IMG/VR virus record: IMGVR_UViG_3300030098_004365 | Location: 3,136 to 54,414 of that record | Length of the DNA stretch: 51,279 bases | Origin: a virus | Strand: one strand, 5' to 3' | Part shown: positions 1 to 51,279 of the stretch, one piece after another | How the letters are laid out: each line of letters begins with the position of its first letter | Numbering within the stretch: position 1 is the stretch's first letter | The notes under the pieces: generated by a model | The model's database searches: none | What the model was told of the DNA's origin: nothing | Seen by the model: only the letters and a program-made list of their open reading frames with translations | Translations under genes and position numbers: made by a program

Positions 1-414
1 TCTAAGACTATTAGTGGATCCATGACGGTAACACCAGATGATGCAAACGATAAATGGTATTATAAATTAACAGACGTTACTACAACTAGTGCTGATTTAA
101 TTGCGGGGTATTTTTTAGATTACACTGCCGTGGATCAAGATACAGCGCCAACAGCTGTGGCTACAGGGGATAAAGTTAAATTTTTATTTGTCAAAAATAC
201 TAGTACGACAGATGGTATTATGATATCTATAGATGCTGGAACAGCAGCTTTTAATTTAGCTGATGGTATTTTTGTAGGACCTGAACAATCATGGTTTGCA
301 AGATTACCTAACGTAACAGTGGCAGATGTACACGCTATTTCAGCGGACGTAGGTGATGCTGGTGATGCAAGTGCAACAGTTATTGTGGCAGCACTATTGG
401 ATGACGTAGGATAG
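1..414 (+). CDS. Virion structural protein, 5'-truncated
   Basis: The frame is open to the left edge: the codons before the first ATG (position 22) contain no stop, so the gene probably starts outside the window. The visible part is about 137 residues, rich in Thr, Ala, Asp and beta-branched residues, as in small phage head-decoration or head-completion proteins. It ends 8 bases before the next gene and shares its AGGAGG ribosome site region. No family was recognised with certainty; the structural role is inferred from its place at the head of a run of tail genes. Confidence 0.6.
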   Translation, partial: SKTISGSMTVTPDDANDKWYYKLTDVTTTSADLIAGYFLDYTAVDQDTAPTAVATGDKVKFLFVKNTSTTDGIMISIDAGTAAFNLADGIFVGPEQSWFARLPNVTVADVHAISADVGDAGDASATVIVAALLDDVG

Positions 415-422
415 GAGGATAA

Positions 423-1421
423 ATGGCATCAACATATTCAAGTTCACTTAATCTAGAGCTTCAGACAACTGGAGAAAACTCAGGAACATGGGGAACAATA
501 ACAAATAATAATTTACAAAAGCTAGAATCAGCTATTAAAGGATATGTATCGGTTGCAATTGCAAGTACATCAGATTCCTTATCAGCAACAGATGGTTCAA
601 CAACAGACGAACAAAGTAACGCAATAATTAAATTAACAGGCACACTTACTGGTAATACCACAATGCAGTGTGAAGCTGTAGAGTCCTGGTACATTGTTGA
701 TAACGCAACAACCATGGGCACATATACATTAGGATTTAAACCTGCTGGTGGAACAGCAACAAACCTTGTTGCAAGTTCTAAACACTTACTTTATTCTGAT
801 GGTTCAACTATGTTTGATGTATTAGAAGATGCAGGAAACATAAAAGCAAACGGAACATTAACAGTATCAGGTAACACATCTCTTAATGGTGGAACATTTA
901 TCTTTAATGAAGATTCCGCTGATGTTGATTTTAGAATTGAAGGTAACGGCGATGCCAACTTATTCTTTACTGATGCAGGAAACGATCGTGTTGGAATTAA
1001 GACAGGTTCACCTTCAACTGAATTACACGTTGTAGGTGGCGTAAAAGCTACTGGCGCAATTGACTTTGATGGTGGTGGGTTTACTTTTAACGAATCTGGT
1101 GCATCAGTTGATTTTAGAGCAGAAACAAATACCTTGGCAAACGCTTTTTTTATAGACGGTTCAGCAGATAAAATTGGTTTTGGAACAAACTCTCCAGCTG
1201 GCGCTGCAGTAGAAATTAATCAAGCAAATTCTTCTGGTGCAATTGCATGTTTAGCATTGGATCAAGATGATACAAACGAACCTTTCATTAAATTTGATGG
1301 CGATAGTCAATCTGATACCTCAGGAAATATAACAACTGGAAGTGTTGGTTCATTGGCAGGATACATTCGTGTTGATGTTGGTGGAACAGATTATTGGATG
1401 CCTTATTACGCATCTAGTTAG
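423..1421 (+). CDS. Tail fibre-like structural protein
   Basis: 332 residues, started by ATG after a strong AGGAGG. The N-terminus has the TGENSGTWGTITNNNLQKLE pattern common at the start of marine phage tail-fibre or appendage proteins. From about residue 140 on, two near-copies of a beta-rich unit occur (FIFNEDSADVDFRIEG and later FTFNESGASVDFRAE, each followed by a DRVGIKTGSP or DKIGFGTNSP turn). Such units usually form a trimeric fibre shaft. Role: probably a fibre or spike contacting the host. The family is known from phages; receptor and exact position are unknown. Confidence 0.7.
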   Translation: MASTYSSSLNLELQTTGENSGTWGTITNNNLQKLESAIKGYVSVAIASTSDSLSATDGSTTDEQSNAIIKLTGTLTGNTTMQCEAVESWYIVDNATTMGTYTLGFKPAGGTATNLVASSKHLLYSDGSTMFDVLEDAGNIKANGTLTVSGNTSLNGGTFIFNEDSADVDFRIEGNGDANLFFTDAGNDRVGIKTGSPSTELHVVGGVKATGAIDFDGGGFTFNESGASVDFRAETNTLANAFFIDGSADKIGFGTNSPAGAAVEINQANSSGAIACLALDQDDTNEPFIKFDGDSQSDTSGNITTGSVGSLAGYIRVDVGGTDYWMPYYASS

Positions 1422-1429
1422 GAGCTAAT

Positions 1430-3286
1430 ATGCCGTTAACAAAACTGCAAGTAGCACCTGGTATTGATAAACAAAATACCGAATATGGTGCAGAAGGAAA
1501 ATGGGTCGATAGTGACAATGTTAGATTCCGTTATGGACAACCAGAGAAAATTGGTGGCTGGACAAAAGTCACTAGTGATGCTCTTCTTGGTGCAACACGC
1601 GCTATACTTACATGGTCAGATCTTAGTGGTGTTAATCATGCTATGTATGGAACAAATAAAAAACTTTATGCATACTCTGAAAATTCTTATGCAGATATAA
1701 CACCAACACGTGGCACAGGATCAATTACACAATTTGCTACAACATCAGGGTCTACAACAGTTACTGTAACAGATGCAGAACACGGTGCATTAGTAGGAGA
1801 TCATGTAACTATATCTAGTGTTAGTGGTGCTATTGGCGGATTAACACAAGCTAATTTACAAAATGAATTTGAAATACAAACAGCAACTGATGATACTTAT
1901 ACAATTGTAGCACCAGCTGCAGCAACATCCACAGCAACAGGTGCAACAGCAACAGCAACTTATGAAATAAATTCAGGACCGGCGACATCTATTTATGGAT
2001 ATGGATGGGGTGCTGGTACGTGGAGTAGAAGTACTTGGGATACAACCCGTGAAGGACTAACTGGCGCTGAAGGAGTTTTACTTCAATCTACAAAATGGTC
2101 ACTTGATAACTGGGGCGAAGATGTATTGATACAAAAGTTTGATGGTAGTATTTATTATTGGGATACATCCTCAGGATTATCTAGTAATTTAGCATCAAAT
2201 ACAAATGTATCAAATGCACCAACTAAAAGTAGATTTATGATGGTTTCAGGCGATGATCGTCATGTAATTTGTTTTGGAACAGAAACAACTATTGGCACAA
2301 CATCCACACAAGATAATATGTTTATTCGTTGGTCTGATCAGGAAACTGTAAATACATGGACACCAACTTCTACAAATACAGCTGGGTCACAAAGATTAAC
2401 ATCAGGTAATAAAATTAATGCTGCTGTTAGATCTAGAGGTGCAGTTCTTATTTGGACAGATCTTGCATTATATCAAATGCAATTTATTGGTGCACCTTTT
2501 ACATTTGGATTTAAACAATTAGGTTCTAACTGTGGTGCAGTAGGAATTAATGCTGCAGTGGACATTGGTGGTATATCATTTTGGATGGGTAATGATTCTT
2601 TCTTTCAATTTGATGGTGCGGTTAAAAAAATACCTTGCAGTGTGCAAGACTATGTATTTGATGATATAAATAATAATGCAATAGGCGATGTTTTTTGTGC
2701 AGCTAATACTGATTTCAATGAAGTTATGTGGTTTTATCCATCAGGTAATTCATTACAAATAGATAGACATGTAACGTATAACTATGCAGAAAAATTATGG
2801 TACACTGGATCTTTGGCAAGAAGCACGTGGGCCGATAGAGGTGTTTATTCAAATCCTTATGCAACAGAATTTGATTCAAGTGATACTACAGCAACTATTT
2901 CCACTATATACGGAAACAAAGCAGGTCGTACTTTTGTGTACGCACAAGAAGACGGAGTTAATGCTGCAGGAGGTGCAATGACTGCTTACATAGAATCAGG
3001 TGATATTGATATAGCAGATGGTGATAACTTTATGTCTATATCAAGATTTATTCCTGACTTTAAAAATCAAGTTGGTAATGTTGATGTGACAGTTAAGTCA
3101 CGTTCTTATCCAACAACAACACAAACAACACACGGACCATATGAAGTATCTACTTCAACTACAAAACAAGATACACGTATACGTGGTAGACAACTTGCAC
3201 TGCGCGTATCAAGTGATGCAACAGATGATAATTGGCGTTATGGCACAATGCGTTTTGATGGTAAACCTGACGGAATGAGAGGATAA
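1430..3286 (+). CDS. Large virion protein, tail hub or stabilisation type
   Basis: 618 residues. It opens with MPLTKLQVAPGIDKQNTEYG and continues DNVRFRYGQPEKIGGW, an N-terminus typical of phage structural proteins that organise the portal-tail junction, with some resemblance to the P22 gp10 stabilisation type. The rest is rich in Trp/Tyr beta strands (YGYGWGAGTW, LYQMQFIGAPFTFG) consistent with a beta-propeller or beta-sandwich particle protein. It follows the fibre gene by 8 bases. The structural call is firm; the hub assignment is inference and could equally be another tail component. Confidence 0.65.
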   Translation: MPLTKLQVAPGIDKQNTEYGAEGKWVDSDNVRFRYGQPEKIGGWTKVTSDALLGATRAILTWSDLSGVNHAMYGTNKKLYAYSENSYADITPTRGTGSITQFATTSGSTTVTVTDAEHGALVGDHVTISSVSGAIGGLTQANLQNEFEIQTATDDTYTIVAPAAATSTATGATATATYEINSGPATSIYGYGWGAGTWSRSTWDTTREGLTGAEGVLLQSTKWSLDNWGEDVLIQKFDGSIYYWDTSSGLSSNLASNTNVSNAPTKSRFMMVSGDDRHVICFGTETTIGTTSTQDNMFIRWSDQETVNTWTPTSTNTAGSQRLTSGNKINAAVRSRGAVLIWTDLALYQMQFIGAPFTFGFKQLGSNCGAVGINAAVDIGGISFWMGNDSFFQFDGAVKKIPCSVQDYVFDDINNNAIGDVFCAANTDFNEVMWFYPSGNSLQIDRHVTYNYAEKLWYTGSLARSTWADRGVYSNPYATEFDSSDTTATISTIYGNKAGRTFVYAQEDGVNAAGGAMTAYIESGDIDIADGDNFMSISRFIPDFKNQVGNVDVTVKSRSYPTTTQTTHGPYEVSTSTTKQDTRIRGRQLALRVSSDATDDNWRYGTMRFDGKPDGMRG

Positions 3287-3287
3287 C

Positions 3288-3458
3288 ATGGCAAAAATAA
3301 CAGTACCACTATTACCACAAGCAACAGAAGAATATGATCAATCTCAAATGGCGCAATTAATTCAAACATTAGAGCAATTAATTTTTGCTTTAAATAACAC
3401 ATACACTTCAGAACCACTTAGAAATGATGATGAAGCTGTATCATGGTTTTTAGGTTAA
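3288..3458 (+). CDS. Small conserved phage protein, 56 aa
   Basis: A 56-residue frame beginning MAKITVPLLPQATEEYDQSQ and ending EAVSWFLG. It is started by ATG one base after the upstream stop and its own stop directly abuts the next ATG, so it is tightly embedded between two structural genes. A helical central segment (QMAQLIQTLEQLIFALN) is flanked by a proline-rich head and a polar tail. I recognise it as a type of short protein found beside tail genes in marine podoviruses, without a known function. A minor virion component or assembly factor is plausible. Confidence 0.7.
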   Translation: MAKITVPLLPQATEEYDQSQMAQLIQTLEQLIFALNNTYTSEPLRNDDEAVSWFLG

Positions 3459-3833
3459 ATGGCTAATACATATACAAACTATAAAGCAGTTTTATCTACT
3501 AGTGCATTGACAACACTTTATACAGTAAGCTCAGAGACTACATCTATTATAAAATCTATTCGAGTATCTAATGTAGATGCTCAAAATGATTGCAAAATAT
3601 CTATTTATCTAGTAGATAGTAGTGGTGTTAGTTATAACTTACAGACTGATAGAACAGTGCAAAGTTTAACTACAGAAGAATTATTAGCTGCTGGAAGCTT
3701 AGATCAAGATTCAGCAGATTCTTCCATTGGCTCACCTTGCCCTTTGGTCGCTAAGGAATCAGAGGTAATTAAGGTACAAGCTGAAAATGGTGGTGATTTA
3801 CACGTCATTTTGAGTGCATTAGAGATAAGTTAA
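3459..3833 (+). CDS. Beta-rich structural protein, 124 aa
   Basis: Starts at the ATG touching the previous stop. The sequence alternates short beta strands (TLYTVSSETTSIIKSIRVSN, CKISIYLVDSSG, LHVILSALEIS) as in small jelly-roll head-decoration or tail-knob proteins. Two cysteines are present but no enzymatic motif. It sits in the tail structural run, so a virion role is likely. The precise family is unknown to me. Confidence 0.6.
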   Translation: MANTYTNYKAVLSTSALTTLYTVSSETTSIIKSIRVSNVDAQNDCKISIYLVDSSGVSYNLQTDRTVQSLTTEELLAAGSLDQDSADSSIGSPCPLVAKESEVIKVQAENGGDLHVILSALEIS

Positions 3834-3854
3834 TTATTGCAATGAGGAGAAAAA

Positions 3855-4088
3855 ATGGCTATAAATGATAATATTACCGTGATGGCAGGGAAAACAACAC
3901 CAACTGCTGTCGATGTAGAAACTAAATCTACTATCAAACACGCAACTACGGGGAAGGTTTATGCAAGTGAATCAGAAGCAGAAGCCGACATCAATAACCC
4001 TGCAACCAGCACAACAAATGAGGATATAAAAAGAGACGTGGCAATAAGCGTAAATAAATTACCAGACATACTTGGAGGGAGTTCATAA
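3855..4088 (+). CDS. Small structural-region protein, 77 aa
   Basis: 77 residues, ATG preceded by GAGGAGA. The central KHATTGKVYASESEAEADIN segment is a type often annotated in marine phages as a small hypothetical next to tail genes. There is no membrane segment or enzymatic motif; the C-terminus is a helix (IKRDVAISVNKLPDILGG). Its stop overlaps the next start by one base (TAATG), implying coupled translation. Function unknown. Confidence 0.6.
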   Translation: MAINDNITVMAGKTTPTAVDVETKSTIKHATTGKVYASESEAEADINNPATSTTNEDIKRDVAISVNKLPDILGGSS

Positions 4089-4753
4089 TGGTAGATGAAA
4101 CACAAAGACAAAGAGCTTTTACTAGACCGGCAACTGGTAGAAATTTAGCGGATACATTTAATAGACCGAGTGGAGGAAGTATCGGACCAGCAGGAGGCCC
4201 AACTACATTTAGAAATACTTATCCACAATCGGCACAAAGAGTAGATGACTATATGACTAGAGGAATGGGTCCAAGAGGATTTAATAGACAACAGAGCGGA
4301 CCACCGGCAAACATAGGATTTGATCGTATGGGGATTGGTTCTTTACAAGACCAAGCAGCTGTTGATCCATCAGATTGGAGAGTAATACAACAAATTTTAA
4401 AGGGTGGAGGAAATCCTGATGACTATGTACAAACAGCTATGTCACCAACTGAGGAAATGGAAAAATGGGAAAGAATGCAAAATTACTGGGATATGCCCAC
4501 TGATTGGGAATATAACCCTGAGGATCTTATTCTTGATCCTTTTGATGAAAATCAACTTTTCGGTCATACTTCTAAAGTTGCTCTAAGACCAGGTGATACT
4601 AATATAAATGATCTTACTTCTGGTGGTCCTTTTTACCCAGAAAACGAAGGAATAATGCAAGTAGCAGGTTTAACACAAACGTGGCAAAAAATAAAAGATA
4701 AACTTGGAGAATCAGCAGCTAATGACTGGCTAGCATCTCAACAAGCAGTATAG
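4088..4753 (+). CDS. Hypothetical protein of the virion region, 221 aa
   Basis: Translationally coupled to its neighbour by a TAATG overlap. The first 90 residues are low in hydrophobics and rich in Gly, Pro, Arg and Gln (a disordered head). From about residue 95 there are acidic helical segments (DPSDWRVIQQILKGGGN, SPTEEMEKWERMQNYW) and a C-terminal helix with KDKLGESAANDWL. No family recognised. Position suggests a scaffold-like, linker or ejected internal protein, which is inference only. Confidence 0.5.
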   Translation: MVDETQRQRAFTRPATGRNLADTFNRPSGGSIGPAGGPTTFRNTYPQSAQRVDDYMTRGMGPRGFNRQQSGPPANIGFDRMGIGSLQDQAAVDPSDWRVIQQILKGGGNPDDYVQTAMSPTEEMEKWERMQNYWDMPTDWEYNPEDLILDPFDENQLFGHTSKVALRPGDTNINDLTSGGPFYPENEGIMQVAGLTQTWQKIKDKLGESAANDWLASQQAV

Positions 4754-4754
4754 T

Positions 4755-5852
4755 ATGGGATTTTTAAGTAAATTAATGAAGAACCCGTTAATGCAGGCGA
4801 TTGCGCCTATAGCATTAACTGCGGCGATGGGACCTACAGCTGGATGGATGGGTAAATGGGGTATGTTTAAAAACATGTCCCCACTTATGGCGAACGCCTT
4901 AAAGCAATCAGCACTTGGATTTGGTACAGCAGCACTTAGTGGATCTAAACGTCCATGGAAAGGTGCAATGTATGCAGGATTAACATCAATACCTTTCTCT
5001 TACATGAGTGCAGCGAACGCAGCGAATCAATTTAATCAACAATATGCAGGGCAAAAAGGATTAGAAAAATATATGATAAGCCCAGAGAACCCTAAAAATC
5101 CAATTTTTGAACAAGTAGATTTTGAGCAAGGATTTGGAATACCTGAAAGATTAGAACAACCAGCAACTTGGGGATTTAGACCTAAAGGAAAAGCTATAGC
5201 TAAAGTTAGTCCATGGGATATTATGACAGGAAAAACTAGGTCTGCACAAATACCTCCAATGGAGCTTATTAGCACTGATGAATATGATCCACTTGGGGTG
5301 AGAGTAGGAGATCCAAGTGAAAAATATAAATCTGGGTTTGCAAAATTAGGATCAACAGAAACTGTTCCATTCGATGCAGACATATTTACTAAACAAGTTC
5401 CAATAGAAGGTGCACCAGGATATTACGATACAAAAACAAACTGGATCCCAACAGCAGCGGCGCAAGCTGCAGCACTTTATGGTGGAAGAGATACACCTGA
5501 AGAGGAATGGGAAGCGTCAAAAAGAAAAAGAAGAAAAGAATTAGCGTGGATGTACGGCGTCCCTGAAGATATGATTGAAGGGGAAATGGACAATCCATGG
5601 TATACTGGAAGTGGTTTGTTTAATGCTGGAGGCATCGCGTCACTTGATATGAGCTATGGGGGCGACGTCAGTGGCCCAGGTGGTCCAAAAGACGATATGA
5701 TTGATGCAAAATTATCGGACGGTGAATTTGTAATGACAGCAAAGGCTGTCGAAAACTTTGGTGGTGGCGATCGCTACGAAGGTGCAAGAAAAATGTATCA
5801 AATGATGAATATGTTAGATCCACAATCAGAAACAATGAGTGAGGTAGTATAA
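4755..5852 (+). CDS. Internal-virion-type protein with C-terminal LSDGEFVMTAKAV motif
   Basis: 365 residues. The N-terminal 100 residues are Ala/Gly/Met-rich and partly hydrophobic (LMQAIAPIALTAAMGPTAGW), suited to membrane interaction during DNA delivery. The C-terminus carries GPGGPKDDMIDAKLSDGEFV followed by MTAKAVENFGGGDRYEGARK, a motif widespread in marine phage virion or ejection proteins. Before it lies FNAGGIASL, one copy of a Gly-Gly tag seen in several neighbouring proteins. Ends with a TAATG overlap into the next gene. The role as an ejected internal protein is inferred. Confidence 0.55.
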   Translation: MGFLSKLMKNPLMQAIAPIALTAAMGPTAGWMGKWGMFKNMSPLMANALKQSALGFGTAALSGSKRPWKGAMYAGLTSIPFSYMSAANAANQFNQQYAGQKGLEKYMISPENPKNPIFEQVDFEQGFGIPERLEQPATWGFRPKGKAIAKVSPWDIMTGKTRSAQIPPMELISTDEYDPLGVRVGDPSEKYKSGFAKLGSTETVPFDADIFTKQVPIEGAPGYYDTKTNWIPTAAAQAAALYGGRDTPEEEWEASKRKRRKELAWMYGVPEDMIEGEMDNPWYTGSGLFNAGGIASLDMSYGGDVSGPGGPKDDMIDAKLSDGEFVMTAKAVENFGGGDRYEGARKMYQMMNMLDPQSETMSEVV

Positions 5853-6193
5853 TGGTTGTTAAAACATTAATAAAAAAACTAACTAAAAAGAAACCAAAGA
5901 CAAAACCAAAGACAAAACCAACACCTAGGTATCGCACAGATCCTAAGACTGGTCAAAAGTTTTTAAATAGAAGAGCAACAGTATCTGGAGTAAAAGGTAT
6001 AACAAAGAAAAAAACACCAATTAGAGATGCTGCACTTGGATTAGGTGCTATGGGTGCTGCAGGATTAGGAACGTATGCCATTACTAAAACTGATACATTT
6101 AAAAAAACAGCTAAAAAATTAAAAGAAGCAACTGAAAAACATAAAGAAAAAGACAAAAAGAAAAAGGAGAAAATGAATTACGGGGGAAGATGA
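5852..6193 (+). CDS. Lys-rich membrane-associated small protein
   Basis: 113 residues. The first 35 are strongly basic (KKLTKKKPKTKPKTKPTPR); a glycine/alanine hydrophobic stretch at about residues 66-84 (ALGLGAMGAAGLGTYAIT) could span or insert in a membrane, and the last 25 are again Lys-rich, ending in NYGGR. Both ends overlap neighbours (TAATG at the start, ATGA at the end). The architecture suits a peptide that binds DNA or membrane inside the capsid. No named family recognised. Confidence 0.5.
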   Translation: MVVKTLIKKLTKKKPKTKPKTKPTPRYRTDPKTGQKFLNRRATVSGVKGITKKKTPIRDAALGLGAMGAAGLGTYAITKTDTFKKTAKKLKEATEKHKEKDKKKKEKMNYGGR

Positions 6194-6642
6194 AGTGGAG
6201 GTTCTTAGGACCTAAAGATTTTGAGTGGATGCTGGATGTATCTAAAAAGCACCACAAAGAATCAGACTGGAGTGAGGTTGAATACAGTGAGGATAAAGTA
6301 AAGGGTTACATCACCACTGCTTTAAAAGATCCAAATTATTTTGCGATCATCGTTGAAGAAGACGACAAAAGAATTGGATTTATGGCTGGAAGGATATTAG
6401 AGTATTCTTTTAGCAAAGAAACATTTGCGAGGGAACTAGATTTATATGTAGAACCTAAGCATAGAAACGGAATGGCAGGGATATTTATGATGAAAAAATT
6501 TATAGAATGGTCAACGGTAAAGGGAGCACATGAGGTGCTTTTTGAGCCACGTCTTTCCGATGGTACAATAAAAAAATTTGACGCGATGGCGAAACGTCTA
6601 GGTATGGAACATTTCGCGAACGCTTATAGGAGAAAATTATGA
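6190..6642 (+). CDS. GNAT-family N-acetyltransferase
   Basis: 150 residues with the GNAT fold pattern: beta4 ELDLYVEPKHR, then the acetyl-CoA pyrophosphate-binding loop R92-N-G-M-A-G97 and helix 3 (IFMMKKFIEW), then beta5 (HEVLFEP). Such enzymes transfer acetyl from acetyl-CoA to an amine of a small molecule or protein. GNATs are found inside structural blocks of marine phages, where the substrate is usually unknown. Overlaps both neighbours by ATGA, so it is co-translated with virion genes. A virion-protein or host-protein substrate would be speculation. Confidence 0.8.
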   Translation: MKWRFLGPKDFEWMLDVSKKHHKESDWSEVEYSEDKVKGYITTALKDPNYFAIIVEEDDKRIGFMAGRILEYSFSKETFARELDLYVEPKHRNGMAGIFMMKKFIEWSTVKGAHEVLFEPRLSDGTIKKFDAMAKRLGMEHFANAYRRKL

Positions 6643-7652
6643 GTTTTGGTGGCGGCGATAGTCCTCAAAATACTACATTTCAGACGCAGTATACAAGAGA
6701 TGCACCTCAGATAGAGGCAGCAAAACTTAATTTAATGAAAACTGCTCAAGATTATACTCGTTTTGGTATGAATCCTTGGGAGGCAGTTGATGCAGATGCT
6801 AAACCTGGTGATGATGATTATGGTAAGTATGAGTATACAGGTACTGATGGACGTTATGCTACAGGAACATTATTCCAAGATCTAACTCGTGAACAAAGAG
6901 CACGTGAAGGACAAGCTGGTGGTGCTGAAGGAATTCCAGCACAACAAGTTGCAGGATTTGATCCTATGCAAACTAGAGCTTTTCAACTGGCAGACAAAGG
7001 AATAGGTACATACCAACCTTATTTAGATGCAGCTTCACAATTTACATTACAAGCAACACAAGCTTACGATCCTTCAGAAGCATATAAACCTTACATGAAT
7101 CCATATCAAAATGAAGTAATAGGGGCAATAGAACAACAATTTGATAAGGCGCAGAATTTACAAAATCAACAAGCGACACAAGCAGGAGCTTTTGGTGGCG
7201 CCAGACAAGGAATACAGTCCGCTGAACTTACAGGGCAAAGAGCACAGACTGTTGGAACAGCACAGGCGCAGAATTATGGGCAAGCACAGCAACAAGCGCA
7301 AGCACAATTTGCATCACAAATGGGGAGATATGGCGAAGCAGCTAAAATGGCAGCTGGTCTTGGTGGTCAAGCGCAACAACAGCAATTAGGAGATATTGCA
7401 TCATTAATGTCAGCTGGATCTGTACAACAACAGAACCAACAGCAACAGTTGGATGCACAGTATCAACAACAATTGCAACAGTTGTATGAACCTTACCAAC
7501 GACTAGGGTTTACTTCTGATATTTATCAGGGTATGCCTTCTAGTGCTATGGCAATTTCAATGGGTACTTCTCCGGGAGCTAACCCATTGGCACAGACCGT
7601 AGGAGCTGGAATAACCGGACTAGCAGGCTATCAAGCAATTAAAGGTAACTAG
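6639..7652 (+). CDS. Gln/Ala-rich internal virion (ejection-type) protein
   Basis: 337 residues, started after AGGAGA with an ATGA overlap. The N-terminus has TTFQTQYTRDAPQIEAAKLN; the middle has YKPYMNPYQNEVIGAIEQQF and AGAFGGARQGIQSAEL, patterns I know from phage internal or DNA-transfer proteins. Residues 170-280 are long helices extremely rich in Gln and Ala. This composition matches P22-like ejection proteins functionally, though no direct homology to gp7, gp16 or gp20 can be shown from sequence alone. Confidence 0.55.
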   Translation: MSFGGGDSPQNTTFQTQYTRDAPQIEAAKLNLMKTAQDYTRFGMNPWEAVDADAKPGDDDYGKYEYTGTDGRYATGTLFQDLTREQRAREGQAGGAEGIPAQQVAGFDPMQTRAFQLADKGIGTYQPYLDAASQFTLQATQAYDPSEAYKPYMNPYQNEVIGAIEQQFDKAQNLQNQQATQAGAFGGARQGIQSAELTGQRAQTVGTAQAQNYGQAQQQAQAQFASQMGRYGEAAKMAAGLGGQAQQQQLGDIASLMSAGSVQQQNQQQQLDAQYQQQLQQLYEPYQRLGFTSDIYQGMPSSAMAISMGTSPGANPLAQTVGAGITGLAGYQAIKGN

Positions 7653-7661
7653 GAGGTAGGA

Positions 7662-9659
7662 GTGAATCCTTTATACAGGTCTCTTTTTAAACCAATCTTA
7701 GATAAAGCGTCACGTCAAGCGTATAGAATGCGTGGATCTGCTGGTGAATTTTCAAAAGCAGCGGATGCGGCAGGGCAAAAAATATACAACAGTCCTTACT
7801 ACAAAGCATACATGGATGCGGCAAGAGGAAAAGGTGGCAAAGTTAAACAAGCAGTTGCACTTGGAACGCCAATCTATGCATACAATAAACTAGGTGATCT
7901 TACAGGGTTGCCGTTTAGAACAACAGAACCTGAAAAAGAAGTAGAAAAGCAAAAAGATATTACTATAAAAGAAAAAGACGATAATATACTAGTCACTGAA
8001 AAAGATAAAAAAGAAACAGTTGATGAAGGCACAGAAGTAAATGAAGAAACACTTACGGATGATTCCAATGTAAGTGATGATTCAAGCAATAACCAATCAT
8101 TAGTAGAACAATCTAATATTTATGCAGGATTAATAGACAATGATAGCCTTCGAAGAATAGAAGGGTACAAAGATGTTATAAGACAGTTTATTGGAAGCGG
8201 TGATGAGGGTGAACAAATGCAAAAGACTGGATTGTTATTGCAATTAGGATCAGCTCTTATGGCCGGTAAGTCAACGGACCCAGGACTTAAAGGATTTATG
8301 GAAGTAGTAGGGCAAGCAGGTATGCAAGTTGCACCAACACTATTTCAAATGGGTGTAGAAAAAGGAAAGGCGGAGCGTGAAATAGGAGCAGCAGCTCTTA
8401 ATCTTTACATGGATCAATTAGATAAAGCATCTGATCGTAGTGGACCACTTACTGTTGCTTATGAAAACGTATATAAAACTGATGGCAATAACAATTTAGT
8501 TTATGATGCTAATGGTGATCCTATACCAGTCGATAGACAAAGAGTTGGAACGTACTATCGTATGAGCCCAGAGATGATGAACTTTATGGATATAAATGCA
8601 CAACTTGGCTATGAAAGATTTACCTTTGTTGATACTACAGCTAGTAAAGAAGGAATTGAAGCTAGTGGATTAGGTGGAGGATTTGAAACTACAATGCAAT
8701 CTAAAGCTGCGAGAGATAATCAGAAAAAATATGCAAAATATGTAAGACGTGGATTGAATACAATGGCAGATTACATTATGCCACTTATTATTGAACAACG
8801 TGATACATTAACAGGTTTCTGGGGTGAAGTAGGTAGAATTGCAGGACCTAAAAAAGCATTACTTGATTCATTTAACCAAGCATTATTTAATAGTGCTGGG
8901 GGAGAAAAAGAATTTAATGCAAAATTTGACACCATACAAAAAGATACACTTGCTGATATGGAAGCAAGTAATTACATTGTTTATGAAGGTGCAAATGCTA
9001 CACAGGTAATAGGTGGTGTTGAAGTTGGATTCTTTATTGATAAAAATAACAAATACGGATTTAATGATGGGGCAAGATATTCTGATGATGGTAAAACATT
9101 ACTTGATCCAGGTGAAGCAGCGTGGATACCTACAAGAAGTGGTATTGAAATGCTTCTTGATAACCCTAACCGTTTAGCAACAAAAACATTTGAAACAACT
9201 CTTGGTCTAATGTTAGCAAGAGACAGACAGCCAACGGGTCGTATGTTAGCAGACGTTCTTAGAAGATCATTTGAAGAAACAAAAATGACTGGACTAGGTG
9301 GTGATCTTTCAACTTCACCAGTACAAGTTATTAACAACTATGTAAGAATATACGGACAGTTATATAAAAACATGAATAATGCATTTAAAGCTGCAGGAGT
9401 AACTGATGATGAAGAAGTAGGAAGTCAACCTGGATGGACATATGACCCAATTTCATTTAAAATTGATGGATTAGATAAGTTTGTTTCATCTTATTACCAG
9501 CTTCGTTACAATGATGAAAGATACAATCAAGAGATTGAAGGTGGACCGTTATATGGTGCATGGGTACAATCAATTGGTGGAAATATACAATTAGATAACA
9601 ATGAGAATATGGGTGGCACTACCGATATACATAAAAATATTATGGATCAACTTAACTAA
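7662..9659 (+). CDS. Internal virion protein, 665 aa
   Basis: GTG start chosen because AGGAGGT lies 5 bases upstream and the reading frame begins MNPLYRSLFKPILDKASRQA. Residues 80-145 are a highly charged low-complexity linker. From residue 155 a helical domain includes KTGLLLQLGSALMAGKSTDP and FMEVVGQAGMQVAP, segments common in putative ejection proteins of marine podoviruses. The downstream half is mixed alpha/beta without a catalytic motif. Its stop overlaps the start of the next large gene (TAATG), so the two are probably made in fixed ratio. Confidence 0.55.
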   Translation: MNPLYRSLFKPILDKASRQAYRMRGSAGEFSKAADAAGQKIYNSPYYKAYMDAARGKGGKVKQAVALGTPIYAYNKLGDLTGLPFRTTEPEKEVEKQKDITIKEKDDNILVTEKDKKETVDEGTEVNEETLTDDSNVSDDSSNNQSLVEQSNIYAGLIDNDSLRRIEGYKDVIRQFIGSGDEGEQMQKTGLLLQLGSALMAGKSTDPGLKGFMEVVGQAGMQVAPTLFQMGVEKGKAEREIGAAALNLYMDQLDKASDRSGPLTVAYENVYKTDGNNNLVYDANGDPIPVDRQRVGTYYRMSPEMMNFMDINAQLGYERFTFVDTTASKEGIEASGLGGGFETTMQSKAARDNQKKYAKYVRRGLNTMADYIMPLIIEQRDTLTGFWGEVGRIAGPKKALLDSFNQALFNSAGGEKEFNAKFDTIQKDTLADMEASNYIVYEGANATQVIGGVEVGFFIDKNNKYGFNDGARYSDDGKTLLDPGEAAWIPTRSGIEMLLDNPNRLATKTFETTLGLMLARDRQPTGRMLADVLRRSFEETKMTGLGGDLSTSPVQVINNYVRIYGQLYKNMNNAFKAAGVTDDEEVGSQPGWTYDPISFKIDGLDKFVSSYYQLRYNDERYNQEIEGGPLYGAWVQSIGGNIQLDNNENMGGTTDIHKNIMDQLN

Positions 9660-12600
9660 TGGCTAATAAAAAATTATCATCAACACAAGCATATAATGAG
9701 GCGATTAAGCCTTTTATAGATCATAAAAATGCGTATCAAGAATACAAAGGTACTACAACTGAAGGTGGTATACCAAGAAAAGAATCTCAAGAAAAAATAG
9801 AAGCAGGACAAAAATGGCAAAAAGAATGGTTAGTAGATCCACTTACTGCAGTACCTTCCGCTCTTTGGAATCTAGGATTTAAAGATACTGGATGGGAAGC
9901 AGGGAAAAATAACTGGCTATTACAAAGCAAGGCGGATAAGGCACAAAGAAAAGATGAATTAAACAATTTTAAAATATATCGTCAAAAACGTGATGATGTG
10001 CGTAATATGATATTGGAAATGGCTGAAGCTGGAAAAGAAAAATATGAAAAAACGGGTGATGAAAAATATCTTAATCTAGTAACACAAGGTGTATCTGATA
10101 TGCTTAATAGTTCTGGATTACAATATAAAGATTTTGTAACTGTTGATCCTGAAGTATTTGATATGCGAGATGGCTCAATGTTATTTAGCAATCAACCTAA
10201 TCCTTATCCAATACTAGAAGCTTATGGATATATAGGTGCAGGAACTTACGGCGCAATTAAGGGTGAAAAATTAATGAGCAATAAATTTTTAAAAACAGGT
10301 TACGGAAAAAAATATCCAAAAGGAAAATTAGGTTATCTCGCACGTATTGGAGGTGCCGTTCTTGGAGGAGCGAGTGGTGCTGCAGTTTCAGATTATGGGT
10401 ATGAAGGAATGCTTGATATTATGAACCGTGCAGGACAAGCAAAAAAATGGAGAGAAGACCCGAACATTCGTACAGGATTAATGGACACAATGCTTGCAGA
10501 AGTTATGCCAGAGTCATGGACATTTGGTGGTGAAGGAATTAATAGACCAGATCAAAAAGCAAGAATGGAAAGTGCACTGAGTGCATTTAAATGGGATGCG
10601 GCTATTTCATCAGCATTCTTTGGAGCAAGACCATTGTATTATGCACTGCGAAAAGGTGTTGGTTCTGTTCCGTTTAGAATGTTTAAAGATAAACCAAGTA
10701 AAGCACCAGGCATTGTAAGTTCAAATGAGCTTCTTACAATGGAACAAAATTTATTAAAGAACTGGGCACCAAAAGAAGGTTTATATAAAATGCCAACAGA
10801 AAAAATGGTGTTTTCAAATCCACTTGGAATTCCAAAACTAGGTGAAGCTATATGGAAAGCTTCTAACTCAAGAGCATTTAGATGGCTAGGTGGTCCTGGA
10901 CCAATAAAGAAAGGATCAAATGAATGGTGGCCTGAACCCGTAGAAGAAATGGGAACAATGCTTGCAAGAACAATGGTTGGAGGAACAATAGGTAAAGGTG
11001 CTGCGGCAACTTTCTCACCTACTCCTCTACTTGGATCTGGAATTAGAGATAACATGGCGAAGCAAAGTGATTTTTACATTGAAGGTGTAATGAACAAGAT
11101 GCTTGGAACATTTGCACCGTATGCAAATACAGTGGATATGGCTATTGATTGGCAAAAACTTGCATCAGCAAACGCTAGAGGATTTAAAGCACACGCTAAA
11201 TTTTTAGAAAAAGAATTTACTAATGCTGCAGAAGGAATGGGCAAAGGATTTTCTGATGAAAATTTAGTATCTGTTGCTAAACAAACATTAAAAGAATATC
11301 GTGAAAAACTTCAAGTAGAAGGAGCAGAGTATGGCGGTAAACAATTAATTCCTCAAGAAGTAAGTAACAGATTAATTAGATTTTTAGAAAACCAAATAAT
11401 AAAACCTGTTGGCGAAGGTAGAACACACACAATGCGTGATGTAATGCAAATGAAAGGTCTACGCGAACAGATGGATGATTTACTTAAACCATTACAAGAT
11501 CAAACTTTAGCTAACACTACTTATGCGGATGATATAACAAGGTTATTTAAAGCGTGGGACGCGGACGTTGGATCTGTTTCTAAAATGGGATACCCTGAAG
11601 TATCGAAAGCATTTCAAGATTATGATAATTTTGTAAGTAAAGGATTACTATTATGGGGAACTGACGTTGGGCAATCAGCTGTTAAAGTTGGCCAAAGAGG
11701 ATTTAATATAACACTTGATACAAGTTCAACTCGTGCAGGGCAAGGATTATTTGAAGTTGCTGTAGCAGCAGCAAAAAATACTCCAAAAAGAGCGTACGAA
11801 GAATTAGCATCAATAAAAAGAATAGTAGGTGATCGTGCTTATCATAACGGTGTTGGTACATATATTAGAAATGCATTTCATAAATCATTAGCGGAAACTG
11901 ATCAAGGAATGATGAACTTTGATGCAAATGCATTTAGAGCTGCACTTGGATTAGGCGAAGAAGGTGCAGCACTTAGAGCTTTTATGCGTGAAGCATTACC
12001 AGGACCAGAGGTTACTAAACTTAAAATATTTAATCCTAGAACTGGAAAATGGAATCATTTTGATGATGAATTATACGCAGCAGGAAGAAACCAAGGACTT
12101 AAAGAAATGATAGGAGAAGAAATTCCTGAAGGAATGCTAAGAGCAGAAAAAACTAAACTGCCTACCGTTAAAGAATTTGAAGATTTAATTACTATTCTAG
12201 AAAGATTATATAAACAAGGTGTTCCATCTACTTCCAAATACATGATGCGTCGTGGTATTATGGGAGGTGTTAGAGGTGCATTAAGATCACTTTCTCCTAC
12301 AACAGCAATAGGTGCTGTTGGTACAGGTGCACTTGGTGTATGGCCAATGATTGGATTAACATGGCTTGCAAACTATGGTGGTAGAGTTCTTACAAATCCA
12401 GTTGCCATGAAAGTATTTAAAAATTCACTTGATGCAAATTTACCGGAGACAATTAGATTAGCAAACATCGCTAGAATTTACCGTATGTTTCCAGAAGAAT
12501 TTACAGCATTTGATGCAGATCTCGCTGAAATGGAACAACAACAAAGAATATATGATAGATCAGGAAGACTACAAGCACAAGGTGCAAGTGTTGGAGAAAA

Positions 12601-13027
12601 AGTTAAGGATGCAATCATAGAAAATATTCCATCTGTGGAAGATTTAAAATCAATCCCAGGAAATATAATTGACTCACCTTACAATCCAAATTTATTACAA
12701 CAAATGAGAAAACCAGATGTACCTCCAGGTGGTGTTGATGCACCATACGCAGATGAAGCAGGTGCATATGATACATCTCAAGCTGGATCGTCAATAATGA
12801 ACAGTCAAACAATGAACCCTAGTGCTGCGCAAGCACTATATACAGGTAATACAGATGCAGCTCTTGCTGCACAGTATGGTGGCAGTACACAGTACGCTGC
12901 TGGAGGTGGGCTAATGGAATTAAATCCTGTGATGAATAATCAGGGGAAATACGTTGATCCTCAAAAAGGGATCAACGACAATCCATTTGCGCAATCACAA
13001 AACAAAGGAATATTGGGAGTATTATAA
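9659..13027 (+). CDS. Giant internal virion protein, 1122 aa
   Basis: A largely helical 1122-residue protein with glycine-rich hydrophobic patches at about residues 222-245 (LARIGGAVLGGASGAAVSDY) and 865-915 (TTAIGAVGTGALGVWPMIGL) that could enter the membrane. There is no lytic-enzyme motif. The C-terminus contains YAAGGGLMEL, another copy of the shared Gly-Gly tag. Size, helical content and position after two similar proteins make it the best candidate for the main ejected core protein of the particle. Function by analogy only. Confidence 0.55.
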   Translation: MANKKLSSTQAYNEAIKPFIDHKNAYQEYKGTTTEGGIPRKESQEKIEAGQKWQKEWLVDPLTAVPSALWNLGFKDTGWEAGKNNWLLQSKADKAQRKDELNNFKIYRQKRDDVRNMILEMAEAGKEKYEKTGDEKYLNLVTQGVSDMLNSSGLQYKDFVTVDPEVFDMRDGSMLFSNQPNPYPILEAYGYIGAGTYGAIKGEKLMSNKFLKTGYGKKYPKGKLGYLARIGGAVLGGASGAAVSDYGYEGMLDIMNRAGQAKKWREDPNIRTGLMDTMLAEVMPESWTFGGEGINRPDQKARMESALSAFKWDAAISSAFFGARPLYYALRKGVGSVPFRMFKDKPSKAPGIVSSNELLTMEQNLLKNWAPKEGLYKMPTEKMVFSNPLGIPKLGEAIWKASNSRAFRWLGGPGPIKKGSNEWWPEPVEEMGTMLARTMVGGTIGKGAAATFSPTPLLGSGIRDNMAKQSDFYIEGVMNKMLGTFAPYANTVDMAIDWQKLASANARGFKAHAKFLEKEFTNAAEGMGKGFSDENLVSVAKQTLKEYREKLQVEGAEYGGKQLIPQEVSNRLIRFLENQIIKPVGEGRTHTMRDVMQMKGLREQMDDLLKPLQDQTLANTTYADDITRLFKAWDADVGSVSKMGYPEVSKAFQDYDNFVSKGLLLWGTDVGQSAVKVGQRGFNITLDTSSTRAGQGLFEVAVAAAKNTPKRAYEELASIKRIVGDRAYHNGVGTYIRNAFHKSLAETDQGMMNFDANAFRAALGLGEEGAALRAFMREALPGPEVTKLKIFNPRTGKWNHFDDELYAAGRNQGLKEMIGEEIPEGMLRAEKTKLPTVKEFEDLITILERLYKQGVPSTSKYMMRRGIMGGVRGALRSLSPTTAIGAVGTGALGVWPMIGLTWLANYGGRVLTNPVAMKVFKNSLDANLPETIRLANIARIYRMFPEEFTAFDADLAEMEQQQRIYDRSGRLQAQGASVGEKVKDAIIENIPSVEDLKSIPGNIIDSPYNPNLLQQMRKPDVPPGGVDAPYADEAGAYDTSQAGSSIMNSQTMNPSAAQALYTGNTDAALAAQYGGSTQYAAGGGLMELNPVMNNQGKYVDPQKGINDNPFAQSQNKGILGVL

Positions 13028-13614
13028 TGGCAAAAGTTGATAGGCACGGTATTGGTCCAGCAGACACAAGATTCGGCGGAAATTTGGAGATGGCTAATAG
13101 AAGACAGCAATATGACCCTAGGACTTTTGATTGGAATCCTAGAGCAGGGGATATATTATCCAATCGCACTGATCAAAATGTAAAGCATAGTGGATCTGAA
13201 ACAGATTCATGGAAAAGGGATTTTTGGACGACGAGAAATCCAGATACGAATCGGCTGGCAAGTCAATCTGTTATTGAACACGGTCCTAATCTAATTTCAA
13301 ATAGATTTGTATATCCAAGCGGTTACGGGAAGGATTATGCCACTGGTGAGGAGTTTCAATTAAAGGGACCTCAAACATGGATGTATGATCCTGCTGATAG
13401 ATCAGGAATTATGCAGATGGCAGATCCATCTGTTTTTAATACAATGAAAGAAGGATATGATTTTATAAATGATTACTATGATATTGATGATAATAGAATT
13501 AATTACGAATGGAACAAACCATTATGGGGTGGAAATTTAAATATTGGTGGTGAATATGATTTAGATGATGATGATTATAAAGTAGGTATTAACTGGGGAA
13601 CAACTTGGGGATGA
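13027..13614 (+). CDS. Hypothetical protein, 195 aa
   Basis: Coupled to the giant upstream gene by TAATG. The first 120 residues are polar and rich in Arg/Asp/Asn/Trp; the C-terminal 45 residues show alternating strands (GGNLNIGGEYDLDDDDYKVG then INWGTTWG) like the end of a beta-barrel or beta-sheet repeat. No family recognised. Probably expressed with the virion proteins. Confidence 0.5.
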   Translation: MAKVDRHGIGPADTRFGGNLEMANRRQQYDPRTFDWNPRAGDILSNRTDQNVKHSGSETDSWKRDFWTTRNPDTNRLASQSVIEHGPNLISNRFVYPSGYGKDYATGEEFQLKGPQTWMYDPADRSGIMQMADPSVFNTMKEGYDFINDYYDIDDNRINYEWNKPLWGGNLNIGGEYDLDDDDYKVGINWGTTWG

Positions 13615-13823
13615 GCATGAAAGATATAATTTGGGTAGCAGGAATATTAATAGCGATGGGGGCTACTTGGGGCATGACATCGCAAAGAATTAATGCGATG
13701 GAAAAAGACGTAGATCGAATAGAAGAAGCACTAATAATGTTTACTAAAATGGATTCGCGCATTGCAGTGATAGAAACAGAGGTCAAGAATATAAATAAAA
13801 AACTTGACGACATGAAAAAATAG
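13611..13823 (+). CDS. Single-span membrane protein with coiled coil, 70 aa
   Basis: I chose ATG 13611, which overlaps the upstream stop as ATGA, over a TTG at 13605; ATG 13617 is also possible. Residues 4-22 (KDIIWVAGILIAMGATWGMT) form one membrane segment, followed by a heptad-patterned charged helix to the end (MEKDVDRIEEALIMF and IETEVKNINKKLDDM). N-anchor plus coiled coil fits inner-membrane spanin-like or assembly proteins, but no lysis role can be proven. Confidence 0.6.
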   Translation: MSMKDIIWVAGILIAMGATWGMTSQRINAMEKDVDRIEEALIMFTKMDSRIAVIETEVKNINKKLDDMKK

Positions 13824-13841
13824 GGGCCGCTTGAGGGAAGA

Positions 13842-14354
13842 ATGTACGGCATATTATCACTTCTAAAATCTCTAAAAGGAAAAGATGCAATGCGCAGGGT
13901 ATTAAAAATTACCCAAAAATATCCTGACTTTAGACCAGTTAGAAATCTAAGAAATCCTAACATAACAGATGAATCAAGATTAGCTATAGCTGAAGGATTA
14001 GCAGAAGGATCTGATAGATATCTTAATCCTTATCCAGGAACCTTTATGAATTATGTAAGACATAAGGTTAAAAATCCTAAAATGTTTGGAGACCTTGCTA
14101 ATTGGTACAGATTAAATCCTGAAAAAATGAAAGTTATGAACGACTGGCACATGGAAATGGGCAGTCAAGGCTGGTGGTCACAAGGTTTTATGGATAGAAT
14201 GATTAAAAATGACATAGCAGAGATGGCAAAAACAAATTTTACTCTTCGTCAATTAACTGATCAAGAAAAATACTTGTTAGCAGTAGCGAAACAGCGTAGA
14301 ATGGATGCAATGAAACAACAAGCTAAAGTATTACCATTTAAGAGGAGAGACTAA
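13842..14354 (+). CDS. Hypothetical helical protein, 170 aa
   Basis: ATG start with GAGGGAAG upstream. A basic protein, mostly helical: KGKDAMRRVLKITQKYPDF at the start, a central Trp/Met-rich segment (NDWHMEMGSQGWWSQGFMDR) and a Lys/Arg-rich tail ending KVLPFKRRD. No catalytic motif or membrane span. It sits between a coiled-coil membrane protein and a HExxH protein. Function unknown; a virion component is plausible. Confidence 0.5.
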   Translation: MYGILSLLKSLKGKDAMRRVLKITQKYPDFRPVRNLRNPNITDESRLAIAEGLAEGSDRYLNPYPGTFMNYVRHKVKNPKMFGDLANWYRLNPEKMKVMNDWHMEMGSQGWWSQGFMDRMIKNDIAEMAKTNFTLRQLTDQEKYLLAVAKQRRMDAMKQQAKVLPFKRRD

Positions 14355-14359
14355 AGATC

Positions 14360-15409
14360 ATGGGAAAAAATAATTTTCACAGTGGTGGATTTCACTCCCC
14401 CCACGGAGACATAGGAGCTTCTAGAGAGGTGAAGGAAGGACCAAGTTGGTCAAGAAATCCAATGAGGGCTGGACAGTATGGGGAAATAACTCGTCCTACT
14501 ACATATTCTTCTAGTCCTTCGCAATATTCAAGAGACATATGGGGAATGAAAACTCACAGAGACCCTGGTAATTTAACTTATCAGCCACAGTGGGACAATC
14601 CTGTTAAATTTGATTATAGCCAAGCAAGAAAAGATACAATGGCAGACAGGCAACATGTTGGTTTTGTGCCACGAAAGTTTGGAGAGGGAGAAAAATATTA
14701 CATCCCAGCATCACAGGCCTACGAGGAAGGTTATTTTGATGACCCTAACGAACCAGGTAAAAGTTATTTTGAAACTAATCCTGAGTTTAAAACATTTTTT
14801 CCTTACGAACCAGATTATGCAGGTCTAGCTGCTTTAAATGAATTTGAAAGAACTGGTGGAGGAATTTATGATGAAACCGGATCAAAAGAGGCACGAGATG
14901 CTTATGGATTTTATACTACGGATCATCCGTATAATATAGGAGGACAGTGGACTGGTCCTAAAGGTGAGATGTGGATGAGTGCAAGACCTCACGTAGATGA
15001 TATAAGTAAGAGAATAGCATTAAATTTAAGCCCAGAAGTAGATGATTGGGCTAAAGGTAGTTATATGTGGAGTCAATTTGATTCTGATTATCCAACCACT
15101 GATAGAGCCTATAAAGATACAGCTAAACATGAAATGAAACATCATTGGCTTCAAGGAAATGTAAATCCAGAAGCTACTGATTTATATAGAAGTTATAAAG
15201 GACCTGAACATGATGACCCTTGGCACGAGGAAATACATTTAGGAGAGTACATGTGGAGTCCTAAAACTGACACGTACGGGCTAGCTAATTTGGATCAAGC
15301 GCAAAATTTTATGCAAATGCATCGACTAGGTAAGAATCAATTTTTAGCTGCGCAACAACCTAACTATGCTGGATTTAATAGTGGCGGAATTGTATCACTT
15401 ATGATATAA
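14360..15409 (+). CDS. Putative zinc metallopeptidase-like virion protein (HExxH)
   Basis: 349 residues. TAKHEMKHHW contains H257-E258-x-x-H261, the zincin signature; downstream DPWHEEIHLGEYMW offers His or Glu as a third zinc ligand. The first 180 residues are polar and aromatic-rich with no recognised domain. The last residues, FNSGGIVSLMI, match the Gly-Gly tag of nearby virion proteins. A single HExxH can arise by chance, but the adjacent DTAKHE context looks like a genuine zincin helix. Possible roles are cleavage of host envelope or virion proteins. Enzymatic activity unproven. Confidence 0.5.
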   Translation: MGKNNFHSGGFHSPHGDIGASREVKEGPSWSRNPMRAGQYGEITRPTTYSSSPSQYSRDIWGMKTHRDPGNLTYQPQWDNPVKFDYSQARKDTMADRQHVGFVPRKFGEGEKYYIPASQAYEEGYFDDPNEPGKSYFETNPEFKTFFPYEPDYAGLAALNEFERTGGGIYDETGSKEARDAYGFYTTDHPYNIGGQWTGPKGEMWMSARPHVDDISKRIALNLSPEVDDWAKGSYMWSQFDSDYPTTDRAYKDTAKHEMKHHWLQGNVNPEATDLYRSYKGPEHDDPWHEEIHLGEYMWSPKTDTYGLANLDQAQNFMQMHRLGKNQFLAAQQPNYAGFNSGGIVSLMI

Positions 15410-15415
15410 TGTGGT

Positions 15416-16090
15416 GTGAAATTAATACAGAAATATAACTACGCAGATTTAAAAAGAGAAGAAGGTGCAACTAGATTGTATCTTACTCCTGATGGTGAAT
15501 CATTACCATCCGTTACATCTATACTAGGTAAGACTAAGGATAAATCATTTTTAAAGCAATGGCGTGCACGTGTAGGGGAAAAAGAGGCTGAAAAAATTAT
15601 AGCCAATTCCGCTCAAATTGGAACCGCGCTCCACCTATATATAGAACATTACGTGAACAAACATTCTTATAAGGATCTTACAGAAATAGGCATTCAAGCG
15701 GGGAAAATGGCCCAGGTCATTATTGACCATGACGAAGGATTAAAAAAAGTTAGTGAAGTGTGGGGGTCTGAAGTACATCTTTATTATCCTGGTAAGTATG
15801 CCGGAACAACAGATATGATTGGTGTGTATGATGGAAGACCTACTATTATTGATTTTAAACAAACAAATAGACCTAAAAAGCGTGAATGGGTACAAGATTA
15901 TTTAATGCAATTAGCAGCATATGCTATGGCGCATAATAAGCTTTTTGATACTGAAATTGACCAAGGAGTGATTCTAATGTGCTCTCGTGACCTATTATTC
16001 CAGAAATTTGAGCTAAAAGGTGAAAATTTTGTAAGAGCCGGTGAAACTTTTATGAAAAAACTTGATTTATATTTAAAATCCATTATATAA
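15416..16090 (+). CDS. PD-(D/E)XK exonuclease-like protein (RecB/Cas4 type)
   Basis: 224 residues from a GTG start. The nuclease core is visible: GTTD133MIGVYDGRPTIID146FK148, that is D...DxK, then Q165-LAA-Y169, the QxxxY motif of the RecB/Cas4/lambda-exonuclease-like branch. Upstream, GTALHLYIEHY gives the first acidic helix. Such proteins degrade or process DNA ends in phage recombination or packaging. It sits at the end of the virion block, just before the Hsp20 gene. The nuclease family call is strong; polarity and substrate are not readable. Confidence 0.8.
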   Translation: MKLIQKYNYADLKREEGATRLYLTPDGESLPSVTSILGKTKDKSFLKQWRARVGEKEAEKIIANSAQIGTALHLYIEHYVNKHSYKDLTEIGIQAGKMAQVIIDHDEGLKKVSEVWGSEVHLYYPGKYAGTTDMIGVYDGRPTIIDFKQTNRPKKREWVQDYLMQLAAYAMAHNKLFDTEIDQGVILMCSRDLLFQKFELKGENFVRAGETFMKKLDLYLKSII

Positions 16091-16091
16091 T
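16062..16091 (+). promoter_or_regulatory. Candidate sigma70-type promoter before hsp20
   Basis: TTGATT (16062-16067), an 18-base gap, then TATAAT (16086-16091). It overlaps the 3' end of the nuclease gene and would start transcription about 50 bases before the Hsp20 ATG. The background is AT-rich, so a chance match is possible. Confidence 0.4.
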
Positions 16092-16148
16092 ACATATAGG
16101 ATGCCATAATGGGTCCTATACTAAATCTTGCTTTAATAGGAGGTAAAT

Positions 16149-16544
16149 ATGAACGAATTAGAGCTAATACGTAACCATTTTCTTGGTTTTCACAATGACT
16201 TTTTTGATAGTTTCAGAAGAGTCTCAACTTATCCACCATACAATATAAAAGAAAACGATGACACAGGTGTTATTGAATTTGCTGTTGCGGGGTTCGCTGA
16301 GAAAGATTTGAAAGTTGAAGTTAAAGAGAATACTTTAAGTATTCACGGATGCAAAGATAAAATGACTACAGAAGATTATTTTCATAAAGGAATTTCTGAT
16401 AGAAGTTTTAGTAAAAAATTTCAATTACACAAACATATAGTAATTGATAATGCTGAACTGAAAGATGGATTACTTAAGGTTTCTTATCACAGGGATATAC
16501 CTGAGGCTGAAAAACCAAAACAAATTAAAATTAAATCCAAGTAA
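16149..16544 (+). CDS. Hsp20/alpha-crystallin small heat shock protein
   Basis: 131 residues with the alpha-crystallin domain: YPPYNIKENDDTGVIEFAVA at the start, the G(F)xEKDLKVEV strand, NTLSIHG, then FSKKFQLHKHIVI, AELKDGLLKVSY and the IPEAEKPKQIKIK tail typical of bacterial IbpA-like proteins. ATP-independent holdase that keeps unfolding proteins soluble. Phage copies are thought to assist virion assembly or host survival during infection. It has a perfect AGGAGGT ribosome site and overlaps the opposite-strand helicase gene by 14 bases tail to tail. Confidence 0.9.
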   Translation: MNELELIRNHFLGFHNDFFDSFRRVSTYPPYNIKENDDTGVIEFAVAGFAEKDLKVEVKENTLSIHGCKDKMTTEDYFHKGISDRSFSKKFQLHKHIVIDNAELKDGLLKVSYHRDIPEAEKPKQIKIKSK

Positions 16545-17964
16545 CTAATTCTTCACCGCTAATTTCTCTAGCGATGTTAATTTTATTTCTAAGGGACTGT
16601 ATGATTTTTTCATCTACAGTCCCTTTTGCTACTAGGTCTATATATAGGACTGGATTTTTTTGACCAATTCTGTGAGCTCTATCTTCTGACTGTATTCTTT
16701 TTTCTAAATCATAATTATTAGAATAATATATAACTGTGCTTGCCTCTGTAAGTGTAATCCCATATCCACCAGTTTGTGTATTACCTATAAAAAATCTAAC
16801 TGGATTACTAGGTTCTTGAAACTTTTTAATACACTTTTGTCTATCTTCTGATTTAGTTGCACCATAATATGTGCAGTAAGAAGTAGGACCATATTCATCT
16901 TTTATGGCTCTTTCTATATTTAAAATATCATGCACGTAATTGGCCCAGATAATTACTTTTCCTGTTGTCTCTCCTAATATTTGCATTAATTCATCTAACC
17001 TAGAATTTTTAAGATTAATTATTTCACCATCATCTGTTTTCATATGTCCACATGTAATTTGGTGTAATCTTATTAATTGTGTAAGCACATTTAAAGCAGT
17101 AGCAGATTGTCCTTTTAATATGGTTGTAGCATTAGCTTTCATTTCAACATAAGCTCTTTTCTGCTCATCACTTAATTCTACTTCTCTTTTGACAAAAGAT
17201 TTTTCTGGTAAATCTAAACAATCCTTTTTTAAAATACGGTAAGAATGTGGGGATACTGCTTGTCCTAATTGTTTTAAATTTCTAAATTTAACTATTTTTT
17301 GATACTTATGAGTTCCTCCGGCAGCAGTTGCTGTTATCATCACTGCATATTTAGTACGAAATGCATAAAAGCTAGATTGACCTAAAATTTCAGGGTCTAA
17401 AAAATCCATTTGAGCCCATAAATCCATAGGAGATTGAGTTACTGGAGATCCTGTTAATATTCTTCTGTATTTAGATTCTTTTGCTAAAGCTAAAATATTT
17501 TTAGTTCTTTTAGCTTGTGGATTTTTAATAGTTGTGCTTTCATCTACTATCATCATAGATTTACCAATTAAAAATAATCCAGCTTGTTTTAATCCTTTAA
17601 CTGTGGATAAAGCTTCTACATTCATTACAAATATTTTTAATTTATAATCAATTTCTCTAAATTTTCTTAATTCTGCTTTATACTTTTCGCTATTAGAAGG
17701 CTTCCATGCTAAAACTTCTCTTTCTATATAATCAGGAATGTGGGTAGGTATTTCCTGGTCCACCCAGTTCATATACGTACCTTTCGGAGCAACTACCAAT
17801 AATCTATCTATTTTTCCTTTGTTATATAAAATGCAAGCATTATCTAATGCTATTTTAGTTTTTCCTGTACCCATCTCAGCAAAGATAGCAAACGCTTCTT
17901 TATTCCAACATTTTTTTAAAGCATCTTTCTGATGCTCATATGGCTCAGTTTTAAATTTATACAT
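16531..17964 (-). CDS. SNF2-family DNA helicase/translocase
   Basis: 477 residues. Motif I MGTGKT at residues 31-36, motif II as VDES (DExx variant), motif III LTGSPV, and the SNF2-type motif VI QSEDRAHRIGQ near the C-terminus. It is an ATP-driven double-strand DNA translocase without extra domains. Phage versions are usually part of replication, recombination or fork remodelling. It is the only leftward gene in this part, divergent from the replication operon with which it shares a 66-base control region, and it converges on hsp20. Confidence 0.9.
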   Translation of the reverse strand: MYKFKTEPYEHQKDALKKCWNKEAFAIFAEMGTGKTKIALDNACILYNKGKIDRLLVVAPKGTYMNWVDQEIPTHIPDYIEREVLAWKPSNSEKYKAELRKFREIDYKLKIFVMNVEALSTVKGLKQAGLFLIGKSMMIVDESTTIKNPQAKRTKNILALAKESKYRRILTGSPVTQSPMDLWAQMDFLDPEILGQSSFYAFRTKYAVMITATAAGGTHKYQKIVKFRNLKQLGQAVSPHSYRILKKDCLDLPEKSFVKREVELSDEQKRAYVEMKANATTILKGQSATALNVLTQLIRLHQITCGHMKTDDGEIINLKNSRLDELMQILGETTGKVIIWANYVHDILNIERAIKDEYGPTSYCTYYGATKSEDRQKCIKKFQEPSNPVRFFIGNTQTGGYGITLTEASTVIYYSNNYDLEKRIQSEDRAHRIGQKNPVLYIDLVAKGTVDEKIIQSLRNKINIAREISGEELVTWI

Positions 17965-17981
17965 TTTATATTTCTTTATTC

Positions 17982-18019
17982 TTGCTTTTAATTATAACAT
18001 ATGTTATAATCCGAATCAA
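17982..18019. promoter_or_regulatory. Overlapping divergent promoters with central palindrome
   Basis: Rightward: TTGCTT (17982-17987), 17 bases, TATAAT (18005-18010). Leftward: TTGATT (complement of 18014-18019), 17 bases, TATAAT (complement of 17991-17996). The two -10 boxes are the arms of a perfect 20-bp palindrome, ATTATAACATATGTTATAAT, at 17991-18010. Each promoter covers the other's -35 element, so polymerase binding should be mutually exclusive, and the palindrome could be an operator. It drives the SNF2 gene to the left and the replication genes to the right. Confidence 0.75.
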
Positions 18020-18030
18020 GAAATAAAATT

Positions 18031-18336
18031 ATGACAGTTTATATACCGCAAGTAATGGATTATAACGTTAGATCTGCTGAAAGTTTTGGCGATTTAAAAG
18101 TTATGTTACCAGACAGAAAACAAATAGTTTTGGCTGCTGGTCCCATTGCTCACAAATTAAAACAAGAATTAAAAGATTTTAATGACGATGATTACTTGCT
18201 TTTAATTGGAGATCCTGCTATAATAGCAATTTGTGGTGCTTTAGCTGCAAAAGTTAATAACGGTAAATTTAAGGTACTTAAATGGGACCGTAACGAAAAG
18301 AAATATTACGATTTAGAAATAGATTTGAGAGGTTAA
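18031..18336 (+). CDS. Conserved phage hypothetical, 101 aa
   Basis: First gene of the rightward replication operon, 20 bases after the promoter -10. The segment DDDYLLLIGDPAIIAICGAL followed by KWDRNEKKYYDLEIDL is a pattern I know from small conserved proteins of marine phages located before SSB and primase genes. One hydrophobic helix in the middle looks like a core element rather than a membrane span. Function unknown. Its stop directly abuts the next ATG. Confidence 0.7.
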   Translation: MTVYIPQVMDYNVRSAESFGDLKVMLPDRKQIVLAAGPIAHKLKQELKDFNDDDYLLLIGDPAIIAICGALAAKVNNGKFKVLKWDRNEKKYYDLEIDLRG

Positions 18337-18888
18337 ATGAACGAATTATTAAAACAAATGCAAGAAGATGCTTCTGTTGTTCCTGAAGATAATTTAGGTA
18401 AGATTGGTGCAGTGGCAACTGACATTGCAGAAACAGAAGAAGAAATTGCAAATTTAAAATCACAATTAAAAAAGAAAGAAGATTATATAACAAAACTTTC
18501 TGAGCAAGTGTTGCCTACACTATTTTCAGAAGTAGGATTATCGGAATTGAAATTATCTGATGGTCGTAAATTAAAAGTTTCCGAGTATTTTAGAGCTTCT
18601 ATTAAAGTAGAAAATAGAGAGCTTGCTTATACTTGGTTAAAGAACAATGGATTTGGGGATTTAATAAAGAACCAGATCACTTGTAGCTTTGGAAGAAATG
18701 AAGAAGAGAAAGCTAGTAGTCTTGTATCTGATCTCACTGAGAAAGGATTAGAGCCTACGCAACGCGAGTGGGTCGAATCTTCCACCCTTCGCGCATTCGT
18801 AAGAGAGCAATATGAGAAAGGAGTAGATCTTCCTATGGAACTACTTGGAGCTTATGTTGGTCAAAAAACAACAATTAAATCTGAATGA
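18337..18888 (+). CDS. Coiled-coil replication-operon protein, 183 aa
   Basis: Residues 25-60 form a heptad-like coiled coil (IAETEEEIANLKSQLKKKED); the C-terminal half is mixed alpha/beta with LKLSDGRKLKVSEYFRASI and a helix ending LRAFVREQYEKG. It immediately precedes the SSB-like gene, a frequent pairing in marine phages. A role in recombination or SSB loading is possible but not demonstrated. Confidence 0.6.
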   Translation: MNELLKQMQEDASVVPEDNLGKIGAVATDIAETEEEIANLKSQLKKKEDYITKLSEQVLPTLFSEVGLSELKLSDGRKLKVSEYFRASIKVENRELAYTWLKNNGFGDLIKNQITCSFGRNEEEKASSLVSDLTEKGLEPTQREWVESSTLRAFVREQYEKGVDLPMELLGAYVGQKTTIKSE

Positions 18889-18899
18889 GGTAATTAATA

Positions 18900-19694
18900 A
18901 TGTCTAAAAATGAAAAAACTAAAACTAATGGCCTTGATCTTGCGGTAATCGCAGATGACGCCAAAACAATGAGTGGATTTGGTTCGCTTAATATTGCAAG
19001 GGATACAGCTATTCCTTACATCAGCATTTTGCAAACTTCTAGTCCACAAGTAAATCCTTCTAAAGCAGAATACATAGAATCTGCTAAAGCAGGTCAACTG
19101 TTTAACACAGTTACACAAGAAACTTTTGACTCTATTAAAGTCATTCCTGTTTTCTATACTCTAAAATATGTAGAGTGGAAACCTAGAGAGCAAGGTGGTG
19201 GGTTTATTGCATCTCATGATGCAGATAGTGGAATCTTAGGACAGACTACACGTGATCCTATGACTGGCAAACAAATATTACCAAGTGGTAATCATATTGT
19301 TCAAACAGCATATCATTATGTGTTAATTTTAACTAACAGTGGGTACCAAAACGCTGTGATTAGCATGTCTTCAAGTCAGCTTAAAAAAAGCAGACGTTGG
19401 AATAGCTTAATGCTTTCACAAAAAATTAAGGGCCCATCTGGGTTATTTACTCCTCCAACATATGCTTTTACTTATGGTGTTTCATCTGTAAGTGAATCTA
19501 ATGATAGAGGAAGTTGGTTTGGATTCTCTATTGAAAAAGGGGAACAGGTTTCTGATCCTACCATTTATCAGGAGAGCAAAGCTTTTGCTCAATCTGCTTC
19601 TAGTGGAGCAATTGAAGCAAAACCTACGGAACCTAAATTAATATCCGACAAAAAACCCGAAACCAAAGAAAACAACGAAGACGTACCATTTTAG
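18900..19694 (+). CDS. Putative single-stranded DNA-binding protein
   Basis: 264 residues. The C-terminus is a flexible acidic tail ending NNEDVPF, the SSB-type tip that recruits partner proteins. The centre is beta-rich and aromatic (VIPVFYTLKYVEWKPREQGG, YHYVLILTNSG, WFGFSIEKG), consistent with an OB-like core. Context supports the call: it lies directly before the primase and near polymerase and helicases. The core is divergent from bacterial SSB, so this rests on tail plus context. Expected role: coating of single strands at the phage fork. Confidence 0.65.
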   Translation: MSKNEKTKTNGLDLAVIADDAKTMSGFGSLNIARDTAIPYISILQTSSPQVNPSKAEYIESAKAGQLFNTVTQETFDSIKVIPVFYTLKYVEWKPREQGGGFIASHDADSGILGQTTRDPMTGKQILPSGNHIVQTAYHYVLILTNSGYQNAVISMSSSQLKKSRRWNSLMLSQKIKGPSGLFTPPTYAFTYGVSSVSESNDRGSWFGFSIEKGEQVSDPTIYQESKAFAQSASSGAIEAKPTEPKLISDKKPETKENNEDVPF

Positions 19695-19719
19695 GTAGTT
19701 TTCAGAAACTGGAGGTTTC

Positions 19720-21234
19720 GTGGAAGTTGAGAAATTTAAATCTATATTTGAGGGTTTAGATGTGGCTTATGGTCAGCACCAGCCGAATGGTTCGCGTGCT
19801 GACGGTAAGCAGCAAGGTAAATCTTACATTGTTAGACAGGAGGTGACAGATGAGCTCTGGCAAAAACATTTGGCGGGCGAGGGTCCGTCTCTTGGGATTA
19901 TTCCTATTAGGGCTGATAATACTACTAAATGGGGATGTATTGACATTGATAGTTATCCTTTGGATCATTCTGCTTTATTCAGGAAGATCAGAAAATTGAA
20001 TCTACCATTAGTATATTGTAAGTCAAAGAGTGGCGGTGCACACTTATTTTTATTTATGAAAAAAACAATCGCATCAAAATTAATTAGAAATAAATTAGTA
20101 GAAATAGCAGCATTGATTGGTCATTCTAAATCAGAAATATTTCCGAAACAATCTAGTATATCATTAGAAAAAGGGGATCTTGGTAATTTTTTAAATTTAC
20201 CATATTATAATGGTAATAAATCAGTGCGCTATGCTTTGAAAGAAAATGCAACATCAGCAACATTAGAAGAATTTTTTGATATATATGAAAAAAATTCTGT
20301 AGAAAATTTAGATAGTATTGGGGTTAAACAAGCAGAAGTAGTGAAAGATGGGCCACCATGTCTACAAGCTTTATGTAGTCAAGGTTTTCCTCCTGGTACA
20401 AGAAATAATGGATTATTTAATATTGGTGTATACACTAAGAAATTTGATCCAGATAATTGGGAAAAGTTATTAGAGCAATACAATCAAAAATATATGCAAC
20501 CACCACTAGATCATAAAGAAGTGGCAACAGTTGTAGGGCAACTAAATAAAAAAGGTTATCAATATAAGTGTAAAGACCAACCTATTAATTCTTTTTGTAA
20601 TGTAAATGTTTGCAAGACAAGAAAGCATGGTGTTGGTGCAGAGAATGTGTCTCAACAATTAGGTTCATTATCTAAATTAGAAACAGAGCCGCCAATATGG
20701 TTTTTAGAAATACCTACTGATGATAATGAAGATGATTTAAAGATACAATTAACAACAGAAGAATTACAAATACAAACAAAGTTTCAGAAGAGGGTCATGG
20801 AAGTACTTACCATGATGCCTCCTTTGATGAAGGCGTCCGATTGGCAACAACTGGTTAATGGAAAGATGCAGAGCGCACTACGCATTCCAGTGTCAAACGA
20901 CGGATCTGTGTCCGGTCAGTTTTTAGCTCACCTCCAGGAGTTTTGTACTGGCCGTGCACAAGGACAGGTGAAAGAAGATATACTTTTACGTAAACCATTT
21001 ACAGAAAATGGTAAAATATATTTTAGATTACAAGATCTACACGCCTATTTAATAAGAAATAAATTTACTCATTACAGTAACACAGGACAGATTATTGCTG
21101 AGTTACGTAAAATAAATGGAGAACATAAATTCTGGAAACTAAAAAACAAGGGTGTTAACACATGGGGTGTACCATCTTTTGATGAACAAGATTCAGAACA
21201 TGAAGTTAGGAAACAAGATGCCACACCTTTCTAA
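19720..21234 (+). CDS. Archaeo-eukaryotic-type primase (AEP) with PriCT-like region
   Basis: 504 residues from a GTG preceded by GGAGG. The AEP active site is readable: KWGCID75ID77SY (metal-binding DxD) and KSGGAH108LFLF (the sxH motif), with LGNFLNLPYY after it. The part around residues 215-280 (CSQGFPPGTRNNGLFNIGVY) resembles the primase C-terminal helical domain. The remaining 220 residues contain a cysteine group (SFCNVNVCKTRKHG) and unassigned helices. It synthesises primers for the PolA enzyme encoded 2 kb downstream. The closest style is the TOTE/phage AEP branch. Confidence 0.85.
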   Translation: MEVEKFKSIFEGLDVAYGQHQPNGSRADGKQQGKSYIVRQEVTDELWQKHLAGEGPSLGIIPIRADNTTKWGCIDIDSYPLDHSALFRKIRKLNLPLVYCKSKSGGAHLFLFMKKTIASKLIRNKLVEIAALIGHSKSEIFPKQSSISLEKGDLGNFLNLPYYNGNKSVRYALKENATSATLEEFFDIYEKNSVENLDSIGVKQAEVVKDGPPCLQALCSQGFPPGTRNNGLFNIGVYTKKFDPDNWEKLLEQYNQKYMQPPLDHKEVATVVGQLNKKGYQYKCKDQPINSFCNVNVCKTRKHGVGAENVSQQLGSLSKLETEPPIWFLEIPTDDNEDDLKIQLTTEELQIQTKFQKRVMEVLTMMPPLMKASDWQQLVNGKMQSALRIPVSNDGSVSGQFLAHLQEFCTGRAQGQVKEDILLRKPFTENGKIYFRLQDLHAYLIRNKFTHYSNTGQIIAELRKINGEHKFWKLKNKGVNTWGVPSFDEQDSEHEVRKQDATPF

Positions 21235-21523
21235 ATTACCTAAGATTAAAAAAGGAATGTTAGCTGAACAAATTGCCATACAATTTTTATTAAAAGAAGG
21301 ATATTTTGTATTTAAAAATTTATATGGTGTTGGCCCAGCAGATCTAATAGCTATAAATGAAAAAGGAAAGGTGCAAATATTTGATGTTAAAAGTGAGAGT
21401 TATCGCAATACTTGGAAACCTGGAACAAGGATTCCTAGAGCATTAACTTTAGAGCAAAGAAAATTAAAAATGAAATTTATATTTGTAGACAAGAAGGGAG
21501 AGTGTAGAGTTGCCAAAAATTAA
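21218..21523 (+). CDS. PD-(D/E)XK nuclease, Holliday-resolvase-like
   Basis: I chose ATG 21218 (TTAGGA about 7 bases upstream) rather than ATG 21152; this gives 101 residues overlapping the primase by 17 bases. The core reads LAEQIAIQFLLKEGY (acidic helix), GVGPADLIAIN (first metal Asp) and VQIFDVKSES (DxK), the order found in small Hjc/endonuclease-like enzymes. Likely a structure-specific nuclease of the replication/recombination set. Its end overlaps the helicase start by 14 bases. Confidence 0.75.
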   Translation: MPHLSKLPKIKKGMLAEQIAIQFLLKEGYFVFKNLYGVGPADLIAINEKGKVQIFDVKSESYRNTWKPGTRIPRALTLEQRKLKMKFIFVDKKGECRVAKN

Positions 21524-23009
21524 TATAATACTAGGACCTCCAGGCACAGGTAAAACTGAAAACTTACTGAGGATTGTGGACCGGGAACTAAAGAATGGTA
21601 CTCCACCAGATCGTATTGCATTTGTAAGCTTTACAACAAAGGCAACAAATGAAGCACGTGATAGAGCAAAGATAAAGTTTAATTTAACAGATAAAGATTT
21701 TCCTTATTTTTGTACACTACATGCATTTGGAAAAAGACAAATGGGATTTACCAAAGCAGAGATTATGGACCATAAAGATTATGCAGAATTTTCTCAAAAA
21801 TATGGTGTTGATTTAAAAAGAATAACTGCTGATTGGGAAGATAATGGTGTTGTTAATACTGATAATAAATATTTAAGAGACATTAATAAATCCAAAATGC
21901 AGTGTTTAGAATTACAGGATTTTTATAACAGATCTAATTTAGAATATGCTTGGGAGGAATTGCTATGGGCTTATCGTTCTTTTGAGGATTATAAACAAGA
22001 ATATAATAAATTTGATTTTACTGACATGTTAACACAATTTGTAGAATTTGGTCACAATCCTCCACTTGATGTGGTAATTGTTGATGAGGCTCAGGATCTT
22101 ACTAAGTTACAGTGGAATATGTGTGAAAAGATATGGAGAAAATCTAAAAGGGTATATATAAGTGGTGATGACGATCAGGCTATATTTAGATGGGCAGGAG
22201 CTGATATTGAGCATTTAATTAATATGGAAGGAAATGTAAGTGTATTAAAACAATCTTACAGATGTCCAGTGAAAGTTCATCAGGTAGCAGCTGACATTGT
22301 TACAAGAATTTCTAACCGCAGATCTAAAGAATGGAAAGCTAGGGATGCAGAGGGAGAAGTTAGATTCCATGCTTATCCTGGTGGAGTTGATATGAGAGAA
22401 GGTAAATGGTTGGCTCTTGCAACTTGCAGCTACATGTTGAATGATATTGAAGATGATGTTCGTCAATTAGGTCTTCCTTACACAGTTTATGGCAAGTCCC
22501 CAATTAAACAAAGTTTACTTAAAGCTGTTAGTGCATGGAAAAGGTTAAATAATTTTGAAGAGATATCTTACAATGACGTTGCTGCAATTTACGAAAATTT
22601 AAAAAGCGGTGTTGGTGTAGAAAGAGGATACAAAACTTTAAAAACTTTAGAAGAGAATAAAACTTATGGTGTAGAGGAATTATCAATGCACCATGGTTTA
22701 ATGAATGCAGGTAGTCCTTGGGATGTGGCTTTTACCACTATAGGAGAAAAAGATAAATCATATATATTATCATTAGAAATGCACGGAGGTCTTGGAGTAG
22801 AGCCAAAAATTAATTTAAGCACAATACACATGGCTAAAGGTGGTGAATGCGATAATGTTATGCTAATGACAGATTTATCACGTGCCAATCAAGATGAAAT
22901 GGAAATTGATTCCGATGATACAAATAGAGTTTTTTATGTAGGGGCCACGAGGGCTAAACAATCGCTACATATAGTTCAACCACAAAGAGAAAGAGGGTTT
23001 ATAATATGA
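21510..23009 (+). CDS. UvrD/Rep-like superfamily 1 helicase
   Basis: 499 residues from a TTG start with AAGGGAG upstream. Motif I GPPGTGKT (9-16), motif II VDEAQD (D192-D196), motif III GDDDQAIFRWAGAD, motif IV QSYRCP, motif V STIHMAKGGECDNVML, motif VI VFYVGATRAKQSLH. All SF1A motifs are in order, so it should be an active 3'-5' DNA helicase. It is shorter than bacterial UvrD (about 720 residues), with a reduced 2B region. Works with primase and PolA; ATGA overlap with the next gene. Confidence 0.9.
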   Translation: MPKINIILGPPGTGKTENLLRIVDRELKNGTPPDRIAFVSFTTKATNEARDRAKIKFNLTDKDFPYFCTLHAFGKRQMGFTKAEIMDHKDYAEFSQKYGVDLKRITADWEDNGVVNTDNKYLRDINKSKMQCLELQDFYNRSNLEYAWEELLWAYRSFEDYKQEYNKFDFTDMLTQFVEFGHNPPLDVVIVDEAQDLTKLQWNMCEKIWRKSKRVYISGDDDQAIFRWAGADIEHLINMEGNVSVLKQSYRCPVKVHQVAADIVTRISNRRSKEWKARDAEGEVRFHAYPGGVDMREGKWLALATCSYMLNDIEDDVRQLGLPYTVYGKSPIKQSLLKAVSAWKRLNNFEEISYNDVAAIYENLKSGVGVERGYKTLKTLEENKTYGVEELSMHHGLMNAGSPWDVAFTTIGEKDKSYILSLEMHGGLGVEPKINLSTIHMAKGGECDNVMLMTDLSRANQDEMEIDSDDTNRVFYVGATRAKQSLHIVQPQRERGFII

Positions 23010-23299
23010 CCAAAGAAGAAATATTAGCGAAAGCTAAAGAAATCATTTCTAATGATAGAAATGAATCACACGGAGATGCATTTAAGAATCATGCAGAAAT
23101 TGCAGAGTTTTGGAATATATTTCTAGATGGTAAATTACAGCCAATGGCATCCATTACTGCGCAAGACGTAGCGATTATGATGATATTACTAAAAGTTTCA
23201 CGTTCCAATCAGGGAAAGAAATTTAACTTGGATAATTTTATTGACATGGCTGGTTATTCAGCAATTGCAGGAGAGATAGGTGACAGTGGATCTTTTTAA
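23006..23299 (+). CDS. DUF6378-like small phage protein
   Basis: 97 residues. The pattern SHGDAFKNHAEIAEFWN, TAQDVAIMMILLKVSR and NLDNFIDMAGYSAIAGEIGD is that of the DUF6378-type phage proteins: an all-helical domain often found next to nucleotide or DNA metabolism genes, of unknown activity. It overlaps the helicase (ATGA) and the polymerase gene (20 bases), so it is co-translated with the replication enzymes. Confidence 0.75.
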   Translation: MTKEEILAKAKEIISNDRNESHGDAFKNHAEIAEFWNIFLDGKLQPMASITAQDVAIMMILLKVSRSNQGKKFNLDNFIDMAGYSAIAGEIGDSGSF

Positions 23300-25145
23300 T
23301 AAAAATGAAGTAAAAGCAGAATGGTTACATCCTACAGAATTTCCTTCTATGAAGGGAAGACAGGTAGTGGCGATAGATTTAGAGACATGTGATACTGATT
23401 TAAAGAAAATGGGTCCTGGTTGGCCTCGTAAAGTTGGAAAAGTTATAGGTATTGCCCTATCCAGTGGTGATTTTACTGCTTACTATCCAATTGCTCATGA
23501 TGGTGGTGGAAATATGGACAGTGAAGTTGTCTTAAAATACATAAAAAGCATCTGTGAGGATGAATCTATTCAAAAGGTGTTCCACAATGCGCAGTACGAT
23601 ATTGGGTGGCTCAGCGTGCTAAATATTGAAGTTAAAGGGTATATTCATGACACTATGATTGCTGCTGCATTATTAAATGAGAATAGATATTCATATACTC
23701 TAAATAGTATAGTTAGTGAGTATTTAGGTGAATATAAGGATGAAAAGGTTTTAAAAGCTAAGGCAGAGGAGCTAGGAATAGATCCTAAAGCAGAGATGTA
23801 TAAACTTCCAGCAGAATTTGTAGGAGAATATGCAGAAGCAGATGCCCTTCTTACTTTTAGATTACATGAAAAATTGATGCTAGAGATTAAAAACGATGCA
23901 TTAGAGACTGTGTATGACACAGAGTGTAGACTAATTAGGGTTATATTTAACATGACTAAACGTGGTGTTAGAGTTGATATGCAAAGAGCATTTGAACTTA
24001 AAAGAAAGTTACAGGTAAAAGAAAAAAATTATCTTAAAAGAATAAAAGATATTACTGGATCTGATGTGCAGGTTTGGGCAGCACGGTCAGTGGCCCAGGC
24101 ATTTGATGATGTTAATTTAGAATACCCAAGAACTGCGTTGGGTGCTCCTAGTTTTACTCAAACTTTTTTGGAAACACATAAGCATGAGCTTCCTCGTATG
24201 ATTACAAAAGCACGTGTATTAAATAAGTTACAAGGAACATTTGTTGATGGAATAGCTAAATATATTCATAATGATAGATTACATGCACACATAAATCAAA
24301 TACGTGGTGATTCTGGTGGAACTGTGACTGGTAGATTTTCTATGTATGCTCCTAATTTACAGCAAATGCCTATTAGAAATGAATTTGGATCTGAGTTACG
24401 AAAAATATTTATACCAGAACAAGGAGAATATTGGCTTTCAGCTGATTATTCGCAGCAAGAACCTCGTATTCTTACACACTTTGCTATTTTAAATAAAAAT
24501 GAAGGTGCTGAGGATGTTCAAGACGCATTTATAAAAGGATTAGACTTCCATAAACAAACTGCAGAGATGGCAGGCATACCAAGAAGATTGGCAAAAACTA
24601 TTGGCCTTGGTGTTATGTATGGAATGGGCTATAAAAAACTTGCTGTTGATTTAGATATCAGTCCGGTAGAAGCAAAAGAAATGCTTAAAGAATTTAGAAC
24701 TAAAGTTCCTTTTATGCAAGGTATGCTTGAAGATGTAATGAATAGGGCAAACAAAGTAGGAACAATTAGAACTTTTTTAGGAAGGAAATGTAGATTTGAT
24801 TTATATGAGCCTTCTTGGTACGAACCAGGTGTTTTTCATAAAGCATTACCGCTTAAACAGGCGCAAGCAGAGTATAATGGTCAAATTAAAAGGGCCGGTA
24901 CATACAAAGCATTAAATCGTTTAATACAAGGCACAGCTGCAGATCAAACTAAAAAAGCTATGGTTGATGTATATGAAAAACTTGGTATTGTGCCGCTTAT
25001 TCAAGTACATGATGAGTTGAATTGTAGTGTAAAATCTGATAAAGAGGCAGGAGAGATAAAAAATATAATGGAAAATTCTATGAAATTGGTCGTTCCTTCT
25101 AAAGTTGATTTTAAGGTTAAAGATAACTGGGGAGATGCAAAATGA
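23280..25145 (+). CDS. polA: Family A DNA polymerase with 3'-5' exonuclease
   Basis: 621 residues; GTG 23280 taken as start, GTG 23286 is an alternative. Exonuclease motifs: D33-L-E35, FHNAQYDIGWL, YAEADALLTF. Polymerase motif A: SAD389YSQQEPR; motif B (O-helix): RRLAKTIGLGVMYG; motif C: VH577D578E579L. It lacks the 5'-nuclease domain of bacterial Pol I, as phage enzymes do. At the position equivalent to E. coli Phe762 it has Leu443. No CxxCxGxG DnaJ-type zinc insert is visible, unlike the polymerase reported for phage HMO-2011. Replicates the phage genome. Confidence 0.95.
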   Translation: MTVDLFNKNEVKAEWLHPTEFPSMKGRQVVAIDLETCDTDLKKMGPGWPRKVGKVIGIALSSGDFTAYYPIAHDGGGNMDSEVVLKYIKSICEDESIQKVFHNAQYDIGWLSVLNIEVKGYIHDTMIAAALLNENRYSYTLNSIVSEYLGEYKDEKVLKAKAEELGIDPKAEMYKLPAEFVGEYAEADALLTFRLHEKLMLEIKNDALETVYDTECRLIRVIFNMTKRGVRVDMQRAFELKRKLQVKEKNYLKRIKDITGSDVQVWAARSVAQAFDDVNLEYPRTALGAPSFTQTFLETHKHELPRMITKARVLNKLQGTFVDGIAKYIHNDRLHAHINQIRGDSGGTVTGRFSMYAPNLQQMPIRNEFGSELRKIFIPEQGEYWLSADYSQQEPRILTHFAILNKNEGAEDVQDAFIKGLDFHKQTAEMAGIPRRLAKTIGLGVMYGMGYKKLAVDLDISPVEAKEMLKEFRTKVPFMQGMLEDVMNRANKVGTIRTFLGRKCRFDLYEPSWYEPGVFHKALPLKQAQAEYNGQIKRAGTYKALNRLIQGTAADQTKKAMVDVYEKLGIVPLIQVHDELNCSVKSDKEAGEIKNIMENSMKLVVPSKVDFKVKDNWGDAK

Positions 25146-26212
25146 GCATAAATAAAGAAACAAGAAAAAAAAGAATGGAAAACAAGAAGAATAGTTTTGC
25201 CATTAATCCGGAGCAAATGGAGTATGAGCGAAGAAAAGTACTTGAACAAATGTCTACGAAAATTGATCGTAAAAAGCTCAACAATATGGCAGCAGTTGCG
25301 GCGACAAAAGAACCGGAATATTTTGACGAAGAAGGAAACAAAAGAGAACCGAACTTGCGCATACTTTCACTCGGGGCAGGGGTACAGTCTTCCTGTCTGG
25401 CACTCATGGCGCAAGAAGGATTAACAAAACATAAACCAGATTACATGATATTTGCTGATACGGGATGGGAACCCTCATTCGTATATGAGCATGTAGAATA
25501 TTTAAAGAAAGCAATAACAATTTGTCCACTCATTACTGTAGAACGAAGTAATATTCGTGAGGATCTTATCCGTGCAGCGAACCCAATTAAAGGGTCAAAT
25601 GAGGAACATAAATCTTTCGCCGGGCGTGTACCAAATCCACCTTTATTTGCTGCTCGTCCTGGTGGAAAGGTTGGAATGCTTTACCGACAATGTACACATG
25701 ACTATAAAGTTATTCCTATTCAGAAAAAGATTAGAGAGATCTTGGGAGTAAAACCAAGACATAGAGTTAAAAAAGGAACAATCGTGGAACAGTGGATAGG
25801 CATATCTACTGATGAAGCAATGCGCATGAAAAACGCAAGACTTCCATGGTTAACATCACGTTGGCCTTTAATAGAAATGAAGATGTCTCGTATGGATTGT
25901 CTTCAGTGGTATCGTGATATTAAGAAACACCCCATGCCTGGTAAATCATCGTGCATAGGGTGTCCTTATCATCATAACGATCAATGGAAAAATATGCAAA
26001 AAAATTATCCAGCAGATTTTGAAGATGCATGCGAAGTTGATGATAAAATAAGACATGGATTAAAAAATACTACGGCGGAACTGTTTTTACACAAATCAGC
26101 TAAACCGCTTCGAGATATAAATTTCTTAGAGCCAAAGAAACAAGCAAGTTTATTTGGTGAAACATTTGATGAAGAATTCGCAGATGAGTGCGAAGGACTG
26201 TGTGGAGTATAG
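25142..26212 (+). CDS. PP-loop ATPase, PAPS-reductase/DndC-like
   Basis: 356 residues, ATGA overlap with polA. The PP-loop reads S76-LGAGVQSS-84, followed by MIFADTGWEP, a typical second strand of the PAPS reductase family. Cysteines C184 (YRQCTHDYK) and the pair C271/C274 (SSCIGCPYHHNDQW) could carry sulfur or bind metal. The first 60 residues are a charged helical extension. These enzymes activate a substrate with ATP, often to insert sulfur; phage members are annotated as PAPS reductase-like without proven substrate. A SufE-like gene follows 0.6 kb later, which favours sulfur transfer. Confidence 0.8.
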   Translation: MSINKETRKKRMENKKNSFAINPEQMEYERRKVLEQMSTKIDRKKLNNMAAVAATKEPEYFDEEGNKREPNLRILSLGAGVQSSCLALMAQEGLTKHKPDYMIFADTGWEPSFVYEHVEYLKKAITICPLITVERSNIREDLIRAANPIKGSNEEHKSFAGRVPNPPLFAARPGGKVGMLYRQCTHDYKVIPIQKKIREILGVKPRHRVKKGTIVEQWIGISTDEAMRMKNARLPWLTSRWPLIEMKMSRMDCLQWYRDIKKHPMPGKSSCIGCPYHHNDQWKNMQKNYPADFEDACEVDDKIRHGLKNTTAELFLHKSAKPLRDINFLEPKKQASLFGETFDEEFADECEGLCGV

Positions 26213-26316
26213 TGGCTAAAGTAGGACTAGCTAAACACAGAGGAAGACGAAAGCTTGGTAGGAAGAAAAGAAGAAAACGTTCTGCTAAGTGGAGAAATAA
26301 AAAAACAGGAAGGTGA
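26212..26316 (+). CDS. Tiny, extremely basic protein, 34 aa
   Basis: GTG start overlapping the last base of the upstream TAG. The 34 residues include roughly 17 Arg/Lys (KHRGRRKLGRKKRRKRSAKW) and no acidic residue. No ribosome site of its own is obvious, so it would be made by coupled translation. Such composition suits binding to DNA or RNA. It could be a chance frame, but its exact fit between two genes and absence of stops in Lys/Arg-rich codons argue for coding. Not recognised. Confidence 0.55.
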   Translation: MAKVGLAKHRGRRKLGRKKRRKRSAKWRNKKTGR

Positions 26317-26318
26317 TT

Positions 26319-26513
26319 ATGGAAAAGAAAAAAATAGAAGAAAGAAAAACAGCATTACAAACACAACATGATGATGTTGCACAAAAAATAAACCAAGGTA
26401 AAAATGCATTGGGTAATTTAGAGGCAACATTGATGGGTTTAAAAGGTGCTATTTCACAAATTGATTGGGTGTTAGGACTATTTGTAGACGAAACAAGCAA
26501 AAAGGACAAATAA
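26319..26513 (+). CDS. Coiled-coil protein, 64 aa
   Basis: ATG 26319 chosen because AGGAAGG lies about 6 bases upstream; a GTG two codons earlier is possible. The sequence is one long charged helix (EERKTALQTQHDDVAQKIN) then a short amphipathic part (LMGLKGAISQIDWVLGLF). The C-terminus overlaps the next start (TAATG). Function unknown; small helical proteins of this type often act as assembly or regulatory partners. Confidence 0.6.
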   Translation: MEKKKIEERKTALQTQHDDVAQKINQGKNALGNLEATLMGLKGAISQIDWVLGLFVDETSKKDK

Positions 26514-26794
26514 TGGATGTTTGGGACCCAAACGATAAAACGACGGTTTTCTGCCAAATAAAAAAGCTCATAAACACCCCGGTATCGGGGTTTAAGCGAT
26601 GGAGTGGTATGATTCTACCCGGGATATTAACCGTTTTTTACTTTTTTATATTTTTTTTAATATTATCTGGATGTGCCTACTTTCAAAAAGATAAAACTGA
26701 CGATGAAATAGTTACAACTGAATTACTACCACTAGAAATGTCACAAGATAAAAAAATTGCATGTATAAAATTAGAACCAGAGTGTGATGATTAA
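26513..26794 (+). CDS. Predicted lipoprotein, 93 aa (possible internal start)
   Basis: From ATG 26513 the protein has about 32 soluble residues, then a hydrophobic segment VFYFFIFFLILSGC ending in a lipobox LSG-C. Lipoprotein signals normally begin at the N-terminus, and ATG 26609 (with GGAG upstream) would give a 61-residue form starting MILPGILTVFYF. That form would look like a small outer-membrane spanin (Rz1-like). A hairpin lies at 26576-26591 between the two starts. Which start is used cannot be told; both may be. Confidence 0.55.
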   Translation: MDVWDPNDKTTVFCQIKKLINTPVSGFKRWSGMILPGILTVFYFFIFFLILSGCAYFQKDKTDDEIVTTELLPLEMSQDKKIACIKLEPECDD

Positions 26795-27197
26795 AAGAAG
26801 ATTGGATAGATATGTACAAGTACTTAGCAACATTGATGACTCTCAAGATAAATTCTTGTGGATTATGGATTTTGGAAAAAATTCCAGAGCCATGTCTGAC
26901 GACCATAAAGTTAAATCTTTTGAAGTTCCAGGTTGCCAGAGCCAAACATGGTTGGTCCCGCATTTTATTGATGATAAAATATATTTTACTGCTGATTCAG
27001 CTGCACTTATATCTAAGGGCATGGTTTGTATCATTGCGGATGTGTACAGTGGATCTTCGGCCCAGGATATAAATGATTTTGATCAGAAAGAGTTTGAAAA
27101 AATGAATCTTAGTACTTTATTAACACCAGGAAGAAATAATGGTGTTCATAGTATGCTGAAAAAAATTAAATCTTATGCTAGTCCCACTTCGCCTTAG
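26787..27197 (+). CDS. SufE-like sulfur acceptor/carrier
   Basis: 136 residues from ATG 26787 (a GTG one codon earlier is possible). It follows SufE over its full length: DDSQDKFLWIMDFGKN, then EVPGC50QSQTWLVP with the catalytic cysteine, YFTADSAALISKGMVCIIAD, the QDINDFD segment and LTPGRNNGVHSML. SufE takes persulfide sulfur from a cysteine desulfurase and passes it on. No desulfurase is encoded here, so the host's would be needed. Placed downstream of the PP-loop enzyme, it could supply sulfur to it, or support Fe-S assembly. Confidence 0.85.
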   Translation: MIKRRLDRYVQVLSNIDDSQDKFLWIMDFGKNSRAMSDDHKVKSFEVPGCQSQTWLVPHFIDDKIYFTADSAALISKGMVCIIADVYSGSSAQDINDFDQKEFEKMNLSTLLTPGRNNGVHSMLKKIKSYASPTSP

Positions 27198-27483
27198 CGC
27201 GTAAGGACCATCTTTCAAATGCTGCTGCATCTATATCTTTTTTAACCATTTTAGCACCATCTGGCACTTCGTTATATAATGCAATTACTTCACCATCTTC
27301 TATATGTACAATACCAGGACCACAAAAAGCATTTTTGTCATATCCTGTATTCTTTTTTTTAAGTAATCTTACTTCTTTCATACAAGAAGATAATGACTCC
27401 ATAGGAATATACTGTGTCATTTGTGTTTTTTGGTCATTCATGTTCCCGAAAACAAACATAAGTATCACGCTAATGACTTCCAT
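27178..27483 (-). CDS. Membrane-anchored or secreted small protein, 101 aa
   Basis: Last gene of the leftward cassette. Short hydrophobic N-terminus (MEVISVILMFVFGNMN) that can serve as anchor or signal, then a soluble part with two cysteines (SSCMKEV, AFCGPG) and HIEDGEVIALYNEV. Overlaps the preceding gene by 14 bases and the SufE gene tail to tail by 20. A small inverted repeat CCTTA/TAAGG at 27192-27206 lies at the junction. Not recognised. Confidence 0.6.
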   Translation of the reverse strand: MEVISVILMFVFGNMNDQKTQMTQYIPMESLSSCMKEVRLLKKKNTGYDKNAFCGPGIVHIEDGEVIALYNEVPDGAKMVKKDIDAAAFERWSLRAKAKWD

Positions 27484-27862
27484 TGTCCCTCACTTTGTCC
27501 TCGAGCTTTTCTGTATCTTGAATTAATTTTTCAATATCTTGCTGTGCTCTTTTTATATTTACGGTATTACTCATCATACCCTCCATTTCTTCTTGCATAG
27601 CCTCAATTTGAGATGCCATGAACTCGATTAACATATCCTGCTGACTATCCGCGGGCAAATTACCCATTTCACCACGAGGCCATTTAATTCTAAATTCCGT
27701 GTTTTTTTCAACATCAGCCAACATTAATTTACCTTGAGTCTCAATGTTATTTAATCGCTCTACGATCCCAAAATAGCTATACACGCCGATTCCGACGGCC
27801 GCGACAATACTAAGTAAGTTGCGCATAGGCATGCTGATGCTTGTTTGGTCTGAAATTTTCAT
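27470..27862 (-). CDS. Membrane protein with coiled coil, 130 aa
   Basis: Residues 13-32 (MRNLLSIVAAVGIGVYSYFG) form one span, followed by FRIKWPRGEMGNLPADSQQD, a conserved patch I know from marine phage proteins of unknown function, then a long coiled coil to the end (QIEAMQEEMEGMM, IEKLIQDTEKLEDKV). A good AGGAGAG ribosome site precedes it. The N-in anchor with an extended helix would reach into the periplasm or cytoplasm; topology is not certain. Confidence 0.7.
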   Translation of the reverse strand: MKISDQTSISMPMRNLLSIVAAVGIGVYSYFGIVERLNNIETQGKLMLADVEKNTEFRIKWPRGEMGNLPADSQQDMLIEFMASQIEAMQEEMEGMMSNTVNIKRAQQDIEKLIQDTEKLEDKVRDNGSH

Positions 27863-28038
27863 GATTTTGTTCTCTCCTCTTTTTGTTTTAAAGATTCTTT
27901 CATAGAAATATCTAAAATTTCTTTTTCTTTTTTCATGTGATTATGAAAATCATTATCATCTGTTACGACAGAATTATTTTTTTTCATCATCATTCTATTG
28001 CGCCTAGTTAAAAAAAATTTGTATTGTTTATTAGCCAT
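27859..28038 (-). CDS. Small charged protein, 59 aa
   Basis: A 59-residue frame exactly filling the gap between two anchored coiled-coil genes: its ATG overlaps the upstream stop (TAATG) and its stop overlaps the downstream start (ATGA). Sequence begins MANKQYKFFLTRRNRMMMKK and ends in a Lys/Glu helix. No membrane span. The double overlap is the main evidence that it is real. Function unknown. Confidence 0.6.
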   Translation of the reverse strand: MANKQYKFFLTRRNRMMMKKNNSVVTDDNDFHNHMKKEKEILDISMKESLKQKEERTKS

Positions 28039-28562
28039 TAGTTAGCTAGTGGATTATTAGACTTCTTTTTAATTTCCTTTATTTGAATGTCTTGTAATTC
28101 GTTTTCTTTCGATACAATCGCGGCTTGTTTAGCAAGTTCTTCAATATTTTCTTCTAATTCCCAACCGTATTCTTCTAACATTTTAAGTTTTTCAAGAATA
28201 GGTGCTAAATCAACACGTGGTGGTATCATAGCAATAAGTTCTCTAACTTTACCTATCTCTTTAAACACTTTTGTTAGATCTACTTGTACTGGCATTTCTG
28301 TTCTAACTGCTTCAAATTCTTTTAATACCCATGTCATGTCTTGTGTTTCAGGAATACTATCCTCTACTGCAGCAATACGATCTATAAGTTCTATTTTATT
28401 TTGATTTATTTTTTTATTAATTGCACCTACATCAACAGCTGGTGTTGCTTCTAATGCATCAAGGCGTGTATTAAACTGGCCCCAGGTGTAAAAACCTCCG
28501 CCTATGGCCCCTATAACGCCTACTAATGCAGCGTATGTGGATAACTTTTCTATTATTTTCAT
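28038..28562 (-). CDS. Membrane-anchored coiled-coil protein, 174 aa
   Basis: Residues 8-28 (TYAALVGVIGAIGGGFYTWG) form a single span; the remainder is an almost continuous helix with heptads (ALEATPAVDVGAINKKINQN, LAPILEKLKMLEEYGWEL, ELQDIQIKEIKKK). An AGGAGA ribosome site lies 7 bases before the start. It follows the acidic secreted protein in the same operon. Similar N-anchor plus coil proteins occur in other marine phages. Role unknown, probably at the inner membrane. Confidence 0.7.
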   Translation of the reverse strand: MKIIEKLSTYAALVGVIGAIGGGFYTWGQFNTRLDALEATPAVDVGAINKKINQNKIELIDRIAAVEDSIPETQDMTWVLKEFEAVRTEMPVQVDLTKVFKEIGKVRELIAMIPPRVDLAPILEKLKMLEEYGWELEENIEELAKQAAIVSKENELQDIQIKEIKKKSNNPLAN

Positions 28563-28563
28563 T

Positions 28564-30315
28564 CTATTCTCCTCTCAAGAGCTTTAATTCTATCATAATA
28601 CCAGCTTTTTGTATAGCCAATTCTTCTAGTTCACGTCTGTAGATTTCCACTGGATCCCCTTGAATATACATCACTAATGTTACATCATTATATATCTCTT
28701 TACTGTATTCGATCATACTTAATTGATCAAAAAAGTCATTATTTACGTCATATTGGAGGCCCTTATCCTGATAAAAATCCTTATTTGAATAAGTATCTAG
28801 GTTAACGACCTCCTTAAATATATCACGTGGATCTACGGATACTTTAATTTCCCCTACATCCACATTTTTAATCTTAATTTCCTTGCTGACTTCTATGTTT
28901 TTGGTTGTAATTCCTCCTTTGTCAGCAACATCTGTTTCTTCCAATGATTCTTCCTCATTCGAAGCAGTCTCTGATACGCTTTCTTCCGATCCCGACTCTT
29001 TTTCCAGTGCTTCTTCATTACCTTCAGAAGATTTTTCATCCTCTTTGGGCTCTTCTGTGCTGTCATCATTTTCAGCTACCTCCATTTCTTCATCCTCTCC
29101 CTCCATTTCTACTACATCTTCTTCTGTTTCTGGCTCCATGTCAATAGTTTCTTCCTCAGCTACCTCCATTTCTTCAAATTCTTCTTCCATTTCCATTTCA
29201 GTAAATTCCTCTTCCATTTCCATTTCTTCAGACATTTCCTCAAATTCTTCTACCATTTCCATTTCTTCAAATTCTTCTGATAATTCCATTTCCTCAAATT
29301 CTTCAGGCATTTCCATAAATGCACCTTCATCAAATTCTTCTTCAAAATACATTTCAGTAAATTCTTCTTCTGGGATCATAGTCATGTCAAATTCTTCAAA
29401 TTCTTCAGGCATTTCCATTTCTACAAATTCTTCTTCCATTTCAAAATACATATCTTCATTAAATTCCATTTCATAATCTATTTCCCAATCACCAATTATA
29501 TAGTCATCCCCTATATTAAAATCTTCTTCAAAATAAAAATCTTCTTCCCATGTAAAATAGTCTTCTTCCCATGTAAAATCTTCTTCCCAAGTAAAATCTT
29601 CTTCAAAATCGGGAATATCACTTTCAATATCTTCTGTTATATCATCTAATTCTTCTTGTGTATCTTCATCAATAGGAGGTAGATTTGTATATGTCACATT
29701 TAATGTAACATTATCTACATCTGGACCACGATGATAACCATCATAGGTTGTGCCTGCAGTTTCGTTATGCACTTCTGCTCTAATTGTAATATCTGTTTGT
29801 GTATTTGAACCTTGAATATAAACGTTTGTATAGTTTGTAAACGTACCACCATTTATTGACCTACTAGGGTCATGGTCATTTATCTCTCTGATTTGTGTAG
29901 TTACTGAACCATCAGCGCCTGTAATAGTTTGTTTAAGGGTAAGTGTGTTTTCAATACTGTTCCAAAACCATACGTCTGCTGCCATGGTTGAAGTAAAGCC
30001 TTGATTCATTTGATATTGTGTTAGATGGTCATCATCAACTAAATCTACATCCTGGTATACATTATCTTCTTCATGCCCTTCAAATGCTAATACACCACCA
30101 GATGTATCCATTCCTGATTGATATGGAAAGTTACCAAAATTACCGTGAGTGTGAACACCATGGTCGCCGTCTGTCGACCAACCAGTTGTGGTTGTGGTGT
30201 TACCAGTTCCAAATGTTGAGTTTGTTAAAAGATTTCCTGTTGTTACTGTTTCACTAATCGCGTTCGACGATAACAGGCACAGGGTCAACAACAGGCTCGA
30301 TAGTGTTAACTTCAT
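28564..30315 (-). CDS. Secreted protein with long acidic repeat region, 583 aa
   Basis: Residues 1-19 are a classic signal peptide (LSSLLLTLCLLSSNA, cleavage before ISE). Residues 22-210 form a beta-rich domain beginning NLLTNSTFGTGNTTTTTGW, resembling jelly-roll carbohydrate-binding modules. Residues about 215-460 are dominated by Glu with Phe, Met and Trp at regular intervals: first FTWEED units, then EEFEEME-type units. The last 110 residues return to a normal mixed composition (IKIKNVDVGEIKVSVDPRDI). It overlaps the upstream gene by 62 bases, and the signal peptide supports this start. I do not know a named family; a periplasmic or surface role is inferred. Confidence 0.75.
   Translation of the reverse strand: MKLTLSSLLLTLCLLSSNAISETVTTGNLLTNSTFGTGNTTTTTGWSTDGDHGVHTHGNFGNFPYQSGMDTSGGVLAFEGHEEDNVYQDVDLVDDDHLTQYQMNQGFTSTMAADVWFWNSIENTLTLKQTITGADGSVTTQIREINDHDPSRSINGGTFTNYTNVYIQGSNTQTDITIRAEVHNETAGTTYDGYHRGPDVDNVTLNVTYTNLPPIDEDTQEELDDITEDIESDIPDFEEDFTWEEDFTWEEDYFTWEEDFYFEEDFNIGDDYIIGDWEIDYEMEFNEDMYFEMEEEFVEMEMPEEFEEFDMTMIPEEEFTEMYFEEEFDEGAFMEMPEEFEEMELSEEFEEMEMVEEFEEMSEEMEMEEEFTEMEMEEEFEEMEVAEEETIDMEPETEEDVVEMEGEDEEMEVAENDDSTEEPKEDEKSSEGNEEALEKESGSEESVSETASNEEESLEETDVADKGGITTKNIEVSKEIKIKNVDVGEIKVSVDPRDIFKEVVNLDTYSNKDFYQDKGLQYDVNNDFFDQLSMIEYSKEIYNDVTLVMYIQGDPVEIYRRELEELAIQKAGIMIELKLLRGE
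29157..29610 (-). repeat. Coding minisatellite of acidic repeats
   Basis: Within the secreted acidic gene, short units recur in tandem. At 29539-29610 three to four copies of a unit containing TCTTCTTCCCATGTAAAA (plus strand) encode FTWEED. At 29157-29420 many variants of ATTTCTTCAAATTCTTC encode EEFEEME. Unit length and reading frame are kept while third bases vary, so the array is under protein-level constraint and not a recent slippage product. Confidence 0.75.
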
Positions 30316-31024
30316 TTTCTTCCTTTAATGTAAGTAGTTCTTGTTCAATTCTCTCAGCCTCTATTCTTGCTGCTTCTGCTTCTTCAGCAGCTATTCTCTC
30401 AGCCTCTATTCTTGCTTCTTCAGCTAATCTTTCATCAACTGCATCAATTACTTTTTGTTTTTCTAAATGTTCTTTATAATCAGGTCTAAGTTCTACGTAT
30501 TTTTTCCACATTTCCGCCGCCTCTGAACCTATTTTGCCCTGGTATGGGCATGGAGTTCCTGCAGCTTCCATTGCTTGAAATACACGTTTATCCTGGCATA
30601 ATACTGCCACACTTGCAACTTTCATGCCAAAATCTTGTAAAACTTTTGCTAATTTAATACGCTCGCAGTTCTCATCGACTACGTGCTTGCCCCCAGATAA
30701 GCCAAAAACACCAGTAGAAACAGAACCACTAACGCCCATAGAGCAAACGTCTTGAGACATGCTCGAGTATGATGGCGAGTTAGCAGATGGTGGGGGTACA
30801 TCTGCCCCATGGGAAGTTGTTGTATTTGTTGTCGTTGATGTTGTTGTGTTCGTCTGTCCGTCGTTGTTATTCGTGGTAGTACTCTCATACCCACCCGTAA
30901 TATTCGTATTCGAACCCGATGTATTAGTTTGTGTATTTGTATCATCTGCAAGTATAGGTTTAGCCCACATTGAGACTAAAATCAAAGTTATTAGTAGTAT
31001 TAAATTTCTTTTCCAAAAATTCAT
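30254..31024 (-). CDS. Secreted Thr/Asn-rich protein with Cys core, 256 aa
   Basis: A signal peptide (LILLITLILVSMWAKPILA, cleavage before DD) is followed by a Thr/Asn/Ser low-complexity stretch to about residue 90. A conserved-looking core contains SQDVCSMGVSGSVSTGVFGL, DENCERIKLAKVLQDFGMKV, VLCQDKR and GTPCPYQGKIG, with four cysteines probably forming disulfides in the periplasm. The C-terminus is an Ala/Glu/Arg helix (ARIEAERIAAEEAEAARIEA). I recognise the core as a marine phage hypothetical, function unknown. A GGAGGG ribosome site supports the start. Confidence 0.75.
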   Translation of the reverse strand: MNFWKRNLILLITLILVSMWAKPILADDTNTQTNTSGSNTNITGGYESTTTNNNDGQTNTTTSTTTNTTTSHGADVPPPSANSPSYSSMSQDVCSMGVSGSVSTGVFGLSGGKHVVDENCERIKLAKVLQDFGMKVASVAVLCQDKRVFQAMEAAGTPCPYQGKIGSEAAEMWKKYVELRPDYKEHLEKQKVIDAVDERLAEEARIEAERIAAEEAEAARIEAERIEQELLTLKEENEVNTIEPVVDPVPVIVERD

Positions 31025-31036
31025 TCGCCCTCCAGG

Positions 31037-31279
31037 CTATGCGCCAAATTTTGTTCCTCTATAATTCATACCTTGTATAGGAAATGCATCGAAAGGTAAA
31101 CAAAATGTTTCCATCAATACTCTATCTTTGTATTCTTGAGGTTTAGCCTCATATGAGTTTTTAAATACTACTTGCGCATCCATACATTCTTCCTCAGTTG
31201 GATATAGTACTCCATTATATTTTACTGAAGGCATATTTGGTGCTGAGAATAATATCAGCATAAACCATATTTTAATCAC
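31037..31279 (-). CDS. Small secreted protein, 80 aa, first gene of leftward cassette
   Basis: GTG start with AGGGGA 5 bases upstream. The hydrophobic N-terminus (MIKIWFMLILFSAPNM) is a probable signal or anchor. The soluble part (VLYPTEEECMDAQVVF, LMETFCLPFDAFP) has two cysteines that could pair outside the cytoplasm. It is a type of short protein often found with the preceding Cys-core gene in marine phages. Function unknown. Confidence 0.65.
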   Translation of the reverse strand: MIKIWFMLILFSAPNMPSVKYNGVLYPTEEECMDAQVVFKNSYEAKPQEYKDRVLMETFCLPFDAFPIQGMNYRGTKFGA

Positions 31280-31285
31280 GATGTC

Positions 31286-31308
31286 CCCTGAAATATTTTT
31301 TTTCAGGG
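31286..31308 (-). promoter_or_regulatory. Hairpin touching the ribosome site of the leftward cassette
   Basis: CCCTGAAA (31286-31293) and TTTCAGGG (31301-31308) are perfect 8-base arms around a 7-base loop. On the minus-strand transcript the second arm contains part of the AGGGGA ribosome site of the GTG start at 31279, so folding would limit translation of the first cassette gene. No T-run follows in either direction, so it is not a standard terminator. Confidence 0.5.
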
Positions 31309-31370
31309 TGGTATTGTAACCATTTTTTAAACTTATACCAGATATTTCTTATTCTTGTTGCCATAATGTT

Positions 31371-31417
31371 CTCTTAATGGGACCCTCACTGCTCGAATGA
31401 GCAGCTTAAGAGAGTCC
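31371..31417. other. Nested hairpins with two alternative outer stems
   Basis: Core hairpin CTGCTC-GAAT-GAGCAG (31389-31404). Outer option A: CTCTTAA (31371-31377) with TTAAGAG (31406-31412). Outer option B: GGAC+CTC (31380-31387) with GAG+GTCC (31410-31417). A and B compete for 31410-31412. It would lie in the untranslated leader if the leftward promoter at 31445-31473 is used. This is a possible switch-like leader RNA; no ligand family recognised. Confidence 0.45.
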
Positions 31418-31444
31418 ACTGGGTGAAATGAAGTTGAGGATTTA

Positions 31445-31473
31445 TATATATATTCTATGGATAAATTAAGCAA
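31445..31473 (-). promoter_or_regulatory. Candidate promoter of the leftward cassette
   Basis: On the minus strand TTGCTT (complement of 31468-31473), 17 bases, then TATATA (31445-31450). Transcription would begin near 31438 and give a leader of about 160 bases before the first GTG. The same -35 hexamer, TTGCTT, is used at the 17.98 kb promoter. The AT-rich TATATA run makes the -10 assignment tentative. Confidence 0.45.
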
Positions 31474-31533
31474 TGAAAAAGTAATTTTTTTCTTGACATC
31501 AATTTTTGGCGGTATTCTGCGATAAACTTTTAC

Positions 31534-31562
31534 TTGATTTATCCCATTAATTACTGTATAAT
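31534..31562 (+). promoter_or_regulatory. Strong sigma70-type promoter of the rightward operon
   Basis: TTGATT (31534-31539), 17 bases, TATAAT (31557-31562). The hexamers and spacing are identical to the leftward promoter near 18.0 kb. It would start near 31569, upstream of a 52-residue frame and the chain of tiny genes that follows. Confidence 0.7.
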
Positions 31563-31582
31563 ATGGGCATACAAAAGAAGAG

Positions 31583-31604
31583 TATGTCAATTGCAAGTGA
31601 CATA
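31583..31604 (+). promoter_or_regulatory. Operator-like inverted repeat over a start codon
   Basis: TATGTCA (31583-31589) and TGACATA (31598-31604), perfect 7-base arms 8 bases apart, begin about 14 bases after the expected transcription start of the 31.5 kb promoter and include the ATG at 31584. It could be a repressor site or an RNA hairpin hiding the start codon. Confidence 0.5.
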
Positions 31605-31742
31605 TCCTCCTGGCTGAACAACAATCGCAAAGTTGTAAGGCATAGGGCACCAGTAACAATGTCCAAATGGATTAGGGACTGGAGCTTTAGTTCCGAAGTA
31701 CTCGTTAAGTTGTACAGGCTTGATTTGTCGGGAAAAGGTTGA
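31584..31742 (+). CDS. Possible small leader-gene product, 52 aa
   Basis: First frame after the promoter, with AAGAAGAG upstream of ATG 31584. The product begins MSIASDISSWLNNNRKVVRH and is basic, with amphipathic helices (TMSKWIRDWSFSSEVLVKLY). Base composition here is noticeably less AT-rich than the flanks. It could be a small DNA-binding protein, a leader peptide, or the front half of a frame-shifted longer protein, because the +1 frame stays open from 31720 into the next gene. Not recognised. Confidence 0.4.
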   Translation: MSIASDISSWLNNNRKVVRHRAPVTMSKWIRDWSFSSEVLVKLYRLDLSGKG

Positions 31743-31759
31743 GGGTGACCACAAGATAA

Positions 31760-31791
31760 TCCCTCGGAGGCTTTTGTACAGAACTGAGGGA
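31760..31791 (+). promoter_or_regulatory. Hairpin sequestering the ribosome site of 31795
   Basis: TCCCTC (31760-31765) can pair with GAGGGA (31786-31791), which is the ribosome-binding sequence directly before ATG 31795. The loop is 20 bases. Opening by ribosomes finishing the upstream 52-residue frame (stop at 31742) or by a protein could control the next gene. Confidence 0.4.
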
Positions 31792-31794
31792 GAA

Positions 31795-32049
31795 ATGAAT
31801 TTATTAAATATGTTAAGTGCTAAGAAATTTGCTGATTGGATAAACAAAGCTAAAAAAGGGGATAAAATAATTTATTACCGTGGCTTTTTGTTTGCACCAA
31901 ACATGCAAAAATATTCACCAACACAAGATCTTAGAAGAGTTAATAATATGCGCAAATCTATTTATGAAGCGTATGAGCACAATTTAGTCACACTTGTTCA
32001 GAAAAAACATGATGACTTTGATTATGAATACATTGCGGTGCGCTCATGA
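31795..32049 (+). CDS. Hypothetical protein, 84 aa
   Basis: ATG 31795 preferred because GAGGGAG lies 5 bases upstream; an in-frame TTG at 31720 exists. The sequence MNLLNMLSAKKFADWINKAK then KGDKIIYYRGFLFAPNMQ and LRRVNNMRKSIYEAYEHNLV looks like a small alpha/beta domain with a basic helix, similar in style to small host-takeover proteins. No family recognised. The stop overlaps the next tiny gene by ATGA. Confidence 0.6.
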   Translation: MNLLNMLSAKKFADWINKAKKGDKIIYYRGFLFAPNMQKYSPTQDLRRVNNMRKSIYEAYEHNLVTLVQKKHDDFDYEYIAVRS

Positions 32050-32147
32050 TTTACGGTTTATTTTGGTTTTTAATGATTCCTATTAAATTATATATTGCTT
32101 ATGTAATTTTAGTATGGATTTATAAAGTGTTTTTAGGAATAATATGA
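32046..32147 (+). CDS. Tiny membrane peptide, 33 aa
   Basis: ATGA overlap at the start and at the end. Nearly the whole peptide is hydrophobic (FWFLMIPIKLYIAYVILVWI), one membrane span with a single Lys inside. It is too short to classify; it may modify the host membrane or block superinfection. Evidence is the overlapping arrangement and strong hydrophobic bias. Confidence 0.5.
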   Translation: MIYGLFWFLMIPIKLYIAYVILVWIYKVFLGII

Positions 32148-32266
32148 AATATCCAAAAGGTATTGATAAAAAGAAATGGGACCTAATGGTTTATTACACT
32201 AGATCCTTTGTGTATTTAGTAGGATCACTGGCTCTTGGATATGTAGTGATAAAGTATTTAATATGA
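32144..32266 (+). CDS. Tiny membrane protein, 40 aa
   Basis: Begins MKYPKGIDKKKWDLMVYYTR, a basic head, then one membrane span (SFVYLVGSLALGYVVIKYLI). The positive-inside rule puts the basic head in the cytoplasm. Coupled to both neighbours by ATGA overlaps. Unknown function. Confidence 0.55.
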   Translation: MKYPKGIDKKKWDLMVYYTRSFVYLVGSLALGYVVIKYLI

Positions 32267-32349
32267 GTGATTTTGATAATTATATAATGGATTATTACGA
32301 AGAGATATGGGAAAACCAAAAGGAGGAGGATCATGAACCAGAAGAATAA
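32263..32349 (+). CDS. Tiny acidic peptide, 28 aa
   Basis: Sequence MSDFDNYIMDYYEEIWENQK followed by EEDHEPEE, strongly acidic. ATGA overlap with the previous membrane protein and a 17-base overlap with the next gene, whose AAGGAGGAGG ribosome site lies within it. It may be real or may serve mainly to carry ribosomes to the next start. Confidence 0.4.
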   Translation: MSDFDNYIMDYYEEIWENQKEEDHEPEE

Positions 32350-32800
32350 AGGTCCTAATACACCAGAAGAAAAAGCACATGCAGCGGCACGTGATAAAAT
32401 AATGAAAGAAGAACCACGTAAGTGGGATCACATTCAAAAAGAAAGACAGAAAATACGTGAGAAGAAAGCGTCCCAGGCGTTGGCAGATGCAGAAGCAATA
32501 AAAGAATTAGGAACACCAACAATTGCTTTTGAACAGCCGCCAGAGGGCACAGAAATTGGTGGCATGAAATCATTTCATGTTGAGAAAGGTGAAGAAAAGA
32601 ATACATATGAGATAACAACAAAGCGTGAGATAACATTTCAGTATCTAATTCGTGCCAAAAATGAAGAAGATGCAATGATCCGTACGCTTGGGTTTGTTAG
32701 CAAGGATGGTAGTGGGCAACGTGAAGATGTTAAACGACCAATGTATTCAAGTAAACCATTTATACGTGAGTGGATTGATAAGATTAGGAAAGTTGGATGA
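32333..32800 (+). CDS. Hypothetical protein, 155 aa
   Basis: Strong AAGGAGGAGG before the ATG. The N-terminal 60 residues are a charged helix (ARDKIMKEEPRKWDHIQKER); the C-terminal part is a small alpha/beta domain (YEITTKREITFQYLIRAKNE, MIRTLGFVSKDGSG). Ends ATGA into the zinc-ribbon gene. No family recognised. Confidence 0.6.
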   Translation: MNQKNKGPNTPEEKAHAAARDKIMKEEPRKWDHIQKERQKIREKKASQALADAEAIKELGTPTIAFEQPPEGTEIGGMKSFHVEKGEEKNTYEITTKREITFQYLIRAKNEEDAMIRTLGFVSKDGSGQREDVKRPMYSSKPFIREWIDKIRKVG

Positions 32801-32943
32801 ATTGTTGGCATTGTGGAACAGAATTAATATGGGGGGCAGATCACGACATAGAAGACGACGAAACTTATATCATGGTTACTAACTTATCATGTCCTAAATG
32901 TAAATGTCATGTAGATGTTTATAAACCAAAGGAAGAAGAATGA
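32797..32943 (+). CDS. Zinc-ribbon small protein, 48 aa
   Basis: MNCWHCGTELIWGADHD gives the first CxxC and LSCPKCKCHVDVY the second; together a four-cysteine zinc ribbon. I know closely similar 45-55 residue proteins from cyanophages and pelagiphages. Zinc ribbons bind nucleic acids or proteins; the target is unknown. Overlaps at both ends (ATGA) confirm it as part of the small-gene chain. Confidence 0.8.
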   Translation: MNCWHCGTELIWGADHDIEDDETYIMVTNLSCPKCKCHVDVYKPKEEE

Positions 32944-33068
32944 ACAAGACCTGCGAGTTAAAAAAGTTAATTAAAGATATTGTTAAAGAAGTATTAAAAG
33001 AGATTAAAGAAGAAGAAGATAAAAAATTAAGAGAGGAAATAGAAAAAAGTTATGGCGGAACAGACTGA
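32940..33068 (+). CDS. Small charged helix protein, 42 aa
   Basis: Begins MNKTCELKKLIKDIVKEVLK and continues as a Glu/Lys helix, then a short GGTD tail. It overlaps the zinc-ribbon stop (ATGA) and the next gene by 17 bases. A single amphipathic helix; likely a coiled-coil peptide. Unknown function. Confidence 0.5.
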   Translation: MNKTCELKKLIKDIVKEVLKEIKEEEDKKLREEIEKSYGGTD

Positions 33069-33699
33069 ATTAAAATACGATATATATCAACCATTTGGGC
33101 CTAGTATATTAAAGACTACATTGCCCCAAGGCTATGTTAATTTATTGAATGCTGAATCTGATCGTATATTATATGATGATAAGTTGAGTAAGGAACATGA
33201 CTGGTCACATAATTTAGCTGGTAATGTTAAGAAAGAAATTGCAATTGATCAAAATACCATACCAGGATTTCCAGAGTTTCTTATTACAATGTCGAAAGTT
33301 TATTATAAACACACAATTAATAAAGAACCTACTGATGGCAGTAAAGTTGCATTTCGTACGTGGGTTGTATCACAAGTTGCGGGTGACTTTAATCCTGTGC
33401 ATATTCATGATGCTAATTTATCTGGTGTTGCATTCTTAAAGATCCCGCCAGGATTTGATGAAGAGTACGCGAAAGAGGATCATCACCCAACAGCTGGGTG
33501 CTTAGAGTTTCTTGGATCCATGCCTAATCATTTTGCGCGTCATAGTTATATAGTTAAACCAGAAGTTGGAGATTTTTATTTGTTTCCTTCATGGCTTACA
33601 CATCAAGTGTATCCGTTTAGATGTGAAGGTGAGCGTCGTTCACTTGCATTTAATGTACATTTTACGATGGATAATCCTGTGAAAGGTGTTAACGTTTAA
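33052..33699 (+). CDS. 2OG-Fe(II) oxygenase family protein
   Basis: 215 residues. The iron site reads NPVH117IHDANLSGVAFLKIP (His plus D120) with H184 in SWLTHQVYPF, and the 2-oxoglutarate-binding Arg in GERRSLAFN (R195 or R196). This is the pattern of the phage-common 2OG oxygenase group whose core begins with a HxH/HxD before LSGV. Such enzymes hydroxylate or demethylate proteins, nucleic acids or small molecules; the substrate here is unknown. The start overlaps the previous tiny gene and the stop overlaps the next (TAATG). Confidence 0.85.
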   Translation: MAEQTELKYDIYQPFGPSILKTTLPQGYVNLLNAESDRILYDDKLSKEHDWSHNLAGNVKKEIAIDQNTIPGFPEFLITMSKVYYKHTINKEPTDGSKVAFRTWVVSQVAGDFNPVHIHDANLSGVAFLKIPPGFDEEYAKEDHHPTAGCLEFLGSMPNHFARHSYIVKPEVGDFYLFPSWLTHQVYPFRCEGERRSLAFNVHFTMDNPVKGVNV

Positions 33700-33890
33700 T
33701 GGTTGATACGACGAAGTATAAAAGTATTGCGATAAAGATTCCCTATTATGACGCATTGGTTGAATTAGGGAGGAGCATGCATCGTGGACCAGGTCAACAA
33801 ATGATGCATTTAATTGAACAAGAATCTGACCGGAAAGGAATTAGAATAAAGAATGAAAGAACTAGTAAGCGCAGCAAAAGAAATAAATAA
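33699..33890 (+). CDS. Putative ribbon-helix-helix-type small protein, 63 aa
   Basis: KSIAIKIPYYDALVELGRSM is a strand followed by helix A; QMMHLIEQESDRKG is helix B, the spacing of Arc/CopG-type ribbon-helix-helix proteins. The tail is very basic (KNERTSKRSKRNK). Likely DNA-binding, perhaps a regulator of phage genes. The assignment is by pattern only. Confidence 0.5.
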   Translation: MVDTTKYKSIAIKIPYYDALVELGRSMHRGPGQQMMHLIEQESDRKGIRIKNERTSKRSKRNK

Positions 33891-34125
33891 AATATTACAG
33901 GAGTGTGAGGATGAAGGTTTGGGATATGATGCTACACTTGCCAAAATTAGTGCGGTTAAAGTGCACGGTGTTATATTTCCTACACTTATGCTCATGGAGA
34001 TCATTGATGAATTTGTTAAAGGGTATGCTGAAAGACAAAAGAAAATTGTTAATGATGATTCAAATGAAATACAAGAGAAGTATGAAGAATACTCTAAGAA
34101 GTGGAACATGAAGGATCTTAATTAA
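33853..34125 (+). CDS. Hypothetical helical protein, 90 aa
   Basis: ATG 33853 overlaps the previous gene by 38 bases. Helices: LVSAAKEINKILQECEDEGL, LMEIIDEFVKGYAERQKKIV and a Glu/Lys C-terminus. The middle KISAVKVHGVIFPTLML is hydrophobic but short. No family recognised. Ends TAATG into the metallopeptidase gene. Confidence 0.55.
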   Translation: MKELVSAAKEINKILQECEDEGLGYDATLAKISAVKVHGVIFPTLMLMEIIDEFVKGYAERQKKIVNDDSNEIQEKYEEYSKKWNMKDLN

Positions 34126-34457
34126 TGGAAAAGAAAGTAAAGATTGGATATCAAGATATAGTCATAGAGCGTGAGACAGCTACGTTTCAAAAACAATCTG
34201 ATTCTTATGGTGAGTATGATCATAGAAAGAATAGTATTACTATACAAAATGGATTATCACCGCTTGATGAGGCTAATACGCTGTTGCATGAAATATTGCA
34301 CGGCATAGCATATATTAATTCACTAACGCAGAGTGATCAGCCCTTAGATACTGAAAATAAGGAAGAAGTTGTTATAAACACAATAACTAACGGTTTAACA
34401 CAAGTATTTAGGGATAATAAATGGTTACTCCCATACTTGAAGGATAAGCTTAAATAA
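34125..34457 (+). CDS. Small zincin-like metallopeptidase
   Basis: 110 residues with EANTLLH55EILH59GIAY, a clear HExxH helix, and NKEEVVINTITNGL downstream, where Glu probably is the third zinc ligand (gluzincin style). A strand with NSITIQNGLS precedes the helix, as in the small ImmA/IrrE-like and related phage peptidases. Possibly cleaves a repressor or host protein. Coupled on both sides by TAATG. Confidence 0.75.
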   Translation: MEKKVKIGYQDIVIERETATFQKQSDSYGEYDHRKNSITIQNGLSPLDEANTLLHEILHGIAYINSLTQSDQPLDTENKEEVVINTITNGLTQVFRDNKWLLPYLKDKLK

Positions 34458-34870
34458 TGGATGAAGAAGTTAAGTTACAAACATATGAGATTAATTTATG
34501 GAAGGATAAAAAAATCGTTGAGAAAGTTGTTAAGCAATTTGAGAATGATCAACAAGTATTAGATTATATTAAAGATAATTTTGATAAACAACCAGAACCA
34601 CAATATCCACAAATGGACCCTTTAAGGGGTTATGTAAGGCCAAAAGCTGATGATCATATTATTACATGGTCTAAAATATCAACATATGTTAGGAAGAAAG
34701 GTCCAAAAAGAATGCAATTAGATGAAAAAGAGAAAGAATTGAAAGACACACTAGATAAATCAATAACACAGGAGGTCATTGAAGAGTGGGGTCAAGGAGA
34801 AATGCTGAGATTAGTTAGAAAAGACTATTGGAGTCATCCTAATGCTAAGGGAATGGAAGAAAAGAGATAG
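34457..34870 (+). CDS. Hypothetical protein, 137 aa
   Basis: Mixed charge with N-terminal strands (KLQTYEINLWKDKKIVEKVV), a helix and a Lys/Arg-rich C-terminal half with QEVIEEWGQGEMLRLVRKDY. No membrane span or catalytic motif. It sits between the metallopeptidase and the LexA-type regulator. Unknown function. Confidence 0.5.
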   Translation: MDEEVKLQTYEINLWKDKKIVEKVVKQFENDQQVLDYIKDNFDKQPEPQYPQMDPLRGYVRPKADDHIITWSKISTYVRKKGPKRMQLDEKEKELKDTLDKSITQEVIEEWGQGEMLRLVRKDYWSHPNAKGMEEKR

Positions 34871-34886
34871 GTATTGGCAAGGTATT

Positions 34887-35105
34887 ATGAGTGATAAGAA
34901 AGGATTAACACCTAAAATGAAGAAGATTCTTCAACAAATTCAAGCATTTAACAAGGCAAATGGCTATCCCCCATCGTATGAAGAGCTCAAACAGCTTACT
35001 GGATTTAAATCTAAGAGTAATATACATAGATACATCCATGCACTAAAAAAGCGCGGATATGTTGACTTTTTGCCCGCACATAGTAGAACATTAAGAATAT
35101 TATGA
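34887..35105 (+). CDS. LexA-type winged-helix regulator without peptidase domain, 72 aa
   Basis: ATG 34887 preferred (AAGG upstream) over ATG 34842, which only adds a tail unlike LexA. The sequence LTPKMKKILQQIQAFNKANG, YPPSYEELKQLTGFKSKSNI and RYIHALKKRGYVDF matches the LexA DNA-binding domain from start to the SRTLRIL wing end. The autocleavage domain is absent, so it cannot respond to RecA by self-cleavage. It probably binds DNA as a repressor; the repeated GGTATTACGG sites just downstream are natural targets to test. Confidence 0.75.
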   Translation: MSDKKGLTPKMKKILQQIQAFNKANGYPPSYEELKQLTGFKSKSNIHRYIHALKKRGYVDFLPAHSRTLRIL

Positions 35106-35282
35106 GAGGTATTGTATTGTGCGCTGGATGCTAAAAAGTTTTTTTATTTTTTTATTTACCGGGATCTGCCAATACCGTAATACCTTTTCTCAATTCTCTA
35201 TATGGGGTAAGGGATACCGGGTATTACGGAGGTATTACGAGTTCATGGAAAAAGAGTCAAATTATTGTATTTTGGAGGTAAA
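35106..35282. other. Control region before terminase small subunit
   Basis: 177 bases without a gene. It contains a T/A-rich run (35132-35158), the inverted and direct copies of GGTATTACGG, and a GGAGGT ribosome site (35274-35279) for the terminase gene. No convincing terminator hairpin precedes the T-run. Confidence 0.5.
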
Positions 35283-35348
35283 ATGAGTGAAAAAGACATA
35301 TATACCAATAAGTTAAGGTCATTAGAAAAGAAGGTGGTCCGTAATACC
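35175..35348. repeat. Iterated GGTATTACGG sites around the terS start
   Basis: Four copies of a 10-mer: CCGTAATACC at 35175-35184 (inverted), GGTATTACGG at 35220-35229, GGTATTACGA at 35231-35240 (one mismatch, exactly 11 bases after the previous, one helical turn) and CCGTAATACC at 35339-35348 inside the terminase gene. The arrangement is nearly symmetric. Candidate roles: repressor operators, a pac recognition site, or origin iterons. Confidence 0.65.
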
Positions 35349-35918
35349 ATTGCCAATACCAGAGATATGGCATTAAAATACCCACGTGGTGAGGATGGAT
35401 TAACAGATAAACAGAGAATATTTGTTGAAATATATGTAAAAGAGGAAGGTAGACTAACACCAACTGAATGTGCAAGACAAGCTGGATATAAACCAGAACG
35501 TGCACCTACTACAGCTTCTGAGTTATTGAACATAAAGAAATATCCTCGTGTTGTAGCTGCAGTTAAAAAGAAAAGAAATGAACTACATGAGACACATAAA
35601 GTTGAGATGAATAAACATGTTGTTGAGTTAGCAAGATTGAGAGATAGAGCATTGGCTGATAAATCTCATAGTGCTGCTATTAATGCTGAAAGATTACGTG
35701 GTCAAGCTGCGGGGTTGTATGTTGAAAGAAAAGAAATTAGAACAGGATCAATTGATGATATGTCAAGAGAGGATGTGTTGAAACAATTAAAGGAATTAGG
35801 ATTAACAGGTGAATTTAAAAAAGAAGGAAATAAAACTGTCCTTTCGGTCGAAGAGAAATCCAATGGCGAAGAGCTTAAGGACGTCACCCCAATACAGACA
35901 GAAGATAGTAAAGAGTAA
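35283..35918 (+). CDS. terS: Terminase small subunit
   Basis: 211 residues from ATG 35283 with GGAGGT upstream. GLTDKQRIFVEIYVKEEGRL then TPTECARQAGYKPERA is the helix-turn-helix of the Terminase_2-type small subunit; SELLNIKKYPRVVAAVKKKR continues it. The C-terminal region is acidic and probably contacts the large subunit. It recognises the packaging site on phage DNA. The large subunit lies 3.2 kb further, which is an unusually wide separation. Confidence 0.85.
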   Translation: MSEKDIYTNKLRSLEKKVVRNTIANTRDMALKYPRGEDGLTDKQRIFVEIYVKEEGRLTPTECARQAGYKPERAPTTASELLNIKKYPRVVAAVKKKRNELHETHKVEMNKHVVELARLRDRALADKSHSAAINAERLRGQAAGLYVERKEIRTGSIDDMSREDVLKQLKELGLTGEFKKEGNKTVLSVEEKSNGEELKDVTPIQTEDSKE

Positions 35919-35926
35919 AAAGAAAT

Positions 35927-36364
35927 ATGACCGTAAAAACGGAAACAAATTTTTACAAGACTTTCAAGAGATGTTTAGAAAATGGGAGTGAGAAATATAT
36001 AATTACACGCATTGAGTCCTACGTTACACCAGGATTCCCAGATTGCTTGATATATCATAAAGATATTGGATTTTTCACTGTAGAATTAAAAGTTGTAAGG
36101 CGTAATAAAAAAGGGGTTGGTAGAGTAGCAATATCACCTCTACAAATAGCCTGGAATACACTTCATATAGCTCATAATGCCCCCGCATTTATACTAATCT
36201 ACGACCCCGGGAAGAGGTCCACGAAACTCTTTTCATGCGCCAAACTCCTAGAACTCCGTGATAAAGACTATGATTCAGTGGACGGTGGCCTGTGGACTGG
36301 CGTACTGGGCCCGGGATGCGGCTCAGAGTTGCTAAAACTCCTAAAACTCCACAAACTCCCGTAA
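35927..36364 (+). CDS. VRR-NUC-like PD-(D/E)XK nuclease
   Basis: 145 residues: TPGFPD39CLIYHKDIGFFTVE53LK55 is the PD...ExK active site, followed by ISPLQIAWN, a helix with Gln as in VRR-NUC and resolvase-like enzymes. The last 35 codons lie in the GC-rich repeat zone (AACTCC units encode KLLKLHKLP), so the C-terminus may have been extended by repeat DNA. A DNA junction or end nuclease next to terS could act in packaging or recombination. Confidence 0.75.
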   Translation: MTVKTETNFYKTFKRCLENGSEKYIITRIESYVTPGFPDCLIYHKDIGFFTVELKVVRRNKKGVGRVAISPLQIAWNTLHIAHNAPAFILIYDPGKRSTKLFSCAKLLELRDKDYDSVDGGLWTGVLGPGCGSELLKLLKLHKLP

Positions 36365-36503
36365 AATAGCCAACTTATATTGGGCGATGGCCCCTGGACC
36401 GTGAGCTGCCGGGCGCGCCGGGCATCAGAGTTGCAGCGTGTCAAGTACTTGGAAAGTTATCCACAATTAATTTGAGATAGGTATATACTTCTTGATTCGG
36501 AAA

Positions 36504-36512
36504 TGTTATAAT
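36504..36512 (+). promoter_or_regulatory. Extended -10 promoter of the 73-aa gene
   Basis: TGTTATAAT is an extended -10 element; no good -35 lies at 17 bases, although TTGATT occurs at 36492. The following bases TATAATGATGACA closely match the TATAATGATTACA at 37318, so both promoters appear related by duplication. Confidence 0.5.
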
Positions 36513-36520
36513 GATGACAT

Positions 36521-36569
36521 AGATACATTATCCCTAGACGATATACTGTTATGCTAGGAAAATGTATCT
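36521..36569 (+). promoter_or_regulatory. Leader hairpin before the 73-aa gene
   Basis: AGATACATT (36521-36529) pairs perfectly with AATGTATCT (36561-36569), and inside it CCTAG (36533-36537) pairs with CTAGG (36554-36558). In RNA this makes an extended stem beginning near the transcription start and ending 30 bases before the ATG. Possible translational control or RNA-stability element. Confidence 0.5.
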
Positions 36570-36598
36570 ATTAGAAATAGAAACCATAAGGAGTTAAA

Positions 36599-36820
36599 AT
36601 GGATAAAGACTTAATACATGTATTAGAAAGAATAGCTAATGCAATAGAAGAAAGCAACGACACATTAAGTGCTATTGCTTCACATTACGATAGTGTAGTT
36701 CCAGTCATGAAGCGAAATGCTGACCGTGTGGAAGAAGCACATAATAAGGTAGAGAAAGATGAATTTGGTTGGGGTAATTACTTAAATCCTAAGAAAGTAT
36801 TTAAACCACAAGAGCATTAA
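36599..36820 (+). CDS. Small hypothetical protein, 73 aa
   Basis: AAGGAG lies 6 bases before the ATG. A helical protein (LIHVLERIANAIEESNDTLS, VMKRNADRVEEAHNKVEKDE) ending with an aromatic, Lys-containing tail (FGWGNYLNPKKVFKPQEH). It has its own promoter and is followed at once by a strong hairpin. Not recognised. Its isolation among structured non-coding DNA suggests an early or regulatory product. Confidence 0.65.
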   Translation: MDKDLIHVLERIANAIEESNDTLSAIASHYDSVVPVMKRNADRVEEAHNKVEKDEFGWGNYLNPKKVFKPQEH

Positions 36821-36834
36821 TCTATAACTCCCAA

Positions 36835-36875
36835 ACTCCCCTAATACTGCCACTTGATAGTGGTGGTTGGGGAGT
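36835..36875 (+). terminator. Strong hairpin after the 73-aa gene
   Basis: ACTCCCC (36835-36841) pairs with GGGGAGT (36869-36875), and CTGCCACT (36847-36854) pairs with AGTGGTGG (36859-36866, two wobble pairs) around a TGAT loop. It starts 15 bases after the stop codon. There is no T-run, so it is either a processing or stability element or a factor-dependent terminator. One arm is itself an AACTCCC repeat. Confidence 0.45.
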
Positions 36876-36999
36876 GATTTGTAGCGCCCGGGCCCGTGCA
36901 GCTAAACTCCCAAACTCCTCTAATAAAAACCAAGGTTTTCTGGGAATTTGTGATGGGATTTGTTTCCCGGCGCGCGATCCCGTGAACTTAAATACCAGC

Positions 37000-37022
37000 A
37001 TGGCGGAAATCAGCCATTTTTT
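37000..37022 (+). terminator. Possible Rho-independent terminator
   Basis: ATGGC (37000-37004) and GCCAT (37013-37017) form a short stem followed by six T (37017-37022). The stem is only 5 pairs, so efficiency may be low. Confidence 0.4.
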
Positions 37023-37180
37023 ATTGTTGACGAAGCGTGGATGAGCTGGTAGTTTACCAGTTAGAATGAGAAAGAGAGGAAAGTATGGACTGAATAACAC
37101 TATTTATACCTGTAAAATTGGCAGTATTCTGCCTGATTTTGTGGGTAATTTGGAATGGGGGTTTCTGAAGCTCCCAAGCT

Positions 37181-37278
37181 CCCGGGATGCAGCTGCTGCC
37201 TGGACCAATTGCCACGCAGCTGCTGGTCCCGCTGCGCCCGCGGTAACTTCCAGAGTGCGTTTGGAAAGTTATCCACAA
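37181..37278. repeat. Non-coding module copy 2 with DnaA-box-like site
   Basis: CCCGGGATGC (37181-37190), CCTGGACC (37199-37206) and TTGGAAAGTTATCCACAA (37261-37278) occur in the same order as in copy 1 (36310-36319, 36393-36400, 36449-36466). Inside it GCAGCTGCTG is repeated directly (about 37188 and 37217). The shared 18-mer contains TTATCCACA, the consensus DnaA box. A third AGTTATCCACAA lies at 37845-37856, but there it encodes Ser-Tyr-Pro-Gln. Confidence 0.65.
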
Positions 37279-37294
37279 GATAATAAAACAGGGG

Positions 37295-37323
37295 TTGAGA
37301 TGAATTACATTTGATGATATAAT
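37295..37323 (+). promoter_or_regulatory. Sigma70-type promoter without adjacent gene
   Basis: TTGAGA (37295-37300), 17 bases, TATAAT (37318-37323) with TGA directly upstream (extended -10). Downstream, no protein gene is found for about 270 bases, only two hairpins. The best explanation is transcription of a small RNA. Confidence 0.6.
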
Positions 37324-37329
37324 GATTAC

Positions 37330-37430
37330 AGTTATTTAACAGAGTGAACTGTATCGGAAAATGGAAATTGACACAGGTGATACAAGCATTCGATGAGGCA
37401 AGATAAACGGTGTTAATCGGCTCTTGCCTC
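37330..37430 (+). ncRNA. Candidate small RNA
   Basis: Expected to start near 37330 from the promoter at 37295-37323 and to include the stem GAGGCAAGA (37395-37403) with TCTTGCCTC (37422-37430), a perfect 9-pair hairpin with an 18-base loop. An 11-codon frame (ATG 37362 to TGA 37396) lies within. No T-run follows the stem, so the 3' end is uncertain. Confidence 0.4.
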
Positions 37431-37601
37431 AAAACTCCAAAGCTCCCCTAAACTTCCCAACATTACGCATGATAGATTGGTCTTGTCCGCATCCCCCGGG
37501 ACATCCCAGCGTGTCGGCACAAGGGTTAAATTAATTTAAATTAGCTATTGTATTACTTATGAATTAGTGTATTAATTGAGATAGAAATAGAAAGGTATAA
37601 A

Positions 37602-37859
37602 ATGACTAAAATACAATTTAGAGATATAGTTAAAAGAGGTTTCTTTAGTATTAAATGGCTAAAGAAAAATGGCGAGGTTGGACACATTAAAAGAGGTGTT
37701 ATCGGTGAAATGGGTAGACGATTTACCCAAAGTGGACAAGTGAATGAACACCCAAATTACTGTTTAGTATTTTGTGTTAGTAATACAGGCAAACACGGTT
37801 GGGCAAATGTGAATCCAGACACAATCTTTGAAATCAACAATGTGAGTTATCCACAATGA
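37602..37859 (+). CDS. Small conserved-style phage protein, 85 aa
   Basis: ATG preceded by AAAGG and by a promoter-like TTGTAT/TATTAA pair around 37548-37575. Strand-rich sequence: GFFSIKWLKKNGEVGHIKRG, YCLVFCVSNTGKHGWANVNP then TIFEINN, the layout of small phage beta-barrel proteins that contain a DGxxR-type turn. The function of such proteins is unknown. The last codons contain the third TTATCCACA. Confidence 0.6.
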   Translation: MTKIQFRDIVKRGFFSIKWLKKNGEVGHIKRGVIGEMGRRFTQSGQVNEHPNYCLVFCVSNTGKHGWANVNPDTIFEINNVSYPQ

Positions 37860-37933
37860 CTTACATATTTATTGCGATTGCTCTTGTAATGATATGGTTT
37901 AGTATTAATATGCAATTATACTTAATTAGTTAA
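37856..37933 (+). CDS. Tiny membrane peptide, 25 aa
   Basis: ATGA overlap with the previous stop; sequence MTYIFIAIALVMIWFSINMQ plus LYLIS is one membrane span. Too short to classify. It is supported only by overlap and hydrophobicity. Confidence 0.4.
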   Translation: MTYIFIAIALVMIWFSINMQLYLIS

Positions 37934-37949
37934 TGAAAGGAAATAGAAT

Positions 37950-38252
37950 ATGACTAATGAAATTACTACAACAAAACAAACATCAGTTAATAATGTTGAT
38001 ATATCTAATGTTATTACTGAGGTTATAGAATACACTAAAGACAAAAATGCTATTGGCAATCTTGAAGAGATTATCGCTTCAGTTCCTAGTACATCTAGTC
38101 TTGATTGGAAACTTGTTTCAGGTGTTCTTTGCAATTCAATAGTTGAATGGGTTGCAGATAACAAAGGCAAAGAGGTTGAGCCAATGGAATTAATACAGCA
38201 TATCCAAAAAGATATTGGCTACTTACTTAAAAGAATAGGTTTAGCGAGTTAG
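37950..38252 (+). CDS. Hypothetical protein, 100 aa
   Basis: AAAGGAAA lies upstream of the ATG. Helical, acidic protein: VDISNVITEVIEYTKDKNAI, LEEIIASVPSTSSLDWKLVS and QHIQKDIGYLLKRIGLAS. Followed by a textbook terminator, so it ends the small-gene unit before the terminase large subunit region. Not recognised. Confidence 0.6.
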   Translation: MTNEITTTKQTSVNNVDISNVITEVIEYTKDKNAIGNLEEIIASVPSTSSLDWKLVSGVLCNSIVEWVADNKGKEVEPMELIQHIQKDIGYLLKRIGLAS

Positions 38253-38270
38253 TCATTCGCTATTTCTGGG

Positions 38271-38300
38271 AAAAGGGCTACTAAATGTAGCCCTTTTTTT
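38271..38300 (+). terminator. Rho-independent terminator
   Basis: AAAAGGGCTAC (38271-38281), loop TAAAT, GTAGCCCTTTT (38287-38297), with T continuing to 38300. An 11-pair stem with U-tract, the clearest terminator in the window. The A-run on the left arm makes it potentially active on the opposite strand too. Confidence 0.9.
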
Positions 38301-38340
38301 ATGCCCAGTCCACTAACTGTGGGGTACTATATCTAGTGGT

Positions 38341-38355
38341 GCGACAAATTGTCGC
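38341..38355. promoter_or_regulatory. Operator-like palindrome
   Basis: GCGACAA-A-TTGTCGC, perfect 7-base arms around one base, in the gap between the terminator and the terminase large subunit region. Typical size for a dimeric repressor site. No promoter could be placed with confidence nearby. Confidence 0.45.
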
Positions 38356-38504
38356 GGCTGGCGCCCGGGATACTCCCAAGCTCCGACCCCCATCCCCCCC
38401 TTTTTCGAAAAGCATGCTTTGAATTTTGCGGAGCAAGGTTTGAGAGTGACAATGATGCATTAAAATGTTATAAAAAATTTTTAAAAAAATTAAATCGTTT
38501 TTAT

Positions 38505-39146
38505 ATGGCTTTTTTAGTTGCGAACGTTCCACCAGTAAAGGTATATGTTAAGAAACAGTATTTGTATGATCATCAAAAAGGACATGGAGAATTTGTAGAA
38601 GGTGTTTGGGTTAGCTGTAAATCTATCCAAGGTAGGGCGTTGTACTTTGAAACGTATTTGCCGGAATATGGTGCTTTATATGATAAGCTCCCTATTAGTG
38701 CTTTTGTTAATTCCCCTAATGTTAAAGATGATCTTTCATTAGAAGAATTAGAACTGTGGGATGCATTTAGCTATAATTTTACAGTAATAGAAAAACAATC
38801 GCTTGCAGGTGTTAGGTGTAAATACCTTTCGCCCTCTAAAAAATGGCATCACGGAGAATATTTGTTTACAATTGACAATTGTCATTCTGATCATAACACA
38901 TTAAATACTAGTTATTCTGAGATTCCAGAGGAACATAAGTCATTTAATATACTAGAATTGGACAATGGGCACTATGCAGCACAACCAAATAACCGTGTAT
39001 TGTTTTATGATAAGTCTTTAACACCTTCTAAAACGTTAAATCCTGATTTTAAGGTGTCAACAGAGTATTATTCGGTTGAAAACAAGTCAAAATGGACTGC
39101 TGGCGATGATGAAAGCTATTTTTACGACCTAAAGGAGCAAGAATAA
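38505..39146 (+). CDS. Conserved phage protein upstream of terL, 213 aa
   Basis: ATG 38505 chosen because MAFLVANVPPVKVYVKKQYL is the recognisable start of this marine phage family; the frame stays open upstream to 38349 through GC-rich repeat DNA, which I regard as non-coding. It continues DHQKGHGEFVEGVWVSCKSI and YFETYLPEYGALYDKLPISA. There is no strong ribosome site before this ATG, so an earlier TTG start is possible. Function unknown; co-located with terminase, overlap TAATG-type with terL. Confidence 0.65.
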   Translation: MAFLVANVPPVKVYVKKQYLYDHQKGHGEFVEGVWVSCKSIQGRALYFETYLPEYGALYDKLPISAFVNSPNVKDDLSLEELELWDAFSYNFTVIEKQSLAGVRCKYLSPSKKWHHGEYLFTIDNCHSDHNTLNTSYSEIPEEHKSFNILELDNGHYAAQPNNRVLFYDKSLTPSKTLNPDFKVSTEYYSVENKSKWTAGDDESYFYDLKEQE

Positions 39147-40597
39147 TGAACTTAGAGTCTTTAGACACCCAAACTTTAAAATATATCCTTAAAAATGCAA
39201 TTCTTGAAAAACAAGAAAAGGCCCAAAATGATTTTTTGACCTTTGTAAAGACAGTTTGGCCTGATTTTGTTGAAGGAAAGCACCATAGAATCTATGCAGA
39301 GAAATTAAATCGTATTGCAAGGGGTGAATTGAAGCGATTAATCGTCAATATGCCCCCAAGACACACAAAATCGGAATTTGCATCTAATTTATTTCCAGCT
39401 TTTTTTATGGGCAACCATCCAAAGGCCAAGCTTATTCAAACAACACACACAGGAGAACTAGCAATCCGCTTTGGACGTAAGGCCAAGAACGTGATAGAGT
39501 CACCTGAATATGAAAGTGTATTTCCAACAGTTAAATTGGCAGCCGATTCGAAAGCTGCAGGACGTTGGGAATCAAATCATGGGGGCGAATACTTTGCTGC
39601 TGGTGTGGGTGGTGCTATTACTGGTCGAGGTGCTGATTTGCTTATTATTGATGATCCTCACTCCGAGCAAGATGCGCTCTCACCTACTGTATTGGAGTCT
39701 CATTACGAGTGGTATACTTCTGGTCCTCGTCAGCGTTTACAACCTGGTGGTGCGATTGTTATAGTAATGACAAGATGGTCTATAAAAGACCTCACTGGAA
39801 AGCTGCTAGAGGCCCAGGCAAAAGACGACGAAACAGATAAATGGGAAGTTGTAGAATTTCCTGCCATCATTAATGATAAACCCATGTGGGGTAATTTTTG
39901 GTCCATAAAAGGATTACTTGGTGTTAAAGCATCTATTCCTGAATCAAAATGGCAAGCACAATGGATGCAGCAACCTACCTCCGAGGAAGGTGCACTTATA
40001 AAACGTGAGTGGTGGAAAAAATGGGAAAAGAAAGAAATACCACATCTTCAATATATAATACAATCATATGATACTGCATTTAGTGCAAAAGAGACTGCTG
40101 ACTACTCAGCTATTACAACATGGGGTATATTTCAGCCGGAGGAAGGCGGAAGGCAGTGTTTAATTTTACTTGATGCAAAGAAAGGAAGATGGAATTTTCC
40201 GGAGCTAAAATCTATTGCGCAAGAGGAGTATAAGTACTGGGAACCTGAGGCAATCCTTATAGAAGCAAAGGCTTCTGGATTACCTTTAACTCATGAGTTG
40301 CAAAAGGCAGGAATACCTGTTATAAATTATACACCCTCACGAGGAAACGATAAACACTCGAGGGTAAACAGCGTAGCTCCCCTGTTTGAATCAGGAGCTA
40401 TATGGGCGCCCACTAAAAAGTTCGCCGAGGAAGTGATAGAAGAATGCGCAGCATTTCCGTTCGGTGATAATGACGACTACGTGGATTCTACCACGCAAGC
40501 CTTAATGAGATATAGACAAGGCTACTTTGTTGAGTTAAAAGATGATTATGAAGATGAGAAGAGTACCACAATTGGTACGGGGAGAGAATATTATTAA
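39146..40597 (+). CDS. terL: Terminase large subunit
   Basis: 483 residues. ATPase domain: IVNMPPRHTKS (deviant Walker A, residues 70-76), LLIID169D170PHSEQDAL (Walker B plus catalytic acid), VIVMTRWS (coupling motif). Nuclease domain: IIQSYDTAFSAKETADYSAI, AILIEAKASG and GDNDDYVDSTTQALMRY supply the metal-binding acids. Motor and nuclease for DNA packaging through the portal encoded 6 kb downstream. Complete length for the family. Confidence 0.95.
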   Translation: MNLESLDTQTLKYILKNAILEKQEKAQNDFLTFVKTVWPDFVEGKHHRIYAEKLNRIARGELKRLIVNMPPRHTKSEFASNLFPAFFMGNHPKAKLIQTTHTGELAIRFGRKAKNVIESPEYESVFPTVKLAADSKAAGRWESNHGGEYFAAGVGGAITGRGADLLIIDDPHSEQDALSPTVLESHYEWYTSGPRQRLQPGGAIVIVMTRWSIKDLTGKLLEAQAKDDETDKWEVVEFPAIINDKPMWGNFWSIKGLLGVKASIPESKWQAQWMQQPTSEEGALIKREWWKKWEKKEIPHLQYIIQSYDTAFSAKETADYSAITTWGIFQPEEGGRQCLILLDAKKGRWNFPELKSIAQEEYKYWEPEAILIEAKASGLPLTHELQKAGIPVINYTPSRGNDKHSRVNSVAPLFESGAIWAPTKKFAEEVIEECAAFPFGDNDDYVDSTTQALMRYRQGYFVELKDDYEDEKSTTIGTGREYY

Positions 40598-41688
40598 TGG
40601 ACGAAAACGAAAAAAGTTGGTTTGAAAGACTTTATGGACCCACTTGGCGTGATTTAAAAGATCCTGAAACTTACAAAAGTCTTCTTGATCTATCAAGTTA
40701 TGGTGATGTAGTTGATGCACCTGGTGCTGGCGAAGGTCTAGAAGAATTATATGATTTTATAGGTGGTCCAAGTGAAGAAGATTTATCGGATCTAGCTTCA
40801 TCTTATGAAGGTATGGATTATAAATATCCAAAGATGGCGTGGGATGCTGGAGCCTTTGGGGTTAATACAGCTAAAGATATTTTGCAATTTATACCTGATA
40901 TGACAATTGATGCTTTCCAAACAGGTTGGGCGCAAACACCAACATGGATGGGTGGTGAAGGACAAAATCTTTTAAGTACTGATGCAAGCTTACGAAAAAA
41001 TGCATGGTTACATGATAAGCTTGGTAGGTTTTCTTGGTACGATGCTGAATCTAATCCTTATACAAATCCGGAACTAATGGAAGGATATTATAATAGTGCC
41101 ATTGATAATGCATCAAAACATTTTTTTACTCATGAAGATAAAGGTGGATTCATGAATGAGAAAAAGGCTGGAAAGATTTGGGATGTTGTTGAAGAAAAAT
41201 TACCTTGGGCTAAATGGGTACGTGAAAATCCAAATACTGATCCTGAAGAATTTAGAAAATTAGAAGAGCAGTTATTTATGGCTGAATTTGATAAACAGTA
41301 CGGTGATCAATGGAATGAATTTGTTGAGACTGATGTAGATCGCTCTTTAATGGAGCATCACGGAATTGGTGCAGATAAAGGTGCAATTAGTAATTTTGAA
41401 TTTGGTATTGGAGAAGGTGACCTTGGTGGTTATGCGTCATTAGGACAACCATTACTTCCTTATTTTACTCCTGAAAAAGATGTTTTATATGATGCACATA
41501 AAGTTACAGAATTGGCAGGTGGACCTGGTATTATTAAAGGTGGCCTTAAACTTGGAAGAAAATTATTTCCAAAGAAATCCGTTCGTGGGGAAGGAATTAT
41601 GGACAATGTTAGAAGGCTAGAGGGCCCAGGAGGTAAAAGCAAATACGATTGGGCAGAGGAATGGCTTAGAGATCGTGGTGCTTTATAG
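40597..41688 (+). CDS. Virion-region hypothetical, 363 aa
   Basis: Coupled to terL by TAATG. Acidic N-terminus (MDENEKSWFERLYGPTWRDL), a middle rich in Trp/Tyr/Asp (DMTIDAFQTGWAQTPTWMGG), then a Gly-rich stretch (VTELAGGPGIIKGGLKLGRK) near the C-terminus. Composition resembles the internal proteins in the first 15 kb. Its stop overlaps the GTG of the giant protein by one base. Function unknown. Confidence 0.5.
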   Translation: MDENEKSWFERLYGPTWRDLKDPETYKSLLDLSSYGDVVDAPGAGEGLEELYDFIGGPSEEDLSDLASSYEGMDYKYPKMAWDAGAFGVNTAKDILQFIPDMTIDAFQTGWAQTPTWMGGEGQNLLSTDASLRKNAWLHDKLGRFSWYDAESNPYTNPELMEGYYNSAIDNASKHFFTHEDKGGFMNEKKAGKIWDVVEEKLPWAKWVRENPNTDPEEFRKLEEQLFMAEFDKQYGDQWNEFVETDVDRSLMEHHGIGADKGAISNFEFGIGEGDLGGYASLGQPLLPYFTPEKDVLYDAHKVTELAGGPGIIKGGLKLGRKLFPKKSVRGEGIMDNVRRLEGPGGKSKYDWAEEWLRDRGAL

Positions 41689-44600
41689 TGGTTAAAAAAT
41701 TTTTAGCTAAAAAAATAATGGAGCGAGCTTCCAAAATGACTCCATTGGAAAGACAACAATATTACCGTTCATTTGGAAAGACTAAAAAAGAAGGAATTCA
41801 CACTGCTGTTATAGGAAGACAAGCTAAGAATCCTGGTTTATATTATGATCCTAATTTACCTTTTATAGAAACTTATCAATATTTTAGAAAACCTTCTGCT
41901 ACTGCTAGAGCTCAAGCTAAAAAGGCAGGACATACTTTAAAAGACGAATATTCAGAAACAAGAAGTAGATTTATTCAACCTAAAGAGGAAGATTCTTTCG
42001 TTATGGCACAAACCACAGGAACTGCCGATGAAGGGTGGAGACATAAATATGTGAAGGTTAGACAAAGTGAAGCAATTTGGAATGATAAAGCAAAAAAATG
42101 GGTTTTGCCAGTATCAAAAGATAGTATAAGAAATCCTACTAGAGCAAAAAGAATACAAGAAGTTGTTAACGATATTTCCGATAATCCAGAAAAACATGGG
42201 TTAAAATTAGATCCAACAAAAAAAATTAGAATAGCATATGGTGATTATGTAAATGCTGTTAATAAAGTATTAAAAAATGAAGGGTATAAAGATATACCAG
42301 CATCTTCAATAAAAAATGCTATTGTAGCTAAACAAGGAACTTCCATTGTACAACTTAGAGGAACAGATACTGAAAAGAGATTACATAATTTTCTAAGAAC
42401 TATAGATCCTGAAACTAAAAGACCTTATTATGAAAACATAACTGCCACAGAGTTAAGGAAAAAATTACCGTGGCTTAAATCGGATAATTCTGCAATAAAT
42501 GAGAGTAGAAGAGCAGTTGGTTTACAACGAACTAATATTGGTAAATCAGAAAGTGATAAAGTAGAAACAAGAGTAATTGAGGCTACAAGAAAAGTTAGAC
42601 AAAAAGTTAAGAAAGAACATTCTTATTTATCTGATGACGAAGTAGACGCTATGATGGAACAAGCTAGAATTATGCTTGGCAATTTAAAGCCGGGGTATAA
42701 AAAAGTATATCCTGATAAGACTATAAACGCTGTTTATAATTTTATAGAGGATACAGAAATACTAAACAGAGGAATGGATCCTTATTATAATTCCTATATA
42801 GCAGAAAAAGCTTTAAATAGATTAAGAACTGCTTTAACAGGCGAGACTCACACTATGGGCCATGCAAGAAAAGAAGCTGCTGATACATGGTGGTTTCCAG
42901 GTTATGAAACACCGACGATAAGCCCTCAAAAATGGGATATTAATTTTAAACAGCGAGGATTAGATGCTCAGTTTCAAGCAGCTATTAAAAGAGGTGATAT
43001 GGATACAGCTATGAAAGCATATAAAAAAATGTTAAAGATGGGAATGAGGTCTTCCATGGTTGATGAATTTGGAGAGCAGATATTTTATGGTGCCCCAAGA
43101 CAAGCTGGAAAAATGGCCGGCGGCGGACTGATCAAGAAAGGATTACAAAAACTTCTTGGGGATTCTGCATTTAGTGCATCACGTAGAAAATTTATGAAAC
43201 AAGCTAGTGCTGCAGCTGCGGCAACAGCAGTACCAAAGTCCATTCTCAAAGGAGCGTCGACAATGGCCCAGGCATCTAAGTTACCACTGCCGGATGCAGT
43301 TCCGTGGGTTAAGACTATGACTAACATGCTTAAAGGCGCTGTCGATAGTAAAAAGGCAATTACAAAATTACCTAATGGCACAGAAATATTTTATTTAAAA
43401 AAACCATTAAATAAATATGATTCACACAAACTTTCAATTAAGACTGCGGACGGAAATGAAGATTTAGTTAATTTTAAAGAAGGAAAAAATGACTTTGAAA
43501 TAGAATTTGATATTGCGGATGATTTTGCAACTAATCAATATCTAGAAGTAAATAAAAAGACAGGATATACAGAAATGATTGATAGCAATCTAAGAATGGC
43601 ACCTGGCGGTGAAGATGTTATCAAAGACGATCCAATTGTATGGGCTATGGAAAAGACGGATGTGCGTGATCGTATGATTCTAGATAAAACAACAAAGCCA
43701 GATGACTACATGTATGATTACATGTCAGTGCCGGATGATACAGACTATGCTCATCTTTTTGAAAGATACGTTGATTCTTTTTCTCCAGCTGGTAATATAT
43801 TTAAAACAAAAGAACTAGCACGAGCTGAAAAAGCAAGAGAACTTAAAATGAAAAAAGAGGCTAAGATAAGAGCAGAAAACAGAGAAATGGACTGGGAAGA
43901 ACAATTCCGCGGAGGAAGAGGTATGCATGGATATTACAGAGGTGGCACGAGTATGCGTGATTATAAACCTCAAATAGATGAAAGTAGACGCATGATTAAA
44001 TTAAGAAATATGTCTGATGTTGAAGCATTAGCAAGAATGATGTTTGCTGAAAGTTCACCTGGTGTTGGTAATGAAAGAGATGCACGAGCAATTGGACATG
44101 TAATTCAAAACAGGGCTAAATATACAGGACCTGACAGCACTTACGGTTTGAAGGGATATGAAAATTATTCCCCAATAAAAAGAGTGATTGCCGGACAAAA
44201 TCAATTTACTCCTTTTAGAAGCTCAGATAATCTTCAATTTTGGGATTTTGATATGACGGAAGATCATCCTTATTATAAATATGCCGCACAAATTTTAAAA
44301 GGCGAAGCAGATGATTTTACAGGTGGAGCTACAATGTTTGACTTGGATCCTAATAAATATGCACAAGGATATAATAAATATTGGAATTTTAATCCTGCGC
44401 AATTTGAACATGAAGGTCCACATTCTTTTTGGTCTATATCACCTAGAATGAACAGAGGTGGCATGGCAAAACCATACACAGTTGATGATGCAGTAAAAGA
44501 AATAAAAGCTAACCCACAAAGATTCATGGCTGGAGGATTAGTTAAAAAACTTTTTGCACCAAAGGTTGTAGGTAAATTAACAGATTTTAAACCTAAATTA

Positions 44601-46409
44601 ACCGGACCAGATTTAGCAAGAGTAAGAACAGATTTGTACACACCACCAAAAGGACCATACACAATAACAAATGAAGATGGTGTAAGAGTATTAGATAAAA
44701 CTTATGAAAATTTAGATGAAGCACAAGCTGCTTTAAAAGAACTTGCAGGTTTAAGAATGTCGGATGCTTCAACATTTAAGATATTTGGTAAACGACCACC
44801 AAGAACAGCAGAAGGTGTAAATGAAGCCGCACCAGAAGTGGATCTTGGTATGATAGGTAAAGAATTACCACCAGAGAAACCAGGTGCAATGTTCTGGAAT
44901 TCAAGAGAAAAGATTATTGGAGCGCCGTCAGAGGCTATGACAGGAATTCAATGGCTACAATATTTAAAAATGCCAAAGCATGGTATTCTTAATCCTAAAT
45001 TCAATCCAATAAAAGATATGGAATTAAATGATACAGGGCTAGCACCACATCTTTCAAAAATGGGTAAACAAACAGTTACAAAAGAACAATTAGTAAAAGA
45101 CTTTGATAATAAATTAGCACCAGAAATAGATGTTGTAGCACTTGGTGGTGATAAGATGCAGGCAGATCAAATTTACAATAAAATAATGAAATATGACATG
45201 CAAGCATACCGCGAAGGGCCAGTTAAAAATGTATTAAATCAAATACGTAATACATCATTCCCATTAAAAGAAGCAATTCAAAATAATAATCAAGCAGCAG
45301 TCAGTAAAATAATCGATGCAATTGAAGGTTCAGTTTTTAATAATACAGGTGTTGCAAATTCAATTAGAGAAGGTTTTCCACAAAAGTTTCCATTTGAATT
45401 AAAAAAGATCTTACAAGATATTGCGCAAGTTACAAAAACAAGATTAGCTGGATTTGATGAATATGCAAAAAGAACACAATATAAAGGTCAGCAGACATTA
45501 AGTGGTGGCGAGAATTACCGTGAATTTGTATTTAAATATAAACATCCAAGAGGATCACTTCGTGAAACTGAGCCATATATGACATATGGTCAAGTTGCAG
45601 AGAAACAAGGTGCTCCTGAGCATTTTACATCTTTAGCTGATAAAGATACAATGGGTGGATTTATGCACATGCGTGTATCTGATCGTACAGATGAATTTGG
45701 TAGAAGAATATTACATATAGAAGAAATACAATCTGATATGCACCAAGCGATGAATAGAAAACAAAGAGAGATTAAAAAGATAATAGAATTAGGAAATAAA
45801 CCAAGTCAAAGCCAATTAGCAGAATCTAAATATGCACCTCGTGGTGATTTAATTACAGAACCAATAGATAAAGCAAACGAGGAACAATTAGGTTTAATTT
45901 TATCTAAAATAGATGAAATACAGTCTGGACCGATGAACAAGCAAAAACAAATAAGATTAAATAGACTTAATAAAGAGCGAATTAAAATAAGAAAAATAAT
46001 TGAAGATAAAAAAGCTAAAATGGCAGAAGGTGATCATAGTGGTGTTCCTCAAGGACCTTTTAGTAAAACTGAAGATTATAACGAGTTTGTTATGAAATAT
46101 GCAGTTAAAGTTGCACAGGAAGGTGGATATGACGGTGTATCTATTTCAAGTGCTGCAATAAAAAATAAAGGTATATCAGTTGGTAACAGAGACTATAAAG
46201 GAAACCTTATTGCTTACGGCCCAATGGCGGAAGGTGCTATGAAAAAGGCCGCTAAAAAAAGTGGTGCAAAATTTATAAAAACTGCTATAATGGATGCTGA
46301 TGGAAGAGGATGGGAAGTTCCGATGATTTGGCTGGATGATGCAGCTAAATTTAATGTTCAAAAAGGAATGCCTATCTACAAGAGAGGGGGAATGGTCATA
46401 AATGGCTAA
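41688..46409 (+). CDS. Giant polyvalent protein with SleB-like hydrolase domain
   Basis: 1573 residues from GTG. About 778-925: DVEALARMMFAE788SSPGVG, AIGHVIQNRAKY, FTGGATMFDLDP and HEGPHSFWSI, the SleB/Hydrolase_2 cell-wall hydrolase fold with E788 as likely catalytic acid. About 1270-1573: GGFMHMRVSDRTDEFGRR, ILHIEEIQSD (E1345-D1350) and AQEGGYDGVSI, a domain found in large polyvalent proteins of phages and conjugative elements. Residues 498-504 (S-RRKFMK then QASAAAAATAVP) look like a Tat signal inside the chain. Gly-Gly tags at 477-481, 752, 924, 949 and the C-terminus separate the parts. Probably virion-delivered. Confidence 0.75.
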   Translation: MVKKFLAKKIMERASKMTPLERQQYYRSFGKTKKEGIHTAVIGRQAKNPGLYYDPNLPFIETYQYFRKPSATARAQAKKAGHTLKDEYSETRSRFIQPKEEDSFVMAQTTGTADEGWRHKYVKVRQSEAIWNDKAKKWVLPVSKDSIRNPTRAKRIQEVVNDISDNPEKHGLKLDPTKKIRIAYGDYVNAVNKVLKNEGYKDIPASSIKNAIVAKQGTSIVQLRGTDTEKRLHNFLRTIDPETKRPYYENITATELRKKLPWLKSDNSAINESRRAVGLQRTNIGKSESDKVETRVIEATRKVRQKVKKEHSYLSDDEVDAMMEQARIMLGNLKPGYKKVYPDKTINAVYNFIEDTEILNRGMDPYYNSYIAEKALNRLRTALTGETHTMGHARKEAADTWWFPGYETPTISPQKWDINFKQRGLDAQFQAAIKRGDMDTAMKAYKKMLKMGMRSSMVDEFGEQIFYGAPRQAGKMAGGGLIKKGLQKLLGDSAFSASRRKFMKQASAAAAATAVPKSILKGASTMAQASKLPLPDAVPWVKTMTNMLKGAVDSKKAITKLPNGTEIFYLKKPLNKYDSHKLSIKTADGNEDLVNFKEGKNDFEIEFDIADDFATNQYLEVNKKTGYTEMIDSNLRMAPGGEDVIKDDPIVWAMEKTDVRDRMILDKTTKPDDYMYDYMSVPDDTDYAHLFERYVDSFSPAGNIFKTKELARAEKARELKMKKEAKIRAENREMDWEEQFRGGRGMHGYYRGGTSMRDYKPQIDESRRMIKLRNMSDVEALARMMFAESSPGVGNERDARAIGHVIQNRAKYTGPDSTYGLKGYENYSPIKRVIAGQNQFTPFRSSDNLQFWDFDMTEDHPYYKYAAQILKGEADDFTGGATMFDLDPNKYAQGYNKYWNFNPAQFEHEGPHSFWSISPRMNRGGMAKPYTVDDAVKEIKANPQRFMAGGLVKKLFAPKVVGKLTDFKPKLTGPDLARVRTDLYTPPKGPYTITNEDGVRVLDKTYENLDEAQAALKELAGLRMSDASTFKIFGKRPPRTAEGVNEAAPEVDLGMIGKELPPEKPGAMFWNSREKIIGAPSEAMTGIQWLQYLKMPKHGILNPKFNPIKDMELNDTGLAPHLSKMGKQTVTKEQLVKDFDNKLAPEIDVVALGGDKMQADQIYNKIMKYDMQAYREGPVKNVLNQIRNTSFPLKEAIQNNNQAAVSKIIDAIEGSVFNNTGVANSIREGFPQKFPFELKKILQDIAQVTKTRLAGFDEYAKRTQYKGQQTLSGGENYREFVFKYKHPRGSLRETEPYMTYGQVAEKQGAPEHFTSLADKDTMGGFMHMRVSDRTDEFGRRILHIEEIQSDMHQAMNRKQREIKKIIELGNKPSQSQLAESKYAPRGDLITEPIDKANEEQLGLILSKIDEIQSGPMNKQKQIRLNRLNKERIKIRKIIEDKKAKMAEGDHSGVPQGPFSKTEDYNEFVMKYAVKVAQEGGYDGVSISSAAIKNKGISVGNRDYKGNLIAYGPMAEGAMKKAAKKSGAKFIKTAIMDADGRGWEVPMIWLDDAAKFNVQKGMPIYKRGGMVING

Positions 46410-48978
46410 TAATAAGAATAATATAGATAAAGCGTTAGAAGCACTTACAGGTGCTCTAGAAATAGAACCTACTGGTGAAGAGGTGCAATTAGAACCTGAT
46501 AAAGGTGTTAATTTTGAACCAGATGTAGAATTAATGGAAGATGGTGGTGCAGAAATTAATATGGACCCAAATGCTCCTATTGATACATCTAATATACCAC
46601 ATGATGCAAATTTAGCAGAATATATTGATGAAAATGAATTAAGTAGATTTTCAAGTGATCTACTAGCAGAATTCGAATCGGATCGTGATTCAAGGAAAGA
46701 TTGGGAAGATACCTATATCAAAGGCCTTGATATGTTAGGCTTCAAATATGAAGACCGCACACAGCCGTTCGAAGGTGCATCTGGGGTCGTACATCCCTTA
46801 CTCGCTGAATCTGTTACACAGTTTCAGGCTCAAGCGTATAAGGAACTTCTCCCCCCAAGCGGCCCCGTAAGATGCCAAGTCATAGGTTTACCTACTCCTG
46901 AAGTAGAAGATCAAGCAAAAAGAGTTAAAGATTTTATGAATTACCAGATTACGGATATAATGACAGAATATGATCCGGATATGGACCAATTATTATTTTA
47001 TTTACCACTTGCTGGCTCAGCATTTAAAAAAGTTTATTATGATGGATTATTAAAACGTGCTATAGCTAAATTTGTTACTGGGGAAGATCTAGTAATAAAT
47101 TACATGGCTACAGATCTTTCAAGTGCAGATCGTGTAACACATATTATAAAATGCAGTGGTAATGATGTAAGAAAACAACAATTAAGCAACTTTTATCGCG
47201 ACATTGAACTTCCAACTGGAAGCGTTGATTCTAATGATGTTTTAGATAAGATTGATGAATTAGAAGGATCAGAAAAAAGTTATGCATCAGGTGATGATGA
47301 ACATGTAATATTAGAAATGCATATTAATGCAGATGTTCCAGGTTTTGAAGATACATCTGGTGTTAAGTTACCATATGTAGTGTCTATTGATCAATATTCG
47401 CAGGAAATCCTTTCCATAAGAAGAAACTGGAAACAAGGAGATCCAAATTTTACGAAGAATGATTATTTTGTACACTACAAATTCCTCCCAGGACTAGGGT
47501 TTTACGGCTTTGGTCTAATACATATGCTAGGTGGGTTGTCAAGAACTGCAACAAGTGTTTTGCGGCAGTTAATTGATGCAGGTACTCTTGCCAATCTGCC
47601 AGCAGGTTTTAAGGCACGTGGTATGCGTATACGCGATCATGATGAACCTTTACAGCCAGGAGAATTTAGAGATGTTGATGTTACAGGACAATCAATAAAA
47701 GAATCTTTATTACCACTTCCATATAAAGAACCATCACAAGTGTTATTTGCTTTATTAGGTTTTGCAGTTGATGCAGGTAAATCATTTGCAGCAATAGCAG
47801 ATATGAAAATGGGTGAAGGTAATGAACAAAACCCTGTTGGTACTACATTAGCACTAATTGAACGTGGAACAAAAGTGATGAGTGCAATTCATAAAAGATT
47901 GCATTATGCACAAAAAATAGAATTTAAATTACTTGCAAAAGTATTTTCAATTTATCTTCCACCACAATATCCTTATATGGTTGCTGGTGGAAATCAAATG
48001 GTTAAACAGGCAGACTTTGATGATCGTATTGATGTGTTGCCAGTATCGGATCCAAATATATTTTCAATGGCTCAACGTGTTACATTAGCACAACAGCAAT
48101 TACAATTAGCTAACGCTGCACCACAATTACATAATTTACGTGAAGCATATAGAAGAATGTATGATGCAATGGGTGTTGATAATGTTGATGCAATATTAAA
48201 ACCTGATCCTGAAATGCCAGAACCAATTTCTCCTGCAATGGAAAATGCTGGTGCTATGCGTGGTCAAGGACCTAAGGCATTTCCAATGCAAGATCATATG
48301 GCACATATAGAAGCACATGCTGAATTTATGTTTACAAGAATGGTACAAATTAATCCTCAGTTATATGCTATGTTACAAGCACACGTGTCAGAACATATTT
48401 CATTGATTGCTGCACAGCAAGTTACTGAAAAATTCAAACCACAATTTGAACAACTTCAACAACAAATGCAACAGGCACAACAAAATCCTCAAGCAATGCA
48501 ACAATTACAACAGCAACAGGATCAATTAGTTAACCAGCAAGCTTCCGAGCAAGCTAAGGTTGAAGCACAAATGACTAAACAACTAGCACAAGATGAAGAA
48601 GCTAGAATAAGTCGTGAGCAACAAGATCCACTTGTTAAATTAAAACAACAAGAAATTGATCTAAAAGCTATGCAAACGCAGATGCAGATGCAAAAAGATA
48701 TGGTTATGGATTCTGCCAAACTTGATCTTGAAAGAGATAAGCTAGAGGCAGATACAAGTATTGACTTGATGAAAGTTGCGGCTGATGCTAATAAAGAAAC
48801 TAACAAAGAAGATTCTGCTGAAGCAATGGCAATTTTAAAAGAAAATATGGCGGCTACGAGAGAAGCCATGAAAAATGAAATGGCTGATAGGAAAAACCAA
48901 TCAGCTGAAAGGATAGCGAGGGAAAATGCAAGATCCAGAGCAAATGGACAAAGTAAAAAAACAACTGGAAAAGCTTAG
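46402..48978 (+). CDS. Portal protein, P22-like
   Basis: 858 residues. After an acidic head the portal core begins: DRDSRKDWEDTYIKGLDMLG, then GASGVVHPLLAESVTQFQAQ and YKELLPPSGPVRCQV, patterns of P22-type portal proteins. YGFGLIHMLGGLSRTATSVL is the stem/clip helix region. The last 190 residues are Gln-rich coiled coil (QQMQQAQQNPQAMQQLQQQQ), forming the barrel-like extension seen in this class. Forms the dodecameric DNA channel and docks the terminase. Overlaps the giant protein by 8 bases. Confidence 0.9.
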   Translation: MANNKNNIDKALEALTGALEIEPTGEEVQLEPDKGVNFEPDVELMEDGGAEINMDPNAPIDTSNIPHDANLAEYIDENELSRFSSDLLAEFESDRDSRKDWEDTYIKGLDMLGFKYEDRTQPFEGASGVVHPLLAESVTQFQAQAYKELLPPSGPVRCQVIGLPTPEVEDQAKRVKDFMNYQITDIMTEYDPDMDQLLFYLPLAGSAFKKVYYDGLLKRAIAKFVTGEDLVINYMATDLSSADRVTHIIKCSGNDVRKQQLSNFYRDIELPTGSVDSNDVLDKIDELEGSEKSYASGDDEHVILEMHINADVPGFEDTSGVKLPYVVSIDQYSQEILSIRRNWKQGDPNFTKNDYFVHYKFLPGLGFYGFGLIHMLGGLSRTATSVLRQLIDAGTLANLPAGFKARGMRIRDHDEPLQPGEFRDVDVTGQSIKESLLPLPYKEPSQVLFALLGFAVDAGKSFAAIADMKMGEGNEQNPVGTTLALIERGTKVMSAIHKRLHYAQKIEFKLLAKVFSIYLPPQYPYMVAGGNQMVKQADFDDRIDVLPVSDPNIFSMAQRVTLAQQQLQLANAAPQLHNLREAYRRMYDAMGVDNVDAILKPDPEMPEPISPAMENAGAMRGQGPKAFPMQDHMAHIEAHAEFMFTRMVQINPQLYAMLQAHVSEHISLIAAQQVTEKFKPQFEQLQQQMQQAQQNPQAMQQLQQQQDQLVNQQASEQAKVEAQMTKQLAQDEEARISREQQDPLVKLKQQEIDLKAMQTQMQMQKDMVMDSAKLDLERDKLEADTSIDLMKVAADANKETNKEDSAEAMAILKENMAATREAMKNEMADRKNQSAERIARENARSRANGQSKKTTGKA

Positions 48979-49204
48979 CACTGTAATGCAGCAAGTTGAA
49001 GAAGTTGCAAGAGCAAATATAGGTTCGGAAGAAGATGTTTTACAAGTGTGCGGAGCTATGTTAGCAGTTACACGTAATATGTATGCTGACGCATTAGGAC
49101 CTCTTGACGCATCTAGAGTTTTTCATGCCGCTGCTGATAGTTTTGGTATTCAGGAAGAGATACTAGAAATATTTAAAAACGAACCTAAACCAACAATACA
49201 TTAG
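48926..49204 (+). CDS. Small virion-region protein, 92 aa
   Basis: ATG 48926 has GAGGG at the right distance and lies 53 bases inside the portal gene. Helical: MDKVKKQLEKLSTVMQQVEE, DVLQVCGAMLAVTRNMYADA and FHAAADSFGIQEEILEIF. It follows the portal in the style of small portal-associated proteins in marine phages; function unknown. Confidence 0.6.
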   Translation: MQDPEQMDKVKKQLEKLSTVMQQVEEVARANIGSEEDVLQVCGAMLAVTRNMYADALGPLDASRVFHAAADSFGIQEEILEIFKNEPKPTIH

Positions 49205-49212
49205 GAGGTAAT

Positions 49213-49368
49213 ATGCCAAAAGTAGGTCAAAAAAAATTTCCATATACTTCAATGGGAGTACAGCAAGCTCAAAAACATGCTCGTTCTACAGGACAAAAAG
49301 TCCAAATGAAGAAAGGGGGAAAAGTTAAAAAAGGTTACCGTAGGGGTGGCCTTAAAAAAGGTAAATAG
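49213..49368 (+). CDS. Small basic protein, 51 aa
   Basis: AGGAGGT precedes ATG 49213. Begins MPKVGQKKFPYTSMGVQQAQ and ends with a Lys/Gly/Arg tail including YRRGGLKKG, a form of the Gly-Gly tag. Similar short basic proteins follow portal genes in several marine phages. Probably a virion or DNA-associated peptide. Confidence 0.65.
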   Translation: MPKVGQKKFPYTSMGVQQAQKHARSTGQKVQMKKGGKVKKGYRRGGLKKGK

Positions 49369-49377
49369 GAGGTAAAT

Positions 49378-49497
49378 ATGAAGTTATTGAAAGATTTAGT
49401 TGCCCACTTGAAAGAGTGGAGCGATTGGAAGCTGAAAGATTGGATTAAGGCTGGAATCGTTGCTATAATCGTAATAGTAATAATTGGAGCAATCTAA
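49378..49497 (+). CDS. Small membrane protein, 39 aa
   Basis: AGGAGGT precedes ATG 49378. An amphipathic, Trp-rich helix (MKLLKDLVAHLKEWSDWKLK) leads into one membrane span (AGIVAIIVIVIIGAI). I recognise this as a recurrent small marine phage protein. Size and topology allow a pinholin-like role, but no lysis function is shown. Confidence 0.65.
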   Translation: MKLLKDLVAHLKEWSDWKLKDWIKAGIVAIIVIVIIGAI

Positions 49498-49500
49498 TAA

Positions 49501-50571
49501 ATGAACGGTAGAGAAGATTATATTCGTAGGAAAAACCAAGTACAGCGTCCCTCTATAAACTTTACGCAGAGGGACGATGTACGTGATTTGATGAAATCCC
49601 CTATGGGGCAGAATTACGGTAAAATGATGGATTTGCAAAGTCAAGCAATTCGATCTGGTGGATTTGATAAAGGTGATCCTAGAGTTGCTGAATTAAAAGC
49701 TGCAAGAAGACAATATAATAGGAAGGATAAATATAACATTGGAAATTTAATGGGCTATGAGCCATTAGATGTACAAGACATATATAGACAAAATAGTGGA
49801 GTTTTAAGAGATTACGCAAGACCAACATATAAAGAAATGTATCCTATTTCTGATATTGTACAGCAAGTTGCAGGATCAGGAGGGCTAACTGGAATGCTTC
49901 TTCAAAATGCATTAGGTGGTAGTAAAAAATTAGGAAAGAATTTTTTTGATGATTTAAGAGGGTTGGGGTCAGATATAGCTAGTGCAGTTGGTATTACAGG
50001 TGCAGTAGATGATACACCAGAAGAACAAGATGACTATGTAGCAAAAACATTTGGAGTTTATCCATCGGATGTACATCCTACTTATTGGACTGAGAATTGG
50101 GATGAAAGAGGGGATGAAAGAAAAATTCCACCTGACTATCCAATAGATCAAGGTGCGTTTACAAGCTTGTTTCCATTTGATGATTCAAGAAGAGAAGATT
50201 TCATAAGAAGACAAAATGAAGTTATTCCTGATGAACCATTACCTATAGATTCACCTGACCCACAAGGAGATTTTCCAATAACTTATCCACAAGATAGAGA
50301 AATTGGATGGTCATTTAGACAACCAGGTGGAAATAGATATTGGAATGAATTATTTGGAGTACCATTTGATGATACAGGCCGTGAAACAGGAATAGCATCT
50401 ATGTATGGCCAAGGACCAAGCTGGGCTGAAACAGATAGAAGATATGAAGATGAATATAGAGATTATGTAGAAAAAATGGGTGATATGGTTGGTGGCCCAA
50501 TGACCTATGAAGAATTTGCAAGAGCATATGAAAGAATACACCAAGGTAAGCCACACGCTGGACTGAGATAA
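49501..50571 (+). CDS. Virion-region hypothetical with internal repeat, 356 aa
   Basis: Starts 3 bases after a double stop. REDYIRRKNQV near residue 4 recurs as REDFIRRQNEV near residue 231, an internal duplication. A Gly/Leu-rich hydrophobic segment (VAGSGGLTGMLLQNALGGSK) lies near residue 125. The remainder is Asp/Arg/Pro-rich. Ends TAATG into the last gene. Function unknown; style matches the internal virion proteins. Confidence 0.5.
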   Translation: MNGREDYIRRKNQVQRPSINFTQRDDVRDLMKSPMGQNYGKMMDLQSQAIRSGGFDKGDPRVAELKAARRQYNRKDKYNIGNLMGYEPLDVQDIYRQNSGVLRDYARPTYKEMYPISDIVQQVAGSGGLTGMLLQNALGGSKKLGKNFFDDLRGLGSDIASAVGITGAVDDTPEEQDDYVAKTFGVYPSDVHPTYWTENWDERGDERKIPPDYPIDQGAFTSLFPFDDSRREDFIRRQNEVIPDEPLPIDSPDPQGDFPITYPQDREIGWSFRQPGGNRYWNELFGVPFDDTGRETGIASMYGQGPSWAETDRRYEDEYRDYVEKMGDMVGGPMTYEEFARAYERIHQGKPHAGLR

Positions 50572-51279
50572 TGCCAGGTTACGATTGGAGAGATAAAAGT
50601 GGTAGGGTTGTAGAATCAAAAAGTGGCTATAATAAATCACCAGCAGGAAGAGGATCACAAAACCAAGGCACTAGGCAAAGCAGTTTTGATTCTAAATCAG
50701 GAACGTCTGGATCAGCTAATACAGGTTGGCAAAAAGAAGAAGATGAAGCTTGGGAAAGTCAGGTACAAAAAGGTGATAAAAATATTTATGCACAATTAAA
50801 AGATACTTACACTTCACCGAGACAAGTTTACAATACAGCACCTGAAGATTCTAGAAAACAATGGACTCATGAAATAATGGGGTACCAACCTTGGGTAAAT
50901 GATTTATTAGCTGGTGTAAGTGATGAAACTTTAAAATTTTGGGGTGTTAATAAAAATTCTAAATCAATACCAGTTGGACTTTATCAACAATTATTAGAAG
51001 GAAGTTTTGTAAGTGGCAATGAAGCTGTAGAAAGCAAGGAACCCTTTACAACTAGTTGGTCACAATTTGAAGGTATGAGTCAAAATTTAAAATATGATGA
51101 CGAAGGGAACATTATACCAAATTACGCTTCTGATTGGCTAGCAAAGAATACTTTATTCCCAGGTGGAACGAAGATGTATTATGGTGATATGGCATTGAAT
51201 AAATACGTACCATTAGGATCAACAACTCCAGGAGTACCTGGCGGCGGTGGTTGGGGTTCCGGATGGGGCTCTGGTGGCG
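50571..51279 (+). CDS. Hypothetical protein, cut by the right edge
   Basis: Open from ATG 50571 (overlapping TAA) to the window end, at least 236 residues. N-terminus MPGYDWRDKSGRVVESKSGY followed by a Ser/Gly/Gln-rich head, then a folded-looking part (WTHEIMGYQPWVNDLLAGVS), and a Gly/Trp/Ser-rich run at the edge (GGGGWGSGWGSGG). Not recognised. Scaffold and capsid genes probably follow outside the window. Confidence 0.55.
   Translation, partial: MPGYDWRDKSGRVVESKSGYNKSPAGRGSQNQGTRQSSFDSKSGTSGSANTGWQKEEDEAWESQVQKGDKNIYAQLKDTYTSPRQVYNTAPEDSRKQWTHEIMGYQPWVNDLLAGVSDETLKFWGVNKNSKSIPVGLYQQLLEGSFVSGNEAVESKEPFTTSWSQFEGMSQNLKYDDEGNIIPNYASDWLAKNTLFPGGTKMYYGDMALNKYVPLGSTTPGVPGGGGWGSGWGSGG

Follow-up and report, generated by a model that had tools for sequence, protein, structure and literature searches.

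An SspD-like PP-loop protein of phages and plasmids occurs together with a SufE-like sulfur carrier behind polA in a marine phage lineage

Within one lineage of marine phages, a gene for a PP-loop protein next to polA is consistently accompanied by a downstream gene for a SufE-like sulfur carrier, and the PP-loop protein belongs to a family, common to phages and plasmids, whose nearest named profile is SspD. Our tentative reading is that the PP-loop protein is an SspD-like sulfurtransferase of mobile elements with DNA as its substrate, and that in these phages SufE would relay sulfur to it from the cysteine desulfurase of the host. Both genes lie in the window, a 51,279-nucleotide stretch of the IMG/VR virus record IMGVR_UViG_3300030098_004365, for which a sequence-only reading had proposed a phage sulfur-transfer module built of a PAPS-reductase- or DndC-like PP-loop protein and a SufE-like protein, with DNA modification as an outcome worth testing.

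The genes have the order, strand and overlaps first described there: polA is followed in the same direction by the PP-loop gene, three small genes and the SufE gene, with starts and stops that overlap or abut (Table 1). The polA and PP-loop genes share 4 bp (ATGA), the gene for the 34-aa peptide begins at 26212, the final base of the PP-loop stop codon, the coiled-coil gene overlaps the 93-aa gene by 1 bp, and the latter runs to 26794, past the SufE start at 26784. By tblastn, the window polA matched those of phage 023Pt_psg01 (49%) and Pelagibacter phage HTVC023P (48%). Across 86 PP-to-SufE intervals the pair is kept but the genes between the two change; the gene for the 34-aa basic peptide, for example, was recognisable in 10. 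Comparison of the window with its relatives gave dN/dS values of about 0.03-0.06 for the PP-loop gene and 0.10-0.18 for SufE, indicating strong purifying selection on both. The two are not a chance pair of open reading frames.

Table 1. Features of the polA-to-SufE region, in window coordinates
Feature	Coordinates	Strand	Evidence or remark
polA, family A DNA polymerase, upstream anchor of the module	23280..25145	+	tblastn to phage DNA polymerase A
PP-loop protein gene, 356 aa, phage/plasmid SspD-like family, PHROG 424	25142..26212	+	phrog_424 E 3e-47; PADLOC SspD (model PDLC02782) E 8.5e-11
PP-loop SLGAGVQSS, residues 76-84	25367..25393	+	invariant S76, L77, G78, G80, Q82, S83
Cys184 in QCTxxYK motif	25691..25693	+	invariant; proposed Fe-S or sulfur ligand
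Cys253 of PP-loop protein	25898..25900	+	invariant
Cys271-x-x-Cys274 in S-x-C-x-x-C-P	25952..25963	+	invariant; proposed cluster ligands with Cys184
PP-loop C-terminal C350-E-G-L-C354-G-V	26189..26209	+	invariant in 32 and 46 members; proposed persulfide-carrying dyad
Very basic 34-aa peptide gene, GTG start	26212..26316	+	open frame
64-aa coiled-coil gene	26319..26513	+	recognisable in 48/86 PP-to-SufE intervals
93-aa gene, membrane/lipoprotein-like, one hydrophobic stretch (LILSGC)	26513..26794	+	recognisable in 84/86 PP-to-SufE intervals
SufE-like sulfur carrier, 137 aa from GTG, or 136 from ATG 26787	26784..27197	+	Pfam SufE (PF02657) E 8.6e-33
SufE catalytic Cys in GCQSQ	26934..26936	+	conserved in at least 98% of 57 lineage SufE proteins

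Within the lineage, the two genes were never separated. SufE was present at all 38 PP-loop loci with 3 kb of downstream sequence, and the PP-loop gene at all 83 SufE loci with 1.5 kb of upstream sequence, SufE sitting about 0.5-3 kb behind its partner. When loci were sampled by polA only, both genes were found in 14/14 lineage loci with 3 kb downstream and either of them in 0/4 of a sister polA group; three complete relatives (HTVC023P, 023Pt_psg01 and DSL-LC04) have neither. This co-occurrence may represent a single acquisition inherited by one lineage. PP-loop and SufE distances correlated after the contributions of polA and helicase were removed (partial r 0.55, 0/2000 permutations), yet similar values were obtained for the coiled-coil gene and an upstream gene. 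Because the correlation, although significant, is not specific to the pair, we rejected it as proof of functional coupling and use it as weak support only.

Outside the lineage, the conserved co-occurrence that the sequence-only reading had put forward as a check does not hold, and the routine separation that it had named as refuting its proposal is seen in both directions. Many phages and plasmids carry the PP-loop family, usually with no phage SufE: SufE was present in 0/80 HTVC034P-like stretches with a PP-loop locus, in none of the isolate phages bearing the PP-loop gene, and beside none of the plasmid copies inspected. Cultured carriers of the PP-loop gene include HTVC034P on Pelagibacter, Geobacillus phage PK5.1 and Mycobacterium phages, and a PP-loop query from Salisaeta matched only itself in the viral collection. 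Conversely, other marine virus contigs have SufE without the PP-loop gene, one group of them near a 4Fe-4S ferredoxin. Three SufE matches in INPHARED were set aside as bacterial DNA, since their neighbours are bacterial (SusC/SusD; a csdA-like desulfurase and a glnD-like gene; EvgS and SsuA).

These separate occurrences are consistent with two functionally unrelated genes, an orphan PP-loop gene and an accessory SufE, that share one conserved early block; other neighbours are conserved as well, such as the 93-aa gene, and the divergence correlations extend beyond the pair. We consider this quite unlikely, given that the two genes are present or absent jointly across the polA groups, with no split in the lineage.

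The PP-loop protein is real and has a plausible sulfur-chemistry site, as had been claimed from the loop and three cysteines, all of which we located. The family motifs are the SLGAGxQS loop, whose six fixed residues are invariant across 10, 32 and 46 members, C184, C271xxC274, and a C-terminal C350xxxC354G, of which most plasmid copies keep the Cys pair and two actinobacterial copies the second Cys only. The invariant C253 and the C350/C354 pair were absent from the first description of the protein. In PADLOC, all 32 family members tested matched SspD (best E 5.5e-20), the match covering mainly residues 182-326. A weak sequence match was also found to PDB 21fy, 'PptA' (E 0.0005-0.0012). The predicted structure of the window protein was mediocre (pLDDT 77), but a shorter member, 48% identical, gave a good model (pLDDT 88, pTM 0.86) that folds as a PP-loop/CysH-type domain. 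By Foldseek, its structural neighbours are PAPS reductases (the nearest), LarE-[4Fe-4S], TtuA, NcsA and Erwinia YcfA, which places the model in a sulfur-chemistry neighbourhood, with distant matches (TM about 0.4-0.55).

Neither of the two family names first given to this protein was supported. PHROG 424 and many GenBank records name it a PAPS reductase of the CysH type, which would make it an auxiliary metabolic gene of sulfate assimilation, and it shares with CysH the fold and a C-terminal Cys. However, it scored 16.9 bits against the Pfam PAPS_reduct cut-off of 22.5, no NCBIfam model for CysH or APS reductase matched it, and its SLGAGxQS loop and C-terminal CxxxCG set it apart, the latter differing from the CysH catalytic motif. 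The family is also rare and distributed in the manner of mobile elements. We rejected a CysH identity on profile and motif, and regard a role in sulfate assimilation as most improbable. Membership of DndC was likewise rejected, since no DndC model matched in PADLOC at E up to 1 or in NCBIfam at 0.1; SspD-like is the better description. DndC is described as having a 4Fe-4S centre on three Cys, with sulfur carriage ascribed to a separate Cys dyad (PMC10853773). The PP-loop protein resembles this general layout, but its locus differs in that DndA/D/E partners were not seen among the proteins scanned.

The second gene encodes a true SufE, as had been proposed from its GCQSQ motif. The protein scored 113.2 bits against the Pfam gathering score of 27 over residues 13-130 and matched a PDB SufE at E 1.3e-16; the match to NCBIfam PRK09296 (6e-25) fell below the equivalog cut-off. 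The catalytic C51 is kept in all aligned cellular homologues, and the DS and R117 regions of SufE/CsdE are conserved. In contrast to cellular forms, to which it is 29-39% identical, the phage gene has no surrounding suf operon. The lineage proteins form a separate, well-supported phage clade; the tree, built on few columns, names no host and groups them loosely with Actinomarina and ferredoxin-linked virus forms.

The main rival to a sulfurtransferase pair is that the phage SufE boosts Fe-S assembly by the host SUF system, either for enzymes in general or for the PP-loop protein's own cluster, and does not donate sulfur to the PP-loop protein. In ocean viromes, sufE has been interpreted as aiding Fe-S assembly under stress (PMC8940887). 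The SufE genes that occur without a PP-loop gene agree with this, as does marine virus contig L459, where a 4Fe-4S ferredoxin and ThyX lie nearby, and the three invariant Cys of the PP-loop protein could hold a cluster. On the other hand, unless that cluster is the one served, Fe-S assembly leaves unexplained both the constant position of SufE behind the PP-loop gene with changing genes between and the joint absence from the sister polA group. We judge it somewhat unlikely.

The neighbourhoods of the PP-loop family on plasmids bear on the target. On alphaproteobacterial conjugative plasmids the gene is found coupled to ardC, an anti-restriction gene, with a 1-bp overlap on pAt, pTi, Nitratireductor and Roseibium plasmids. 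It overlaps the DNA methyltransferase gene Dcm on a Streptomyces plasmid, is fused to Dcm as a single frame (Dcm-PP) on a Mesorhizobium plasmid, and lies two genes downstream of a Dam-type methylase on a Laceyella plasmid. The family was found in only 6 of 385 alphaproteobacterial genomes and is therefore not a housekeeping one. Because its relatives sit beside DNA-protection genes, DNA is the leading suspect as target; this DNA-centred context bears out part of the earlier suggestion of DNA modification, in which DNA itself stays a candidate substrate.

Alternatively, the pair might thiolate tRNA, or else a free nucleotide, in place of DNA, along the lines of TtcA/Ncs6 or YcfA. A PP-loop with three Cys resembles the [4Fe-4S] tRNA thiolases in outline, TtuA, NcsA and YcfA are among the structural neighbours, and a location next to polA would fit a route through modified nucleotides. 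But the window has no tRNA gene, the tRNA thiolase profiles (TtcA, Ncs6, ThiI, MnmA) gave no match in Pfam or NCBIfam, and on plasmids the gene lies beside genes for anti-restriction and DNA methylation rather than RNA genes. This, we think, is unlikely.

Under the sulfurtransferase reading that we prefer, sulfur would pass from L-cysteine to a host cysteine desulfurase of the SufS/CsdA type, then to the phage SufE and on to the PP-loop protein. No cysteine desulfurase family match was found in 12 lineage records, so that of the host would be needed. The PP-loop protein would bind ATP in its SLGAGVQSS loop, activate a substrate oxygen and exchange it for sulfur that the C-terminal Cys pair carries as a persulfide, while Cys184 and Cys271/Cys274 may form a helping Fe-S cluster or redox site. 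The likeliest substrate would be DNA, or nucleotides of the replicating phage genome, and the benefit would be protection from host nucleases. SspD, a PP-loop ATP pyrophosphatase, is similarly fed by a cysteine desulfurase, and its binding to SspA has been demonstrated (PMC7188994). Unlike the Ssp system as described, this locus would use a SufE relay, and the SspA gene is absent from the lineage records searched. SspB, SspC, DndD and DndE were absent among the window proteins scanned, a subset of all, and thus the complete known phosphorothioation machine was not found. More broadly, and more doubtfully, phages and conjugative plasmids might have in common a compact, SspD-like enzyme for sulfur-based DNA protection that needs none of the known Ssp/Dnd partners, is coupled translationally to ardC on plasmids, and was joined in one marine phage lineage by a SufE that taps the host desulfurase for sulfur.

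Phage members of this family are commonly counted among sulfate-assimilation auxiliary genes. The evidence instead favours a sulfurtransferase of mobile elements that sits amid DNA-protection genes, among others on conjugative plasmids such as the tumour-inducing ones. Should its product prove to be sulfur-modified DNA, phages and plasmids would have a new route for evading host defences, and the phage SufE would be a part of a sulfur relay, not a general aid to Fe-S assembly. Since the PP-loop gene is present in cultured phages and in plasmids, this can be tested directly. A CysH-like protein of type IV-B CRISPR loci, also encoded by a PP-loop gene on mobile elements, is suspected of nucleic-acid modification and is reported to lack the catalytic Cys (PMC8175902), whereas the present family keeps its C-terminal Cys residues.

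Re-reading of the sequence confirmed the gene set, coordinates, shared strand and overlapping or abutting ends that the sequence-only reading had stated for the block running from polA to SufE. The genes beyond SufE lie on the opposite strand, so SufE closes this rightward block. Both the PP-loop protein and SufE are under purifying selection. The virus record totals 54,414 bp, of which the window covers 3136-54414. Convergent to the block, at 28564-30315 (-), lies the gene for a 583-aa protein whose N-terminus resembles a signal sequence and which contains long acidic repeats (EEF/EEM).

Genes of the polA-SufE block, in window positions
Gene	Position	Strand	Remark
polA	23280-25145	+	overlaps the PP-loop gene; same strand
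PP-loop gene	25142-26212	+	same-strand block after polA
small gene, 34-aa extremely basic peptide	26212-26316	+	directly 3' of PP-loop gene; kept in some relatives
second small gene	26319-26513	+	
third small gene (93-aa)	26513-26794	+	
SufE gene	26784-27197	+	last of the same-strand block

Within the lineage, i.e., the marine phage group sharing this arrangement, every PP-loop locus with 3 kb or more downstream carried SufE (38/38), and every SufE locus with 1.5 kb or more upstream carried the PP-loop gene (83/83). These counts derive from IMG/VR contigs recruited by either gene, with overlapping loci counting some contigs more than once. The only lineage SufE loci lacking the PP-loop gene were on contigs or stretches starting close upstream of SufE. 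To avoid recruiting loci by either gene, we also sampled by polA alone. At polA identities of at least 66%, the PP-loop gene was found in all 33 loci that had 1.5 kb or more of downstream sequence, and both genes in all 14 that had 3 kb or more. Neither was seen in the four loci with at least 3 kb of a sister polA group (~51%), nor in the complete phages 023Pt_psg01, HTVC023P and DSL-LC04, whose polA genes are 46-49% identical. This pattern fits a single acquisition followed by strict retention of both genes.

The genes between the pair change across 86 distinct intervals of 0.5-3 kb, which contain coiled-coil (48), zinc-finger-like (52) and GcrA-like (43) genes, 2OG oxygenases (37 and 13) and the basic peptide (10); the 93-aa gene occurs in 84. 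There is strong evidence that the PP-loop and SufE genes are both core genes of the lineage, and moderate evidence that they work together. Their pairwise distances correlate with each other once polA and helicase are removed (partial r 0.55, 0/2000 permutations), and polA correlates with neither once the remaining genes are removed; however, control pairs (the coiled-coil gene with SufE, an upstream gene with the PP-loop gene) gave similar values, so the signal may come from linkage or clade structure.

The 137-aa window SufE comprises a complete SufE domain (Pfam E 8.6e-33; PDB SufE E 1.3e-16), and its score below the NCBIfam equivalog cut-off is expected for a divergent phage form. At least 98% of 57 lineage proteins, and every cellular form aligned, retain its catalytic cysteine, and the lineage proteins form a single well-supported clade. 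Some of them (L110:7950-8420, L118:7950-8393) carry a Cys-rich N-terminal extension (MKHDKCGTPDCCQECG) ahead of the domain.

The sequence-only reading had named routine occurrence of one gene without the other in related phages as a refutation of a sulfur-transfer module. Such separation is general outside the lineage, although it was not seen within it. SufE was absent from 80 PP-loop loci (565 kb examined) of the HTVC034P-like group and from isolate phages bearing the PP-loop gene. Conversely, 21 of 22 further viral contigs with SufE-type patterns had no PP-loop gene in the stretch examined, nor did the 11 of these searched whole, with a positive control confirming the search. On the marine virus contigs L455, L459 and L461, SufE without a PP-loop gene lies near a 4Fe-4S ferredoxin and ThyX, neighbors that support the Fe-S reading published for sufE of viromes (PMC8940887). 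The principal rival reading is that SufE gives Fe-S support, possibly to a cluster in the PP-loop protein itself. Three phage records with SufE amid clearly bacterial genes, MW462191, MT836179 and OQ572403, are probably bacterial DNA misfiled as phage.

The PP-loop protein matches PHROG 424, named PAPS reductase (E 3e-47), and the nearest PDB folds to the model of a 48%-identical family member (pLDDT 88, pTM 0.86) are PAPS reductases, LarE-[4Fe-4S], YcfA and TtuA, with modest TM-scores. Pfam PAPS_reduct fell below cut-off and no NCBIfam model matched. The family occurs in only 6 of 385 alphaproteobacterial genomes, which fits a mobile-element gene rather than a housekeeping reductase. Sulfate reduction is unlikely. 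PADLOC SspD matches the protein (E 8.5e-11) and all 32 members of the family alignment (best E 5.5e-20), whereas DndC models matched neither. Among solved structures, the best weak sequence match is PDB 21fy chain C, named PptA (E 0.0005-0.0012). The SLGAGxQS loop, C184, C253, C271xxC274 and a C-terminal CxxxCG are invariant in phage groups 41-49% identical to the window protein and, with exceptions, in the plasmid copies checked; two actinobacterial copies retain the last Cys alone of CxxxCG. In the published account of DndC (PMC10853773), three cysteines are assigned to a cluster and a distinct dyad to sulfur; purely by analogy, the cysteines here may divide in a similar way. The evidence gives good support to the fold and the class of chemistry, but not to a particular reaction.

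The interpretation given in the sequence-only reading is partly supported and redirected. Most likely, the PP-loop protein would activate a DNA or nucleotide oxygen with ATP and mediate its replacement by sulfur, which would pass from a host cysteine desulfurase through phage SufE; no desulfurase gene was found in 12 lineage records searched. The SufE-to-PP-loop transfer and the substrate are the weakest links. Among the rival readings, thiolation of tRNA or nucleotides ranks next after Fe-S support.

The PP-loop family also occurs in 177 plasmid records, 110 from Agrobacterium. About ten places were inspected, many related, and they provide a lead with several independent-looking contexts rather than a census. 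On pAt, pTi, Nitratireductor and Roseibium plasmids the gene lies directly 3' of ardC with a 1-bp overlap, with tra genes close by in three of the four; ardC was confirmed by Pfam ArdcN and MPTase-PolyVal on pTi and by homology on the others. ArdC is an anti-restriction protein required for conjugation into restricting recipients (PMC7213743). In L480, L476, L477 and L481 (Ti-type and other alphaproteobacterial conjugative plasmids), where the PP-loop gene is annotated merely as hypothetical, the two genes are, judged from sequence, translationally coupled; the literature searched held no description of such a pair. On a Shinella plasmid one small gene separates them, and the Niveispirillum copy has a homologue of ardC as its immediate neighbor. 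Elsewhere, the gene overlaps a C5 cytosine methylase gene (Streptomyces plasmid), has a Dam-type methylase gene two genes upstream (Laceyella) or comes after a gene for a ParB-like protein. On Mesorhizobium plasmid MesoLjLa5 (L496:3479-4798), a single open frame encodes the N-terminal third of a C5 cytosine DNA methylase together with a complete PP-loop protein; this may be a real fusion or a frameshift, truncation or assembly error. There is a substantial chance that the family would prove a general mobile-element DNA-protection enzyme.

A 2OG-Fe(II) oxygenase (PF13759) is encoded in the window at 33052-33696 (+) and others lie inside the PP-loop-to-SufE interval of many relatives (e.g., L029, L050); these are possible further modification enzymes.
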